From an uncultured SAR116 cluster alpha proteobacterium (lineage in GTDB: Bacteria > Pseudomonadota > Alphaproteobacteria > Puniceispirillales > Marisalimonadaceae): DNA of 64,000 nucleotides. The position numbers and the translations under genes are program-made. Location: contig CACEFQ010000004.1 of NCBI GenBank assembly GCA_902558885.1, positions 119,533 to 183,532 on the forward strand, in the 5' to 3' direction. Shown here in pieces: positions 1 through 64,000 of the stretch (position 1 is the stretch's first letter; every line of letters starts with the position of its first letter). Below the pieces are notes generated by a model, which saw nothing but the letters and a program-made list of their open reading frames with translations, made no database searches and had not been told where the DNA came from.

Positions 1-66
1 TGAATATTATAATTAGTGATATAAATCCTAAATTTACTAAAAGAATAAAAAGTATACCTTCTAAAT

Positions 67-79
67 CTATTCCACAGTA
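67..79. repeat. 13-nt direct copy of the glmS 3' end (ctattccacagta)
   Basis: Exact match to 1543..1555; on the minus strand reads ACT GTG GAA TAG (TVE*). Confidence 0.8.
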
Positions 80-81
80 TC

Positions 82-115
82 CCACTAGGTTTCCTATAAA
101 CTAACCACCTAGTGG
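82..115. repeat. Hairpin CCACTAGGT / ACCTAGTGG, 16-nt loop
   Basis: Perfect 9-bp inverted repeat 82..90 and 107..115. Confidence 0.7.
86..101. repeat. 16-nt sequence taggtttcctataaac, inverted copy of 1530..1545
   Basis: Exact reverse complement of gtttataggaaaccta at 1530..1545. Confidence 0.8.
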
Positions 116-263
116 AATTCCCTTTCCCACATCAAAGTCTACACTTTTCAATAGGGTAGCATCAGTTAAGTCGCACCCTTTCTTGTTGTCCCTTAAATTT
201 TTCTAATCAAAGACACCAAAGACAATTTGTATGTGGATTGCTGATTATTTTTAAAGTATTTTG

Positions 264-1358
264 TCAGTATACTTTGGTTTTGACAACTTTATAAAGTGGT
301 AAAAGACCACATTTCTCCTTAAATGTTTTATTTTTTTGCAACTCCCTCAAATCTCTAGAATGCAAATCGCTTTCAGCATCTTCTTTATGTTTCGCTAGAT
401 GCATTCTCTGGTAAATTTTGCCTTTTGTATCTATTTCAATAACATTACTTATAGATGTTATATTGAACCGATCTTCACCTATTTTCTCTATTCCTCTGAT
501 AGTTCGAAATTGACCCTCTAACAAATGAGTTCTTTTATTATCATCGTCTATCAAAACTATGGAGTGCCGCAAATATCCCTTTTTTAGACGGCGATCAGAG
601 GCGATATAACCGGCGTTAATTTTATGAGGTTCATGCACTAAATTTAAATTTTTAAAATATTCTATCGGTGTTCCGTCAGATCCAACGATTACAAACATTT
701 GAAAATTCCTAAGCGATATAAGCGTGTTGCCATTATTATGTCGGTCTACACCATTTGCGTGTGCCCAATCTATGCCATTTTTTTTAAGAGTTCCTCTCTT
801 ATACATAATTTCCACTCTTCTTTTTGAGAAATCTGTTAAAAACTTGTCCCTGTCAGGAAAATATTTTACATGAGACCATTTCCAAACTATCTCCCCAGAC
901 TTGTTAATCTCCCTTACCTCGTCTTCACCCTTATTTACCCAACCTCTGGTATAAATATAGTTTCCATTAGGAAGCATATCGATATCATGCGAGATAAATT
1001 CATCCTCAACTATTGTCTTTAACCTTCCATCTCTTCCAAGTATATATGCACCCTGCCTGGGCAAAACAAACAGGAATTGGTCAGTAGATTTAAGATATTT
1101 AATATCTGCACCTTTACATATATTACTAGTTACTTGCAGGAGTGTTTTTGGAAACTCCCATTCCCATATAACCTCACCATTCTTTGCAACTTCTACGATT
1201 CTATTTTTATTCGTAACTGTATCAACAAAAGCAAATGCTCGTTTGTCAGAAGATGGTTCACTGATAACAACATTAAATAATTTTTCATTAGCAAAAGCAC
1301 AAAAGTTGAAGCATAGAAAAAGAAAAATCACAAAAAATGATATTCTTTCAACTTTCAA
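264..1358 (-). CDS. Arylsulfotransferase (ASST)-like secreted beta-propeller protein
   Basis: Signal peptide-like N-terminus; repeated strands such as GEVIWEWEFP and GEIVWKWSH, and DWAHANGVDRHNNGNTLIS, typical of ASST-like propellers. Confidence 0.65.
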   Translation of the reverse strand: MKVERISFFVIFLFLCFNFCAFANEKLFNVVISEPSSDKRAFAFVDTVTNKNRIVEVAKNGEVIWEWEFPKTLLQVTSNICKGADIKYLKSTDQFLFVLPRQGAYILGRDGRLKTIVEDEFISHDIDMLPNGNYIYTRGWVNKGEDEVREINKSGEIVWKWSHVKYFPDRDKFLTDFSKRRVEIMYKRGTLKKNGIDWAHANGVDRHNNGNTLISLRNFQMFVIVGSDGTPIEYFKNLNLVHEPHKINAGYIASDRRLKKGYLRHSIVLIDDDNKRTHLLEGQFRTIRGIEKIGEDRFNITSISNVIEIDTKGKIYQRMHLAKHKEDAESDLHSRDLRELQKNKTFKEKCGLLPLYKVVKTKVY

Positions 1359-1542
1359 TTTTTTCTCCCAAAGATTATATTTTAGAAATATGGTATTTTA
1401 TAAAATTTGACTTTGCAAATTAAGAATATTGAATTTTATGGATTTTTTTAAAATACAAACACTCCAATAATTTAGTGTTCTAGTTTTTATAGAAATTGAA
1501 ACTAAACACCTGAAGTTGTAAATGATTTGGTTTATAGGAAAC

Positions 1543-3390
1543 CTATTCCACAGTAACTGATTTTGCTAAATTCCTTGGCTGATCAACATCAGTGCCTCTT
1601 TCATTAGCCACGTGATAAGCTAATAACTGAGCTGGAATTGCCATAAGAAATGGTGATAATAATGATTTAAAGTCAGTTTCAAAATTTGGTATTTCTATTT
1701 TGTAATGAGCAAAAGGAGCCTTTTTAATACAATCTCTATCTGCAATCAAAATAATTTTTGCACCTCTTGAGTAAGCTTCCTGCAGATTACTGATTGCTTT
1801 ATCTTCATTACCATCTGATACTAAAAACATAATTACTGGCACTTGGTCTTCTATAAGTGCAATTGGACCATGTTTCATTTCACCAGCTGCAAATCCTTCA
1901 GCATGAATATAACTAATTTCTTTGAGTTTCAATGCACCCTCTAATGCAAGAGGGTACAAAAGCCCCCTTCCAAGAAAGATTATGCTTTTTGCATTTTTTA
2001 TATTCTGAGCTACGGACTTTATTTCATTTTCCATATTTAACATTTCTGCAATAGCACTAGGCAATGAAAGTATATAAGAACAAATTTTTTGCAATTGTTC
2101 TTGTGTAACAATATTAAATTTTTTCCCAAGAGCAACAGCAATCATAAACAAAATAACTAACTGAGACGTAAAAGATTTTGTACTTGCTACCCCTATTTCT
2201 GCTCCTGCTCTAGTATATAAACTATAATTGGCTTCCCTATCTATTGTGCTACCTTCAACATTTACAATTGCATTAGTATTTAATCCAAGTTCTTTACCAT
2301 GCCTTAATGCCATAAGCGTATCCAAACTTTCACCAGACTGTGAAATTACTAACATAGCACTTTGACCAAAAACAGAAGGTTTTCGATATCTATATTCTGA
2401 TGCTAAATCAATTATAACTGGTAAATCAGCAAGTTGTTCTATCCAATATTTACCAACCATCGCAGCATAATAGCTTGTCCCAGCAGCAGATATGAGCAGT
2501 GTATTTTTATTTTTAAAACCTAATTTATTTAGATCTATGTTTATTTCATAGCTATTTTTGATAAAAGTTGAAATTATTTGAGGAATTACTGAAGGTTGTT
2601 CAAATATTTCCTTTTCCATAAAGTGTCTATAACCACCTTTTGTAATTAAACCAATTTCAGCTTTGATATTGATAATTTTTCTATCAACATTCTCTTCATT
2701 AATATTAAAAATCCTAACATTGTCCAAATCAATTAATGCATGATCACCGTCTTCTAGGTAAATTATCCTTTGCGTTAAATGATCTATTGAGTGAGCGTCT
2801 GATCCAACAAAATTCGATTTTTCACCTAAACCAATGGCTAAAGGTGATGAATTTCTTGATACAAAAAGTTCATTTGGAAAGTCTAAACTCATTGCAACAA
2901 AAGCAAATGCACCTTTTATATCTTTTAAGACAAGTCTACCTGCTTGCAAAAAGTTATTTCCTAATTTTATATATTTCATAAAAAGATGTGGCAATACCTC
3001 AGTGTCTGTCTGACTTTTAAAAACATATCCATCTGAAATAAGTTGATTTTTTATAGATTCATAATTTTCAATAATCCCATTATGAACAACAGCTACTTTA
3101 GATTCGCTAGTCAATGGATGAGCATTTTTAACATTAACATTTCCATGTGTAGCCCACCTTGTATGACCAATAGCTATTGAAGAATCGGATTGTAAATTTG
3201 CTTTGGATACTTTACTTAACTCTTCAATTAAATTTATTAATTTACCTTCTGATTTAATAGTATGGAGGGCTCCACCTGAAACTGAAGCAATACCAGCAGA
3301 ATCATAACCTCTATATTCAAGTTTTTTTAATCCTTCAACAACGAGATCACTTGCATTCTGTTTTCCGATTACTGCAACAACACCGCACAT
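1543..3390 (-). CDS. glmS: Glutamine--fructose-6-phosphate aminotransferase (isomerizing)
   Basis: MCGVVAVIG N-terminus with catalytic Cys, SIS domains, C-term DQPRNLAKSVTVE; start trimmed from 3432 to the Met before Cys. Confidence 0.97.
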   Translation of the reverse strand: MCGVVAVIGKQNASDLVVEGLKKLEYRGYDSAGIASVSGGALHTIKSEGKLINLIEELSKVSKANLQSDSSIAIGHTRWATHGNVNVKNAHPLTSESKVAVVHNGIIENYESIKNQLISDGYVFKSQTDTEVLPHLFMKYIKLGNNFLQAGRLVLKDIKGAFAFVAMSLDFPNELFVSRNSSPLAIGLGEKSNFVGSDAHSIDHLTQRIIYLEDGDHALIDLDNVRIFNINEENVDRKIINIKAEIGLITKGGYRHFMEKEIFEQPSVIPQIISTFIKNSYEINIDLNKLGFKNKNTLLISAAGTSYYAAMVGKYWIEQLADLPVIIDLASEYRYRKPSVFGQSAMLVISQSGESLDTLMALRHGKELGLNTNAIVNVEGSTIDREANYSLYTRAGAEIGVASTKSFTSQLVILFMIAVALGKKFNIVTQEQLQKICSYILSLPSAIAEMLNMENEIKSVAQNIKNAKSIIFLGRGLLYPLALEGALKLKEISYIHAEGFAAGEMKHGPIALIEDQVPVIMFLVSDGNEDKAISNLQEAYSRGAKIILIADRDCIKKAPFAHYKIEIPNFETDFKSLLSPFLMAIPAQLLAYHVANERGTDVDQPRNLAKSVTVE

Positions 3391-3482
3391 TTTGTACCCC
3401 TTTTTATAAAGTTTAATTAATATAATTTTCAACGTAAATTTTAAAGCTTTATATTTGCAAACTTAAGAGATATAACATTTTT

Positions 3483-4772
3483 ATGGAAATTTGTTCAATT
3501 ATATTAAGTGCAGGAAAAGGAAGTAGGATGCTATCAAGTATACCTAAACCTTTACATTTAATTTCTGGGAAGACTATGCTTCAATGGGTCATTGACGCTA
3601 ATAAATCTGCTGGAATAAAAAAATCGGTAATTGTTATCCCAAAAGAATTTGATAAATTAGAAATAAATAATTACATGATCAAGGCAATCCAAAAAAAGCC
3701 TTTGGGCACAGGTGATGCTGTTAAAAAGGGGATTGCTTTGCTCAAAAACTTTGAGGGTGTTGTACTTATATGTTTTGCAGATACTCCCTTTATATCTTCT
3801 AAGACACTTAAAAAAATTGTGAAATCTTTTAATAATGGTAATGATCTGGTACTAACAGGCTTTAAAAAAAATGAGAAGAATAAATATGGCAAAATAATTT
3901 TTGATCAAAAGAAAAAACCTTGTGAAATTTTGGAATATAAAGACACCAAAAACAAAAAAATAAATTCAAATTTCTGTAACGGTGGAATTATGGGAATACA
4001 TAGTTCTTGTCTAAAACACCTAGATAAAATTAAAAAAAATTCACTTTCAGGAGAATATTACCTAACAGATATTGTAAAGATTTTGAGTAATGAAAATAAA
4101 AAAATAACATTTATTGAAATTGATGAAGAAGAGATAATAGGAATTAACAGTCAACTAGACTTGTCAATTGCAGAGAGTATTTCGCAAAATTTAATCCGTA
4201 AGAAGGCTATGATGAATGGGGTCAGGTTAATTGACCCTAATTCTACCTTTATTAATCATGATACAAAATTTGGTAAAGATGTAATAGTACAACCTAATGT
4301 GGTATTTGGAAACAATGTAGTTATCGAATCATTTGTTGAAATTAAATCTTTTTCACACATAGAAGAATGTAGAATTAAAAAAGGTTCAAAAATCGGACCT
4401 TTTGCAAGGATTAGAGGTGGAACTATTATTGGGGAGAAATCTAAAGTTGGTAATTTTGTTGAAATCAAAAAAAGTAACATATCCGAAAAAGTTAAAATTA
4501 ATCACTTGTCATATGTTGGTGACACTGAAATAGGATCTTCAACTAATATCGGGGCCGGTACAATTACATGTAATTTCGATGGCAAAAATAAAAATAAAAC
4601 AAAAATAGGCAAAAATTCTTTTGTTGGCTCAAACTCAACAATTATAGCTCCAATTAAAATAGGTGACAACGTGACAATGGGTGCAGGAAGTGTTTTTAAT
4701 AAAAATGTACCTAATAATTATCTTTCAATTGGTAGAGCCTATCAAATAAATAAAAAAAATAAAAAAAATTAA
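3483..4772 (+). CDS. glmU: Bifunctional UDP-N-acetylglucosamine pyrophosphorylase / GlcN-1-P acetyltransferase
   Basis: LSAGKGSRM nucleotidyltransferase motif and C-terminal left-handed beta-helix hexapeptides. Confidence 0.96.
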   Translation: MEICSIILSAGKGSRMLSSIPKPLHLISGKTMLQWVIDANKSAGIKKSVIVIPKEFDKLEINNYMIKAIQKKPLGTGDAVKKGIALLKNFEGVVLICFADTPFISSKTLKKIVKSFNNGNDLVLTGFKKNEKNKYGKIIFDQKKKPCEILEYKDTKNKKINSNFCNGGIMGIHSSCLKHLDKIKKNSLSGEYYLTDIVKILSNENKKITFIEIDEEEIIGINSQLDLSIAESISQNLIRKKAMMNGVRLIDPNSTFINHDTKFGKDVIVQPNVVFGNNVVIESFVEIKSFSHIEECRIKKGSKIGPFARIRGGTIIGEKSKVGNFVEIKKSNISEKVKINHLSYVGDTEIGSSTNIGAGTITCNFDGKNKNKTKIGKNSFVGSNSTIIAPIKIGDNVTMGAGSVFNKNVPNNYLSIGRAYQINKKNKKN

Positions 4773-5569
4773 TAACCTCTGTGAGACAAACGATTATGTT
4801 TAAATAATCCTGGGGTAATAAGGATTTTAAATTGATTGTTTCTCCACCAAGAATTATTTAACTCGATTTCAATGTTTTTAAAACCATTAATGTGTTTTTT
4901 TGATTTAGTTTGTTCTGCTTTTTTTATGATTGTTTCTAAAAATTCATCTCGATCAACTAATATTGCTAAATTAGCCCAAGTCAAAACAGAACTAGGTACC
5001 AAATAAAACCTCTCATATATTTTTTTCACAATTTCAGGATGAATTTTATCAGGCTCTTTATGATAATAAGTAGAAGTCCCAATAAGTCTGTGGGCTTTTA
5101 GAGGTCTAAAGAATCTTTTAGTTCTTGAAATGAAATTATCTGACCAATAGTTTTTGTACTTTATTAATCCTACAAAGGGTTCACCTGGGTTTGTTCTACT
5201 CCTTAATCTAACTTGAATAAACTTATATTTAATTAATAAATTTATTGATTTTTTTAATTGTGAATAAGTTTCTTTTTCATTCTCAACTAATTCCAAATCA
5301 TTTTCCAACAATAAAATTGGGCCTTTAGGCATTTCTTTAGCAAGTTTTTTAAAACCACCAAGAATACCCAAATTTTCTTTGATTAATATTGGTTTATAAT
5401 TATATTTTTCAACAATTTTTATACCCTCTTCTTTATATTCTGGTAAACAAACAAATTTATGTTTTGTCATATTCGAAAGACCATTTTTTTTATAGGAATG
5501 TAAAGAGTTTTCTAAACTATCATATCCTCTCCAACTCAAAATTCCTATTGCAAAAGATAACTTTTTCAT
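4769..5569 (-). CDS. Glycosyltransferase-like protein
   Basis: GT-A-like start (FAIGILSWRGYDSLENSLHSY) and LLLENDLELV acidic motif. Confidence 0.5.
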   Translation of the reverse strand: MKKLSFAIGILSWRGYDSLENSLHSYKKNGLSNMTKHKFVCLPEYKEEGIKIVEKYNYKPILIKENLGILGGFKKLAKEMPKGPILLLENDLELVENEKETYSQLKKSINLLIKYKFIQVRLRSRTNPGEPFVGLIKYKNYWSDNFISRTKRFFRPLKAHRLIGTSTYYHKEPDKIHPEIVKKIYERFYLVPSSVLTWANLAILVDRDEFLETIIKKAEQTKSKKHINGFKNIEIELNNSWWRNNQFKILITPGLFKHNRLSHRGY

Positions 5570-5584
5570 AAATGTAGCACTAAG

Positions 5585-6568
5585 TTAATTTTTTAAAATT
5601 CGATTCTCAAATTCTCGTAAACGTCTATAAACGCTTGCTAACTCAATAATTGTTGGCCACGCTCTTAGCAAATATTGCATAGAACCTTCAACTCTACCAA
5701 ATGCTCTTATTATTTGTTGCATTACACCAAGAGTGACAACTCCTGCAACTATAGCTGGAGCTAAAAAAACATAAGCAGACAAAACATTAGCTTGCATATA
5801 AGCCATTCGTCCAATATTGAAGTACAAATATCTAATAAAACTAAAAAAATGTATAGATCTGACATCTTCAAATAATTCTTCAATTTTTTTAGGACGAACA
5901 GTATTATCATCTTCGGCAATAACAAGGAGCTTTCTGTATGCAGCCTCCTTTTTTTGCAGATCATATTCAACACCAACAAGTCTTAAAATCCATCCAAGTC
6001 CAATTAAAAAAATTGTACCTCCGATTGTCCATAACAGAGCACCAGTTATTAATCCATATTCCCAATCTCCAAAAAAATATATTGGTATACCTACTGACAA
6101 CCCTAATAAAATTGGAATAAATTGAATAAGAACCATTATTGATTCTATCAAACTTGTGCCTAATGATTCCATTATGCGCGAGAATTTAATTGTATCTTCT
6201 TGAACTCTTTGTGCCGCACCTTCAATTTTAGATGCTTTATCATACACAGAGTGATACCACTCAACCATAGCAGTTCGCCATCTAAAGAGATAATGTGCAG
6301 TAAAAAAAATCATCACAACATATACTGAAACATAAAGCCCTGCTAATGAGATAAATGAAAACAAACTATCCCAATACTCTTGCATTGTAATTGAATTGGG
6401 CTTAGATAGAGCTTTTTGAATCATATCATAAAACTTACCAAACCATTCGTTAATTTTAACATCAATTTTAACCTGAACCCATAAAGATGATAATATTATA
6501 AATGATCCCAACCAAGACCATAAAAACCATTTTTTTAATTTGAAGAACCTAAACATTTCTAACCTCAA
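5585..6568 (-). CDS. SbmA/BacA-family peptide transporter-like membrane protein
   Basis: WxNxWxGxFYDxxQ-like start, RWRTAMVEWYHS motif, GAAQRVQEDT, multiple TM segments. Confidence 0.8.
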   Translation of the reverse strand: MRLEMFRFFKLKKWFLWSWLGSFIILSSLWVQVKIDVKINEWFGKFYDMIQKALSKPNSITMQEYWDSLFSFISLAGLYVSVYVVMIFFTAHYLFRWRTAMVEWYHSVYDKASKIEGAAQRVQEDTIKFSRIMESLGTSLIESIMVLIQFIPILLGLSVGIPIYFFGDWEYGLITGALLWTIGGTIFLIGLGWILRLVGVEYDLQKKEAAYRKLLVIAEDDNTVRPKKIEELFEDVRSIHFFSFIRYLYFNIGRMAYMQANVLSAYVFLAPAIVAGVVTLGVMQQIIRAFGRVEGSMQYLLRAWPTIIELASVYRRLREFENRILKN

Positions 6569-6585
6569 TATTCATAATGATGTTG

Positions 6586-7713
6586 TTATAAAATTTCTTT
6601 ATCATGAATATTAATACTTGATACTATTCCTAAACCGATTAACACAGTTAACATTGAAGTACCTCCATAACTTATCAATGGAAGTGGTGCTCCTACAACA
6701 GGCAACAATCCACATACCATTCCAATATTCAAACTTAAGTATAAAAATAACAAAAAACCTATTCCAAATGTAACTATTTTTGAAAACAGAGATTTAACTC
6801 TAAAAGAAATTTTCATAATAGAAATTATTAGAACACAAAATATTAATATAATAAAGATTGATCCTAAAAATCCAAGTTCTTCTGAAATCAATGTAAAAAT
6901 GAAATCTGTATGTTTTTCAGGTAAGTAATTTAATCTACTTTGACTTCCTAATAAATAACCCTTTCCAAAAAATCCACCAGAACCAATAGCAATTTTTGAT
7001 TGTATAATCTGGTATCCACTTCCTAAACTATCAATTTCAGGATTTAGAAAGACTAAAATCCTGTCCTTTTGATAATCATAGAGTTGATTCCAGATAAAAG
7101 GAACTGAAGAAGCTAAAAGAATAAAACATGTTATTACAAATTTCATTGAAATTCCTACAAAGAATAAAATTGCTAACCCTAATAAAATTATCGTTAACCC
7201 TGTCCCTAAATCTGGTTGAGAAATTACTAAAAATCCAGGTAAAATAATTAAAATAAGAGGAAGGATATAAGTTTTAAGTTTATCTAACTCAATCCTTGAA
7301 ATATGGTCAAAATATCTCCCAAGAATCAAAATCAAAGCTAGTTTCATAACTTCAGAAGGTTGAAAATTAAATCCCCCTAGTGTGATCCATCTTTGAACAT
7401 CTCCAGTACCAATAAATTTTACTAGGATTAAACTTAGCATCCCTATAACAAATGACATAACACTTAATTTAAAAAAAATATCATGAGGTAAAAAAGCTAA
7501 AATTAACATTAAGAAAATTCCTAAAATTAATCTAATTAAATGATTTTTAGCCCAAGGGTCCCAATGCCCACCTGCTGCAGAATATAAAGAAACAACCCCA
7601 ACAAAACCAAGTAAAATCACACTCATGATAATAAACAAATTTAGCTTTGACAATTTTGAAAAAAATATGGAACCAAAGCTTTTTTCAGAAAATTTATTTA
7701 ATTTATAATTCAT
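6586..7713 (-). CDS. rodA: Rod shape-determining SEDS glycosyltransferase RodA
   Basis: FtsW/RodA/SpoVE family; GSGGFFGKGYLLGSQSRLNYLPEKHTDFIF and PLPLISYGGTS. Confidence 0.95.
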   Translation of the reverse strand: MNYKLNKFSEKSFGSIFFSKLSKLNLFIIMSVILLGFVGVVSLYSAAGGHWDPWAKNHLIRLILGIFLMLILAFLPHDIFFKLSVMSFVIGMLSLILVKFIGTGDVQRWITLGGFNFQPSEVMKLALILILGRYFDHISRIELDKLKTYILPLILIILPGFLVISQPDLGTGLTIILLGLAILFFVGISMKFVITCFILLASSVPFIWNQLYDYQKDRILVFLNPEIDSLGSGYQIIQSKIAIGSGGFFGKGYLLGSQSRLNYLPEKHTDFIFTLISEELGFLGSIFIILIFCVLIISIMKISFRVKSLFSKIVTFGIGFLLFLYLSLNIGMVCGLLPVVGAPLPLISYGGTSMLTVLIGLGIVSSINIHDKEIL

Positions 7714-7726
7714 TTAATTAGGCACT

Positions 7727-9658
7727 TTAAACTTTAAAAATATACTTAAATATATCTCTTGCTATTGGAGCAGCAACAGATGAACCACTTCCTCCATGTT
7801 CCACTACTACTGTTATTGCATATTTTGGTTTTGAAGCAGGCGCATAACCGACAAATAATGCATGATCTCTTTTTTTCCAAGGTCTATCTTCATTTTTAAT
7901 TAGGCCCTTTTCTCTTTCTGCTTCAGATATTCTTACCACTTGAACAGTCCCAGTTTTTCCAGCCATTTCAATTTTTTTTGAACCAATTTTATATTTTCTT
8001 GCAGTTCCATTAATTCCTGTAACAACCTTTTCCATAGATTTTTTGACAAAATCTAAGTGCTGAGAATTTATTTTCAAAAGATCAAATCTATTTTGGTTTT
8101 TATTCATTATTAATGTTGGGGTGATTGAAAAATTACCATTAGCTATTCTTGATACCATTGTTGTTAACTGTAGAGGAGTAGTAAGTAAATATCCTTGACC
8201 AATAGATGCATTTAATGTTTCACCCATTGACCATTGTAATCCATCACGTTTAAGCTTCCATTTAATATTTGGGACGACACCTTTAGACTTGCTATTAATT
8301 TCAACATCATAAGATTGACCCAAGCCTAGTTTTTTCATCATCAATGCTATTTTATCAATTCCAATCTTTAAACCTAATTCGTAAAAATAAACGTCACATG
8401 ATTGTTCAATTGCTTCCATCAAATTTAATTTTCCGTGACCATCTTTAGCCCAGCAATGAAATGAGCTAGAACCTATTTCTTTTAGACCATTACAGTAGAA
8501 CTTAGTATTATAATCAATTATACCATGTTCTAAAGCTGCAAGTGCAACAGCCATTTTTATTGTTGAACCTGGTGGATAAACACCAGACATACTTCTATTT
8601 AAAAGAGGTGATCTAGAATTATTTTTAAGATTATTCCATGCATTAATATCTAAATCGTTTGAAAAAATGTTTGGGTCATATCCAGGACTAGATACAGAAC
8701 ATAAAATTTCTCCATTTTCAATATCCATTACAATAAGTGAACCAGATTGTGGGTTTACAATTCTATTCTTCTTATCTTTATAAAGATAATCTGTACCATC
8801 AAAATTTATATTTTTTGTCTTTTTAATTTGTTTCTTGATGTTATCATTTTTTAAAGAAATTAATGTATTGTTACCTCTTTCAAACCTCTCAATTGCGAAA
8901 GCTTGAAGCCCCATATCTAATGATGTTTGTATATCATTTCCTGCTATGGTATTTTCGTAAATTTGTGATGCAATTATGTGACCTTTAGATGTTACCTCAT
9001 TTCTTTTTCTACCAAACTTTCCTCTTAAATCTTTATCAAAAAATTGTTCTAGACCAGTCTTTCCTACTTCAAGCCAGGCAGTATTGGGTTTAATTTTTAT
9101 ATCACTATCTTTTTCAGAATATGGTCCAACATAACCTGTAATATGACCTGCAATAATACCTTGAGGATAAACTCTTTTCTTAGTCATTAAAAAGCTTACT
9201 TCAGGAAATTCAATACTTCTAACAGCTAATTTTGAAACATCTTTTTGTGATAACTTTTTAGTTATCAAAATTTCTTCAGCAAAACTTTTTTTATTAGATT
9301 TTATTTCTTCATAAAAGTTATTTAAATCTTTCTGATTAATATTAACAATTGTTAAAATTCTTTTTATTACATCATCTACGTTTACATTTTTGTTCCATTT
9401 AAGGACTAAAGAAAACCCATCCATATTACCTGCAAGTAATCTCATTTTGCGATCTAATATTCGACCCCTTTCAGGGGGTATCATGTGAAAATTGAATTGA
9501 TTATTATCTGAAAGTTTCTCATATTTTCTATTTTCTATCATTTGTAAATCAAAAAATCTCCAACCTATTGAACCAACTACTACTCCCTTGAATATTGATA
9601 ATAAAAAAAATCTTTTTGAGATTGTTTTTTCTAGATTTTTTTGACTTTTATTTTTCAT
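7727..9658 (-). CDS. mrdA: Penicillin-binding protein 2
   Basis: Transpeptidase SxxK (GSTIKMA), KTGTVQ motif; next to rodA. Confidence 0.95.
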   Translation of the reverse strand: MKNKSQKNLEKTISKRFFLLSIFKGVVVGSIGWRFFDLQMIENRKYEKLSDNNQFNFHMIPPERGRILDRKMRLLAGNMDGFSLVLKWNKNVNVDDVIKRILTIVNINQKDLNNFYEEIKSNKKSFAEEILITKKLSQKDVSKLAVRSIEFPEVSFLMTKKRVYPQGIIAGHITGYVGPYSEKDSDIKIKPNTAWLEVGKTGLEQFFDKDLRGKFGRKRNEVTSKGHIIASQIYENTIAGNDIQTSLDMGLQAFAIERFERGNNTLISLKNDNIKKQIKKTKNINFDGTDYLYKDKKNRIVNPQSGSLIVMDIENGEILCSVSSPGYDPNIFSNDLDINAWNNLKNNSRSPLLNRSMSGVYPPGSTIKMAVALAALEHGIIDYNTKFYCNGLKEIGSSSFHCWAKDGHGKLNLMEAIEQSCDVYFYELGLKIGIDKIALMMKKLGLGQSYDVEINSKSKGVVPNIKWKLKRDGLQWSMGETLNASIGQGYLLTTPLQLTTMVSRIANGNFSITPTLIMNKNQNRFDLLKINSQHLDFVKKSMEKVVTGINGTARKYKIGSKKIEMAGKTGTVQVVRISEAEREKGLIKNEDRPWKKRDHALFVGYAPASKPKYAITVVVEHGGSGSSVAAPIARDIFKYIFKV

Positions 9659-9661
9659 GAG

Positions 9662-10186
9662 CTAACTTTTAATTAATCGAAACACAAAACTAAAAAAATT
9701 TATACTAGTTTTTATAATGGGATAGAGTATTAAAGTAATTCCTATGTGAAAGAAAATAGGACTTAATTCAATTAAAGAAAAACTTATTATCAAATTAAAT
9801 AAAAAAACAATGCCAAATGAAAAAATAAATATTATTGTAAAATATATCCATTCTTCTTGATTCTTTTTATTAATCTTTTCCAAAATCATATTCTCCGTAA
9901 AATATTTAAATAAGAGAAGAAAGATTGAAGTGGTTCCCAGATTATTTCCAATCATTATGTCATGCAAAAAACCTGTAAAGAATAAAATCATGTTGGATGG
10001 ATTTACATTAAATCTAACTATGCACAAGTAAATTACTATTGATATTAAACTTGGAGTTGAAATTTCAAACATTGAAAAAAAACTCAAGGATTTTTGAAAA
10101 TTCAATATACATAATAAAAAAACAAAAAATAAAATGGTTATTGAAAATTTATATAAATTGTAAAAATTTTTGTTGTCTTTTATCAA
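9662..10186 (-). CDS. mreD: Rod shape-determining protein MreD
   Basis: Multi-TM protein between mreC and mrdA; FFTGFLHDIMIGNNLGTTSIFLL. Confidence 0.85.
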   Translation of the reverse strand: MIKDNKNFYNLYKFSITILFFVFLLCILNFQKSLSFFSMFEISTPSLISIVIYLCIVRFNVNPSNMILFFTGFLHDIMIGNNLGTTSIFLLLFKYFTENMILEKINKKNQEEWIYFTIIFIFSFGIVFLFNLIISFSLIELSPIFFHIGITLILYPIIKTSINFFSFVFRLIKS

Positions 10187-11118
10187 TCTTCTGGGCTTTC
10201 AATTACTCTTTTTCCGCTTAAATTTAAACCTTTCAAATTTATAGATGATTCAGGTTTTTGTAATGGTGCAAAACCATCAAAAGTTTTTAAAGATAAAGGT
10301 TGGAATGTTTTATTAGTAATTATAGAGATAAAAGTAAGCCTGTGGAAATCAACGATTGGCTTAACATAAAATTTACCAGAAAAACTTTTTACAATTTTTC
10401 CAACATTTATACCAGAAGGCAATCTACCCCCATGTCCAGATGTTTGTACAACTTCACCATCTATGGGTTCAGCTTTTGAGGATAAAAATTTTATTTTTAG
10501 TAAATTCCCACTCTGTCCTTGAACAACAGCAGGCCAATTACTGTTAGTTAAATATACTGGAATCATAGAATTAATATCTATTAATAATAAAATTCTGCTT
10601 GTCTTTAAGCTAACATTAACTACATATCCAACTAAACCAAGAGAAGAAATAGCTGGTTGTCCAACTTTAATACCATAATCTTCACCTGCATTTATTAAAA
10701 CAGTATTAGCAAAAATACCACCAGGTGCTGTTATAGCTCTTCCAGTAATAATTTTATTTTTTCTTTCGGGTAAGACTTTAAGTAATTGTCTTAGCTCCAA
10801 CAATTCAAGCTCTTGACTAGATGCCTTACTATTAATCACTTTAAGTTTTCTAACCTCACTTTTTAGTCTAATATTTTCTTCTCTAAGAGAGCCAGCAGAT
10901 TTTACATCTTCAAATACTCCAGCTATTTCTTTAACAGGTTTATTTAAAGCAAATGTAACAGGTGCTAAAAAATCAGATAGAAAAGCCTTAATATTCCTTA
11001 TAGCGATAAGATCTAATTTTCCTAAAAACACTAAAGTTAGGCACAATAATATTAAAATAAAGTTAAAATTTTTATTACTTTTAAATGATTTTAAATTTGA
11101 CGGCTTACCTGAAACCAT
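10183..11118 (-). CDS. mreC: Rod shape-determining protein MreC
   Basis: N-terminal TM, coiled coil, MreC beta-barrel motifs; position in mre operon. Confidence 0.93.
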   Translation of the reverse strand: MVSGKPSNLKSFKSNKNFNFILILLCLTLVFLGKLDLIAIRNIKAFLSDFLAPVTFALNKPVKEIAGVFEDVKSAGSLREENIRLKSEVRKLKVINSKASSQELELLELRQLLKVLPERKNKIITGRAITAPGGIFANTVLINAGEDYGIKVGQPAISSLGLVGYVVNVSLKTSRILLLIDINSMIPVYLTNSNWPAVVQGQSGNLLKIKFLSSKAEPIDGEVVQTSGHGGRLPSGINVGKIVKSFSGKFYVKPIVDFHRLTFISIITNKTFQPLSLKTFDGFAPLQKPESSINLKGLNLSGKRVIESPED

Positions 11119-11152
11119 CTTCTCTCACTCATAATTAATTTTTTGTTAAGTA

Positions 11153-12202
<1,050 letters not shown>

Positions 12203-12286
12203 CTATAAGGTTTTTATAGGTTGAAAATGAAATAATTCATAAAATTATATTCGAACTAATAACTTAAATCAAAGAATTAATAAATA

Positions 12287-13306
<1,020 letters not shown>

Positions 13307-13375
13307 TTAAAACTCCTTGTATTTAAATTAATTATTGCGATCTTATTATCGGGTTTGTTCTTATTAACAGGAATG

Positions 13376-13927
13376 TTAAATTTGTTCTAGTACTTTTGTT
13401 TCTGTTTTATTGCCTCTTGAGATAGCAGACACACCTGTTCTTGAAATTTCTGTATCTCCAAGTGAACGCATTAAATCAATGAAAGCATCTAATTTACTTG
13501 GCTTTCCAGTAAGTTCAAAAACAAAACTTGATAATGTAACGTCAAGTGTTTTAGCTCGAAAAGTTTCAGCAATTCTAAGTGCTTCAACCCTATTAGCACC
13601 TTTAACGACGAGTTTAACTAGTGCAAGTTCACTTTTTATAAATAGTCCCTCTAGAGTTAAATCTCTTACTATGTGTACAGGAACAATTCTTAACAGTTGT
13701 GATTTTATTTGTTCAATTGTCATTGATGTTCCTCTTGTGACAAGTGATATTCTTGATAAATTTCGAATTTTATCTATTTCAGTAACAGTTAAGCTTTCTA
13801 TATTATAACCTCTTCCAGAGAAAAGACCGATCACCCTTGCTAATGTACCAGGTTGATTGTCTACAACTAAAGATAATGTTCTTGAAGTTTCAACTTCTTT
13901 AAATTCATTTTTTTGATATACAGACAT
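13376..13927 (-). CDS. ilvH: Acetolactate synthase small subunit
   Basis: ACT domain VDNQPGTLARVIGLFSGRGYNIESLTV. Confidence 0.95.
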   Translation of the reverse strand: MSVYQKNEFKEVETSRTLSLVVDNQPGTLARVIGLFSGRGYNIESLTVTEIDKIRNLSRISLVTRGTSMTIEQIKSQLLRIVPVHIVRDLTLEGLFIKSELALVKLVVKGANRVEALRIAETFRAKTLDVTLSSFVFELTGKPSKLDAFIDLMRSLGDTEISRTGVSAISRGNKTETKVLEQI

Positions 13928-13939
13928 TTTTAGCTAACC

Positions 13940-15715
13940 TTATACTAGTGCAAGACCTTCATTTGAAGTATCTTTATCGTTATCATCAGAACTTAAAATC
14001 ATCTCATTATGTGCAGCCCCCGATGGTATCATTGGAAAACAATTTTCCTCCTTTTCCACTCTAATATCTGCGATGACAGGCCCCTTAATGTTTATCATTT
14101 CATCAATGGTAGCTTCTAAATTATTAATATTATCCACTCTCAAGCCAGTAATACCAAAAGATTCAGCTAGTTTTACAAAGTCTGGCAATGATGCTGTGTA
14201 GCTTTCGCTGTATCTAGATCCATGGTTTAACTCTTGCCATTGTCTAACCATGCCCATCCATTCATTATTTAAAATAAATATTTTAATAGGCAGTTTGTAT
14301 TGTACAATTGTAGAAAGCTCTTGCATGTTCATTAAAAAAGAAGCTTCACCTGAAATATCAATAACTAATGACCTTGGGTGAGCAATTTGAACACCAACAG
14401 ATGATGGAAGTCCATATCCCATCGTACCTAATCCACCAGAAGTCATCCAATGGTTAGGTTTTGAAAATCCAAAATATTGCGCTGCCCACATTTGGTGTTG
14501 ACCTACTTCCGTTGTAATATAGGTGTCAAAGTTTTTAGTTTGTTCATATAAAGATTTAATAGCTTGTTGGGGTTTGATATTATTTCCAATTTGTTTAAAA
14601 CCTAATGAATCTTTATTTTTCCATTGAGTTATTTGAGACCACCATTTTGTTTTTGGTTTAATTGTTTTTTGGTTATGAAGTTTTTTTATTTCTTTTACTA
14701 ATGCTGACAATACTTCTTTGCAATCACCAACAATCCCATAATCAACAGAAACAATTTTATTAATAGATGATTTATCAACGTCAATATGCACTTTTTTAGA
14801 GTTGGGAGCAAATGCGTTTAATCTACCAGTTACCCTGTCATCAAAACGCGCTCCTACATTAAGCATAACATCACAATTATGCATAGCTAAGTTTGCTTCA
14901 TATGTTCCATGCATACCTAACATGCCTAAAAAGTTTTTATTTGTATTTGGTACACAACCTAAACCCATAAGAGTAAGTGTTACTGGACAGTCTAATATAT
15001 TTACTAATTCAGTTAAAAGTTTAGATGCTTGTGGTCCAGAATTAACTACACCACCTCCTCCATAGATTATTGGTCGTTCTGCCTGTAATAGTAGCTTAGC
15101 AACTTTATTAATTACATTTTCATCCAGTGTTGAAGAGTGATTATTATATTTTTTTATTTTAGAAATTTTATTTACATATTTTATATTTGTAAGTTGTATA
15201 TCTTTTGGTAGATCAATAAGAACTGGCCCCGGCCTTCCTGAAGAAGCAATTTCAAAAGATTTATGAATAATCTCACATAATTTATTAGCATCTTTAACTA
15301 AATAATTGTGCTTTGTACATGGTCTTGAAATGCCCGTTGTGTCAGCCTCTTGAAAAGCATCGGTACCAATTAAATGAGTAGGTACTTGTCCACTTAAACA
15401 AATGATTGGTATAGAGTCCATTAATGCATCTGTTAACCCAGTAATTGCATTAGTTGCGCCCGGACCAGAAGTAACTAAAACACAACCAACCTTGCCAGTT
15501 GACCTAGCATAACCTTCTGCAGCATGCACAGCTGCCTGCTCGTGCCTGACTAATATGTGTTTAATTTTTTTATTTTCAAACAATGCATCATAAAGAGGAA
15601 GCACAGCTCCCCCAGGATATCCAAAGATTACCTCAACTCCATTATCAACTAAGGCTTTAATTACTGCCTTTGCGCCACTCATGTAATTTAGTGTCATTTT
15701 ACTTAATACTTTCAA
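13940..15715 (-). CDS. ilvI: Acetolactate synthase large subunit
   Basis: ThDP enzyme motifs; VIFGYPGGAVLPLYDAL, GPGATNAITGL, TSGGLGTMGYGLPSSVG. Confidence 0.96.
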   Translation of the reverse strand: MKVLSKMTLNYMSGAKAVIKALVDNGVEVIFGYPGGAVLPLYDALFENKKIKHILVRHEQAAVHAAEGYARSTGKVGCVLVTSGPGATNAITGLTDALMDSIPIICLSGQVPTHLIGTDAFQEADTTGISRPCTKHNYLVKDANKLCEIIHKSFEIASSGRPGPVLIDLPKDIQLTNIKYVNKISKIKKYNNHSSTLDENVINKVAKLLLQAERPIIYGGGGVVNSGPQASKLLTELVNILDCPVTLTLMGLGCVPNTNKNFLGMLGMHGTYEANLAMHNCDVMLNVGARFDDRVTGRLNAFAPNSKKVHIDVDKSSINKIVSVDYGIVGDCKEVLSALVKEIKKLHNQKTIKPKTKWWSQITQWKNKDSLGFKQIGNNIKPQQAIKSLYEQTKNFDTYITTEVGQHQMWAAQYFGFSKPNHWMTSGGLGTMGYGLPSSVGVQIAHPRSLVIDISGEASFLMNMQELSTIVQYKLPIKIFILNNEWMGMVRQWQELNHGSRYSESYTASLPDFVKLAESFGITGLRVDNINNLEATIDEMINIKGPVIADIRVEKEENCFPMIPSGAAHNEMILSSDDNDKDTSNEGLALV

Positions 15716-15766
15716 TCAAAAAAAATATTAGTTACCAACATTTTTTTTAGTAGTCAACTTTATATT

Positions 15767-15804
15767 ATAAAATTATAAATTTTGTTATTTATTTATAATT
15801 TTAT
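15767..15804. repeat. 14-bp A/T-only perfect inverted repeat (ATAAAATTATAAAT-N10-ATTTATAATTTTAT)
   Basis: Seen directly; overlaps the miaA stop codon. Confidence 0.7.
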
Positions 15805-16727
15805 TTCATAAAAATTGTTTTATATGGAATAAAATTATGTGTGAACCATGTGATTTGCCTTTTAACATATCTTCTCGTATCCCTCTTACTTAACCTAACG
15901 GCCTCTTCAAGGGACATTTTTTGGTCTAAATAACTTAACAACCACTTTACTCCAAGACTTTTTGCAACTGGGAGCGACCTATCAATATTAGAGTCATATA
16001 TTTTTTTAACCTCCTCAAGTGCTCCTTTTTCAAGCATATTATCAAATCTCAATTCGCATCTTTTATAAATTAACTTTCTTTCTGAATTAATTAAAAAACT
16101 ATAAATATTTTTTTTTATAGAACCTTGCCTAGGCTTTTCGTACCAGAATGTCATATTTTTCTTAGTTTGAAGAAAAACACCATATGATCTTAATAATCTA
16201 TGTTTATCAGTATTCTTTGCTACAAATTCAGGGTCAATCTTGAAATTTAATTCCTTAAAACTATCAATTCCAATTTCATTTAACTTTAATAAGCTCTCTT
16301 TTTTAATTTCTTCTCTAAGTCTTGGAATTGGAGCTAAACCATTAATAACTGCATTTAAATATAATCCCGAACCTCCAACCAAAATTGCTGTTTTTTTTAT
16401 TTTTTTTACATCTAAAAGTACTTTACTCAATTGTTGCAACCAATCAGCAATTGAATAATTTCTCTGAGATTTAACGTATCCATACAAAAAATGAGGAATT
16501 TGTCGCATATCTTCTTCTGAAGGTCTTGCTGACAATAATTTTAGGTCTTGATAAACTTGAACGGAATCAGCATTAATCAAAACTCCATTAATTTTTTTTG
16601 CTAATTTCATTGCTAACAATGATTTACCTACACAGGTAGGTCCAGTAATAATAAGAAGATCTTTCTTATAATTATACTGATTTTTAGCAAGATCAAAAGA
16701 TGCTTCAACATTTAATAAACTGGACAT
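15801..16727 (-). CDS. miaA: tRNA dimethylallyltransferase
   Basis: ITGPTCVGKSLLAMKLAKKINGVLINADSVQVYQDL. Confidence 0.95.
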   Translation of the reverse strand: MSSLLNVEASFDLAKNQYNYKKDLLIITGPTCVGKSLLAMKLAKKINGVLINADSVQVYQDLKLLSARPSEEDMRQIPHFLYGYVKSQRNYSIADWLQQLSKVLLDVKKIKKTAILVGGSGLYLNAVINGLAPIPRLREEIKKESLLKLNEIGIDSFKELNFKIDPEFVAKNTDKHRLLRSYGVFLQTKKNMTFWYEKPRQGSIKKNIYSFLINSERKLIYKRCELRFDNMLEKGALEEVKKIYDSNIDRSLPVAKSLGVKWLLSYLDQKMSLEEAVRLSKRDTRRYVKRQITWFTHNFIPYKTIFMK

Positions 16728-16756
16728 AATTATTACAATAATATAATTAAATTTTC

Positions 16757-17671
16757 ATGATAGAATACCTATTAATATCAAATACAAAAGAAAATAAAAT
16801 TAGTAATTTTTATTTGGATTTAGTGTCATCTCATATAGAAAAATCAACAAATGAAAAAGTTTCCTTTAGAGAATTAAGTTTTAGAAAAGCCTATGAGTGG
16901 GGATTAGTTTCAACTAAATATGATTCAAAACTTAAAAAAATCATGTCTGATTTTCAATTAAATTATGAAATTGATTGTAATTTTATAAAAACAACCGAAA
17001 AAAGAAAGAAAAAGTTACTTATAGCTGATATGGATAGCACAATTATTAAAGAAGAAAGCTTGGATGAACTTGCAAGACAAATTGGTAAAGAAAAAGAAGT
17101 TAGTTTTATTACCAATGAAGCTATGAATGGTAGAGTAGAATTCAAAAAAGCTCTGATAGATAGAGTTGCCATTTTAAAAGGAAATTCTACAGATATTTTA
17201 GAAACTTTAAAAAAAAATATAAATATTAATGACGGAGCAAAGGAATTAGTTAAAACAATGAATATGAATGGATCAATAACTGTTCTAGTTTCTGGCGGTT
17301 TTACCTTTTTAACTGAATATTTAAAAGAATTATTAGACTTTAAATATACTCATGCGAACACACTCCAAATCATTCAAAAAGAATTTCAAAAATTTGAAAT
17401 AACTGGAAAAGTTGAGGAACCAATTTTAGACAAAAAAGCCAAACTTGAATACTTAAATACATACGTTAAAAAATATAACCTTAATTATAATGATACAATA
17501 TGTGTTGGAGACGGAGCAAACGATATTGAAATGATAAATCATGCCGGTATAGGAGTGTCTTACTATGGTAAAACTGCCCTTAATAAGGCAGCCGACATAC
17601 ATTTCAATAATACAAGTTTATTGGGCTTGTTATATGCTCAAGGTTATTCAGATAATGAAATTTTTAAGTAA
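16757..17671 (+). CDS. serB: Phosphoserine phosphatase
   Basis: DMDSTIIKEESLDELA HAD motif, VCVGDGANDIEMI. Confidence 0.95.
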   Translation: MIEYLLISNTKENKISNFYLDLVSSHIEKSTNEKVSFRELSFRKAYEWGLVSTKYDSKLKKIMSDFQLNYEIDCNFIKTTEKRKKKLLIADMDSTIIKEESLDELARQIGKEKEVSFITNEAMNGRVEFKKALIDRVAILKGNSTDILETLKKNININDGAKELVKTMNMNGSITVLVSGGFTFLTEYLKELLDFKYTHANTLQIIQKEFQKFEITGKVEEPILDKKAKLEYLNTYVKKYNLNYNDTICVGDGANDIEMINHAGIGVSYYGKTALNKAADIHFNNTSLLGLLYAQGYSDNEIFK

Positions 17672-17678
17672 CGAAGTT

Positions 17679-19121
17679 CTATTTTAGTTCTAATGCTACA
17701 AACTTAGTTCCATTTTCTACTTTTACTAAAAACAACAAGGCTTTTCTTTTTTGTTTCACTGCATTTTTGATGGCATCATCTATAACATTTATAGAATTTA
17801 CTTCTATCTGACCAACTCTTATTATGACCATACCTGGATTTAAACCAGCTTGCTGAGCTGAACTATTATCTTTAACAGATGTTATAACTACGCCAACATC
17901 AATGTCACTAAGTTTGTACTTTGATTTATTTTGGTCAGACAACTCTTCTGCAGTGAACCCTAGTTTATCGTATTCTTTAGCTTTAACATTCTTTTTAGAA
18001 GTTTTACCAATCAAGTTTTCTTTTTCAGCTAATTCAAGTTCACCCAAGGTAACATTTAGTGTTAATTTTTTCCCATTTCTCAAAATTACTATTGGAACAG
18101 ATTTACCTACAGGGGTACCAGCTACGACTTTCGGAAGTTCTTTCATACTTTTAATTTCAGTATCATTAAATTTAATTATAACATCACCTGTTTTGACACC
18201 AGCTTTGTCAGCAGGACCTCCTGCAGTTGCAGAAGATACTAGAGCTCCTCTAGCAGTTTTCATACCCAAACTTTCTGCAATTTCATCTGAAATTTCTTGA
18301 ATTAAAACACCAAGCCAACCTCTTTTTGTTCTACCATATTGCTTTAATTGATCAGTAACCTGTTTTGCTAAATTTGATGAAACAGCAAAACCTATTCCTA
18401 CCGAACCGCCAGATTGTGAAAAAATAGCAGTATTAATCCCAACAACGTTACCCTTCATATCAAATAATGGTCCACCAGAATTACCCCTATTTATAGATGC
18501 ATCTGTTTGAATGTAATCATCATATGACCCAGAAAGATTTCTTCCTCTCGCGGATACTATGCCAGCTGTAACTGTACCACCAAAACCAAAGGGATTTCCT
18601 ATTGCCATTACCCAATCGCCAACTCTAAGCTTATTAGAATTACCAAATTTTACAGCTTTAAGTTTTCTATTTTTTGGATCAATTTTTAAGAGAGCAACAT
18701 CAGTTTTAGGATCTTTACCTACCACAGTAGCTTCAAATGAAGTGTCATCATATAAAATAACCATTATTTTTTCAGCATTATCAATAACATGGTTGTTAGT
18801 AATTACGTATCCTGATTTGTCGATAATAAAACCAGAACCTAATGATTGAGCTCTTCTTTTTTTATTTTCAGGTTTATCAAATTGTTTAAAAAAATCTTCA
18901 AAAGGAGAGCCTGGTGGGAAAGATGGCATTTCTCTTGATTTTTGTTGAATAACTGTAGTTGTTGATATGTTAACAACAGAAGGGCTTAATTTTTCAGCTA
19001 AATCAGCAAAGCTTTCTGGAGCACTTTTTGCGTTTGCAACATTTAACGTTAACAACAAAATTGTTAGACTAGCAATTATGGAAAATTTATGATTATTTTG
19101 AAATTTAAACATGTAAGACAT
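17679..19121 (-). CDS. degP: Periplasmic serine protease DegP/DegQ (HtrA)
   Basis: Trypsin-like GNSGGPLF, NNHVIDNA, two PDZ domains. Confidence 0.93.
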   Translation of the reverse strand: MSYMFKFQNNHKFSIIASLTILLLTLNVANAKSAPESFADLAEKLSPSVVNISTTTVIQQKSREMPSFPPGSPFEDFFKQFDKPENKKRRAQSLGSGFIIDKSGYVITNNHVIDNAEKIMVILYDDTSFEATVVGKDPKTDVALLKIDPKNRKLKAVKFGNSNKLRVGDWVMAIGNPFGFGGTVTAGIVSARGRNLSGSYDDYIQTDASINRGNSGGPLFDMKGNVVGINTAIFSQSGGSVGIGFAVSSNLAKQVTDQLKQYGRTKRGWLGVLIQEISDEIAESLGMKTARGALVSSATAGGPADKAGVKTGDVIIKFNDTEIKSMKELPKVVAGTPVGKSVPIVILRNGKKLTLNVTLGELELAEKENLIGKTSKKNVKAKEYDKLGFTAEELSDQNKSKYKLSDIDVGVVITSVKDNSSAQQAGLNPGMVIIRVGQIEVNSINVIDDAIKNAVKQKRKALLFLVKVENGTKFVALELK

Positions 19122-19226
19122 TTACTCACCATTAAGTTATTTTAATAAATATATATATATAAAAAAGGCCCTTTTAAGGCTGAATTAAGCAATTGATATG
19201 TCGATTTATAGACATAATAAATTTAA

Positions 19227-20099
19227 TTATTTTTTACCATCTTGCTTACCGAAAAAGCTAAAAAAATCACTGTCAGGACTCAATAACATTGTTGTTCCAT
19301 CATCTGCAAAAGTGTTTTCATAAGCTAGCATGGATCTATAAAATTTAAAAAATTTTTCATCTTGTCCAAATGCATCAGAATAAATCTTAATAGCTTGGGC
19401 ATCCCCATTACCTCTTAAAGCCTCTGCTTTTCTCTTACTCTCTGCAACAAGAACAACTTTTTGTTTTTCTGCATCGGCACGTATTTTTTGAGCCTCTTCT
19501 GCACCTTCTGCTCTGAATTCCTTAGCTTCTTGCTCTCTTTCAGTTTTCATTCTATTAAATATGTTTTGACTAGTTGCTTCTGGGTAATCGGCTCTTCGAA
19601 TACGAACATCAACAATTTCCATACCTAATTTTTTTATAGTAGAATTAACTTCATCCCCAATATCTTCTACAATTTTCGTTCTAGCATCAGATAAAATGGC
19701 TGTAAGTTCAAACTTACCAAAAACCCTTCTTACAGATGAGTCAATTATAGATTCTAAACGTTGACGGGCACCAAATTCATTTCTCACTGTTTGATAGAAT
19801 AATAGTGGGTCGGTTATTCTAAATCTAGAATATGTATCGACCTCAAGTCTTTTTTGATCAGCTAGAATAACTTCTTCTGAATCCTGGGACACTAGGGAAA
19901 GAACTCTTTTTTCGAAAAAAGTAACTTCTTGGATAAATGGTATTTTAAAGTTCAACCCTGGTTTGTTGACCAGTCTTTTAGGTTCACCAAATTGAAGAAC
20001 TAAGGCTTGTTGAGTTTGATCAACAGTAAAAAAAGAACTTAGGATACCAAATAAAACTGCTAAAGTTCCTAAACCTGAGATAATTTTTGTAGAGGACAT
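19227..20099 (-). CDS. hflC: Protease modulator HflC
   Basis: SPFH/band-7; QALVLQFGEPKR; downstream of hflK. Confidence 0.94.
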   Translation of the reverse strand: MSSTKIISGLGTLAVLFGILSSFFTVDQTQQALVLQFGEPKRLVNKPGLNFKIPFIQEVTFFEKRVLSLVSQDSEEVILADQKRLEVDTYSRFRITDPLLFYQTVRNEFGARQRLESIIDSSVRRVFGKFELTAILSDARTKIVEDIGDEVNSTIKKLGMEIVDVRIRRADYPEATSQNIFNRMKTEREQEAKEFRAEGAEEAQKIRADAEKQKVVLVAESKRKAEALRGNGDAQAIKIYSDAFGQDEKFFKFYRSMLAYENTFADDGTTMLLSPDSDFFSFFGKQDGKK

Positions 20100-21196
20100 T
20101 ATTGATTTCCTTTTTGTTTTAGTTGATCTAACGGTAAATATGGAACAACACCAGATGCACTTGCGGAATTATCCATTATGATTTTTTTAACACTTGAAAA
20201 AACTTTTTCCATAGTTTCTAAGTATATTCTAGACTCTGTTACCTCAGGATTAAGTTTATAACTTTTATAAATTGAGTTAAACCTATCAGCATCACCTTTA
20301 GCTCTATTAACCACTTCACTAGCATATGCCTCTGCTTCTGAAATAAGTTGTGCTGCCTCACCTCTAGCTCTAGGTACTATATCGTTTCTAAATGCTTCGG
20401 CTTCATTTATAAGAGTATCTCTATCTTGTCTAGCTCTTTGAACATCATTAAATGCATCAATAACCTCAGAAGGTGGATTAACTGATAGCAATTGAACATC
20501 TCTGATTTCAACTCCAGCTTCGTACTCATTCAAAAGTTCTTGAAGCATATTTTTAGCTTTCAACTGGATGTCTTGACGGCCACCGGTAAGAGCTGTTTGT
20601 ATTTTTGTCTGACCTATTATATCCCTCATAACAGATTGCGCTGCTACTTTTACAGTTTCAGGTGGGTCTTGAATGTTAAATAAATAAGCGCCAGCATCAG
20701 CAATTTTCCAAAAAACAATAAAATCTATATCAATATTGTTTTCATCACCAGTAATCATTTTTGATTCATCTGGTACATCTCTTCTGCTTGTTGTTGCGCC
20801 TCCAAAAGACCTATAACCAATTTCTATTCTATTATCTCTTGTAACATCAGGTGTGAGAACTTTTTCTATTGGGCTTGGAAGATGATAATGCAACCCTGGA
20901 GGTGTAGTCCTTACCCATTCTCCAAATCTCATAACAACACCTTGTTGTTGAGGATTAACCCTGTAAATACCTGTCATCAACCATATAGCTAGTAAGACAA
21001 ATAATAGTATTATAAAACCTTTTCCTCCGCCAAAGCCTGTTGGCATCATTTTTTTTAATTTATCTCTACTTTCTTTAAGCATTTGATCTACATCAGGAGG
21101 AGTTCCATTTGAGTTAGGTCTTTTACCCCACGGATTTTGGTTATTACCACCACCCCAAGGGCCTGAACCATTATCATTGGTGTTATTTGTTATCAT
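20099..21196 (-). CDS. hflK: FtsH protease activity modulator HflK
   Basis: Gly/Asn-rich N-term, GIYRVNPQQQGVVMRFGEW. Confidence 0.95.
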   Translation of the reverse strand: MITNNTNDNGSGPWGGGNNQNPWGKRPNSNGTPPDVDQMLKESRDKLKKMMPTGFGGGKGFIILLFVLLAIWLMTGIYRVNPQQQGVVMRFGEWVRTTPPGLHYHLPSPIEKVLTPDVTRDNRIEIGYRSFGGATTSRRDVPDESKMITGDENNIDIDFIVFWKIADAGAYLFNIQDPPETVKVAAQSVMRDIIGQTKIQTALTGGRQDIQLKAKNMLQELLNEYEAGVEIRDVQLLSVNPPSEVIDAFNDVQRARQDRDTLINEAEAFRNDIVPRARGEAAQLISEAEAYASEVVNRAKGDADRFNSIYKSYKLNPEVTESRIYLETMEKVFSSVKKIIMDNSASASGVVPYLPLDQLKQKGNQ

Positions 21197-21319
21197 TTGT
21201 TACTCCAGATAGATTTAGATTTATAATGCTATGTAGAAATTTACTTTAATTTAATGTATTATATTGCACTAGAATAATAAATTTCAACCTTTACTAAAAA
21301 TTATTTCTGGGCACTATGA

Positions 21320-22387
21320 ATGAATAATACAAAATTAGAAGAAATTATTACAATTTTAAGATCTATTATCTTACAAAATCAATCAAAAAACATTTATGAA
21401 AGCAAGATGGTAAATGGTTTAAAATATGAAAATAATATAATTTCATTTACTCTTGAACTCCTCCCAGAACAATTAAAACAATCTGAATCAATTAAAAAAT
21501 TTATTCAAGAAAAATTATATGTTGTTAATGATGTTAAAAAAGTAGAAATAATTTTAACATCACATAAAGCCAATAAAAATGATTCTAATATTAATGAACC
21601 ATTGAGGCCTGCAAAAAATATTATTGCAATAGCTAGTGGAAAAGGTGGAGTTGGAAAATCAACTACAGCTATCAATATAGCTCTATCATTATCAAAATTA
21701 AATTATAATGTAGGAATTTTGGATGCTGACATATATGGTCCTAGCCTTCCAAAATTAACTGGAATTAATAATAAGCCTAAGAGTAATGGAAAAAAAATAA
21801 TTCCCCACATTGCATTCGGTTTACAGGTAATGTCCATTGGCTATTTAGTTCCTGAAGATACTGCAACTATTTGGAGGGGGCCTATGGTTATGAGCGCAAT
21901 TGAACAATTGCTTAGAGATGTAAACTGGTCAAACCTTGATTTTTTAATAATTGATATGCCACCTGGAACTGGAGATGCTCAATTAACATTATCTCAACGA
22001 GTTCAACTTTCTGGTGCAATAATTGTTTCAACCCCCCAAGACTTGTCGCTAATAGATGCTAGAAAAGGTCTAAATATGTTTAAAAAAGTAAATGTTCCTA
22101 TTTTAGGAATAATTGAAAATATGAGTTATTTTGAATGCCATAATTGCAACACAAAACATGAGATTTTTGGTAATGGTGGAGCAAAAGCCGAGGCTGAAAA
22201 ATTAGGTGTAACATTTTTAAATGCAATTCCTTTAAATATTTCTTTGAGAATCACATCTGATGAGGGTAACCCTATTGTTCATAAAGATCCTAATAACTCT
22301 ATTTCAAAAAAATATATGGAAATAGGATCTAAAATATTGAACCACATTGAAAAAAACAGAATACAATCTCCTCAAATTATTCAATGA
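21320..22387 (+). CDS. mrp: Mrp/ApbC iron-sulfur cluster carrier ATPase
   Basis: GKGGVGKSTTAINIA deviant Walker A; DUF59 N-term; CHNC motif. Confidence 0.95.
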   Translation: MNNTKLEEIITILRSIILQNQSKNIYESKMVNGLKYENNIISFTLELLPEQLKQSESIKKFIQEKLYVVNDVKKVEIILTSHKANKNDSNINEPLRPAKNIIAIASGKGGVGKSTTAINIALSLSKLNYNVGILDADIYGPSLPKLTGINNKPKSNGKKIIPHIAFGLQVMSIGYLVPEDTATIWRGPMVMSAIEQLLRDVNWSNLDFLIIDMPPGTGDAQLTLSQRVQLSGAIIVSTPQDLSLIDARKGLNMFKKVNVPILGIIENMSYFECHNCNTKHEIFGNGGAKAEAEKLGVTFLNAIPLNISLRITSDEGNPIVHKDPNNSISKKYMEIGSKILNHIEKNRIQSPQIIQ

Positions 22388-22388
22388 T

Positions 22389-22937
22389 TTAAACTATCCT
22401 TCTATAATGCCAATAACTATGTTCCGGCACATCATTTGTTGCAAAATTATGTTCGAGTTTAGTTTTTTCCCAATCTTTCTCATTCAATTTAGGAAATTGA
22501 ATTCCCGTTTTTGAATTAAACTTAACTTTAGTCATTTCAATATTGTCACAATATTCTAAACCTATTTTATAAATTTCTGCTCCACCAAATAAAAAAATTT
22601 TTTTTTGGATTACATTCTCATTAATTTCCATATTAAGATCAATCCATTCATCTGCTTTGGTAATAGCATTCTCAAATGAATTAACTACTATAGCTCCAGA
22701 AGCTCTCCAAGAAATTGAATTAGTTAACACAATATTTGCTCTTCCTGGCAAGGGTCTTCCAATTGATTCCCATGTTTTTCTACCCATTATCAAAGGACAA
22801 CCCATGGTCATTTTTTTTAATCTTTTAAGATCACCTGGTAAATGCCAAAGTAAATTTTTTCCATCACCAATTATTCTATTTTCATTCATAGCAACAATAC
22901 AAAATATTGGATTTTTTAATTTTTTTTTTATTATCAT
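22389..22937 (-). CDS. folA: Dihydrofolate reductase
   Basis: IVAMNENRIIGDGKNLLWHLPGDLKRLKKMTMGCPLIMGRKTWESIGRPLPGR. Confidence 0.96.
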   Translation of the reverse strand: MIIKKKLKNPIFCIVAMNENRIIGDGKNLLWHLPGDLKRLKKMTMGCPLIMGRKTWESIGRPLPGRANIVLTNSISWRASGAIVVNSFENAITKADEWIDLNMEINENVIQKKIFLFGGAEIYKIGLEYCDNIEMTKVKFNSKTGIQFPKLNEKDWEKTKLEHNFATNDVPEHSYWHYRRIV

Positions 22938-23732
22938 TTAAACTGCTACAGGTGCTGGAATGTTTGGATATGGATCATAATCAGTAATATCAAAATCTTC
23001 AAATATAAATTCGTTTATATCAGAGTGTGTTTTAGTAATTTTCAACTTAGGTAAATTTTTAGTAGATCTAGTCAATTGTAATTTTGCTTGTTCAAAATGA
23101 TTCGTATATAAATGAGCATCACCTAATGTATGAACAAAATCACCTACCGACAAACCAGTAACGTTAGCTATCATGTGTGTTAAAATTGAGTAAGATGCTA
23201 TATTGAAAGGTACCCCAAGAAATATGTCTGCACTTCTTTGGTATAATTGACAAGATAATTTGTTTTTAGAAACATAAAATTGAAACAAACAATGACATGG
23301 TGGAAGAGCCATGCTTCCTACGTCTGATGGATTCCAGGCAGAAACAATCATTCTTCTAGAGTTGGGTTTATCCTTTATTTCATTGATAACATCATTTAAT
23401 TGATCAAGTTTTCTTCCATCTGGAGTATCCCATCTTCTCCATTGCTTCCCATAAACAGGCCCAAGATCACCGTTTTCGTCTGCCCACTCATCCCATATGG
23501 AAACCTTATTTTCTTTTAAGTAAGATATATTGGTATCGCCTTTAATAAACCATAACAACTCATGAATAATAGATTTTAAATGGAGCTTCTTAGTAGTTAG
23601 TAATGGAAGTCCATCATTTAAATCAAATCTCATCTGCCAACCAAAAACTGACTTTGTACCAGTCCCAGTTCTGTCAGCTTTTTCATCACCTTTTTCTAAA
23701 ACATGTCTTAATAAATCTAAATATTGCTTCAT
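22938..23732 (-). CDS. thyA: Thymidylate synthase
   Basis: [31 protein letters not shown] active site. Confidence 0.98.
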
Positions 23733-23844
23733 ACAAACATCTCAATTAAAAATTTTATCTAGAGGTATTATGTGCTCTTTAATAAAAAAAATAAATACTG
23801 TATAGTAAAAAAGTCATTTCGATGACTATGGTGATAAACATTTT

Positions 23845-24130
23845 TTAGAATAAGCTTAGCGGACCCGGGGGCGGTACCCGGCACCTCCACCATTATTTGG
23901 GGGTGAAATAGGATCGACGCGTGTAGTAAAAATTAAACTTTCACTCGGCATTGTACCACCGTTATCGGACTAAATTAAATAGTTGCAAACGACAACTATG
24001 CTCCGGTAGCTGCAGCAGCGTAAGCAGCCAAAGCAACCGAAAACTAGTCCTGTTCTATAGCTAGAACTGGCGGGGTTATTGTTTACCTGGCAACAGAAAA
24101 ACTTTGGTGGCGAGAAGTTACTTCTCGCCA
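23845..24130 (+). ncRNA. ssrA: tmRNA, circularly permuted two-piece (alphaproteobacterial type)
   Basis: Acceptor part ...CCGGGGGCGGTACCCGGCACCTCCACCA (ends 23892) precedes GGGGGTGAAATAGGATCGACG (from 23899). Acceptor stem GGGGGUG/CACCUCC with G3:U70. Tag GCA AAC GAC AAC TAT GCT CCG GTA GCT GCA GCA GCG TAA = ANDNYAPVAAAA*. Outer ends approximate. Confidence 0.95.
24109..24129 (+). terminator. Hairpin at ssrA 3' end (ggcgagaag-tta-cttctcgcc)
   Basis: 9-bp perfect GC-rich stem, followed by weakly T-rich sequence; may be a terminator or processing stem. Confidence 0.55.
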
Positions 24131-24204
24131 TCTTTAAAATTTTATTGAAAATTAAGGTTTTAGAATTGTAAGGTATTAATTAAAAAAAACTATAAGGTAT
24201 AAAA

Positions 24205-24720
24205 GTGACTAACAATAATGATAATTTTGGTTCTGATTCTAAAAGTTTTGACTATGACTTTTTGGTTGAGGAAAGTCTTAAAAATGTAGTTAAAAAAGTT
24301 TTAAAAATAACTTCAGAAACTGGTCTTATTGGAAACAGTCATTTTTTTATTACGTTCAATGGTGATGATCCAAGTGTAATAGTGCCGCCCGAACTAAAAA
24401 ATGCTGATGACTCAGAAATAAAAATAATAATTCAACACCAATTTTGGAATCTTAAAATATCTGAAGATCATTTTGAAGTAACTCTATCTTTTAGCGGTAA
24501 AAAAAAGAATATTTCTGTTCCTTTTAGAGCAATTACATCTTTTACTGATCCTTCAGTTGGTTTTGGTCTTCAATTTAAAATCGAAGATAATTTAAAAAAT
24601 ACTAGTTTAAGTAAAATTGAAAGCTCAGATGTAAATAAACCAGCAATTACGAATTTGGATGATACAGATTTAAAATCTGGAGAAATTGTATCTCTTGATG
24701 AATTTAGAGATAAGAAATAA
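24205..24720 (+). CDS. sspB: SspB-family ClpXP adaptor
   Basis: FFITFNGDDPSVIVPPELK, SVPFRAITSFTDPSVGFGLQF; directly downstream of ssrA. Confidence 0.88.
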   Translation: MTNNNDNFGSDSKSFDYDFLVEESLKNVVKKVLKITSETGLIGNSHFFITFNGDDPSVIVPPELKNADDSEIKIIIQHQFWNLKISEDHFEVTLSFSGKKKNISVPFRAITSFTDPSVGFGLQFKIEDNLKNTSLSKIESSDVNKPAITNLDDTDLKSGEIVSLDEFRDKK

Positions 24721-24729
24721 AACTATTAG

Positions 24730-26352
24730 TTGGAGATTATTTTGAACGATTTTTATTATTCACCAATTTTTCCTATTTCAGTTGATGAAACTGATTATAT
24801 AAAAATATCAGGCTCATATGTCAAAATTTCCAAAATAAACAACCAAGAAATTTTGGTTATCGATCCAAAGGCACTTACTCTTTTAGCACAAAGAGCTTTT
24901 AAAGATGTATCTCACCTTCTTAGAACATCACATTTAAAACAGCTCAGAGATATTCTTGAAGATGAAGAAGCCTCTAGTAATGATAAATTTGTCGCTTTAA
25001 CAATGTTAAAAAATGCAAATATATCTGCATCAGGAGTTCTTCCTATGTGCCAAGATACTGGCACAGCAATAATTATGGGTTATAAAGGCGAAAAAGTTTT
25101 TACCAACTCAGATGACAACGAGTTTCTTTCTTTAGGAGTTTATAAAACATATAAAGAAAATAACCTCCGTTTCTCTCAACTTGCACCAGTTTCTATGTTT
25201 GAAGAGAAAAACACTGCTAACAATTTACCTGCAGAAATCAGTATATTTGCTAATCAAGGTCAGGAATATAAATTTGCCTTTGTACAAAAAGGTGGAGGAT
25301 CAGCTAATAAAAGTTTTTTATTCCAAGCAACACCCGCCACTCTCAATCCTGAAAATTTAAAAAAATTTCTTTATGAGAAAATTATTTCTCTTGGTACTGC
25401 TGCTTGTCCACCTTATCATTTATCTGTAGTTATTGGAGGTACTTCAGCTGAATTTAATTTAAAGACCGTTAAGCTAGGATCTATGCGTTATCTAGATAAT
25501 TTACCTAAGGCTGGAAATTTAAAATCTGGTCATGCATATAGAGATTTAGAATGGGAAAAAATAATATTAGATCTTACAAGAGAAATGGGTGTAGGCGCAC
25601 AATTTGGAGGAAAATATTTTTGCCATGATGTAAGAGTTATTAGGCTTCCAAGGCATGGTGCATCGCTGCCAATTGGAATTGGGGTTTCTTGTTCAGCCGA
25701 TAGACAAATTTTAGGCAAGATAAATAAAGATGGAATTTTTGTTGAAAAACTCGAAACAGAGCCAAGTAAATATTTGCCCGAGGTAAATTTGGACGAAATT
25801 TCGGAAGATGTAACAGAAATTGATTTAAATCAGCCAATGAAAAATATTTTACAACAATTAAATGAATGTAAGATAAAGAAAAGAGTTAATCTTTCTGGTC
25901 CAATGATTGTTGCTAGAGACATAGCTCATGCAAAGTTACTTAAAAGATTACACGAGGTTGGCGAACTTCCTAATTATATTAAGGATCATCCAGTATATTA
26001 TGCTGGCCCAGCTAAAACTCCAAAGGGCTTACCCTCAGGATCCTTTGGGCCAACCACAGCTGGTAGAATGGATGCTTATGTTGATAAGTTTCAAGAAAAT
26101 GGTGGATCAATGGTTATGTTAGCAAAAGGAAACAGATCAAAGCAAGTAAAAGAAGCATGCAAAAAACATGGGGGATTTTACCTTGGAACCATTGGAGGAA
26201 CTGCTGCAAAAGTTGCGCTAGACTGCATAAAAAAAATAGAAGTTTTAGAATATCAAGAGCTTGGAATGGAAGCTGTTTGGAAGATTGAAGTTAAAAACTT
26301 TCCCGCATTTGTAGTAATTGACAATAAAGGGAATGATTTTTTTGATATTTAA
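24730..26352 (+). CDS. fumA: Class I fumarate hydratase
   Basis: [16 protein letters not shown]-term beta domain [23 protein letters not shown] start. Confidence 0.93.
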
Positions 26353-27515
26353 ACTACCATCTGTTTCATTATTGAAAACAGATCAGATTTTCCTTCAAAA
26401 CCAATTCCAGTTATTTCTGGTAGAGTGACATAACTTTTTTCAACCCTAACACCATCAGGGAACCCTCCATATGGTTGAAAAAGATCTGGATAACTTTCAT
26501 TTCCTCCGAGTCCTAACCCAGCTGCAATTGCTAGGGACATTTGATGACCTCCGTGAGGAATACACCTTGAAACATCCCATTGATTTTCTTTGAGCATCTC
26601 AATAATTTTTAAATATTCAACTAACCCATAACTTAAAGCACAATCAAATTGAAGCCAATCTTTATCTTTTCTCATTCCAGCATATCTAATCAGATTTCTT
26701 GCATCATGCACTGAGAATAAATTCTCACCAGTTGCTAATGGAGGTAAATAATGCTTTGATAGCTCTTTATGAAGTTCAAAATCTAGAGGGTCTCCAGGCT
26801 CTTCATACCAAAATAAATTATAATTTGATAAAGCCTTACCATATTCAATCGCTGTTTCCAAATCGAACCTACCATTTGCATCAACTGCAAGCTGATCTTC
26901 AGGACCTAATATTTTTAAAACAGCTTCAATCCGTTTGCAATCATCCAATAGAGAAGCTCCCCCTATTTTCTTTTTGACTACTGTATAACCAAGATCCAGA
27001 TATTTTTTTATTTCGTCGGTCAAACCATTTATTCCTTGATTTGGCCAATAATATCCACCAGCAGCATAAACAAAAACTTTTCTATTTGGCACACCATCAC
27101 CGTATCTTTCAGCAAGCATTTGAAATAATGGTTTATCTTCGATTTTAGCAACAAGATCCCATATAGCCATATCAATAGTTCCTACTGCTACCGATCTTTC
27201 TCCATGTCCTCCAGGCTTTTCATTTTCCATCATAACATTCCAGATCTTTATGGGATCGAAATTTGTACCTTCATCATTTAAAATTTCTTTTGTATTTGCT
27301 TCCAATAATCTTGGAACAAACCTTTCTCTTATCAGATGACCTTGACCATACCTTCCATTTGAATTAAATCCGTAGCCTATTAAAGGCTTACCATTTTTAA
27401 TCACATTAGAACAAACAGCGACAACACTTATCGTCATTTTTGAAAAATCGATATATGCGTTTTTAATATTGGAACTTATGGATTTTGTTTCTTCAATTAT
27501 ATTAGTTATCTTCAT
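26349..27515 (-). CDS. tarD: D(-)-tartrate dehydratase-like enolase superfamily enzyme
   Basis: [88 protein letters not shown]. Confidence 0.8.
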
Positions 27516-27592
27516 TATATTATTCCTGTATGAGAAAATACATATTAAGAATAAACTAAAACAATATAATAGTATTTATTATAAGATAGCAA

Positions 27593-27718
27593 TTAACCCT
27601 GACGTGCTTTAAATCTCGGATTTCTCTTATTAATAACGTATAGACGACCCCTACGTTTTACAATTTGAGAGTTTCTATCTCTAACTTTTAGAGTTTTTAA
27701 AGAACTTACTACTTTCAT
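27593..27718 (-). CDS. rpmJ: 50S ribosomal protein L36, cysteine-lacking form
   Basis: Manual translation [41 protein letters not shown]; absent from the ORF track (41 aa). Confidence 0.93.
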
Positions 27719-27797
27719 AATCGGCCTATGAATAAATTAGATTGTTAAATATAATATCAAATCACTTTGGTCAAGTTCTAAAATAACTTTAATAAAT

Positions 27798-28424
27798 TTA
27801 TTTAAATTTAACTCCACAATCACCCAAACCACAATAACCATTAGGATTTTTATAAAGGTATTGTTGATGATAAATTTCAGCAAAATAGAAATCTATATTG
27901 TTTTTAATTTCAGTTGTGATTTCGTTAAATCCTGCTGATGCTAGTAAAGATTGAAATTCTATTTTTGAAGTTTTTATATCAATTAGATGTTCAGAATTAT
28001 TTACAAAAATTGCAGATCTATATTGAGTACCAAAATCATTACCTTGCCTCATCCCCTGGGTTGGATCATGACCTTCCCAAAATGCAATTAAAATAGTTCT
28101 TAAACTTATTTTTTTTGGATCATATACCACTCTAACAACTTCAGTATGAGCTGTTAATCCACTACAAACTTCTTCATAGGTAGGGTTTTTAGTATAACCA
28201 CCACCATACCCAACTGATGTATGATAAACTCCGTCAAGTTGCCAAAAAATTTTTTCAGCCCCCCAAAAACATCCCATTCCAAGTATAATCATCTCAAAAT
28301 CTTTTGGAATGTCCATAAGATTACGACCATTAATTTCGTGAAATAATTCCTTTACTATAGGATCATTTCTACCTAACAAAGCTTTTGACTTATCAACGAG
28401 GTTATATTTTTTTGAAAAAAACAT
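27798..28424 (-). CDS. msrA: Peptide-methionine (S)-S-oxide reductase
   Basis: GMGCFWGAEKIFWQLDGVYHTSVGYGGG. Confidence 0.95.
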   Translation of the reverse strand: MFFSKKYNLVDKSKALLGRNDPIVKELFHEINGRNLMDIPKDFEMIILGMGCFWGAEKIFWQLDGVYHTSVGYGGGYTKNPTYEEVCSGLTAHTEVVRVVYDPKKISLRTILIAFWEGHDPTQGMRQGNDFGTQYRSAIFVNNSEHLIDIKTSKIEFQSLLASAGFNEITTEIKNNIDFYFAEIYHQQYLYKNPNGYCGLGDCGVKFK

Positions 28425-28528
28425 TCTTATCTAATCGAATATACAAAATTTAATTAAAATAAAAGCATAACTTGACCAACTGTAAATAGCAATATAATCA
28501 AATCATTATAAATTTAAAGGCCAAAAAT

Positions 28529-30406
28529 ATGGATGATGATATTTATGGAATAAAAAAATGGGGCGATGATATACTTGAAGTCCTAGAAAATGGGAACATA
28601 GGACTTAAAAATCCATTTTATCCATCTAATCCTCCTACCGACCTAATTAAAATTATAGAAAGCCTTAATGAAAGGGGAATTAGCTGCCCAGTATTAATAA
28701 GAGTCACAGATTACTTAGCATTTAGAATAAAGCAAATTAATGAATCATTTTTTAAAGCAATAAAAGAGGTTAGATATAAAGGCCATTATAAGGGCGTTTT
28801 TCCAGTAAAAGTTAATCAACAGGCACAAGTAATTGATAGAATAGTTGATTTTGGAAAAGAGTTTGATTTTGGTTTGGAAGTTGGTTCTAAACCTGAATTA
28901 TTAATAGCTTTAGCACACGATCTATCTAGTGAGTCCACCATTATTTGTAATGGAATTAAAGACAAAGAATTTATTAATTTGGCCATCTTATCACTGAAAA
29001 TAGGTTTTAAAACTATTTTAGTTTTAGAGAGTCCTCGTGAACTTGATCTAATAATTGAAGTTTCTAAAGAACTAAATGTAAGACCACTGCTGGGAATAAG
29101 AGTAAAATTAACAAACAAAGTAAGTGGTAATTGGTCACAATCAAGTGGAGATCGAAGTGCATTTGGTATGTCTGTTGAACAAGTAATGAAAGTTATTACA
29201 AAATTAAAAGTATATAACTATCTTGATTGCTTGGTTCTACAACATTCACATCTTGGAAGCCAGATCCCTGATATCATTGAAATTAGAAAATCAACACAAG
29301 AGGCTTGTAGATTTTACTCAGAAATGAGCAAACAAGGAGCACCACTAGAATATTTAGATCTTGGTGGTGGATTAGGAGTGGATTATACAGGAGAACAAAA
29401 ATCTTCTTTCAACTCAATAAATTATACATTAGATGAATATTGTATAAATATTGTTGAAACTGTTAAATATGAATTAGATAAATCGAACATAAATCATCCT
29501 ATAATTGTAACTGAATCTGGAAGGGCATGCATTGCATCTAGTTCAATGCTTATTTTTAATATTTTAGAAACAACTAACTTTGATAGTGAAAAAAAACAGG
29601 AAATTAATTCAAATGATCATACTTTACTAAAAAATATGATTCAAATTCCTGAATATTTAAATTTAGAGAGAGCCCAAGAATGTTTAAACGATTTAAATTA
29701 TTATAGAGAAGAAATAAGAGCTCTTTTTAGAAGTGGCCAAATAGATTTGTCAAATATGGCAAAAACTGAAGAAACTTACTTATACATTATTAATAAAATT
29801 AAAGCTGTACTCTCCTCAACACCTGAAATAACAGAAGAACTTCAAGATGCAATTGATGATATGGCAGATATATATCATGGTAACTTTTCTTTATTTCAAA
29901 GCCTACCAGATGTTTGGGCTATTGATCAAATACATCCAATTGCTCCTCTTCAAAAACATAACACTCAACCAAATAGAAGAGTTATTTTAAATGATATTAC
30001 TTGTGATAGTGATGGCATAATAAATAAATTTGTACTTCGAGACGGTATTTCAAACACATTACCTTTGCACGATATTAAAGAGGATGAAGATTATTTTTTA
30101 GGTGTATTTTATATTGGCGCTTATCAAGAAACTTTGGGAGATCTTCATAACCTATTTGGTGATACAAATGTTGCCACAATTAAATTAAAAGAAAATGGTG
30201 GATATCAATTATTACATGAGCAAGAAGGTGATACAATTTCAGAAGTTTTATCCTATGTTGAGTATGAACCAAAGGACATATTAAATAGATTTAAACGTGT
30301 AGTGGAGGATGCTGTAAGAAGTAGAGATTTATCACTTTCAGAAAGAAAAAAAATAACTCAATCATTCAAAGATTCGATTTCTGGCTATACTTATTTCGAA
30401 AAATAA
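28529..30406 (+). CDS. speA: Biosynthetic arginine decarboxylase
   Basis: GVFPVKVNQQ PLP-lysine motif; SpeA-length fold III decarboxylase. Confidence 0.95.
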   Translation: MDDDIYGIKKWGDDILEVLENGNIGLKNPFYPSNPPTDLIKIIESLNERGISCPVLIRVTDYLAFRIKQINESFFKAIKEVRYKGHYKGVFPVKVNQQAQVIDRIVDFGKEFDFGLEVGSKPELLIALAHDLSSESTIICNGIKDKEFINLAILSLKIGFKTILVLESPRELDLIIEVSKELNVRPLLGIRVKLTNKVSGNWSQSSGDRSAFGMSVEQVMKVITKLKVYNYLDCLVLQHSHLGSQIPDIIEIRKSTQEACRFYSEMSKQGAPLEYLDLGGGLGVDYTGEQKSSFNSINYTLDEYCINIVETVKYELDKSNINHPIIVTESGRACIASSSMLIFNILETTNFDSEKKQEINSNDHTLLKNMIQIPEYLNLERAQECLNDLNYYREEIRALFRSGQIDLSNMAKTEETYLYIINKIKAVLSSTPEITEELQDAIDDMADIYHGNFSLFQSLPDVWAIDQIHPIAPLQKHNTQPNRRVILNDITCDSDGIINKFVLRDGISNTLPLHDIKEDEDYFLGVFYIGAYQETLGDLHNLFGDTNVATIKLKENGGYQLLHEQEGDTISEVLSYVEYEPKDILNRFKRVVEDAVRSRDLSLSERKKITQSFKDSISGYTYFEK

Positions 30407-30435
30407 ATAATTGTGAAAACTATGGGAGTTTTTTA

Positions 30436-31641
30436 ATGGATAATGTTTTAGTTATTGGTGCAGGTGGTGTGAGTCATGTAACAGTCCACAAGATGGCACA
30501 AAATTCTAATCATTTTAAAAATATAATTTTAGCGAGCAGATCTATAGAAAAATGCTTTCAAATTAAAAAAAGTGTTAAAGATAAGTATAATATTAACATT
30601 GAAGTAGCAGAGCTAGATGCTGATAATATAGATAAAACAGTAGCATTAATAAAAAAATTCAAACCATTTTTAGTTGTTAACCTAGCCCTTCCATACCAAG
30701 ACCTTAATATAATGGATGCTTGTTTGTTAACAAAAACACATTATTTAGATACTGCTAATTATGAACCTAGGGACGAAGCAAAGTTTGAGTATAAATGGCA
30801 ATGGGATTATGATAAAAAATTTAAGGAAAATGGTCTTATGGCTCTTTTAGGATCAGGCTTTGATCCAGGTGTTACAAATGTTTTTACAGCTTTTACTAGA
30901 AAACATCATTTAGATTGTATTGATTTTTTAGATATTCTCGACTGTAATGATGGTGATCACGGGCACCCATTTGCAACTAATTTTAATCCTGAAATTAATA
31001 TTAGAGAGGTTACATCAGATTCTAAACATTGGGAAAACAATAAATGGGTGATTGGACCAGCTTTAAAGAAAAAAGTTTCTTTTAAATTTCCTGAAATTGG
31101 AAATAAACATATGTACTTAATGTATCACGAAGAATTAGAGAGTTTAATAACACATTATCCTGAAATTAAAAGAGCAAGATTTTGGATGACATTCGGTGAT
31201 AACTATTTAAAGTATTTGGATGTTCTCCAAAATATAGGTATGACCTCTATCAATCCAGTAAACTATAATGGGACAGAAATTATTCCATTACAATTTTTAA
31301 AAAGTGTTCTACCAGACCCAGGAAGTCTTGGGAAAATAACAAAGGGAAAAACATGTATAGGCACAATAGTGACTGGTCAGAAAAACAATGTAGAAAAAAC
31401 ATTTTATACATACAATATTTGCAATCATGAAGATTGCTATAAAGAGGTTGGAAGCCAAGCAATTTCTTATACTACTGGCGTCCCCGCAATGATAGGGTCG
31501 TTACTGATGTTAAAGAAAATCTGGTTCAAACCAGGAGTTTGGAACATGGAACAATTTGACCCAGATCCATTTATGGAACTTCTGAACAAGCACGGTTTAC
31601 CTACTAAAACGATACAATTAGAAAATAAAGTAAATTTCTAG
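30436..31641 (+). CDS. Carboxynorspermidine/carboxyspermidine dehydrogenase (saccharopine dehydrogenase family)
   Basis: VLVIGAGGVSHVTVHKMAQN, GSGFDPGVTNVFTAF; adjacent to nspC. Confidence 0.92.
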   Translation: MDNVLVIGAGGVSHVTVHKMAQNSNHFKNIILASRSIEKCFQIKKSVKDKYNINIEVAELDADNIDKTVALIKKFKPFLVVNLALPYQDLNIMDACLLTKTHYLDTANYEPRDEAKFEYKWQWDYDKKFKENGLMALLGSGFDPGVTNVFTAFTRKHHLDCIDFLDILDCNDGDHGHPFATNFNPEINIREVTSDSKHWENNKWVIGPALKKKVSFKFPEIGNKHMYLMYHEELESLITHYPEIKRARFWMTFGDNYLKYLDVLQNIGMTSINPVNYNGTEIIPLQFLKSVLPDPGSLGKITKGKTCIGTIVTGQKNNVEKTFYTYNICNHEDCYKEVGSQAISYTTGVPAMIGSLLMLKKIWFKPGVWNMEQFDPDPFMELLNKHGLPTKTIQLENKVNF

Positions 31642-32822
31642 TGGATAAAATTTTTCAAACAATGGGAGGAAACCCAAGAAATTTTAATAAATTAGATTTA
31701 TATAAATTACCAAGTCCTTGCTTTGTTATAGATCAAAGAGCATTGATTGAAAATTTGAAGGTTTTACATCACCTTAAATCAAAAACAAATGTTAAAGTTT
31801 TAGTTGCTCTGAAAGCTTTTTCTACTCCTTATTTTGGTCCCTTAATATCTGAATACTTAGATGGATGTTGCAGTTCTGGGTTATATGAAACAAAATTAGC
31901 AAAAAAATATTTTAAAGGGGAAATTAGTACTTTTTCTCCAGCATTTAAAAAAAATGATCTTAAAGAAATAGTCAATCTATCAGATCATATTATTTTTAAT
32001 TCATCTAACCAATTGAATGATTTTTATGATATTGCAATAAAATTTAATGCTGAAATTGGTTTGAGAATTAATCCGCTTTATTCTGAAATAAATAATGAAA
32101 AATATAATGCTGCTAGCATCAATTCTAGATTAGGTATACATTTTAATGATTTAGACAATATTGATATAAATAAACTAAATGGAATTCATTTTCATACTCT
32201 ATGTGAACAAAACTTCACCCCTCTTAAAAATACATGGAATAATATTAAAAATGATATTGTTCCAATCTGTAAAAAATTAAATTGGCTTAATCTTGGTGGA
32301 GGACATCACATTACTAGAAGTGACTATGAAATTGATAAATTAGAAACTTTTTTGAAAATGATTGCAGATGAAACTAGTTGCCAAATTTATATTGAACCAG
32401 GAGAAGCTGTAGTATTAGATTCGGGTATTTTAGTAGGAGAAATTTTAGATAGTTTTAAAGCTAGCAACGAACTATCCTCAAATATTGCAATTACAGACAT
32501 TAGTGCAGTTTCTCATATACCAGATGTGATTGAAGCACCGTATAGGCCAGCATTACTTAATGAACCAGACACCGGATACAAAGTTATACTTGGGGGGCCA
32601 AGTTGTTTAGCAGGTGACATCATTGGAGAGTATAATTTTAACTCTCCACCCAAAGTTGGGGATAGGATAGCAATTTTGGATCAAGCACATTATACAATGG
32701 TTAAAACTAGTTTTTTCAATGGAGTAAACTTACCATCTATAGCAATTTGGGATAGCGCAACTGATGATTTAGAGGTGATTAAGAGTTTTACTTTTAAAGA
32801 TTTTGAAAATAAATTATCATAA
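31641..32822 (+). CDS. nspC: Carboxynorspermidine decarboxylase
   Basis: LPSPCFVIDQRALIENL, ALKAFSTPYFGP; LNLGGGHHITRSDYE; IEPGEAVVLDSG. Confidence 0.93.
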   Translation: MDKIFQTMGGNPRNFNKLDLYKLPSPCFVIDQRALIENLKVLHHLKSKTNVKVLVALKAFSTPYFGPLISEYLDGCCSSGLYETKLAKKYFKGEISTFSPAFKKNDLKEIVNLSDHIIFNSSNQLNDFYDIAIKFNAEIGLRINPLYSEINNEKYNAASINSRLGIHFNDLDNIDINKLNGIHFHTLCEQNFTPLKNTWNNIKNDIVPICKKLNWLNLGGGHHITRSDYEIDKLETFLKMIADETSCQIYIEPGEAVVLDSGILVGEILDSFKASNELSSNIAITDISAVSHIPDVIEAPYRPALLNEPDTGYKVILGGPSCLAGDIIGEYNFNSPPKVGDRIAILDQAHYTMVKTSFFNGVNLPSIAIWDSATDDLEVIKSFTFKDFENKLS

Positions 32823-32836
32823 TTTTAGGTAAAAAG

Positions 32837-33715
32837 ATGATAAATAAAAAGATAAATTTTTTAAACTCAGAACTTTCTTTAGAAGAGTCAAAAAAAGAAA
32901 AAGCAAAATTTCATGTCCTACCAATCCCTCTAGAAAAAACAGTTTCTTGCGGTAAAGGTACAGCAAAAGGGCCTAAGGCTATACTAGATGCAAGCAACGA
33001 GTTGGAAAGATTTACGGGTAAAAGTGAGCCTTGCGTTAATGGTATATTCACTCATCCTTTTTTAAATTGTAATTTTTCTATAGAAAATGTGATGCTTAAC
33101 ATAGAAAAAATTACAGAAGAAATTAGCAAAGAAAAGAAAATACCAATAATCCTTGGTGGAGAGCACAGCATTACTTTTGGTGCTGTAAATGGTATCTTTA
33201 AAGGATTGAATTTCTCAAAAAATGAAGAGATAGGGATCATACAAATTGACGCACATGCTGATTTAAAAGAAAAATATGAAAATCAATTATACTCACATGC
33301 AAGTGTTATGTATCTTCTAAGCAAATCAAAATATAAAATTGCACAATTTGGGGTAAGAGCATTAAGTAAAGAAGAAGTGAAAAATAGAAATCTTTTTGAT
33401 ATATTATATTTTGATGTTGAAGATATTAAAAACAACATAGACCTGAGTTTACCTAAAAACTTTCCACAAAACTTATATATTACCTTTGACGTAGATGGAT
33501 TAGATCCGTCAATAATGCCTGCTACGGGAACTCCAGTGCCTGATGGTCTGGGATTTAATGAAAGTTTACAATTAATAAAAAGTTTAATCAAAGGCAGGAA
33601 AGTAATTGGATTTGATGTTGTTGAATTTTCTCCAATTGAAAATTTTTTTGCATATGACTTTACAGTAGCATCTTTGGTCTACAAAATGATGGAACTAATA
33701 AATTTAAATCATTAA
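32837..33715 (+). CDS. speB: Agmatinase
   Basis: Ureohydrolase GGEHSIT, DAHADLK, FDVDGLDPSIMPATGTPVPDG. Confidence 0.93.
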   Translation: MINKKINFLNSELSLEESKKEKAKFHVLPIPLEKTVSCGKGTAKGPKAILDASNELERFTGKSEPCVNGIFTHPFLNCNFSIENVMLNIEKITEEISKEKKIPIILGGEHSITFGAVNGIFKGLNFSKNEEIGIIQIDAHADLKEKYENQLYSHASVMYLLSKSKYKIAQFGVRALSKEEVKNRNLFDILYFDVEDIKNNIDLSLPKNFPQNLYITFDVDGLDPSIMPATGTPVPDGLGFNESLQLIKSLIKGRKVIGFDVVEFSPIENFFAYDFTVASLVYKMMELINLNH

Positions 33716-34653
33716 AGACTGTGGTTCTGTATCCATTTTTCAGCATCAAGTGCTGCCATACATCCCATACCTGCAGCGGTTATCGCTTGTCTATAAACTT
33801 TGTCAACACAATCACCTGCGGCAAAAACGCCATCTATATTAGTAATTGTAGTTCCTGGTTTCTGAGCAATGATATAACCTTCATTATCCATTTCAAGCAC
33901 ATCTTTAAAAGGCTTTGTTGATGGACTATGACCAATAGCTATAAAAACACCTTCAACTTTAATTATTTCTGTTTTATTTTGTTTAGTTGATGTTAGTTTT
34001 AATGAACTAACTCCATTTTCATCACCCAAAATTTCACTAACTATATTGTTCCAAATTATATTTATGTTCTTCTTTGAAAAAAGTCTATCTTGTAAAATTT
34101 TTTCTGATCTAAGTTGATCACGTCTATGAATTAAAGTTACTTTAGAACATATATTTGATAGGTATAGAGCCTCCTCAACAGCTGTATTACCACCACCAAC
34201 CACTGCAACTTCTTTATTCCGGTAAAAAAAACCATCACAGGTTGCACAAGCTGACACACCCTTTCCATTGTACATATTTTCACTCTCTAAACCTAACCAT
34301 TTGGCCTGTGCTCCAGTAGCTATGATCACTGTATCTGCTGTCAAAGATTTATTTGAGTCTAAAGCCAACATCTTTTCATCTTTTTTGAAATCAATTTTAA
34401 CTACTACATCATTGATTATACGAGCTCCAACTTTTATTGCCTGAGATCTCATTTGTTCCATCATCCACGGACCTTGAACTACATCAGCATATCCTGGATA
34501 ATTTTCAACATCTGTAGTTATTGTAAGTTGACCACCAGGTTGGATTCCTTCGATTACCAGTGGTTTCAAATTAGCCCTTGCCGCATAGATTGCAGCAGTT
34601 AATCCTGCAGCTCCTGAACCGATTATAATCACTTTTTCTTTTTGATTTTTCAT
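33712..34653 (-). CDS. trxB: Thioredoxin-disulfide reductase
   Basis: CATCDGFF redox motif, GSGAAGLTAAIYAARA. Confidence 0.97.
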   Translation of the reverse strand: MKNQKEKVIIIGSGAAGLTAAIYAARANLKPLVIEGIQPGGQLTITTDVENYPGYADVVQGPWMMEQMRSQAIKVGARIINDVVVKIDFKKDEKMLALDSNKSLTADTVIIATGAQAKWLGLESENMYNGKGVSACATCDGFFYRNKEVAVVGGGNTAVEEALYLSNICSKVTLIHRRDQLRSEKILQDRLFSKKNINIIWNNIVSEILGDENGVSSLKLTSTKQNKTEIIKVEGVFIAIGHSPSTKPFKDVLEMDNEGYIIAQKPGTTITNIDGVFAAGDCVDKVYRQAITAAGMGCMAALDAEKWIQNHSL

Positions 34654-34655
34654 AT

Positions 34656-35528
34656 TTAAATTCTCTGTCCTCTAAATACAATTGTTCTATTATCATTTAA
34701 AAAAACCCTTCTTTCAGAATGAGCTTTTATTGCTCTATACAAAACCCTTGCTTCAATGTCCCTTCCCATTAAAACTAAATCATTAGGCATCATTTCATGA
34801 TTAACCTCTTGAGTGTCTTGTTCTATTATAGGACCCTCATCAAGATCTTTTGTAACATAATGGGCAGTTGCCCCAATAACTTTAACTCCTCTATCAAAGG
34901 CTTGATGATAAGGTTTAGCACCTTTAAAACTTGGCAAAAAACTATGATGTATATTAATAATTTTTCCTGCATATTCATTTGTGAATTCTTCTGATAGAAC
35001 TTGCATGTAACGAGCTAATACAATTAATTCAACATCATTATTATAAATAATTTCTTTTAGTTTTTTTTCCTGAGCTAATTTATTTGATTTTTCAATTGGT
35101 AAATAATAAAAAGGAATATTTGAGAAATTTGCTATTTCTTCTGCTATTTTATGATTTGATATTACAGCTTTAATTTTCAAATTTAATGAATTATTCCTGA
35201 CCCTGAATAAAATATCATTTAAACAATGGTCAAATTTAGAAACAAGCATAATTGTATTCATGGGAGATTCTATCTCAGATAAGAAAAAATCTGCTTTTAA
35301 TTTTTTTGCTAAATGCTCCAAATTATTTTTTAAAATTGGCAACATATTATCATTAAGTAACATAAAACTTTGTCTAATAAAAAAGTTACCATTTTTTTGA
35401 TCTGTGAATTGTTTAGACTCAACAATATTACAATTCGATTCAGCTAGTATAGAAGAAATATTTGCAACAATTCCTATCTGATCTTTACAGGATAATTTTA
35501 AAATATGAGTTTCTAATTTATTTTTCAT
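34656..35528 (-). CDS. purU: Formyltetrahydrofolate deformylase
   Basis: N-term ACT domain, LARYMQVLS, NIHHSFLPSFKGAKPYHQAFDRGVKVIGATAHYVT. Confidence 0.95.
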   Translation of the reverse strand: MKNKLETHILKLSCKDQIGIVANISSILAESNCNIVESKQFTDQKNGNFFIRQSFMLLNDNMLPILKNNLEHLAKKLKADFFLSEIESPMNTIMLVSKFDHCLNDILFRVRNNSLNLKIKAVISNHKIAEEIANFSNIPFYYLPIEKSNKLAQEKKLKEIIYNNDVELIVLARYMQVLSEEFTNEYAGKIINIHHSFLPSFKGAKPYHQAFDRGVKVIGATAHYVTKDLDEGPIIEQDTQEVNHEMMPNDLVLMGRDIEARVLYRAIKAHSERRVFLNDNRTIVFRGQRI

Positions 35529-35571
35529 GAATACTTAATACATTTTTTAATATTTAGAAACAATACGATAT

Positions 35572-36393
35572 TTAATTATTTAAAAATTTATTTGAAGCCT
35601 CATAAAATTCTAATGGGTTTTCAATATGTAAAAAGTGATCTGCATTTTTAATTTCATGAAAGAAAATATTAGAAAAAAATCTTTTAAATACATTGAAATG
35701 CTCCTCTTTAACATACTCACTATTCCCTCCATAAATACAAAGAACTTCTTTATCAAATTTATTAATGTTTTTTATATGAGGAAACTTTCTCAAGTCATTA
35801 AGAGATTTCTTGATTGCCATTAGATTTATTGACCATTTATATTTTCCTTCTAATAATTCAAGATTTTGTAATAAGAACGATCTTAAAAATTTTTTATCTA
35901 TATATTTAGATAAAATCTTATCAGCTTCGTTCCTATTTCTAATTAAATTTAAATTGATATTTAATAGAGCATTAATTATTTCGCTTTCATTATTATCATA
36001 ATCAATTGGTGAAATATCAGCTATTATAACTTTATTGATATATTTTGGTTCTAACAAGGCTATAACCATTGCTAATTTACCACCCATTGAATGACCTAAT
36101 AAATTAGTATTTTCTACTCCAAGATAATTGAACAAGCTTATAATATCATTCATCATTAAAATATAAGAAATATCTTCTTCAAAATCATTTCCTCCATGAT
36201 TCCTGAGATCTACAGTCACCACTATTTGATTTTCTTTTTTGCTGAACTTTTTAGAAAAAGTTTGCCAATTTTTGCCTCTTCCATAAAGACCATGAAAAAT
36301 GAATAATGTCTGTAACATCTTATCTGAAAAATAATCATTTGGTTTTTCAAATACTATTTCTTGTCCATTTTTATAAATTTGAAAATTGATCAT
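35572..36393 (-). CDS. Alpha/beta hydrolase
   Basis: HGLYGRGKNWQ oxyanion motif, GHSMGGKLAM nucleophile elbow. Confidence 0.88.
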   Translation of the reverse strand: MINFQIYKNGQEIVFEKPNDYFSDKMLQTLFIFHGLYGRGKNWQTFSKKFSKKENQIVVTVDLRNHGGNDFEEDISYILMMNDIISLFNYLGVENTNLLGHSMGGKLAMVIALLEPKYINKVIIADISPIDYDNNESEIINALLNINLNLIRNRNEADKILSKYIDKKFLRSFLLQNLELLEGKYKWSINLMAIKKSLNDLRKFPHIKNINKFDKEVLCIYGGNSEYVKEEHFNVFKRFFSNIFFHEIKNADHFLHIENPLEFYEASNKFLNN

Positions 36394-36488
36394 TATCGTG
36401 ATTTAAACAATTATTAACTTTATATTATAAAATTTATATCAGTTTAGCCGTATAGTATATATCTAAATAATATTCAGGAAGAACTAAA

Positions 36489-36749
36489 ATGGGCCAAGTA
36501 ATAAGATTAGACTTTTCTTCACCTTATGAACAAGAAGATTTATTATATGAGAAAAAACTCATAAGAATTAGAGATGAAATTGAAGATTATCTTATAAATT
36601 CATCAATCACTGAGAAAGATGAGCTAGCTATAGCTCTTGCTGCAGGAAGATATGCTTCTATGAAACTTGCACAATTAACAGGTGAGGAAAGTACAAAAAA
36701 ATTTTTTAATGAATGCATAAAAACAACATTAAAGCAAAGAATTTTGTAA
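36489..36749 (+). CDS. Conserved-looking hypothetical protein, 86 aa
   Basis: Complete ORF, intergenic, no confident family. Confidence 0.6.
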   Translation: MGQVIRLDFSSPYEQEDLLYEKKLIRIRDEIEDYLINSSITEKDELAIALAAGRYASMKLAQLTGEESTKKFFNECIKTTLKQRIL

Positions 36750-36753
36750 TAGT

Positions 36754-37068
36754 TTAGGAAATCCTAGTAATACTTCCTGAAACTTCTGCTCCTAAATCAA
36801 TAGATAAAGCATTTGTTTTCAAATTGCCTTCAACTTGTGCAGTACTTGCAACATTAAGAGTGTTAGCAGCAACTTCACCTTTTACTAATCCCCCTAATGT
36901 AACTTTATCAGCAATCAAATTTCCGTCAAAAATACTGTTAGCTTCAAGAAGTACATCTTTAGCTCTCAACTCGCCTTTAAATCTTCCAGCAACAACTACC
37001 GATGACCCAGCAGAATCTAAGTTGCCTTCCATGACCAATTCTTCTGATATATATGTAATTTCACTCAT
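36754..37068 (-). CDS. Bactofilin-family protein (copy 1)
   Basis: Repetitive beta-helix pattern VVVAGRFKGELRAKDVLLEANSIFDGNLIADKVTLGGLVKGEV. Confidence 0.85.
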   Translation of the reverse strand: MSEITYISEELVMEGNLDSAGSSVVVAGRFKGELRAKDVLLEANSIFDGNLIADKVTLGGLVKGEVAANTLNVASTAQVEGNLKTNALSIDLGAEVSGSITRIS

Positions 37069-37092
37069 AACTAATCCTCATAAAAACTTAAA

Positions 37093-37494
37093 TTATTTCT
37101 CTTCTGTGTTTTCTACTTGAACTTCATCAGTTTCTTCAGCCACATTAGTTTCATCTGCTTTTTTTGCATCAGCCTCATTCCAATTATGAACTACCCTGCA
37201 ATTTAAAGCAGCACCTCTATCCATTTGTAATGACTTGTAATGAACCTCACCACTAATTCTTGAAGTTTCAGTTAGCCAGACACTATCAGCCTTCATTTTA
37301 CCTTCATATTCTCCTGCGATGACTACTAATTCTGAATCAACTTTTCCATGAAATTTGCCGGTTGATCCAATTGTAACTTTTTCAGTTGTTAAATCAGCTT
37401 CAACATATCCATTGATTTCAATGGATTTGGCATTAGATATTTTCCCTGTAAACCTTGCACCAGATCCCAAAACTGCCTGTTTATTTGCCATCAA
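37093..37494 (-). CDS. Bactofilin-family protein (copy 2)
   Basis: ARFTGKISNAKSIEINGYVEADLTTEKVTIGSTGKFHGKVDSELVVI. Confidence 0.88.
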   Translation of the reverse strand: MMANKQAVLGSGARFTGKISNAKSIEINGYVEADLTTEKVTIGSTGKFHGKVDSELVVIAGEYEGKMKADSVWLTETSRISGEVHYKSLQMDRGAALNCRVVHNWNEADAKKADETNVAEETDEVQVENTEEK

Positions 37495-37515
37495 ATATCT
37501 CCTTTAGTTGTAGGT

Positions 37516-37540
37516 TTTTATTTTATTTTATTTTATTTTA
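37516..37540. repeat. Five tandem TTTTA units between bactofilin copies 2 and 3
   Basis: tttta x5 seen directly; overlaps copy 3 stop codon. Confidence 0.85.
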
Positions 37541-37876
37541 TTTTTTTCTTTTTCCAACTTGAGCTTCAACAACAGCTCCCTCTTCTATTGAAATATTTTC
37601 ATAAAAAACTTCACCAGTGATTTTACCAGTAGATTTAATTGAAACAATATCACCTGAAACTTGGCCATCACATTTACCAGATACTGTTACTACATCTGCG
37701 TTTATATTTCCTTTTAAAATACCAGTATCTTCAACTGATAAACTATGACATTTAATATCTCCAACAACTGACCCTAATAATACTAAGTCTCCATCTGCAG
37801 AAATTTTACCTTTTATCTTCATGTCACTTGAAATTACAGATTTTTCATTTTCAGTATCGTTTGTTTTTCCTAACAT
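37538..37876 (-). CDS. Bactofilin-family protein (copy 3)
   Basis: MKIKGKISADGDLVLLGSVVGDIKCHSLSVEDTGILKGNINADVVTVSGKCDGQV. Confidence 0.9.
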   Translation of the reverse strand: MLGKTNDTENEKSVISSDMKIKGKISADGDLVLLGSVVGDIKCHSLSVEDTGILKGNINADVVTVSGKCDGQVSGDIVSIKSTGKITGEVFYENISIEEGAVVEAQVGKRKK

Positions 37877-37987
37877 ATTGGAAATCCTTTTTTCTAAATA
37901 TTTAAATAAATCAAAATAAACGTACTACAACTATTTCTATGATACTAGAGTAAATTTAAATTTAAAAATTTATACAAAGTTATTAAT

Positions 37988-38004
37988 TTGGTATGAATGA
38001 TGCA
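37988..38004 (+). promoter_or_regulatory. Candidate sigma-54 promoter TTGGTATGAATGATGCA
   Basis: GG-N10-GC spacing, TTGG-N9-TGCA; about 43-52 nt upstream of the 38047/38056 start. Confidence 0.45.
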
Positions 38005-38046
38005 ATTAACTTGCCATAATAATTGTAAGACATCAAAAATTTAAAG

Positions 38047-38430
38047 TTGGACAGCATGGCAGAAGAAATAATTGATTTAAGAGATCGTATTGAAAAAATG
38101 CGTATACAGATAGAAAATGAGGCTACAGAACAAATTTTAGTTGATGCTCCTATAGAAGTACATCAAAAAACTAGTAATTCAAACATATCTGTATCAATGG
38201 AAAATAAAAATAGTTTCCCGAATCAAAATTTTGAGGTAAAAAAAGATTCTGAAAATTTTGATAAATTTGAAAAAAAAGTTAGCAGTAATTTTACAAGAAA
38301 CGACTCTTTTCCTGCAGTAAGTTTGTCAGTGAAGAATCCAGTTTCCAGTAAAGTTTTAATAATATTAGTAACTTTACAAATATTATCTAATATTGGAATT
38401 TTATATTTTTTATATCTTGGTATGGAGTAG
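38047..38430 (+). CDS. Tail-anchored hypothetical protein with LRDRIEKMR motif
   Basis: Low-complexity middle, C-terminal TM VLIILVTLQILSNIGILYFLYL; start may be the Met at 38056. Confidence 0.65.
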   Translation: MDSMAEEIIDLRDRIEKMRIQIENEATEQILVDAPIEVHQKTSNSNISVSMENKNSFPNQNFEVKKDSENFDKFEKKVSSNFTRNDSFPAVSLSVKNPVSSKVLIILVTLQILSNIGILYFLYLGME

Positions 38431-38433
38431 TAG

Positions 38434-39813
38434 GTGGCTAATACCACAATTAACAAATTTGGAAAAAAACTTCCTCCAGTGAAAACGGGACAACGTTTTG
38501 GAGATGAAATTAAAAAAGATAAAAAAGTAGGCCTTTTTTCAGAAAGACGTTTTTTAATATTTACTAAAAGAGGTCCAATTGAAATAGCTTTTAAACCAAT
38601 TCATTATGCTAGCGTAATAATGACAACAGTTATAGGATTAACAAGTATAGTTTACTGGTCTGCAAAAGGAATTTACTCAGCAATAGATGTTGCCAAAAAA
38701 AATGATATAATCACTGAAGCTTCAGCAAATATTAATAGTCCAATCGAAAATGACTCAGACACTCTTGTCAACATTAATACAAAAGATCAGTCAAATATTT
38801 CATTACCAATTCTTAAAAATAACTCTCTATTTGAAAAAAATGACACAATCTCTTATGAGCCTCTAATTCATAAAGATGTAAATAATAACAAAAATCCTCT
38901 GGGTGATAATGCAAAACAAATTTTTGGGAAAAGTGTCTTTTTTGAAACAAAAGAAATTCATAATCAAACAACAGCTAATAATAATTTGAGTATAGATTTG
39001 TTTAATGAAACTATGAGAAATCAGGATTTACCTGTTGATTCTACAATTCCAAATGTAAATGAGAGTAATATTTTCATTTCTGATGATTCCACATCTAATG
39101 AAGTTAATAACAATTTTGTTCCTAGACCTCCACAAATAAACGAGAAAGTGAAAACACTTCGTTTTATCGCTTCCGTTGATAATGAGCTCAGTCAAATGGA
39201 AAATGTTTTTGATTTGATAAATGTTAAGTTAAATAACAAGGATTTAGTAAGTTTAAAGTCAATTACAAATAAAAATAAAGTGATTGACCCAGATAGTGAT
39301 GATTTTTTTAGAAGCCTAAAAAAAAGAATAAATTTGCTTGCGATTTATAAAGATGCTCTTCAAAATATTCCATTAAAACCACCAATGGAACATTATTACG
39401 TTTCTAGCCCGTATGGTCCCAGAAAGCATCCGGTAACAGGGAAATATAGAATGCATCATGGTATAGATTTAGCTGGGACTTGGCAAGAAAATGTATCTGT
39501 ATCAGCGGATGGAACTGTAGTATTTGCAGGGTATCATGGTTCTTTTGGGAAAGTTATAAGAATTAAACATAATTATGGAATAATGACTACCTATGGTCAT
39601 CTAGCAAAAATCAATGTAAGACGAGGTGACTTAGTTAGTGAAGGTCAAGTAATAGGTAAGATGGGTAGAACAGGCAAGGTAAAAGGTGCACATCTTCATT
39701 ATGAAGTCTCTGTAAATGGTAAATCTCAAAATCCTGCTACTTATATTAAAATTGGTAGAAATCTTCTAAGCAGAACAAGTTTGAAAAATTTTGCTAATAA
39801 AAACTTAAACTAA
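38434..39813 (+). CDS. M23-family peptidoglycan metallopeptidase with N-terminal TM
   Basis: VSSPYGPRKHPVTGKYRMHHGIDLAG and GAHLHYEV metal-site motifs. Confidence 0.94.
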   Translation: MANTTINKFGKKLPPVKTGQRFGDEIKKDKKVGLFSERRFLIFTKRGPIEIAFKPIHYASVIMTTVIGLTSIVYWSAKGIYSAIDVAKKNDIITEASANINSPIENDSDTLVNINTKDQSNISLPILKNNSLFEKNDTISYEPLIHKDVNNNKNPLGDNAKQIFGKSVFFETKEIHNQTTANNNLSIDLFNETMRNQDLPVDSTIPNVNESNIFISDDSTSNEVNNNFVPRPPQINEKVKTLRFIASVDNELSQMENVFDLINVKLNNKDLVSLKSITNKNKVIDPDSDDFFRSLKKRINLLAIYKDALQNIPLKPPMEHYYVSSPYGPRKHPVTGKYRMHHGIDLAGTWQENVSVSADGTVVFAGYHGSFGKVIRIKHNYGIMTTYGHLAKINVRRGDLVSEGQVIGKMGRTGKVKGAHLHYEVSVNGKSQNPATYIKIGRNLLSRTSLKNFANKNLN

Positions 39814-39820
39814 TTTGTTT

Positions 39821-39837
39821 TTGGCATAACAAATGCA
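39821..39837 (+). promoter_or_regulatory. Candidate sigma-54 promoter TTGGCATAACAAATGCA
   Basis: GG-N10-GC; implied start near 39848, then aaaggag and ATG at 39868. Confidence 0.55.
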
Positions 39838-39867
39838 TCTCTTTGTCTTTATAAAAGGAGATTAGTA

Positions 39868-40047
39868 ATGTCTTTAGAGGATATAAATAAACATACAGAA
39901 GAAAAAAAACAGTTATTAAATAATTTAAACGACTTTATTATACAGATTGATTACTTTGATCAAAAAGGTATAAAAAAACGTAAGAATAGAATCCCATTAA
40001 AATATATATTCAATTCTAGAGATATAAATGCTCAAACATTAATTTAA
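39868..40047 (+). CDS. 59-aa small protein MSLEDINKHTEEKKQLLNNLNDFIIQIDYFDQKGIKKRKNRIPLKYIFNSRDINAQTLI
   Basis: Manual translation; strong Shine-Dalgarno aaaggag; missed by the ORF track (all its entries are 60 aa or longer). Confidence 0.6.
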   Translation: MSLEDINKHTEEKKQLLNNLNDFIIQIDYFDQKGIKKRKNRIPLKYIFNSRDINAQTLI

Positions 40048-40069
40048 TATTAATTCATTAAATTATAAT

Positions 40070-41554
40070 TTAGTTTGATGCAAATTTTGTCAATCTAGCT
40101 TGTTTTCTTCTTTGTGAACTTGATGGTATATTTAACATATCTCTATATTTTGCAACTGTCCTTCTAGCTACATCCATACCTTCTTTATTCAAAATTCCAG
40201 CTAATTTATCGTCACTTAATGGTTTTCCTGCAATTTCTGATGAAATTAGATTTTTAATAGTTTCTCTCACAGCGGAAGCAGCATGTAATTCTGAATTTTC
40301 TGAACCTGAAATTGATGCAGAAAAGAAATTCTTCAATGGCATAACGCCCCATTCAGTCAAAATTAATTTACTATTAGTGACTCTTGAAACTGTACTTTCA
40401 TGCATTCCAATTTCATCAGAAATATCTTTAAGTATCATTGGTTTCATATGACTAAGACCATGTCTAAAAAAACCAACTTGTTTTTTTAATATCTCAGATG
40501 TCACTTTTAATATTGTTTTATTTCTTTGATCAACAGCTTTTTTTAACCAACGAGCTTCTCCAATCTTTTCTAGTGCGAAATTATTACCTTTTTCATCAAG
40601 GTTATAATTATTCATTTCCTCAATATAGCTCTCATCAACATTTACACTTGGTAAAGTTGAACCATTTAAATCAATACGCCATCCTTTTGCAGATCTTGTA
40701 ACAATGATGTCTGGTTGTTGAACATTAGTATTTTCTTGATTAAAATGTTCAGTAGGTTTTGGATTAAGTGTTTTTAAAACTTTAATCATTTGAAATAGTT
40801 TATCTTCAGAAACTTTGCAAAGTTTACTAATCTGTCTGAATTTTCCTGAGGGTAAAATGTTGAGGTTTTTAAGAAGAATTTCAAAATGCTGATTAAATTG
40901 TTTGTTTTCAATCAATTGAATCTTCAAACATTCTGCCAAGTTTTGGGAAAAAATTCCTGCAGGCTCTAAATTTTTTAATTTTGAAAGTGTTTTTTCAACT
41001 ATAGAAATATCAACATTCAATTCTTTTGCAACTTCACATGTAGATGAAATAAACCAACCACTTGGATGAAGATAATCTATCATACCAATTGCAACGCTTT
41101 TACTGTGACTATTCTTAAAATTCAAATTTATTTGACCTATTAAAAATTCTCTAAGAGAAACTTGATGCTTAAGTGTTTTTTCTATTACCTCTCCTGCAGA
41201 TTTATTTGATCCTGATTTAATAACTTCTTTATCAAAAAGTTTTTTATTTTCCATTTTTGAATTCGAAGATATATGTGTATCAAAAGTATTTTCTAAATCA
41301 AGTTTACTCTCATTTTTCAATGGATCTACCGTACTATGCATATTTTCATAAGTATTAGAATTGTTTTCTTCCACATTTTTTTTAATTATTGTTTGACTAT
41401 TTTCTTTTAAAAAAGGATTTTCTGATTGTGCTTTATCAATAAAATCTGATAATTCAATATTATTTAATTGCAACAACTTTATTGCTTGTTGCAACTGTGG
41501 TGTCATTATTATAGACTGGTTTTGTTTAATTTTTAACTGTTGTCCTAATTTCAT
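40070..41554 (-). CDS. rpoN: RNA polymerase sigma-54 factor
   Basis: MKLGQQLKIKQNQSIIMTPQLQQAIKLLQLNNIEL region I; C-terminal ARRTVAKYRDMLNIPSSSQRR RpoN box. Confidence 0.97.
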   Translation of the reverse strand: MKLGQQLKIKQNQSIIMTPQLQQAIKLLQLNNIELSDFIDKAQSENPFLKENSQTIIKKNVEENNSNTYENMHSTVDPLKNESKLDLENTFDTHISSNSKMENKKLFDKEVIKSGSNKSAGEVIEKTLKHQVSLREFLIGQINLNFKNSHSKSVAIGMIDYLHPSGWFISSTCEVAKELNVDISIVEKTLSKLKNLEPAGIFSQNLAECLKIQLIENKQFNQHFEILLKNLNILPSGKFRQISKLCKVSEDKLFQMIKVLKTLNPKPTEHFNQENTNVQQPDIIVTRSAKGWRIDLNGSTLPSVNVDESYIEEMNNYNLDEKGNNFALEKIGEARWLKKAVDQRNKTILKVTSEILKKQVGFFRHGLSHMKPMILKDISDEIGMHESTVSRVTNSKLILTEWGVMPLKNFFSASISGSENSELHAASAVRETIKNLISSEIAGKPLSDDKLAGILNKEGMDVARRTVAKYRDMLNIPSSSQRRKQARLTKFASN

Positions 41555-41773
41555 TTAAATCTCCACTATTGATTAATTCGAAATAATGAAACAGATAAAA
41601 ACAAATAGTATTAATAAAATCAAAATCTTAATTTGACAAAAAAAAATGACAAAAAAATGACTTTTATATTACTTTTTTTGCAAAATTTTATTAATAAAAA
41701 CAATGGGTTAATTTGTTTATTTTTTTTATGTTTAAAAAAACTAATTTTTTATTTAAAGTAAATAGTCAATAAT

Positions 41774-42055
41774 TTGGCTTTAAGAAGTTTATGTATTTTT
41801 ATGATAAACAACAATCAAATTTCATCGTCTTCTAAAGAAACAAAAAAAACTTACAAATGTAGAAACTGTTATATTATTAGATTATTTCTATTAGCAGTTG
41901 CTTTTATATTACTGTTAGCTCTTATTCAAAGTGACAATTTGCATTATTTAGATTTTGTTACCCCTTCAAATGCTGCAACATTAATTATAATTATAGGTTT
42001 GATAATGTTTTTGGTAAAGGCAACTAAGTATGTTTTCGAGAAAAAAAAACATTAA
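41774..42055 (+). CDS. Small membrane protein, two TM helices
   Basis: Two hydrophobic stretches after a CRNC motif; start may be the internal MINNNQ. Confidence 0.5.
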   Translation: MALRSLCIFMINNNQISSSSKETKKTYKCRNCYIIRLFLLAVAFILLLALIQSDNLHYLDFVTPSNAATLIIIIGLIMFLVKATKYVFEKKKH

Positions 42056-42059
42056 TATA

Positions 42060-42569
42060 TCATCTATCTCTAACTAATCTTACATAATTTGGAATAAACC
42101 CAGGAAATCTTCCAAAGGTATGTCCTGTAAAAAAATTTACAGTCCACATAAATTGAGATTGCCATGGGTTTTTTTCGTTAGTCCAAAATGACTCAGGCGG
42201 TGTATTGGGAAATATTTTCAAATTTATTTTGACTTTTTGACAGTCTTTACAAACTATAGCCTCCAATTCTTTCCTATTTGGCAAACGCCAATTGCCTTCA
42301 AGTTGTTTATTTGCTTGAATAATAACAGAGTCTATTTGGTCTAACTTGACTTTTATTGGATTACCAACACACTTGTCTTTGTCCCACACCATACCTACGG
42401 TACAAGTCATCCATTCAAGCTTTTGACTTAAATCAATAACATAATATCCCCTAGAGATAAAATTATTAGCCCATACATTATTGAAATTAAGCAAAAATAA
42501 TAATATTATAATAGGAGTATAAATTTTAGAGAATGGTGATTTTATATTTAACATAACAAACTCCAGCAA
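42060..42569 (-). CDS. DUF1566-like secreted protein
   Basis: LEWMTCTVGMVWD, NWRLPNRKELEAIV, SFWTNEKNPW, YVRLVRD. Confidence 0.75.
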   Translation of the reverse strand: MLEFVMLNIKSPFSKIYTPIIILLFLLNFNNVWANNFISRGYYVIDLSQKLEWMTCTVGMVWDKDKCVGNPIKVKLDQIDSVIIQANKQLEGNWRLPNRKELEAIVCKDCQKVKINLKIFPNTPPESFWTNEKNPWQSQFMWTVNFFTGHTFGRFPGFIPNYVRLVRDR

Positions 42570-42592
42570 GTTTTTTTAAAATTAAATTCATT

Positions 42593-42609
42593 TTGGTCCC
42601 ATTCTTGCA
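42593..42609 (+). promoter_or_regulatory. Candidate sigma-54 promoter TTGGTCCCATTCTTGCA
   Basis: TTGG and TTGCA with GG-N10-GC spacing; 48 nt upstream of the pomA-like ATG. Confidence 0.55.
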
Positions 42610-42656
42610 GAATTTATGCCTAACACCATTATTATTTAATAAAAAAAGGCAAGAAA

Positions 42657-43421
42657 ATGGATATAGCATCTTTAATAGGACTTATAGGAACCCTTGGAAT
42701 GATAGCTGGAGCAATGATATCCTCTGGCGGAATAGGAGCATTTATAGATACGCCCTCTATGTTGATTGTTATTGGAGGAACATTCTTTGCCGTAATGTAC
42801 AGATCAACCTTGCCGATGTTTTTAGCATCATTTGGAACACTTGTTAAGGTTTTTATGCCAGGAGCTAAAAAGCACGATGAGTTAATAACACGAATAACAG
42901 AGCTTGCAGGTATTGCCAGAAAAGACGGAATGATGGCACTAGAGGGTCAGGAAGTACCAGATAAATTTTTTGAAAAAGGGCTTCAAATGTTAGTTGATGG
43001 TGCTGATGAAACAAAATTGACAGAGCAATTAAACAGAGAAGTCAAGGCCATGAAAGCCAGGCACGAAGATATGACAGGTGTGTTTCAAGCTTGGGTGGAT
43101 TTAGCTCCAGCGATGGGTATGATTGGCACTTTGATTGGACTAGTTGCTATGTTGGGAAATATGGCTGATCCAAAAGCCATTGGTCCAGCAATGGCCGTTG
43201 CTTTGTTAACAACTTTATATGGTGCAATGATTGCTAACTGTATTTTTATGCCCATTGTTACAAAGCTTGAGGGATATTCAGCTCATGAATTACTGTATAG
43301 AGAAATGGTTGTAATGGGATTAAAATTTATTTCCAGAGGTGAAAGTCCAAGAAATATTACTGATCAATTGGTAGCTAATATGCCACCTAAAATTCAAGCT
43401 CAGATTGAAGAAGCAGCTTAA
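42657..43421 (+). CDS. pomA: PomA/MotA-family stator protein
   Basis: APAMGMIGTLIGLVAMLGNMADPKAIGPAMAVALLTTLYGAMIAN, resembling PomA. Confidence 0.9.
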   Translation: MDIASLIGLIGTLGMIAGAMISSGGIGAFIDTPSMLIVIGGTFFAVMYRSTLPMFLASFGTLVKVFMPGAKKHDELITRITELAGIARKDGMMALEGQEVPDKFFEKGLQMLVDGADETKLTEQLNREVKAMKARHEDMTGVFQAWVDLAPAMGMIGTLIGLVAMLGNMADPKAIGPAMAVALLTTLYGAMIANCIFMPIVTKLEGYSAHELLYREMVVMGLKFISRGESPRNITDQLVANMPPKIQAQIEEAA

Positions 43422-43447
43422 TCAATTTTTATAATTAGGAGTTTATT

Positions 43448-44623
43448 ATGGCTGAAGCTCAGGTAGAAGTAGAAGAAGAAGAAGAAGAATGTCCTAAATG
43501 CCCACCAGCTGGAGCTCCTGCATGGATGGCTACATTTGCTGATATGGCTACTTTATTGATGGCCTTCTTTGTATTAATCTTATCTTTTGCAGAATTTAAT
43601 GTCCCCAAATTTAAACAGATTAGTGGTAGTTTAAAAAATGCCTTTGGAATACAGAGGATTGTCCCAGTTGTAGAACAACCTAAGGGTACAACCGTTCTTT
43701 CTCTTGATTTTAGCCCCTCTCCAGCACCATCAGTAACTAAGAATCTTACTCAACAAACTACAGATGCAGAACAAAAAAATTTAGATCTTAAATCTGAAAT
43801 TGATGAAGGAGATAGTGCAAAAAGTAATTCTAAAGAGGTTTTGGATGCAAAAGAATTGAGTGAAGAATTAAAAGATAAAGTATTATCTGAGGATGTAAAA
43901 GTAGAAACTGTTAATGATAAAGTTTTAGTAAGCTTAAATACTGAAAACAAAACTTCAAAAGAAATTTCAAAGTTAATTAAGGATACTGTTGATGCTGTTG
44001 AAAAAGCTCGTGAAAAAACAGGTGCCACTGAAACTGACGTACTGATTGGCGGAATAAATCAAGATATTCAAAAAATGGCGTCCGCAACAATAGAAAATAA
44101 AATTTTAAAAGATCAAGTAAATAACCTCGAAAAACAAACCTCTGAAAGTAAAAAACAAATCCAAGAAAAAACTAAAATGGCAGAATTTAGTGAGGATCAA
44201 CTAAGAGTAGCTCTAAAGCAAGAAATAGGTCAAGGTTTAGCTGAAGTTCAGAGAGAAAAAGATAGAGTAGTTGTAACAGTAGGATCTGCAGGCGCATTTA
44301 GTTCTGGTTCAGCAAAACTTACAAAAAAAGCCAAAGAAATTATGGGAAAAATTGCTAAAGTTAGCGCAAAAGGGGCAGGTCAAGTAAACGTATCTGGGCA
44401 TACTGACGACGTACCATTAATTTTTGGAGGTCAATACCGGGATAACTGGGATCTCGCAGCAGCCAGAGCCTCAAGTGTTGTTCAGGAATTAGCCAAAGCT
44501 AACACAATTCCTTCAGAGAAACTAAGAGCTATTAGTTTTGGAGAAACTAAACCTATAGAACAAAATGATACTGAAAGAGGAAGAGAGAAAAATAGAAGAA
44601 TTGAAATTGAAATTAAGTATTAA
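43448..44623 (+). CDS. pomB: PomB/MotB-family stator protein, OmpA-like C-terminus
   Basis: CPKCPPAGAPAWMATFADMATLLMAFFVLILSFAEFNVPKFKQISGSLKNAFGIQ; VSGHTDDVPL peptidoglycan-binding domain. Confidence 0.9.
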   Translation: MAEAQVEVEEEEEECPKCPPAGAPAWMATFADMATLLMAFFVLILSFAEFNVPKFKQISGSLKNAFGIQRIVPVVEQPKGTTVLSLDFSPSPAPSVTKNLTQQTTDAEQKNLDLKSEIDEGDSAKSNSKEVLDAKELSEELKDKVLSEDVKVETVNDKVLVSLNTENKTSKEISKLIKDTVDAVEKAREKTGATETDVLIGGINQDIQKMASATIENKILKDQVNNLEKQTSESKKQIQEKTKMAEFSEDQLRVALKQEIGQGLAEVQREKDRVVVTVGSAGAFSSGSAKLTKKAKEIMGKIAKVSAKGAGQVNVSGHTDDVPLIFGGQYRDNWDLAAARASSVVQELAKANTIPSEKLRAISFGETKPIEQNDTERGREKNRRIEIEIKY

Positions 44624-44661
44624 ATTTTATTTAAAAAATAATTATTTAAAGGATATTTGAT

Positions 44662-45471
44662 ATGGATGAGGTAAATTATATTTCAAGTAACCTTGATGAA
44701 GGATATTCTCCAGAAGCAATAGCAAATATGGATAATGCACTTGAAGAGTTTATTGTATCATTATTAGAGATCAAACCTGAGCTTGCTAATATTGCTGTGT
44801 TTAGAGGTCTTAAACTGACAATTAACGGTCGTCCAAGAAGAATTGGAGAATTAGGCAATGTAGAATCACCTGATGATCCTATGAAAATTGAACTAATGAT
44901 TTATAACAAAGAGCAAATCGAACAAGTTTTAGAGTTTATAAAAAACAATGGCTTTCCTGCTAAAAATGAACCAGGTTCGCAATTTATCCACATAAGGGTT
45001 CCAAAACCTTCTAGAATGCAATTAGAAGAACTAGGAGATGAAGTTATTAGAAGAACTAATTCTGCTTGTACTAGACTGATGAAAATTAAAACAAATACAG
45101 GTTTGAGAATTAGAGCAGCTATGGAAAAAGAATACATAGACCAACGCATATCTGGCGTTGCTATAAAAAAAATTGATAATGCTTTAGAAAGAATTACTAA
45201 AGAAATGAAGATAGTTGGTGTTATGAAAAGAAAAACAATTCTTGGTTCTTTTTTTAAGACCGTTGAAAGAGACGATGCTGATATCGTCAAAATTATTAAC
45301 AAAAGATTAAAATTAGAAAAAGATAAAATTGCTAAAGAACTAGAACTAAGAATTAAAGATGAAGCTTCAGAAGGACAAGATCAGAAGACAGATAATGTTG
45401 AAACAAAAAATATAAAAAGTAATGAAGAACAAAAAGTAGAAGAACTAAATAATTCTTTAAATTCAAATTAA
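44662..45471 (+). CDS. Divergent ribosome recycling factor-like protein with charged C-terminal extension
   Basis: From MDNALEEF to ELGNV aligns without gaps over 45 aa to my recollection of E. coli RRF (MDKCVEAF...QLASV); also NGRP for YGTP, IHIRVPKPSRMQLEELGDEVIRR for [21 protein letters not shown], and AIKKIDNALE. Confidence 0.7.
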   Translation: MDEVNYISSNLDEGYSPEAIANMDNALEEFIVSLLEIKPELANIAVFRGLKLTINGRPRRIGELGNVESPDDPMKIELMIYNKEQIEQVLEFIKNNGFPAKNEPGSQFIHIRVPKPSRMQLEELGDEVIRRTNSACTRLMKIKTNTGLRIRAAMEKEYIDQRISGVAIKKIDNALERITKEMKIVGVMKRKTILGSFFKTVERDDADIVKIINKRLKLEKDKIAKELELRIKDEASEGQDQKTDNVETKNIKSNEEQKVEELNNSLNSN

Positions 45472-45476
45472 AATTT

Positions 45477-46826
45477 TTACTTTTTTACATAAGGGTTGTT
45501 ACCTTTTCTGAACATTATTCTTATAGGAACTCCTAGTAAATCAAAGGTTTTCGCAATAGATGCCAATAGAAAACGTTTATAACTATTTGGCAAATCATTG
45601 GGACTAGACATAAATAAAGCAAATGTTGGAGGTTTAACATTAACTTGTGTTATATATCTAATATTATTTTGTCTTCCTTTATATAGTGGTGGTGGGTTGT
45701 TCTCTATTATAGTTGATAACCATCTATTCAATTTTCCAGTAGTAATTCTGCTGTTTAATTTTTTTTTAACGTAAATAATTTTGTCAAATAATTTTTCAAT
45801 ACCTTTATTATGAAGACCCGACAAAAATACTATCGGTATATTTTTTATCTGTGATAGAGAAATCCCTAACTGGTTCACAATTTGATTTTTGATTGTATTT
45901 TGATCTTTTACTTTATCCCATTTGTTTGCTCCTATGATAATACCTCTTCCTTCTCCAATTATCATACGAGCAATAGTTAAATCTTGTTTATCTATATTTT
46001 GAGAAGCATCTATAAGTAAAACACAAATATCGCTAAATTTAATAGACTTAAGTGTATCACTAACCATATATTTTTCTAATATTTTTGTTATTTTTGATTT
46101 TCTTCTGAGGCCAGCGGTATCAATTAAACAAAAAGTTTGTTTTTTATAATTCCATTCAATTTCTATAGAATCTCTTGTTATTCCTGCATCAGAACCTGTA
46201 ACTAAACGATTTTCACCAATTATGTTATTTACTAACGTTGATTTTCCAGTATTTGGTCTTCCTATAACACTAACTCTTATTGGAGAGTTTTCTAAATTTA
46301 AAAAAGTTTCATTTTGTTTTATATTTAAATTTTTATTATCTAAATAATCTATCAAAACATCATACAAGTCAGGCAAACCCTCTCCATGTTCTGCAGAGAT
46401 TGGAATAACATTATCAAAACCTAAAGAAGCAGACTCGCTTAAACCAATTAAACCTTTAGAACCTTCACTTTTATTTATTAAAACAACAATTGGTTTATTT
46501 TGCATTTTCAATTTCATTGCAAAAGATTTTTCAATAGGTAAGACGCCCTCCCTACCATCAATAACGAAAAAAATAATATCAGCATCATCAATTGCAAGTT
46601 GGCTCTGCTCTCTTATCTTTAACTCTGTGGCTCCTTTTAAGGTGTCATCAATTCCAGCTGTATCTATCAGTATAAACTCTAAATCAACTAATTTTCCTTG
46701 TCCATACTTCCTATCTCTAGTAACTCCAGGTTGATCATTTACTATTGCTTTTTGTGAAAGAACTAATCGATTAAATAAAGTAGATTTACCAACATTAGGT
46801 CTTCCTACTAATACAATCTTTAACAT
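45477..46826 (-). CDS. der: Ribosome-associated GTPase Der (EngA)
   Basis: Two G domains: GRPNVGKSTLFNRL and GRPNTGKSTLVNNI; KH-like C-term. Confidence 0.97.
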   Translation of the reverse strand: MLKIVLVGRPNVGKSTLFNRLVLSQKAIVNDQPGVTRDRKYGQGKLVDLEFILIDTAGIDDTLKGATELKIREQSQLAIDDADIIFFVIDGREGVLPIEKSFAMKLKMQNKPIVVLINKSEGSKGLIGLSESASLGFDNVIPISAEHGEGLPDLYDVLIDYLDNKNLNIKQNETFLNLENSPIRVSVIGRPNTGKSTLVNNIIGENRLVTGSDAGITRDSIEIEWNYKKQTFCLIDTAGLRRKSKITKILEKYMVSDTLKSIKFSDICVLLIDASQNIDKQDLTIARMIIGEGRGIIIGANKWDKVKDQNTIKNQIVNQLGISLSQIKNIPIVFLSGLHNKGIEKLFDKIIYVKKKLNSRITTGKLNRWLSTIIENNPPPLYKGRQNNIRYITQVNVKPPTFALFMSSPNDLPNSYKRFLLASIAKTFDLLGVPIRIMFRKGNNPYVKK

Positions 46827-46850
46827 TTTTTAACCTTAAAGTTTAAGACA

Positions 46851-48161
46851 CTATTTATAAGCTAATAACTTTCCCTTTGCAGTGAGAAATAAAATTTTTC
46901 CATCAACTGGAATAGGGGGAATAGACAATTCATCAATCTTTAAAGTATCTATTTCAGTTCCATTATTAGCATTGACAATACTAATTATTCCTTTTTGGTT
47001 GGTAATTAAAACTTTTGAGTCTACTAAAGATGGACCTTTATAGACACTAATCTCTTTTTCTGAAAAAAAAGAGTTTTCATTCACATAAGAAGGATATTGT
47101 TTTTGCCATCTTAACTTTCCAGTATCTGTATCAATAGCTGTTAAAAGTCCCAAATTCCCCATTATAAAAATAGTTTTTCCTGAAATTGAAGGAGTTTCAA
47201 AACCACCAATAGGTATATCCCAAAGCTTTTTAGAACTTTCAAGGTCAAAAGCAGCAGTAAATCCTGATTGAGAAACTAAATATAATTTTCCTTTATAATA
47301 TATAGGGTTAGCTACTATATCACCAGAATGAAAGAGCAATGGTAATTTTTCATTTGAAGATATATTTTCGCTCCATAAAACTTCTCCTGAATTAATTGAA
47401 ATAACAAAAAAAGTTCCACCTGTAGCAGGGACAATTACTTTATTTTTTACAACCAATGGCCTAGCAGTTGTATAAACAGAATTATACTCACTACCTAAAA
47501 AAACATTCCATAAAATTTCACCATTTGTATTGTTAATTGATAAGAATTTACCATCAAAATCACTGACAAAAAGATAATTTTTGTGTGATGTTATACCTCC
47601 CCTAAGAGGAAGATCATTTTTCTTCTTCCATATAACAGTCCCATCAACACCATTAATGGCTAAAAGTTGACGAGAACCATTGTGAGCGAATAATGTAACA
47701 GTATTATTTTTATTATATCTTCCTGAGATAGCTGGAGTTCCAATAATTGTATTTTCTAAATCATTGAAAATTTGTTTTTTCCATATTAATTTGCCATCAT
47801 CAGAATTTATTTTAAACAAATATCCTTTAGTGTTTAACAAATATATATCTGAAGCAAAAAATAAAGGATCTGGCAAGTAAGGATTTCTATCATCAATACT
47901 TTGCTCAGTATTTATTTCCCACCACTTTTTAAAAGGAAAATTAATTTTTGAATTATATAAATTATAAGATTTAGAATTTAAGATTTCATTTAGAACACTT
48001 AAATTCTCAAGTTGAGCATTTCCTCTTTCTTCTTTATTTACAAATGATATTGTGTTTTTAGTTTTAAAGATATTAACAGAATTTGATAGATCTACACTAT
48101 CGTCTTTTGAGCAACCCAAAAGAATTATAAAAGTAAACAAAAGTATGTATTTATTTGGCAT
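46851..48161 (-). CDS. bamB: Outer membrane assembly lipoprotein BamB
   Basis: Lipobox LGCS, PQQ-like beta-propeller repeats, next to der. Confidence 0.9.
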   Translation of the reverse strand: MPNKYILLFTFIILLGCSKDDSVDLSNSVNIFKTKNTISFVNKEERGNAQLENLSVLNEILNSKSYNLYNSKINFPFKKWWEINTEQSIDDRNPYLPDPLFFASDIYLLNTKGYLFKINSDDGKLIWKKQIFNDLENTIIGTPAISGRYNKNNTVTLFAHNGSRQLLAINGVDGTVIWKKKNDLPLRGGITSHKNYLFVSDFDGKFLSINNTNGEILWNVFLGSEYNSVYTTARPLVVKNKVIVPATGGTFFVISINSGEVLWSENISSNEKLPLLFHSGDIVANPIYYKGKLYLVSQSGFTAAFDLESSKKLWDIPIGGFETPSISGKTIFIMGNLGLLTAIDTDTGKLRWQKQYPSYVNENSFFSEKEISVYKGPSLVDSKVLITNQKGIISIVNANNGTEIDTLKIDELSIPPIPVDGKILFLTAKGKLLAYK

Positions 48162-48801
48162 TATTTTTATATATTTTATTGATTAATTCTAATCTATTCT
48201 TTTGTTCAAAACTTATATCAGACCTATTTATTAAGATGTTAAGAGCTTTTTGAGCTTCTTTAATTTTATCAAACTTAATTAATAATAAAACTTCTAATTC
48301 GGCAGCAAGTGCCTGAAGCATACTTGGGCTATTTAATATTGGTTCAAGTAATAATTTTTGTTGGTCAAATGAACTCGAATTATCTTTTAACACGCTTAAA
48401 ATTCTGGATAAATTTCTATAGTAAATATCTATTCTTTCATCATTATAAATAGTTTTATAATTAAGTATCATTTCATCTATTTTACCATTCTGATAATTTG
48501 ATTCAGCCAAACCAAAAAGAGATAAAATACTATATCCGCTTCTGTCATTCTGTGAACTATTTAAAAATAGACTTTGGCTCTCTGAATAATTTTTATCTTC
48601 TAATTTTTCAAGTGCTTGGAAATATTGCTCTGAAATTGTTTCTATTTTCTTTTTATTCCAAGTGATATAAGCTTGGTATGAAACTAATGATATGATGATT
48701 AACAGAATTAAAATGATAATTAATTTTGAATATTTTTTCCAAATTTTAATTAATTGATCTTGTTTTAATTCTTCAGAAACTTCATCAAAAATATCAGCCA
48801 T
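48151..48801 (-). CDS. YfgM-like tetratricopeptide membrane protein
   Basis: N-terminal DEVSEELKQDQLIKIWKKYSK plus TM; position upstream of bamB-der. Confidence 0.8.
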   Translation of the reverse strand: MADIFDEVSEELKQDQLIKIWKKYSKLIIILILLIIISLVSYQAYITWNKKKIETISEQYFQALEKLEDKNYSESQSLFLNSSQNDRSGYSILSLFGLAESNYQNGKIDEMILNYKTIYNDERIDIYYRNLSRILSVLKDNSSSFDQQKLLLEPILNSPSMLQALAAELEVLLLIKFDKIKEAQKALNILINRSDISFEQKNRLELINKIYKNNAK

Positions 48802-48924
48802 ATTTCATCCACATCAAAATATTATTAAAATGTAAATATATCTAAACTTATATTAACAAAAGATCAAATGAATATCATTATTATTGGACAATATTATAAA
48901 TAGAAATATAAAATAATTTAAATA

Positions 48925-49341
48925 GTGGGAATTATGATGAAAATTTTTAAATTAGAAATAAAAAATTCGATTACTTCAAATAATATACCAAATATCAAAA
49001 ATAATACTATAAATATTAAAAAGGCTGAAAAAAGATTTATTTTTTTTTCAAAGTTAGAACTAACATCCATTTTAAATTTATATAGTAAGCAAGTTTCAAA
49101 AGGACATTGGAGAGACTATGCGTTAGACAGTAAAATTGATAATGCTATTTTTTCAATATACAGACATAGTCAAGATAAACCAATGTACCAAATAATAAAA
49201 AATAGTCAAAAAGGATACAGAAACAGACCTAGTTTTTATATCAAAAAAGGTCAAGAAGTTATTAATAAAAGCAAAAGCTTGTTTATAATTTTATCTAATT
49301 TTGAGAAAAAATTAAGTATCAAAAAATTAAGGAACCATTAG
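48925..49341 (+). CDS. DUF2794-like protein
   Basis: FSKLELTSILNLYSKQVSKGHWRDYALD...AIFSIYRH. Confidence 0.75.
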   Translation: MGIMMKIFKLEIKNSITSNNIPNIKNNTINIKKAEKRFIFFSKLELTSILNLYSKQVSKGHWRDYALDSKIDNAIFSIYRHSQDKPMYQIIKNSQKGYRNRPSFYIKKGQEVINKSKSLFIILSNFEKKLSIKKLRNH

Positions 49342-49394
49342 TATAGTTAACAATTAAGATTAAATAAGTAACTTTAATTATCAGGAAAATAAAA

Positions 49395-49607
49395 ATGGAT
49401 AGAAATACATTAAGTAAAATTCAGAATTATCTAAGAACTAGTTTAGGATCAAAGCAATTGAAGGTTGAAGGTAGAGAAAATAAAATAGATTCTGCTGACG
49501 TTACAATTAATGGAGAATTTCTAGGGGTAATTTTTGAAGACAAGGAAGATGAAGATATTTGCTATCACTTTAACATGACTATTTTAGACATTGATCTAAA
49601 AGAATAA
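49395..49607 (+). CDS. DUF3126-like protein
   Basis: DSADVTINGEFLGVIFEDKEDEDICYHFNMTILDIDL. Confidence 0.75.
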   Translation: MDRNTLSKIQNYLRTSLGSKQLKVEGRENKIDSADVTINGEFLGVIFEDKEDEDICYHFNMTILDIDLKE

Positions 49608-49611
49608 AATA

Positions 49612-50157
49612 TTAAATAGTTGATAAAACATCAACAACAATTGATTTTATCAATGAAAAATCTAAGGGAAGAGTAAAAAAGCTTAGTACTAATATTGGAA
49701 TTAGCAAAAGAAAAACGAATACCTTAAAACTAAAAAAAGATGAACTATTTACATTATTTTTCTCTACATGTGAATTTTGGATATTTGTTCTTTCAAGCTT
49801 TTCAACTTTGTGAGATAATTCTAAAATCACCTCAACAGCTTCATTGAATTTATTTGCAAGCATTAAGAACTGAGCATCATTATCATTAACAGTGCTAATG
49901 ATATTTTTATTTTTAGATTTATCACTATGGTAGACCTGCTTTTCAGAATGATTGTAAACGGGCTTTGATTCAGATACTACACTTTTGTTATTTACTTTAG
50001 CTTTATCGGAATTTGATTGATTTTGGTTGTCATCTTTAATACTACTTTCAAATTCTGACATTAGATTATTATTTCTAGAATCTATTTTTGTAAACGTAAT
50101 ATTGTTACTCTCTCTCATTTTAAGTATTCTGTTTCTTAAATCTAAACTATCATTCAT
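49612..50157 (-). CDS. Tail-anchored hypothetical protein with LRNRILKMR motif
   Basis: N-term motif, disordered N/S/K-rich middle, short coiled coil, C-terminal TM. Confidence 0.6.
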   Translation of the reverse strand: MNDSLDLRNRILKMRESNNITFTKIDSRNNNLMSEFESSIKDDNQNQSNSDKAKVNNKSVVSESKPVYNHSEKQVYHSDKSKNKNIISTVNDNDAQFLMLANKFNEAVEVILELSHKVEKLERTNIQNSHVEKNNVNSSSFFSFKVFVFLLLIPILVLSFFTLPLDFSLIKSIVVDVLSTI

Positions 50158-50216
50158 ATTTAATATCCATTAACATAAATTACTAATTATTTACGACTTT
50201 TTTTAAATAGATTTAA

Positions 50217-50504
50217 TTAATCATATTTAAATTTATTAAACCCTTCTTCAATTAAAAGCTGTTTTTTCTTTTGAATTCCACCTTTACCACTATACCCACC
50301 TAATAACCCATCAGATCTAATTACTCTATGACATGGTATTTGAATAATTAACGGATTCTTTGCACATGCATTTGCTACTGCTCTGTAAGAATTAGGCTTA
50401 CCTAAAATACAAGCAATTTCTTTATAGGTTTTAACACTTCCTTTAGGAATTTTTTTTATCTCTTCCCAAACTTTTAATTCGAACTTTGTACCTTTAAGTT
50501 TCAT
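50217..50504 (-). CDS. Short O6-alkylguanine-DNA alkyltransferase-type protein
   Basis: IPCHRVIRSDGLLGGYSGG-like PCHRV active site; only the C-terminal domain (95 aa). Confidence 0.88.
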   Translation of the reverse strand: MKLKGTKFELKVWEEIKKIPKGSVKTYKEIACILGKPNSYRAVANACAKNPLIIQIPCHRVIRSDGLLGGYSGKGGIQKKKQLLIEEGFNKFKYD

Positions 50505-50528
50505 ACTTGTATATTCTTATTTATAATA

Positions 50529-51062
50529 TTAATCCTTTGAAGTGGAATTTATTTCTTTTGATTCGAACTTCATTTTTTTCCACCTTATTCTTTGTTTACT
50601 TATATATTTAAGATATAATTCTTCCTTTTTACCGTACTCAAAACCAACTGTTTTGTTAAGAAAATAACCACCTTCTATTGGAATATTAATATATGAATAT
50701 TCTTCTTTATCTCGTTCTCCTCTTGTAATAAGGTGAGTTTTTTCATTTTCATCAATAATTTTCCAAAAATCTTTTATTTCAAATTTTCGGTCAAGAATTT
50801 CTTTTAAAGTTTCATTAAATGTAACAAACTGATACCTAACAAACTTTTTATTTGCCCTCTTAAATTTAGTTACTTTTTTAAAATTATTTTTTTTATATTC
50901 TTCATAACATTGTTTTGAAATACTTGTTATTCTCATTAAACTATATTCACCAGAAAAAAGAGCTTTTAGAACAACTTTTTTCTTTTCTATTGAGAAATTA
51001 CTATCAAAAATTTGTGAATACAGATTATAAAATTCTTCAGATTTATAGTTCCAAAATCTCAT
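50529..51062 (-). CDS. Hypothetical protein, 177 aa
   Basis: Complete ORF; no family recognised. Confidence 0.5.
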   Translation of the reverse strand: MRFWNYKSEEFYNLYSQIFDSNFSIEKKKVVLKALFSGEYSLMRITSISKQCYEEYKKNNFKKVTKFKRANKKFVRYQFVTFNETLKEILDRKFEIKDFWKIIDENEKTHLITRGERDKEEYSYINIPIEGGYFLNKTVGFEYGKKEELYLKYISKQRIRWKKMKFESKEINSTSKD

Positions 51063-51154
51063 ATTAATTTATCTTAATGTACATTAAAAATTTAGTTATT
51101 TAAATAATAAATAGAGTATAATGTTTGAAATTTTATGCAACTTTGTCATGGCTT

Positions 51155-51306
51155 TTAGTATATATTTAGAATGATTAGTAATATTAAGCTAACAAAGAAT
51201 GCAATTCCTGTTCTAAAATTATTAAAATAATTCCATTTTATTTCAAAATTTCTTCGCTCATCACTCAATTTTTCAAAATTAATTTTATCAACATTAATTT
51301 TAAGGA
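51155..51306 (-). pseudogene. Possible 5'-truncated membrane-protein gene fragment
   Basis: Open frame FLKINVDKINFEKLSDERRNFEIKWNYFNNFRTGIAFFVSLILLIILNIY* has no ATG and abuts the guaA 3'-end copy. Confidence 0.35.
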
Positions 51307-51309
51307 ATT

Positions 51310-51325
51310 ATTCCCACTCAATAGT
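51310..51325. repeat. 16-nt direct copy of the guaA 3' end (attcccactcaatagt)
   Basis: Exact match to 51775..51790; minus strand reads ACT ATT GAG TGG GAA TAA (TIEWE*). Confidence 0.9.
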
Positions 51326-51424
51326 AAGTCTTACTTAACGCATTGATTATATTGTATTTAATTTTTACTATGTAAGTACTTTGTAAGTTTTTGGTAAGGT
51401 ATTATTTGAAATTTACCCTTACTT

Positions 51425-51706
51425 TTAAAGTGCTAAAAAGTACCGTCCAATACCGTAACAGTAAATAAGAAGAAAAATTAAGTTAACCCATTTTAATTGA
51501 GGTTCTGTTCGTAACCAAGCGCAGTAAATCCAAATCAAACAGAATGGAAAAGACAAAAACATAGTTAGTGGATACCAATCAAAAATAATTGCTATAGCGC
51601 TTAATAAACCAAGCAATAAGGCAATATTTTTTAATAATTTTTCAGTTTTTAGAGAAATTTCAGAAGGAAACAAAAACCTAAAAATTGAATTTACTACACC
51701 ATCCAT
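51425..51706 (-). CDS. Small multi-TM membrane protein, 93 aa
   Basis: Hydrophobic helices; lies between the two guaA 3'-end copies. Confidence 0.55.
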   Translation of the reverse strand: MDGVVNSIFRFLFPSEISLKTEKLLKNIALLLGLLSAIAIIFDWYPLTMFLSFPFCLIWIYCAWLRTEPQLKWVNLIFLLIYCYGIGRYFLAL

Positions 51707-51772
51707 TTACTTTTTATCCTCTAATTTTTAAACTGTTATAAATAATTTATTGTTTAAAATCAATATGTTATT

Positions 51773-53335
51773 TCATTCCCACTCAATAGTGCCTGGAGGT
51801 TTTGAAGTAATATCATAAGTAACTCTATTGATACCTTTAACGTTATTAATTATTGCTGTTGCGGTTTCACTTAAAAAATCATGTGTAAATGGATAATAAT
51901 CTGCAGTCATACCATCTAATGATGTAACAGCTCTTAATGCACATACATAATCATATGTTCTTGTATCCCCCATTACTCCAACAGTTTTAACTGGCAAAAT
52001 TACTGTAAATGCTTGCCATATTTTATTGTATAGTCCATGTTTTTTTATCTGTTCGATATAAATTGAATCTGCATTTCTTAAAATATTCAATTTTTCATCT
52101 GTAATTTCACCTGGACATCTTATTGCTAACCCTGGCCCAGGAAAAGGATGTCTTTCTATAAAATCATTTGGTATACCAAGTTCTTTTCCCAAAAGCCTGA
52201 CTTCATCTTTAAATAATTCTCTAAGAGGTTCAATTAAATCTAAATTCATTTTTTGTGGTAACCCCCCTACATTATGATGTGATTTTATAGTTACTGATGG
52301 ACCTCCAGAAAAACTTACACTTTCTATAACATCCGGGTATAAAGTTCCCTGAGCAAGAAAGCTAACATCACCAATTTCTGAAGCATGTTTTTCAAATACT
52401 TTAATAAATAATTTGCCAATTATTTTTCGCTTTTTTTCAGGATCTTTAATTCCTTTTAAGCTTGATAGGAAAAGGTTCTTTTCGTTAGCTTCTATTAAAT
52501 TTAGATGATAATGTTCCCTATATAATTTTAAAACTTCTTCACTTTCGTTTTTTCTCATTAAACCATTATTAACATAAATGCATGTTAATTGGTTACCAAT
52601 AGCCTTATTTATAAGTATTGCAGTTACTGAACTATCTACACCACCTGATAATGCACAAATTACTTTATTACCTCCTACTTTCTTTTTTATTTCATCTACT
52701 AATTGTTGAAGATAAGATTGCATGCTCCAATTAAAAGAAAGATTTGATAATTTGAGAAAATTCTTAATTAAGATTTTGCCATTTAATGTATGAATAACTT
52801 CTGGATGGAACTGAACTCCATAAAAATGTTTTTTTTCATTTCCAATTATTGCGAAAGGTGCATTTTCAGAAACACCATATACTTCAAAATCTTTAGGTAT
52901 TGTTGCTACGTGATCACCGTGAGACATCCATACTTCTTCTTTTCCTTCCTTTAAAAATAAACCTTCAAGAAGTTTGATGTTTTTACCTTTGTTGTTTAAT
53001 TTTACATAAGATTTCCCAAATTCTGATGTTCCAGAACCAGAAACAACCGATCCACCTAACATTTGCATCATTATCTGTTGTCCATAACAAATTCCTAAAA
53101 TAGGAACATCTAAATCATAAATATTTGATGGTGGCTTAGGTGCTCTGTCATTTAAAACACTTGCTGGTCCTCCAGAAAGAATAATTGCTTTAGGATTAAA
53201 TTTTTTCAAAAATTCATCATGTACCTTATTAAAGGGATGTATTTCACAATAAACATTTAACTCTCTTAGACGTCTTGCAATTAATTGGGTGACTTGGCTA
53301 CCAAAATCAATAATTAAAACAAATTCATTTTCCAT
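51773..53335 (-). CDS. guaA: GMP synthase (glutamine-hydrolysing)
   Basis: [20 protein letters not shown]-term [10 protein letters not shown]; start trimmed to [14 protein letters not shown]. Confidence 0.97.
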
Positions 53336-53366
53336 AAAGTAACTTTCTTTTAATAAATTGATTATT

Positions 53367-54697
53367 CTATCTTTTTCTTTGAAACATTGAGATAAAAAAA
53401 CCATCCATTTTGTGAATAGCAGGGTTAATAGTCATACTTTTTTTACCATTATCAAATGGATATTGAAAAGTATTAGTTAAAGATAAATTGTCTTTCCACA
53501 TATTAATCATATCAATTTCAGAAAAATCACTATTAACTGATTTTTTAAATTTTTCAATTTGATCAACTCCCTCTTCAGGTAAGATTGAGCAAGTTACATA
53601 TGCTAACTTACCGCCTGGAGCAACCATAGTTGATCCTTTTAATAGTAAGTCAAATTGAATATTAATTAATTCTACTAACTTTTTTTTATTGAAGTTAAAT
53701 CTTGAGTCAGGACTTCTCGACCATGTTCCAATACCAGAGCATGGAGCATCTATAAGAACTAAGTCAAATTTTTTTTCTAAACCTTTTGTACTCCAGTCTA
53801 TATCAACCAAACGTGTTTCAACATTATGAACTCCAGCTCTCTTTATACGTAAACTTGCCTGTCTTAATCTTTTTTGATTTATATCTAAAGATAAAATTCT
53901 TCCTTTATTTTTCATTATATCTGCCAATATAAGGGATTTGCCACCAGCGCCTGCACATATGTCAGCAACTTGCATTCCTGGTTTTGCACCCAGTATCAAT
54001 GCTGACAATTGAGATGCCTCTCCTTGAATTTCTATATTACCAGACTTAAAGAGTTTATTTCCATTTATAGGAAATCGTTTAAGAAGTCTTATGCCTAGCG
54101 GAGAATATTTACTAATTTTGCATGGCACCTCAATTTCTTTTAATGAATTCAAAATGTCATCTCTAGTTTTATTTTTTAGTATATTTACCCGGAGATCAAC
54201 AAAAGCTTCTTCGTTTAGAGATAAAGCAACATTTTTCCAATCAAGTTTAAAATTTCTTTTTATACTCTTTAATAAAAAATCTGGCAGTTCATAGAACACA
54301 CATTCTGGCATTTCACTGTTAATAAATTTATCGAAATTTAAATATTCTAAAAATTGTAAATTATCATCTTTAAAATTTTTATTTAATTTATTATTCAAGA
54401 AAAAAAATTTTTTAATCTTTTGTAAATCATTTTTGTAATCAACATTTAAAAAAAATAATTCTAAAATTATTTGTCTTTCAAAATTTACTTTAATATTATG
54501 ATTTTTTAAATGCCAATTAATCTTATTTCGATGTTTAATTATGTTCCAAAAACAATTGGATATAAATTTCCTATCTTTTGATCCTATATTTTTATTAGAT
54601 CTGAAATAATTTTGAATTAATTTACTAGCAATTTTAGATCCATGATCAAAAGATTTTAATAGCTCTAATACACATGAAACTCTGTCAGAATCTAACA

Positions 54698-54698
<1 letters not shown>
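53367..54698 (-). CDS. rsmB: 16S rRNA m5C methyltransferase RsmB-like
   Basis: NusB-like N-term; [42 protein letters not shown]. Confidence 0.88.
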
Positions 54699-56155
<1,457 letters not shown>

Positions 56156-56241
56156 TTATACTCTGTACTGGATTTAAAATTAATATCATAGAGTTTTATA
56201 TAAGCTCTATAGTAAATTTTGCAAAGTTTAATTCTTTGAAT

Positions 56242-56940
56242 TTATTTTCCTTTAAAACCTAAAGCAATAACATATCCTTCAACTGATTCTTTTCGGCTTG
56301 CATCAGGTTTGACGTGATGTACTTTGGAAAAGTTTTTTTGCATCAAATCTAAGGCTTCCTTTTCTGTTCCTCCTTTGAAACACTTAGCTAAAAAAACTCC
56401 ATCCCTATTCAAATTCTCAATTGAAAAGTCTAAAGCAATTTCTAAAAGATGAGTGGTTCTTATATGATCGGTTTGTCTATGACCTGTTGTATTTGCCGCC
56501 ATATCAGACAAAACGACATCTGGCTTCTGTCCCAGTAATTCAATTAAATGATCACCAACTGCTTTATCATTGATATCTCCAATTATAGATTTACATCCAG
56601 CTATATCATCTGTTTTTAAAATATCTACTCCGATAACTTTTTCATTGCCTGTAATTGAAGAAACTTTTTCAGATGCTATTTGTAGCCAACCACCTGGGGC
56701 ACATCCTAAGTCAATTACTGACAGTCCAGGAAGTAAAAAATTAAATTTATCATTTATTTGTAAAAGTTTAAAAGCAGCTCTTGATTTATATCCTCTTTTT
56801 TGTGTCTCTAAGACATATGGATCATTAAGCTGTCGACCTATCCACCTAGTACTAGAAGATTTTCTTTTTTTATCTTTTTTTATTTTGTTTAATAATCCTC
56901 TGGAGCTTCCAAATGAACCAGAATTATTTTTATTAGTCAT
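56242..56940 (-). CDS. rlmE: 23S rRNA 2'-O-methyltransferase RlmE
   Basis: YKSRAAFKLLQINDKF, DLGCAPGGWLQ. Confidence 0.95.
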   Translation of the reverse strand: MTNKNNSGSFGSSRGLLNKIKKDKKRKSSSTRWIGRQLNDPYVLETQKRGYKSRAAFKLLQINDKFNFLLPGLSVIDLGCAPGGWLQIASEKVSSITGNEKVIGVDILKTDDIAGCKSIIGDINDKAVGDHLIELLGQKPDVVLSDMAANTTGHRQTDHIRTTHLLEIALDFSIENLNRDGVFLAKCFKGGTEKEALDLMQKNFSKVHHVKPDASRKESVEGYVIALGFKGK

Positions 56941-57301
56941 TATGAATATCTTTTGTAGATTTAAAAAAACAGCTTTTTGCCCCTGTATGACAAGCAGAAC
57001 CAGTTTGCTCTATTAAAGCAACTATTGTGTCATTGTCACAATCTAATCTTAGCTCATGAAGTTTTTGAAAATGCCCACTAGTTTCACCTTTTTGCCAAAG
57101 CTTTTGCCTCGAACGAGAGAAGTAATGCATATCATTTGTATCAATTGTTTTTTTTAAAGCTTCTTCATTCATCCAAGCCATCATTAAAATGACACCAGTA
57201 TGAACGCACTGAGATATTACGGGTACCAAACCATCTTTATTGAAGTTTATGTCTGAAATTTGAAACTTTTCAGTACTAGAAATTGTGTAATTATTAATCA
57301 T
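56933..57301 (-). CDS. hisI: Phosphoribosyl-AMP cyclohydrolase
   Basis: MMAWMNEEALKKT, YFSRSRQKLWQKGETSGH, DCDNDT. Confidence 0.96.
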   Translation of the reverse strand: MINNYTISSTEKFQISDINFNKDGLVPVISQCVHTGVILMMAWMNEEALKKTIDTNDMHYFSRSRQKLWQKGETSGHFQKLHELRLDCDNDTIVALIEQTGSACHTGAKSCFFKSTKDIHND

Positions 57302-60300
57302 CTATTTCCTTCTTTTAAACTTTTTATAAAATTTGATAAATCATTGTTTATTCCCATCATTGAAGGGACTATAATCAGCACAAGCAAAGCTGTAACACCA
57401 AGACCAAAGACAATTGTAGCAGCCATAGGTATTAAAAATTGTGCTTGTAGAGATTTTTCAAACATTAGCGCCGACAATCCACCAATAGTCGTTAAAGAAG
57501 TTAGTAAAACAGGTCTAAGTCTATCTACAACACCTGAAATTATTGCTTCATTGATAATATTTTGATCATTTAAACTATTTTCAGTGTCATTAAGCAAATC
57601 ATCAAATCTTCTTTCTATAGTAGATACTAAAATAATTGAGTTATTCACTACTATACCTGCTAAGGCTAGAAGAGCGAACATAGACAAAATTGACATTGTT
57701 AAACCTAATATATAATGACCTAAAACCGCACCAATAAAAGCAAACGGTATCATTATCATTATTGTTAATGGTCTTGACCAAGATTTAAAAACCCAGGCTA
57801 ATATAAAATAGATTAACATTAGTCCAACAATTGATCCAATTTTCATATCAGCAAAAGTTTCTTTCTGCTCTAAATCCTTACCATCAAACCTATAATTCAA
57901 ATTATATTTCTTAGCAATTTCAGGCAATCCATTCTGCAAAAGAAACTGTCTAGCTTGAGAAGTATTCATAAGTTGAGGAAATAGGTCACCTGAAATTGTG
58001 ACTTCACGAAAACCATTTTTTCTATTAATGGAAGCAAATGGGACTTCTTCGCTTATTGTTATTATTTCTTCAAGTTTAAAACTAGTGCCAATATTAGTTA
58101 TAATCCTTAAATCATTAATCATATCAGTTTGTTTTTCGTTTTTTATTAATTTTAAGCGAACTGCAACTTCTTCGTCAGCCTTTGGAAACTCAGATATAAT
58201 AACCCCATTAATTGCAGACCTGACTTGCTCCCCTATTTCTGAAATTGACAAACCTAACGACTGTCCTTTGTTATTTAAGCTTAAAATCCTCTCTTGCACA
58301 CCAAATTCAAGATTATCACTTAATGATGTTACTCCAGGAATTGTTCTAGCAATTTGAATTAACTCATCAGATGCCTTCTTCAAGTTTTCTAATTTTTCTC
58401 CTTGAAACCTTACATCAAGATCTCTTCCGGGAGGCCCCCCACTAGGTGCTCTAATAGTCAACTTATCTAGTCCAGCAACAGATTGAATATTATCTTTCCA
58501 TGCCTTAATAAATTCTTTTGTTCTAACTTTTCTTTTATCCGCAGTTTTTAATTCAACAACCATGGATCCAAGTAAGTCACTTCCAATAGGACTTGGCCCA
58601 GCATCATTTGAAAAAGAAGTCCTGTCTCCGATTGTAGACATTTTAAATTTCACTAGGTTTTTTGAATACGAAAACTGTTTTGATGTTTTTTCTAAACCAA
58701 TTTCAATATTATTAAGCATTTCTAGGGTATTAGTTTTTTTTGTTCCAGAATGCATTTTAAAATTTGCAATTATGATATCTGCTTCAGGAGTTGGAAAGAA
58801 GCTAAAAAGCACTCTTCCTCCTGACATCATTCCCACTGATACTATAAACATTCCAATAGCAACCATGAATGTTACATATCTATAATTAAACGTTAATTTA
58901 ACAAATTTTCTAAACAAGCCCTCTTGGAAATAGATAAATTTATTATCAAACCATAATCTAAATTTACCTGGTAAGTTATTTTTATTATCAAAGTGAGCTA
59001 GATGAGCCGGTAAAACTAAAAAACACTCAATTAAGCTAGCAACTAAAACAGCGCAAACCACCCAAGGGATAGCAGCAATTATTTCACCAATAACACCTTT
59101 GACCATAAATAGAGGGATAAATGCAGCAACTGTCGTGAGCATTGCTGAAATTACCGGCATTGACATCCTTGATGCAGCTACTACAGGAGCTTGTGAGCTA
59201 TCAAGTTTTCTTTTAGTTTTCAAATATGAGGTGTGTTCACCTACAACAATAGCATCATCGACTACTATGCCAAGAGCCATTATTAAACCAAATAATGATA
59301 TCATATTTATTGATTGCCCAGTTAATAACATAACTGCAAATGTAGCTAGAAATGCAATTGGAATACCTAATGCAACCCAAATTGCAGTATTACGACTTAA
59401 GAATAGAAAAAGTACAGCTAAAACTATACAAAGACCACTTAACCCATTTTTGACTAGTAAAGAAATCCTTTCTTGAATAAGTTCAGCAGCTGTGTTGTAA
59501 GTTTCAATTTTTATATTGTTACCAAGTAAACTTTGAGAACTAGAAATTACATTTTCTACATTTTTTGAAACCTCTATAGCATCACTCGTTTTACTTCTTC
59601 TTACCCACAACTCTACTGCAGGATTTCCATCTACAACTTTTAAAATACTACCTTTTTCAATACTATAAGTTATCTTTGCTAAGTCTTCGAGTAAAACCCT
59701 GCCACCAGAGCTAGAGCTCTTTAATTCTAATTTTTTAAAAGAATCAACTAGTCTTTTTTCGCCTTCTGTTCTAACTCTTAATGAACCATCAGCGTAACTC
59801 CCACCAGAAACATCTTGTGTTTCAGATTTTATTAAATTAGCAATTTGATTAAAAGATAATTTAAGTTTTGCTGTTTCTAATTGGGGTATTTCTATTAAAA
59901 TTTCTTCTTTAGGAAGACCTAATATATCAACTTTATCAACACCTGAATTTAAAAGTAACTCTTTTAGATTTTTTGACTTTATTCTCAGTTCTGATAATGA
60001 AACTTCTCCAGATAATACAATTCTAGTTACTGTGTCAAAAAATTCTCCAACAATAATTCTAGGTTTTTTGGACTTTTCAGGAAAATTTATTCTTGATACA
60101 GCCGTTTCAATATCTGTTCTTCCTTTTTGCATGTCATAACCATATTGAAACTCAACTTGTGTACGACCAAGGCCCTCAACAGATTTGGATGATACCTTTT
60201 TAACACCAGAAATTGGCCTCAGTTCTGGCTCTAATAATTGGATAATATTTTTGTCAATTTCTTCGGCAGTGGCTCCTGGCCAATCAATTGTTACAGCTAC

Positions 60301-60450
60301 AACTTCCACATCAAAATCAGGAAAAAATTGTTTGTTAAGTTTACCTATAGATAACAAACCTATAATTATCATTAATAACATGATAATGTTTGCAGATGTT
60401 CGATGTTCTACAAAAAATTTTAAAAAACTTGACTCTTTAAACCTTACCAA
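57298..60450 (-). CDS. RND-family efflux transporter permease
   Basis: ACR/RND topology, GIVVDDAIVVGEHT, GIVVNNSIILV. Confidence 0.95.
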   Translation of the reverse strand: MVRFKESSFLKFFVEHRTSANIIMLLMIIIGLLSIGKLNKQFFPDFDVEVVAVTIDWPGATAEEIDKNIIQLLEPELRPISGVKKVSSKSVEGLGRTQVEFQYGYDMQKGRTDIETAVSRINFPEKSKKPRIIVGEFFDTVTRIVLSGEVSLSELRIKSKNLKELLLNSGVDKVDILGLPKEEILIEIPQLETAKLKLSFNQIANLIKSETQDVSGGSYADGSLRVRTEGEKRLVDSFKKLELKSSSSGGRVLLEDLAKITYSIEKGSILKVVDGNPAVELWVRRSKTSDAIEVSKNVENVISSSQSLLGNNIKIETYNTAAELIQERISLLVKNGLSGLCIVLAVLFLFLSRNTAIWVALGIPIAFLATFAVMLLTGQSINMISLFGLIMALGIVVDDAIVVGEHTSYLKTKRKLDSSQAPVVAASRMSMPVISAMLTTVAAFIPLFMVKGVIGEIIAAIPWVVCAVLVASLIECFLVLPAHLAHFDNKNNLPGKFRLWFDNKFIYFQEGLFRKFVKLTFNYRYVTFMVAIGMFIVSVGMMSGGRVLFSFFPTPEADIIIANFKMHSGTKKTNTLEMLNNIEIGLEKTSKQFSYSKNLVKFKMSTIGDRTSFSNDAGPSPIGSDLLGSMVVELKTADKRKVRTKEFIKAWKDNIQSVAGLDKLTIRAPSGGPPGRDLDVRFQGEKLENLKKASDELIQIARTIPGVTSLSDNLEFGVQERILSLNNKGQSLGLSISEIGEQVRSAINGVIISEFPKADEEVAVRLKLIKNEKQTDMINDLRIITNIGTSFKLEEIITISEEVPFASINRKNGFREVTISGDLFPQLMNTSQARQFLLQNGLPEIAKKYNLNYRFDGKDLEQKETFADMKIGSIVGLMLIYFILAWVFKSWSRPLTIMIMIPFAFIGAVLGHYILGLTMSILSMFALLALAGIVVNNSIILVSTIERRFDDLLNDTENSLNDQNIINEAIISGVVDRLRPVLLTSLTTIGGLSALMFEKSLQAQFLIPMAATIVFGLGVTALLVLIIVPSMMGINNDLSNFIKSLKEGNR

Positions 60451-60480
60451 AACTCTATCCTAATTAGAAAATAATTTAAT

Positions 60481-61605
60481 TTAATTTAATATTTTTATTT
60501 TTTGATTATTGAGATTTTCTGGAATTCTTGTAGTGATGATATAATCATTTTCAGACAAATTTCCATCAACTAAAATATATCCAGATCCTTTGTAAATAAG
60601 TTTTATTTTTTTTGGCTTAGCAATGCCGTTTTCAACAATATAAACTTTATCAGTATACAAAGATGACTCTGGTAACTTAAAAACATTTTTAAAATCACCA
60701 ACAGGATAGTCTATCCTTACAAATGTCCCTAAAGGGATATAATTTTTTCTTTTTTCAAATTTATCAATTCTAGCAAATAACTTTCCACCACCCTCTTCTT
60801 CATTTGTTTTTCCGTCTGATCTTTCAATTATTCCTTTCATGGTTTTCAAAGATGTAGTTCCACCTTTCCATAAAACATCAATTGATTTTCCGATTAGATC
60901 ATTTGAATTAGAATAGATTTTTGAAGGCACAACAAACTCGACTTCTAAATTTTCAGTAGAAAATATATTAGCTATTTTTTCATTACTATTTAAAAATTGA
61001 CCTTGATTTATTTTAACATTAAACAATCGACCATTAAAATGAGATTTCAAAACAGTATCTGACAAGTCTTCTTTTGCCCTCTCTAACATAGTCTTTGCTC
61101 TAATATAATCAGATCTATTTTTTGAAAGAAGAATTAATTCGTTATCATATTTATTTTGAGAAACAACATTGTTTTTTAACATTGTTTTATATCTATTTAC
61201 CTGTCTCTTTCGAATACCAAGTTGTTCAGCTAATTCTTTTGTTTCTGATGTGAGTTTTTCAATTTCTAGTAAGAATCTTCTTTGGTCTAGTTTTGCTAAT
61301 ATCTCTCCGTTAGTGACATAGGATCCATTGAGAAGTTTATCCGAGATAAAATTAACTTTACCTGACACTCCAAATCGAAGATCTCCGCTTCTTGATGATA
61401 TTATTTTACCATAAGCGTCTGAAGTTGGAGAATAATTATTTCTTTTTGGACTAATAACATTTACGTAAAAGGTTTTTTCTTCTACTATTGATGGCTTTGC
61501 TTCGGGTCTAGTTGAAACTAAGTATTTATATAAAAATATACTTATTCCTAAAACCAAGAAAAACATCATTGTTTTAAAATTAAATATTTTAAATAACACT
61601 TTCAT
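60481..61605 (-). CDS. RND efflux periplasmic adaptor (MFP)
   Basis: N-term TM, GEILAKLDQRRFLLEIEKLTSETKEL hairpin; upstream of the RND permease. Confidence 0.9.
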   Translation of the reverse strand: MKVLFKIFNFKTMMFFLVLGISIFLYKYLVSTRPEAKPSIVEEKTFYVNVISPKRNNYSPTSDAYGKIISSRSGDLRFGVSGKVNFISDKLLNGSYVTNGEILAKLDQRRFLLEIEKLTSETKELAEQLGIRKRQVNRYKTMLKNNVVSQNKYDNELILLSKNRSDYIRAKTMLERAKEDLSDTVLKSHFNGRLFNVKINQGQFLNSNEKIANIFSTENLEVEFVVPSKIYSNSNDLIGKSIDVLWKGGTTSLKTMKGIIERSDGKTNEEEGGGKLFARIDKFEKRKNYIPLGTFVRIDYPVGDFKNVFKLPESSLYTDKVYIVENGIAKPKKIKLIYKGSGYILVDGNLSENDYIITTRIPENLNNQKIKILN

Positions 61606-61669
61606 TTTCCTAATTGATATTCAATGGTTAGATAAATTTAAAAATTTTTTTAATCATTTACATTATAAG

Positions 61670-62089
61670 TTAATATAATCCTAATTTTATTAATTCAGAA
61701 TTTACCTCATCTGGTATTTCTTCGCTTCCATCGTCATTGGTATTTAAATCAGGTGGAATATCTTCTTCCATATAATATCTCCATCCCTGAAATGGTCTCA
61801 TCGGTGTTGGTATTACTTTTATCAAATCTTTATCTAATATTATTTCACAACCTTTACTACCATCACTTCTAATAACTGATGTTATATTCAAAATTTTTTG
61901 TCTAACCAAAACGTTTCTTTGAATAATCCAATACATTGAGCCTGTTTTGATTAGATCTGCTTTTTGTTTAGGCATGTTTCTTGTTGAATGTATAATAGCA
62001 CCATAATTTTCAAATAGCATCTGTTGTCTTATTTTTAATCTTTCGATTGATTTTATCCCGACTGCAATTTTTTTTAAATTATAAGACAA
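61670..62089 (-). CDS. DUF1489-like protein
   Basis: HSTRNMPKQKADLIKTGSMYWIIQRNVLVRQKIL, RPFQGWRYY, DIPPDL. Confidence 0.75.
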   Translation of the reverse strand: MSYNLKKIAVGIKSIERLKIRQQMLFENYGAIIHSTRNMPKQKADLIKTGSMYWIIQRNVLVRQKILNITSVIRSDGSKGCEIILDKDLIKVIPTPMRPFQGWRYYMEEDIPPDLNTNDDGSEEIPDEVNSELIKLGLY

Positions 62090-62102
62090 TGACTTAACCC
62101 AA

Positions 62103-63518
62103 TTATAAAATAACTATAGCAGAAAGACCTAAAAAGGTAAAAAAACCAATTACATCTGTAGCGGTTGTTAAAAAAACAGAACTTGATATTGCTGGATCTA
62201 TTTTGAACTTCTCTAATGTAAGTGGAATAAGAGTTCCTAGAATACCTGCAAAGAGTAAATTAGCTACCATAGCTAAACCCATAATAATAGCTATTAATTC
62301 ATCATCAAACCATAAATAAGCCAACAGAGCAGACAATAAGGCAAATAATAACCCGTTTAATAGACCTACCCAAGTTTCTTTGAGAACAAATTTTTGCAAA
62401 TTAGTATAATTTAATTGTCTTGTTGCCAATGCTCTAACAGCTACAGTGACAGTTTGAGTGCCTGCGTTTCCTCCCATAGAAGCTACTATTGGCATTAGAA
62501 CTGCTAAAGCAACCAACTTTTCTATTTCTTCTTGAAACAATCCTATAACAGAAGAGGCAAGAATTGCTGTAAGCATATTAAGTATTAACCATGAAAAACG
62601 ACCTTTTACAGTTTCAATGAATGAAGAACTTATTGACAAGTCGCTTACTCCTGTCAAACCTTGAAGGTCTTCTTCGGCTTCTTCATTAATCACATCTACA
62701 ATATCATCCACTATAATCACACCAAGAAGTCTGTTTATATTGTCAATAACAGGCATATCAACTAGTCCATATTGTTGAAATAACAATGCAACTTCTTCTT
62801 GATCAGTTTGAACATTTACGCTTCTTGGGCTGGTTGCCATCAAATCTTTTAATCTTACAGGTCTTTTTGCTGATAATAATTTAGATAATGATATTACACC
62901 TAATAATCTATGAGCAGGATCAACTACATAGATTGAATAAAAACTATCTTCTTCTTCTTGAGGCTTTGCTCTCATATGATCGATGGTCTGACCAACAGTC
63001 CAGTTACTAGGAAATGCAAGAAATTCTCTTTGCATTAATCTTCCAGCCGATTCTTCAGGAAATGAAAGAGCTTCCTCAACCAGTATTCTGTCAGCTTTAG
63101 GAAGTTGTTTAATAACTACCTGTCTTTCTTCTTCTTCAAGCTCTTGAAGAATATCAACTGCATCATCAGAATGTAAAACAGGTATAGCCCGTGCAAGAGC
63201 TCTTGGCCCAATTATATCAATAACCTTTTCCTGAAAATTTTGATCAAGATAAACCAAAACTTCAGGATCAAGTGCTTTTCCTAAAAGAGATATAGCCGTA
63301 ACTAATTCTTCACCAGTTAATCTTTCAAGCATATCAGCTTGATCAGCTGGATGAAGTGGAGAAATTAATTTTACTAATTCTTGCTTATTATTGTTTTCTA
63401 TTGAAATTGAAATTGCGTTTTCAACTTCGGGAGTTAGACCATATAAACTTCTAAAGTTTGTTTCCGTTTTATTAACATCTTCAATTTCTAAATCATTTTT
63501 ATTTTCTTTTAGATCCAT
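62103..63518 (-). CDS. mgtE: Magnesium transporter MgtE
   Basis: MgtE_N, CBS pair, LMPIVASMGGNAGTQT membrane motif. Confidence 0.96.
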   Translation of the reverse strand: MDLKENKNDLEIEDVNKTETNFRSLYGLTPEVENAISISIENNNKQELVKLISPLHPADQADMLERLTGEELVTAISLLGKALDPEVLVYLDQNFQEKVIDIIGPRALARAIPVLHSDDAVDILQELEEEERQVVIKQLPKADRILVEEALSFPEESAGRLMQREFLAFPSNWTVGQTIDHMRAKPQEEEDSFYSIYVVDPAHRLLGVISLSKLLSAKRPVRLKDLMATSPRSVNVQTDQEEVALLFQQYGLVDMPVIDNINRLLGVIIVDDIVDVINEEAEEDLQGLTGVSDLSISSSFIETVKGRFSWLILNMLTAILASSVIGLFQEEIEKLVALAVLMPIVASMGGNAGTQTVTVAVRALATRQLNYTNLQKFVLKETWVGLLNGLLFALLSALLAYLWFDDELIAIIMGLAMVANLLFAGILGTLIPLTLEKFKIDPAISSSVFLTTATDVIGFFTFLGLSAIVIL

Positions 63519-63581
63519 AATTATACCTTAGTTAAAATTTATTTCATATAATTTGAGCCTCAACTAAATATAATTAAATTA

Positions 63582-63962
63582 TTACTCGTCATCTATCTCT
63601 TGAAAAACTTCTCTGATTAATCTCAAAGATTCCAAACCTGCAGGCGCTCCACAATAAATTGTAATCTGGAGCACTACATCTCTTATTTGCAATCTTGTAA
63701 GTCCATTATTTATAGCGCCTCTGACGTGTAGTTTAAATTCATGTGATCTATTTAAAGCAGCAATCATACCTAAATTCACTAGAGATCTATCTCTGTCTGA
63801 TAAATTTTCCTTATTCCATACTTCTCCCCATGCATACTCAGTAACTAATTTTTGCATGTCAGCACCCAACTCGTCGGCTGAGGCAAGAGCCTTATCAACA
63901 TAATCATCACCTAGGACTTTTCTTCTTTTCGCAATACCTTTTTTAAAAATTTCACTTTCCAT
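63582..63962 (-). CDS. Carboxymuconolactone decarboxylase family protein
   Basis: PcaC-like length and motifs; GEVWNKENLSDRDRSLVNLGMIAALNR. Confidence 0.88.
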   Translation of the reverse strand: MESEIFKKGIAKRRKVLGDDYVDKALASADELGADMQKLVTEYAWGEVWNKENLSDRDRSLVNLGMIAALNRSHEFKLHVRGAINNGLTRLQIRDVVLQITIYCGAPAGLESLRLIREVFQEIDDE

Positions 63963-64000
63963 AATTATACCTCTATAAAATTTGTTGACCTATTAAATTT

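Follow-up and report, generated by a model that had tools for sequence, protein, structure and literature searches.

Bidirectional promoters in bacteria have been described for sigma-70 by Warman, Grainger and colleagues: a near-symmetrical −10 element serves both polymerase orientations, divergent starts lie about 18–25 bp apart (7–25 bp in the broader definition of the class), and one binding event excludes the other (PMC12825309, PMC10268837). Sigma-54, or RpoN, is absent from both papers, and a full-text literature search, incomplete in its coverage, found no pair of sigma-54 promoters that share a −12 box. Divergent sigma-54 operons with separate promoters are known from orp1/orp2 of Desulfovibrio vulgaris, where the two operons are co-expressed by sigma-54 and one activator, and IHF sites lie between the two sigma-54 promoters and activator sites (PMC3897727). 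Here we describe, in an uncultured SAR116 cluster alphaproteobacterium, two gaps between divergent genes beside rpoN that carry putative sigma-54 promoters facing both ways. As in the sigma-70 case, one core element would serve both orientations, and close divergent starts are predicted; unlike in the sigma-70 case, in which the −10 box is shared, the shared element here would be a −12 box, that of sigma-54, an unrelated factor that requires an activator. As at orp1/orp2, the putative sigma-54 operons are divergent, but here the predicted promoters overlap and share a −12 box.

The DNA analyzed (the window: 64,000 nucleotides, positions 119,533 to 183,532 of contig CACEFQ010000004.1) comes from a genome of 1.65 Mb in 36 contigs that is 76% complete; about three dozen further species of its genus served for comparison. 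The genes around rpoN are:

bacA, 37538–37876, minus strand: first of three bactofilin genes (36754–37876); PF04519, 3.6e-21
tm124, 38056–38430, plus strand: 124-aa protein with a C-terminal hydrophobic stretch; ORF conserved in the genus
m23, 38434–39813, plus strand: M23 peptidase gene; PF01551, 6.2e-29
orf59, 39868–40047, plus strand: small conserved protein; convergent with rpoN
rpoN, 40070–41554, minus strand: sigma-54; PF04552, PF04963 and PF00309 all present
lcl, 42060–42554, minus strand: Lcl C-terminal domain protein; PF07603, 3.4e-21
motA, 42657–43421, plus strand: stator gene; PF01618, 1.1e-28
motB, 43448–44623, plus strand: stator gene; PF13677 and PF00691

The order bactofilin genes (minus), tm124, m23, orf59, rpoN (minus), orf93, lcl (minus), motA, motB, rrfl, der (minus) is kept in every genus member with a spanning stretch, and much of it is also kept in other families. 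In Alphaproteobacteria, a bactofilin and a membrane-anchored M23 peptidase form a shape-determining module (bactofilin–LmdC), and in Hyphomonas and Rhodospirillum the bactofilin and LmdC (M23) genes lie in one operon (PMC10945521). Bactofilin genes adjoin an M23 peptidase gene here as well, but the two are divergent and joined by a putative shared sigma-54 promoter rather than placed in a single operon. The best NCBIfam match of motA is PomA-like and falls under its cut-off; the RRF-like protein of the motAB operon (44662–45471) scores 25.6 bits against a Pfam cut-off of 29.7 and has no NCBIfam match. The orf59 protein (core IDYFDQKG) is conserved in the genus, with substitutions mostly at third codon positions; the gap to the convergent rpoN is about 1–35 bases in the genus, and a sigma-54 transcript of orf59 could run antisense into rpoN. 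Elsewhere in the window, positions 23774–24114 hold a permuted alphaproteobacterial tmRNA gene with the tag ANDNYAPVAAAA.

A preliminary description of this DNA had proposed three plus-strand sigma-54 promoters around rpoN, each a short distance upstream of a start codon. Their coordinates, strand and GG-N10-GC spacing are all correct, and the three sites end 30–51 bases upstream of a start codon:

37988–38004, plus strand: sigma-54 −24/−12 site facing tm124/m23; TGCA common to an opposed site; predicted start ~38015
39821–39837, plus strand: one-way sigma-54 site facing orf59, without a mirrored half; predicted start ~39848
42593–42609, plus strand: sigma-54 site facing motAB; TGCA common to an opposed site; predicted start ~42620

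The accompanying estimate of about one chance match per window was too low: dinucleotide shuffles give an expectation of 2.29 matches to TTGG-N9-TGCA, vs. 8 observed on both strands (8 was reached in 1 of 100 shuffles), and the looser TGG-N9-TGC occurs 31 times, vs. 14.8 expected. Intergenic DNA makes up about 6% of the window, yet three of the eight TTGG-N9-TGCA matches are intergenic. The other five lie within genes, and on that ground the motif count was dropped as proof of promoters; alone it is weak support, and promoter status rests on position and conservation, not on count. Upstream of rpoN itself there is no recognizable sigma-54 site, and rpoN autoregulation was rejected on that ground.

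At 37988 and 42593 the sequence reads GG-N9-TGCA-N9-CC; that is, a second site on the minus strand has the same palindromic TGCA as its −12 element. The earlier list of sites, while right in its three plus-strand entries, was incomplete, missing the opposed sites:

38001–38017, minus strand: opposed sigma-54 site ATGGCAAGTTAATTGCA, facing the bactofilin operon; shares TGCA 38001–38004; predicted start ~37990
42606–42622, minus strand: opposed sigma-54 site TAGGCATAAATTCTGCA, facing lcl; shares TGCA 42606–42609; predicted start ~42595

In all five sites, 10 bases separate a −24 GG from a −12 GC. The bactofilin-facing site is nearer the sigma-54 consensus than the 37988 site (score of 11 vs. 10), and the lcl-facing site is the weakest (AGG not TGG, CTGC not TTGC; score of 9). 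The orf59 site has no mirrored half, and no divergent gene adjoins it. GG-N9-TGCA-N9-CC occurs 18 times in the genome, 16 of them in genes; the only two intergenic occurrences are the 37988 and 42593 elements. These two are also alone in having the mirrored CC among 14 sigma-54 sites that fall outside genes or on gene edges. Divergence alone does not produce the fused form: in the flagellar cluster, the divergent gaps between flagellin and fliS and between the two activator genes have separate or single, unfused sites. Both gaps beside rpoN thus have, between divergent genes, a near-symmetrical core common to both orientations; the shared box, TGCA, is the sigma-54 −12 and not a sigma-70 −10 box, which makes the elements a variant of, not a member of, the class of sigma-70 bidirectional promoters.

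Matches in coding DNA were useless as a negative control for conservation: 7 of 10 persist across all or almost all genomes, as the encoded proteins are conserved, so that only intergenic conservation is informative. A reversed-pattern control of the genome search was set aside, as the reversed pattern has CG, which is scarce in such DNA. The GG and GC are kept in 25 of 25 alignable genus genomes at the 37988 site, in 26 of 26 at the 39821 site and in 22 of 22 at the 42593 site, and at the opposed sites in 25 of 25 (38001–38017) and 22 of 22 (42606–42622). In the orthologous intergenic regions, therefore, the GG and GC are conserved, the outcome on which the original claim had been staked, while the bases around and between them drift. 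The site facing orf59 combines an invariant TGGCA and TGCA with a variable spacer, the pattern expected for a −24/−12 site. The tm124 spacer is more conserved in the genus than a promoter requires, and an additional element may overlap there. The mirror half has 13 of 14 and 10 of 14 invariant columns at the fused sites, vs. 0 of 14 at orf59; in the rest of the upstream DNA about 10–30% of columns are invariant. That the matches are due to chance, the motif being short and frequent in AT-rich DNA, would agree with the coding majority of the window matches (five of eight) and with the roughly two expected at random, but it is scarcely credible against GG and GC kept in every alignable genus genome amid drifting intergenic DNA, and kept in other families.

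The genome was examined for sigma-54 sites by pattern searches and by a consensus scan of sampled stretches (score of at least 10; intergenic DNA about 2–6% of long stretches). Intergenic sigma-54-like matches number 4 in the window and 8 in the first 40 kb of a second contig, C7, where a ninth match lies inside a doubtful 118-aa ORF upstream of fliS; no intergenic match at this score was found in the next 60 kb of C7 or in 20 kb around the NtrC and NtrX genes. The C7 sites precede flagellin, fliK and TPR-protein genes and the second activator gene with fliE, and where a check was possible, most proved conserved in other species. Another sigma-54-like site lies directly after fliD, at a contig end. 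In hit density, then, the proposed regulon held up: sigma-54-like sites cluster at flagellar operon starts and not in other sampled stretches. The sites at 2241, 13710 and 17043 of locus L101 (contig C7) precede TPR-repeat genes, one with a methyltransferase domain, that adjoin flagellins and are perhaps filament modification genes.

PF00158 identifies four NtrC-type proteins in the genome, and in eight other species the number per species never exceeds four; weak matches in proteins of about 290, 786 and 860 aa were left out of the count, the 786- and 860-aa proteins probably being Clp ATPases, judged by length. Two of the four are NtrC and NtrX, and the other two form a divergent pair within the flagellar cluster:

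Locus L101 (contig C7), 17073–18203, minus strand, and 18392–19588, plus strand: activator pair, divergent, FleQ/FleT-like
Locus L103 (contig C1), 7818–9218, minus strand, and 11456–12892, minus strand: NtrX and NtrC, GAFTGA loop absent

The search for activators elsewhere in the genome thus yields two that have the sigma-54 contact loop (GSFTGA and GAFTGA), both encoded in the flagellar cluster, and rpoN and a GAFTGA activator occur in one genome. NtrC and NtrX are without the GAFTGA loop in every copy read, in all species read, and both are ruled out as the activator; because they are without it, nitrogen control here is probably sigma-70-dependent. Caulobacter likewise has four such activators, with NtrC and NtrX lacking the loop (PMC10274813). 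The 376-aa member of the flagellar pair has a Fis-type HTH (HTH_8) and matches no receiver domain; its 398-aa partner lacks an HTH and is followed by fliE, and the site upstream of it, TTGGCAAGCTTCTTGCT, is conserved in 6 of 6 genomes. The arrangement is that of a FleQ/FleT-type pair with the second activator in line with fliE behind a sigma-54 site. In Rhodobacter sphaeroides, FleQ together with sigma-54 drives fleT-fliE among other genes, and a complex of FleQ and FleT goes on to activate a sigma-54 class to which motAB belongs (PMC7277832). The likeness, two sigma-54 activators of which the second lies with fliE behind a sigma-54 site, is one of gene context and domains; unlike in R. sphaeroides, the activator genes here are divergent, and the regulon seems to add the bactofilin/M23 and lcl genes. 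The claim of an RpoN regulon around rpoN is supported by the intergenic conservation, the clustering of flagellar sites and the two activators; as to its extent, the three arms claimed stand, and the bactofilin operon and lcl bring the number to five. Sigma-54 in this genome is probably a dedicated flagellar/envelope sigma factor.

We compared the elements in the family of the window (f1), in other families of the same order (f3, f4), in a family of another order (f12), and in f21 and f102. Both fused promoters are kept in four genera of f1, wherever the gap was available. At 40 f1 bacA/tm124 loci (19 distinct sequences), the columns of the element that never vary are TTGGTA, two bases of the spacer, TGCAA and GCCA, which gives TTGGTA-N7-TGCA in one direction and TGGC-N7-TTGCA in the opposite one; positions 18–24 and 29 onward are variable. 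The motA site has counterparts at a similar distance in f3, f4, f12, f21 and f102. The lcl/motA gap of f3 and f4 has an unfused motA site, with a separate lcl-facing opposed site in several genomes; f102 has two opposed sites back to back; and in f12 the opposed sites of the bacA/tm124 gap lie apart. Most relatives thus have the two sites unfused, which indicates that leftward promoters exist independently of the overlap.

These comparisons bear on the possibility that the rightward promoters alone are functional, that the mirrored GG is kept as initially transcribed sequence or leader, and that bactofilin and lcl use other promoters. The rightward motA site is the better supported, recurring in five other families, one of which (f21) has no recognizable lcl-facing site, and the lcl-facing site of the window departs from consensus. 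We nevertheless consider this possibility unlikely, since separate leftward sites face lcl or bacA in f3, f4, f12 and f102, the mirrored bases kept in f1 coincide exactly with the sigma-54 core while those of the spacer vary, and no downstream sequence is conserved at the one-way orf59 site. It is highly improbable that the palindrome is instead the operator of a dimeric regulator: the inverted-repeat shape, strongest in f12 (TTGGTATAGATTCTGCAACTTTAATACCAA), would suit an operator, but lone half-elements with the same −12 occur at flagellar operons and orf59, the arms vary independently inside the sigma-54 consensus (from ATGGCAAG to TTGGCTTG), the arms are separated by 60–90 bp in other families, and element orientation and start distances fit promoters. 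We conclude that the three plus-strand sites are probably sigma-54 promoters of a flagellar/envelope regulon, two of them being halves of bidirectional promoters that share one −12 box.

A class-wide scan for fused promoters in 387 genomes used a strict form of the pattern, which misses weaker forms, including the window's own lcl/motA element. Besides this genome, where the match is clearly intergenic between divergent genes, 14 others had matches, and among these only the f12 ones are clearly so placed; in f12, whose genomes are 1.3–1.4 Mb, the fused form lies between motA and lcl, beside rpoN. In a tree of RpoN, MotA and MotB, f12 adjoins f1, with the split from the other families supported at 98; f1 and f12 are both AT-rich, and attraction in this tree is possible. 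The fused lcl/motA promoter of f1 and f12 may have arisen once, with spread by descent or by island transfer, and in the genomes examined only f1 has the fused bacA/tm124 promoter. The gaps are short in f1 (about 100 and 135–180 bp) and mostly longer in other families, lengths consistent with formation of the fused form from separate promoters by compaction. By eye, the f3 bacA/tm124 gap retains the gene order and has no visible sigma-54 site; one f3 member has a possible sigma-70-like TTGCCG...TATACT there, which suggests a promoter switch.

According to the mechanism that we propose, the palindromic TGCA would be the −12 box for RNA polymerase–sigma-54 bound in either orientation, with the −24 GG lying about 12 bases from TGCA, on its left for rightward transcription and on its right for leftward transcription. 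Each predicted start falls near the −24 element of the opposite promoter, and the divergent starts would be about 25 bp apart. The two holoenzyme positions would overlap almost wholly, with one polymerase bound at a time, so that occupancy should be exclusive. The sigma-54 closed complex is stable until an activator hydrolyses ATP; as a consequence, orientation at binding should decide which operon fires. A flagellar activator, the candidates being the flagellar-cluster pair (one FleQ-like, one FleT-like), would fire the complex, and one or the other operon would be transcribed. The bactofilins would thereby be coupled to tm124 and the M23 peptidase, and the Lcl protein to the MotAB stator. 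From the sites, their conservation and geometry, the gene context and the activator set, all directly visible in the DNA, we infer RpoN binding, use of both directions, exclusive occupancy and drive by the two flagellar activators. We think it likely, with somewhat less assurance than for the promoters themselves, that sigma-54 promoters can be bidirectional through a shared palindromic −12, that two such promoters were fixed beside rpoN in one lineage by compaction of separate promoters, and that polymerase orientation picks the operon.

A flagellar sigma-54 circuit that co-expresses the bactofilin and M23 arms, and the stator and the Lcl-domain protein, is plausible. In B. subtilis, bactofilins are reported to be needed for flagellar hook and filament assembly (PMC4627819); a full-text literature search, incomplete in its coverage, found no paper on a bactofilin gene with an RpoN promoter. 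In bacteria, it is the symmetry of the sigma-70 −10 element that has accounted for bidirectional promoters, and a sigma-54 version would extend the principle to an unrelated family. If so, the stable, activator-awaiting sigma-54 closed complex should make the competition between orientations stronger, and measurable. Across a large group of Alphaproteobacteria, a single flagellar RpoN circuit would take in bactofilin/M23 cell-wall genes together with the stator, and it would become possible to test what a small RpoN regulon of dedicated function does.
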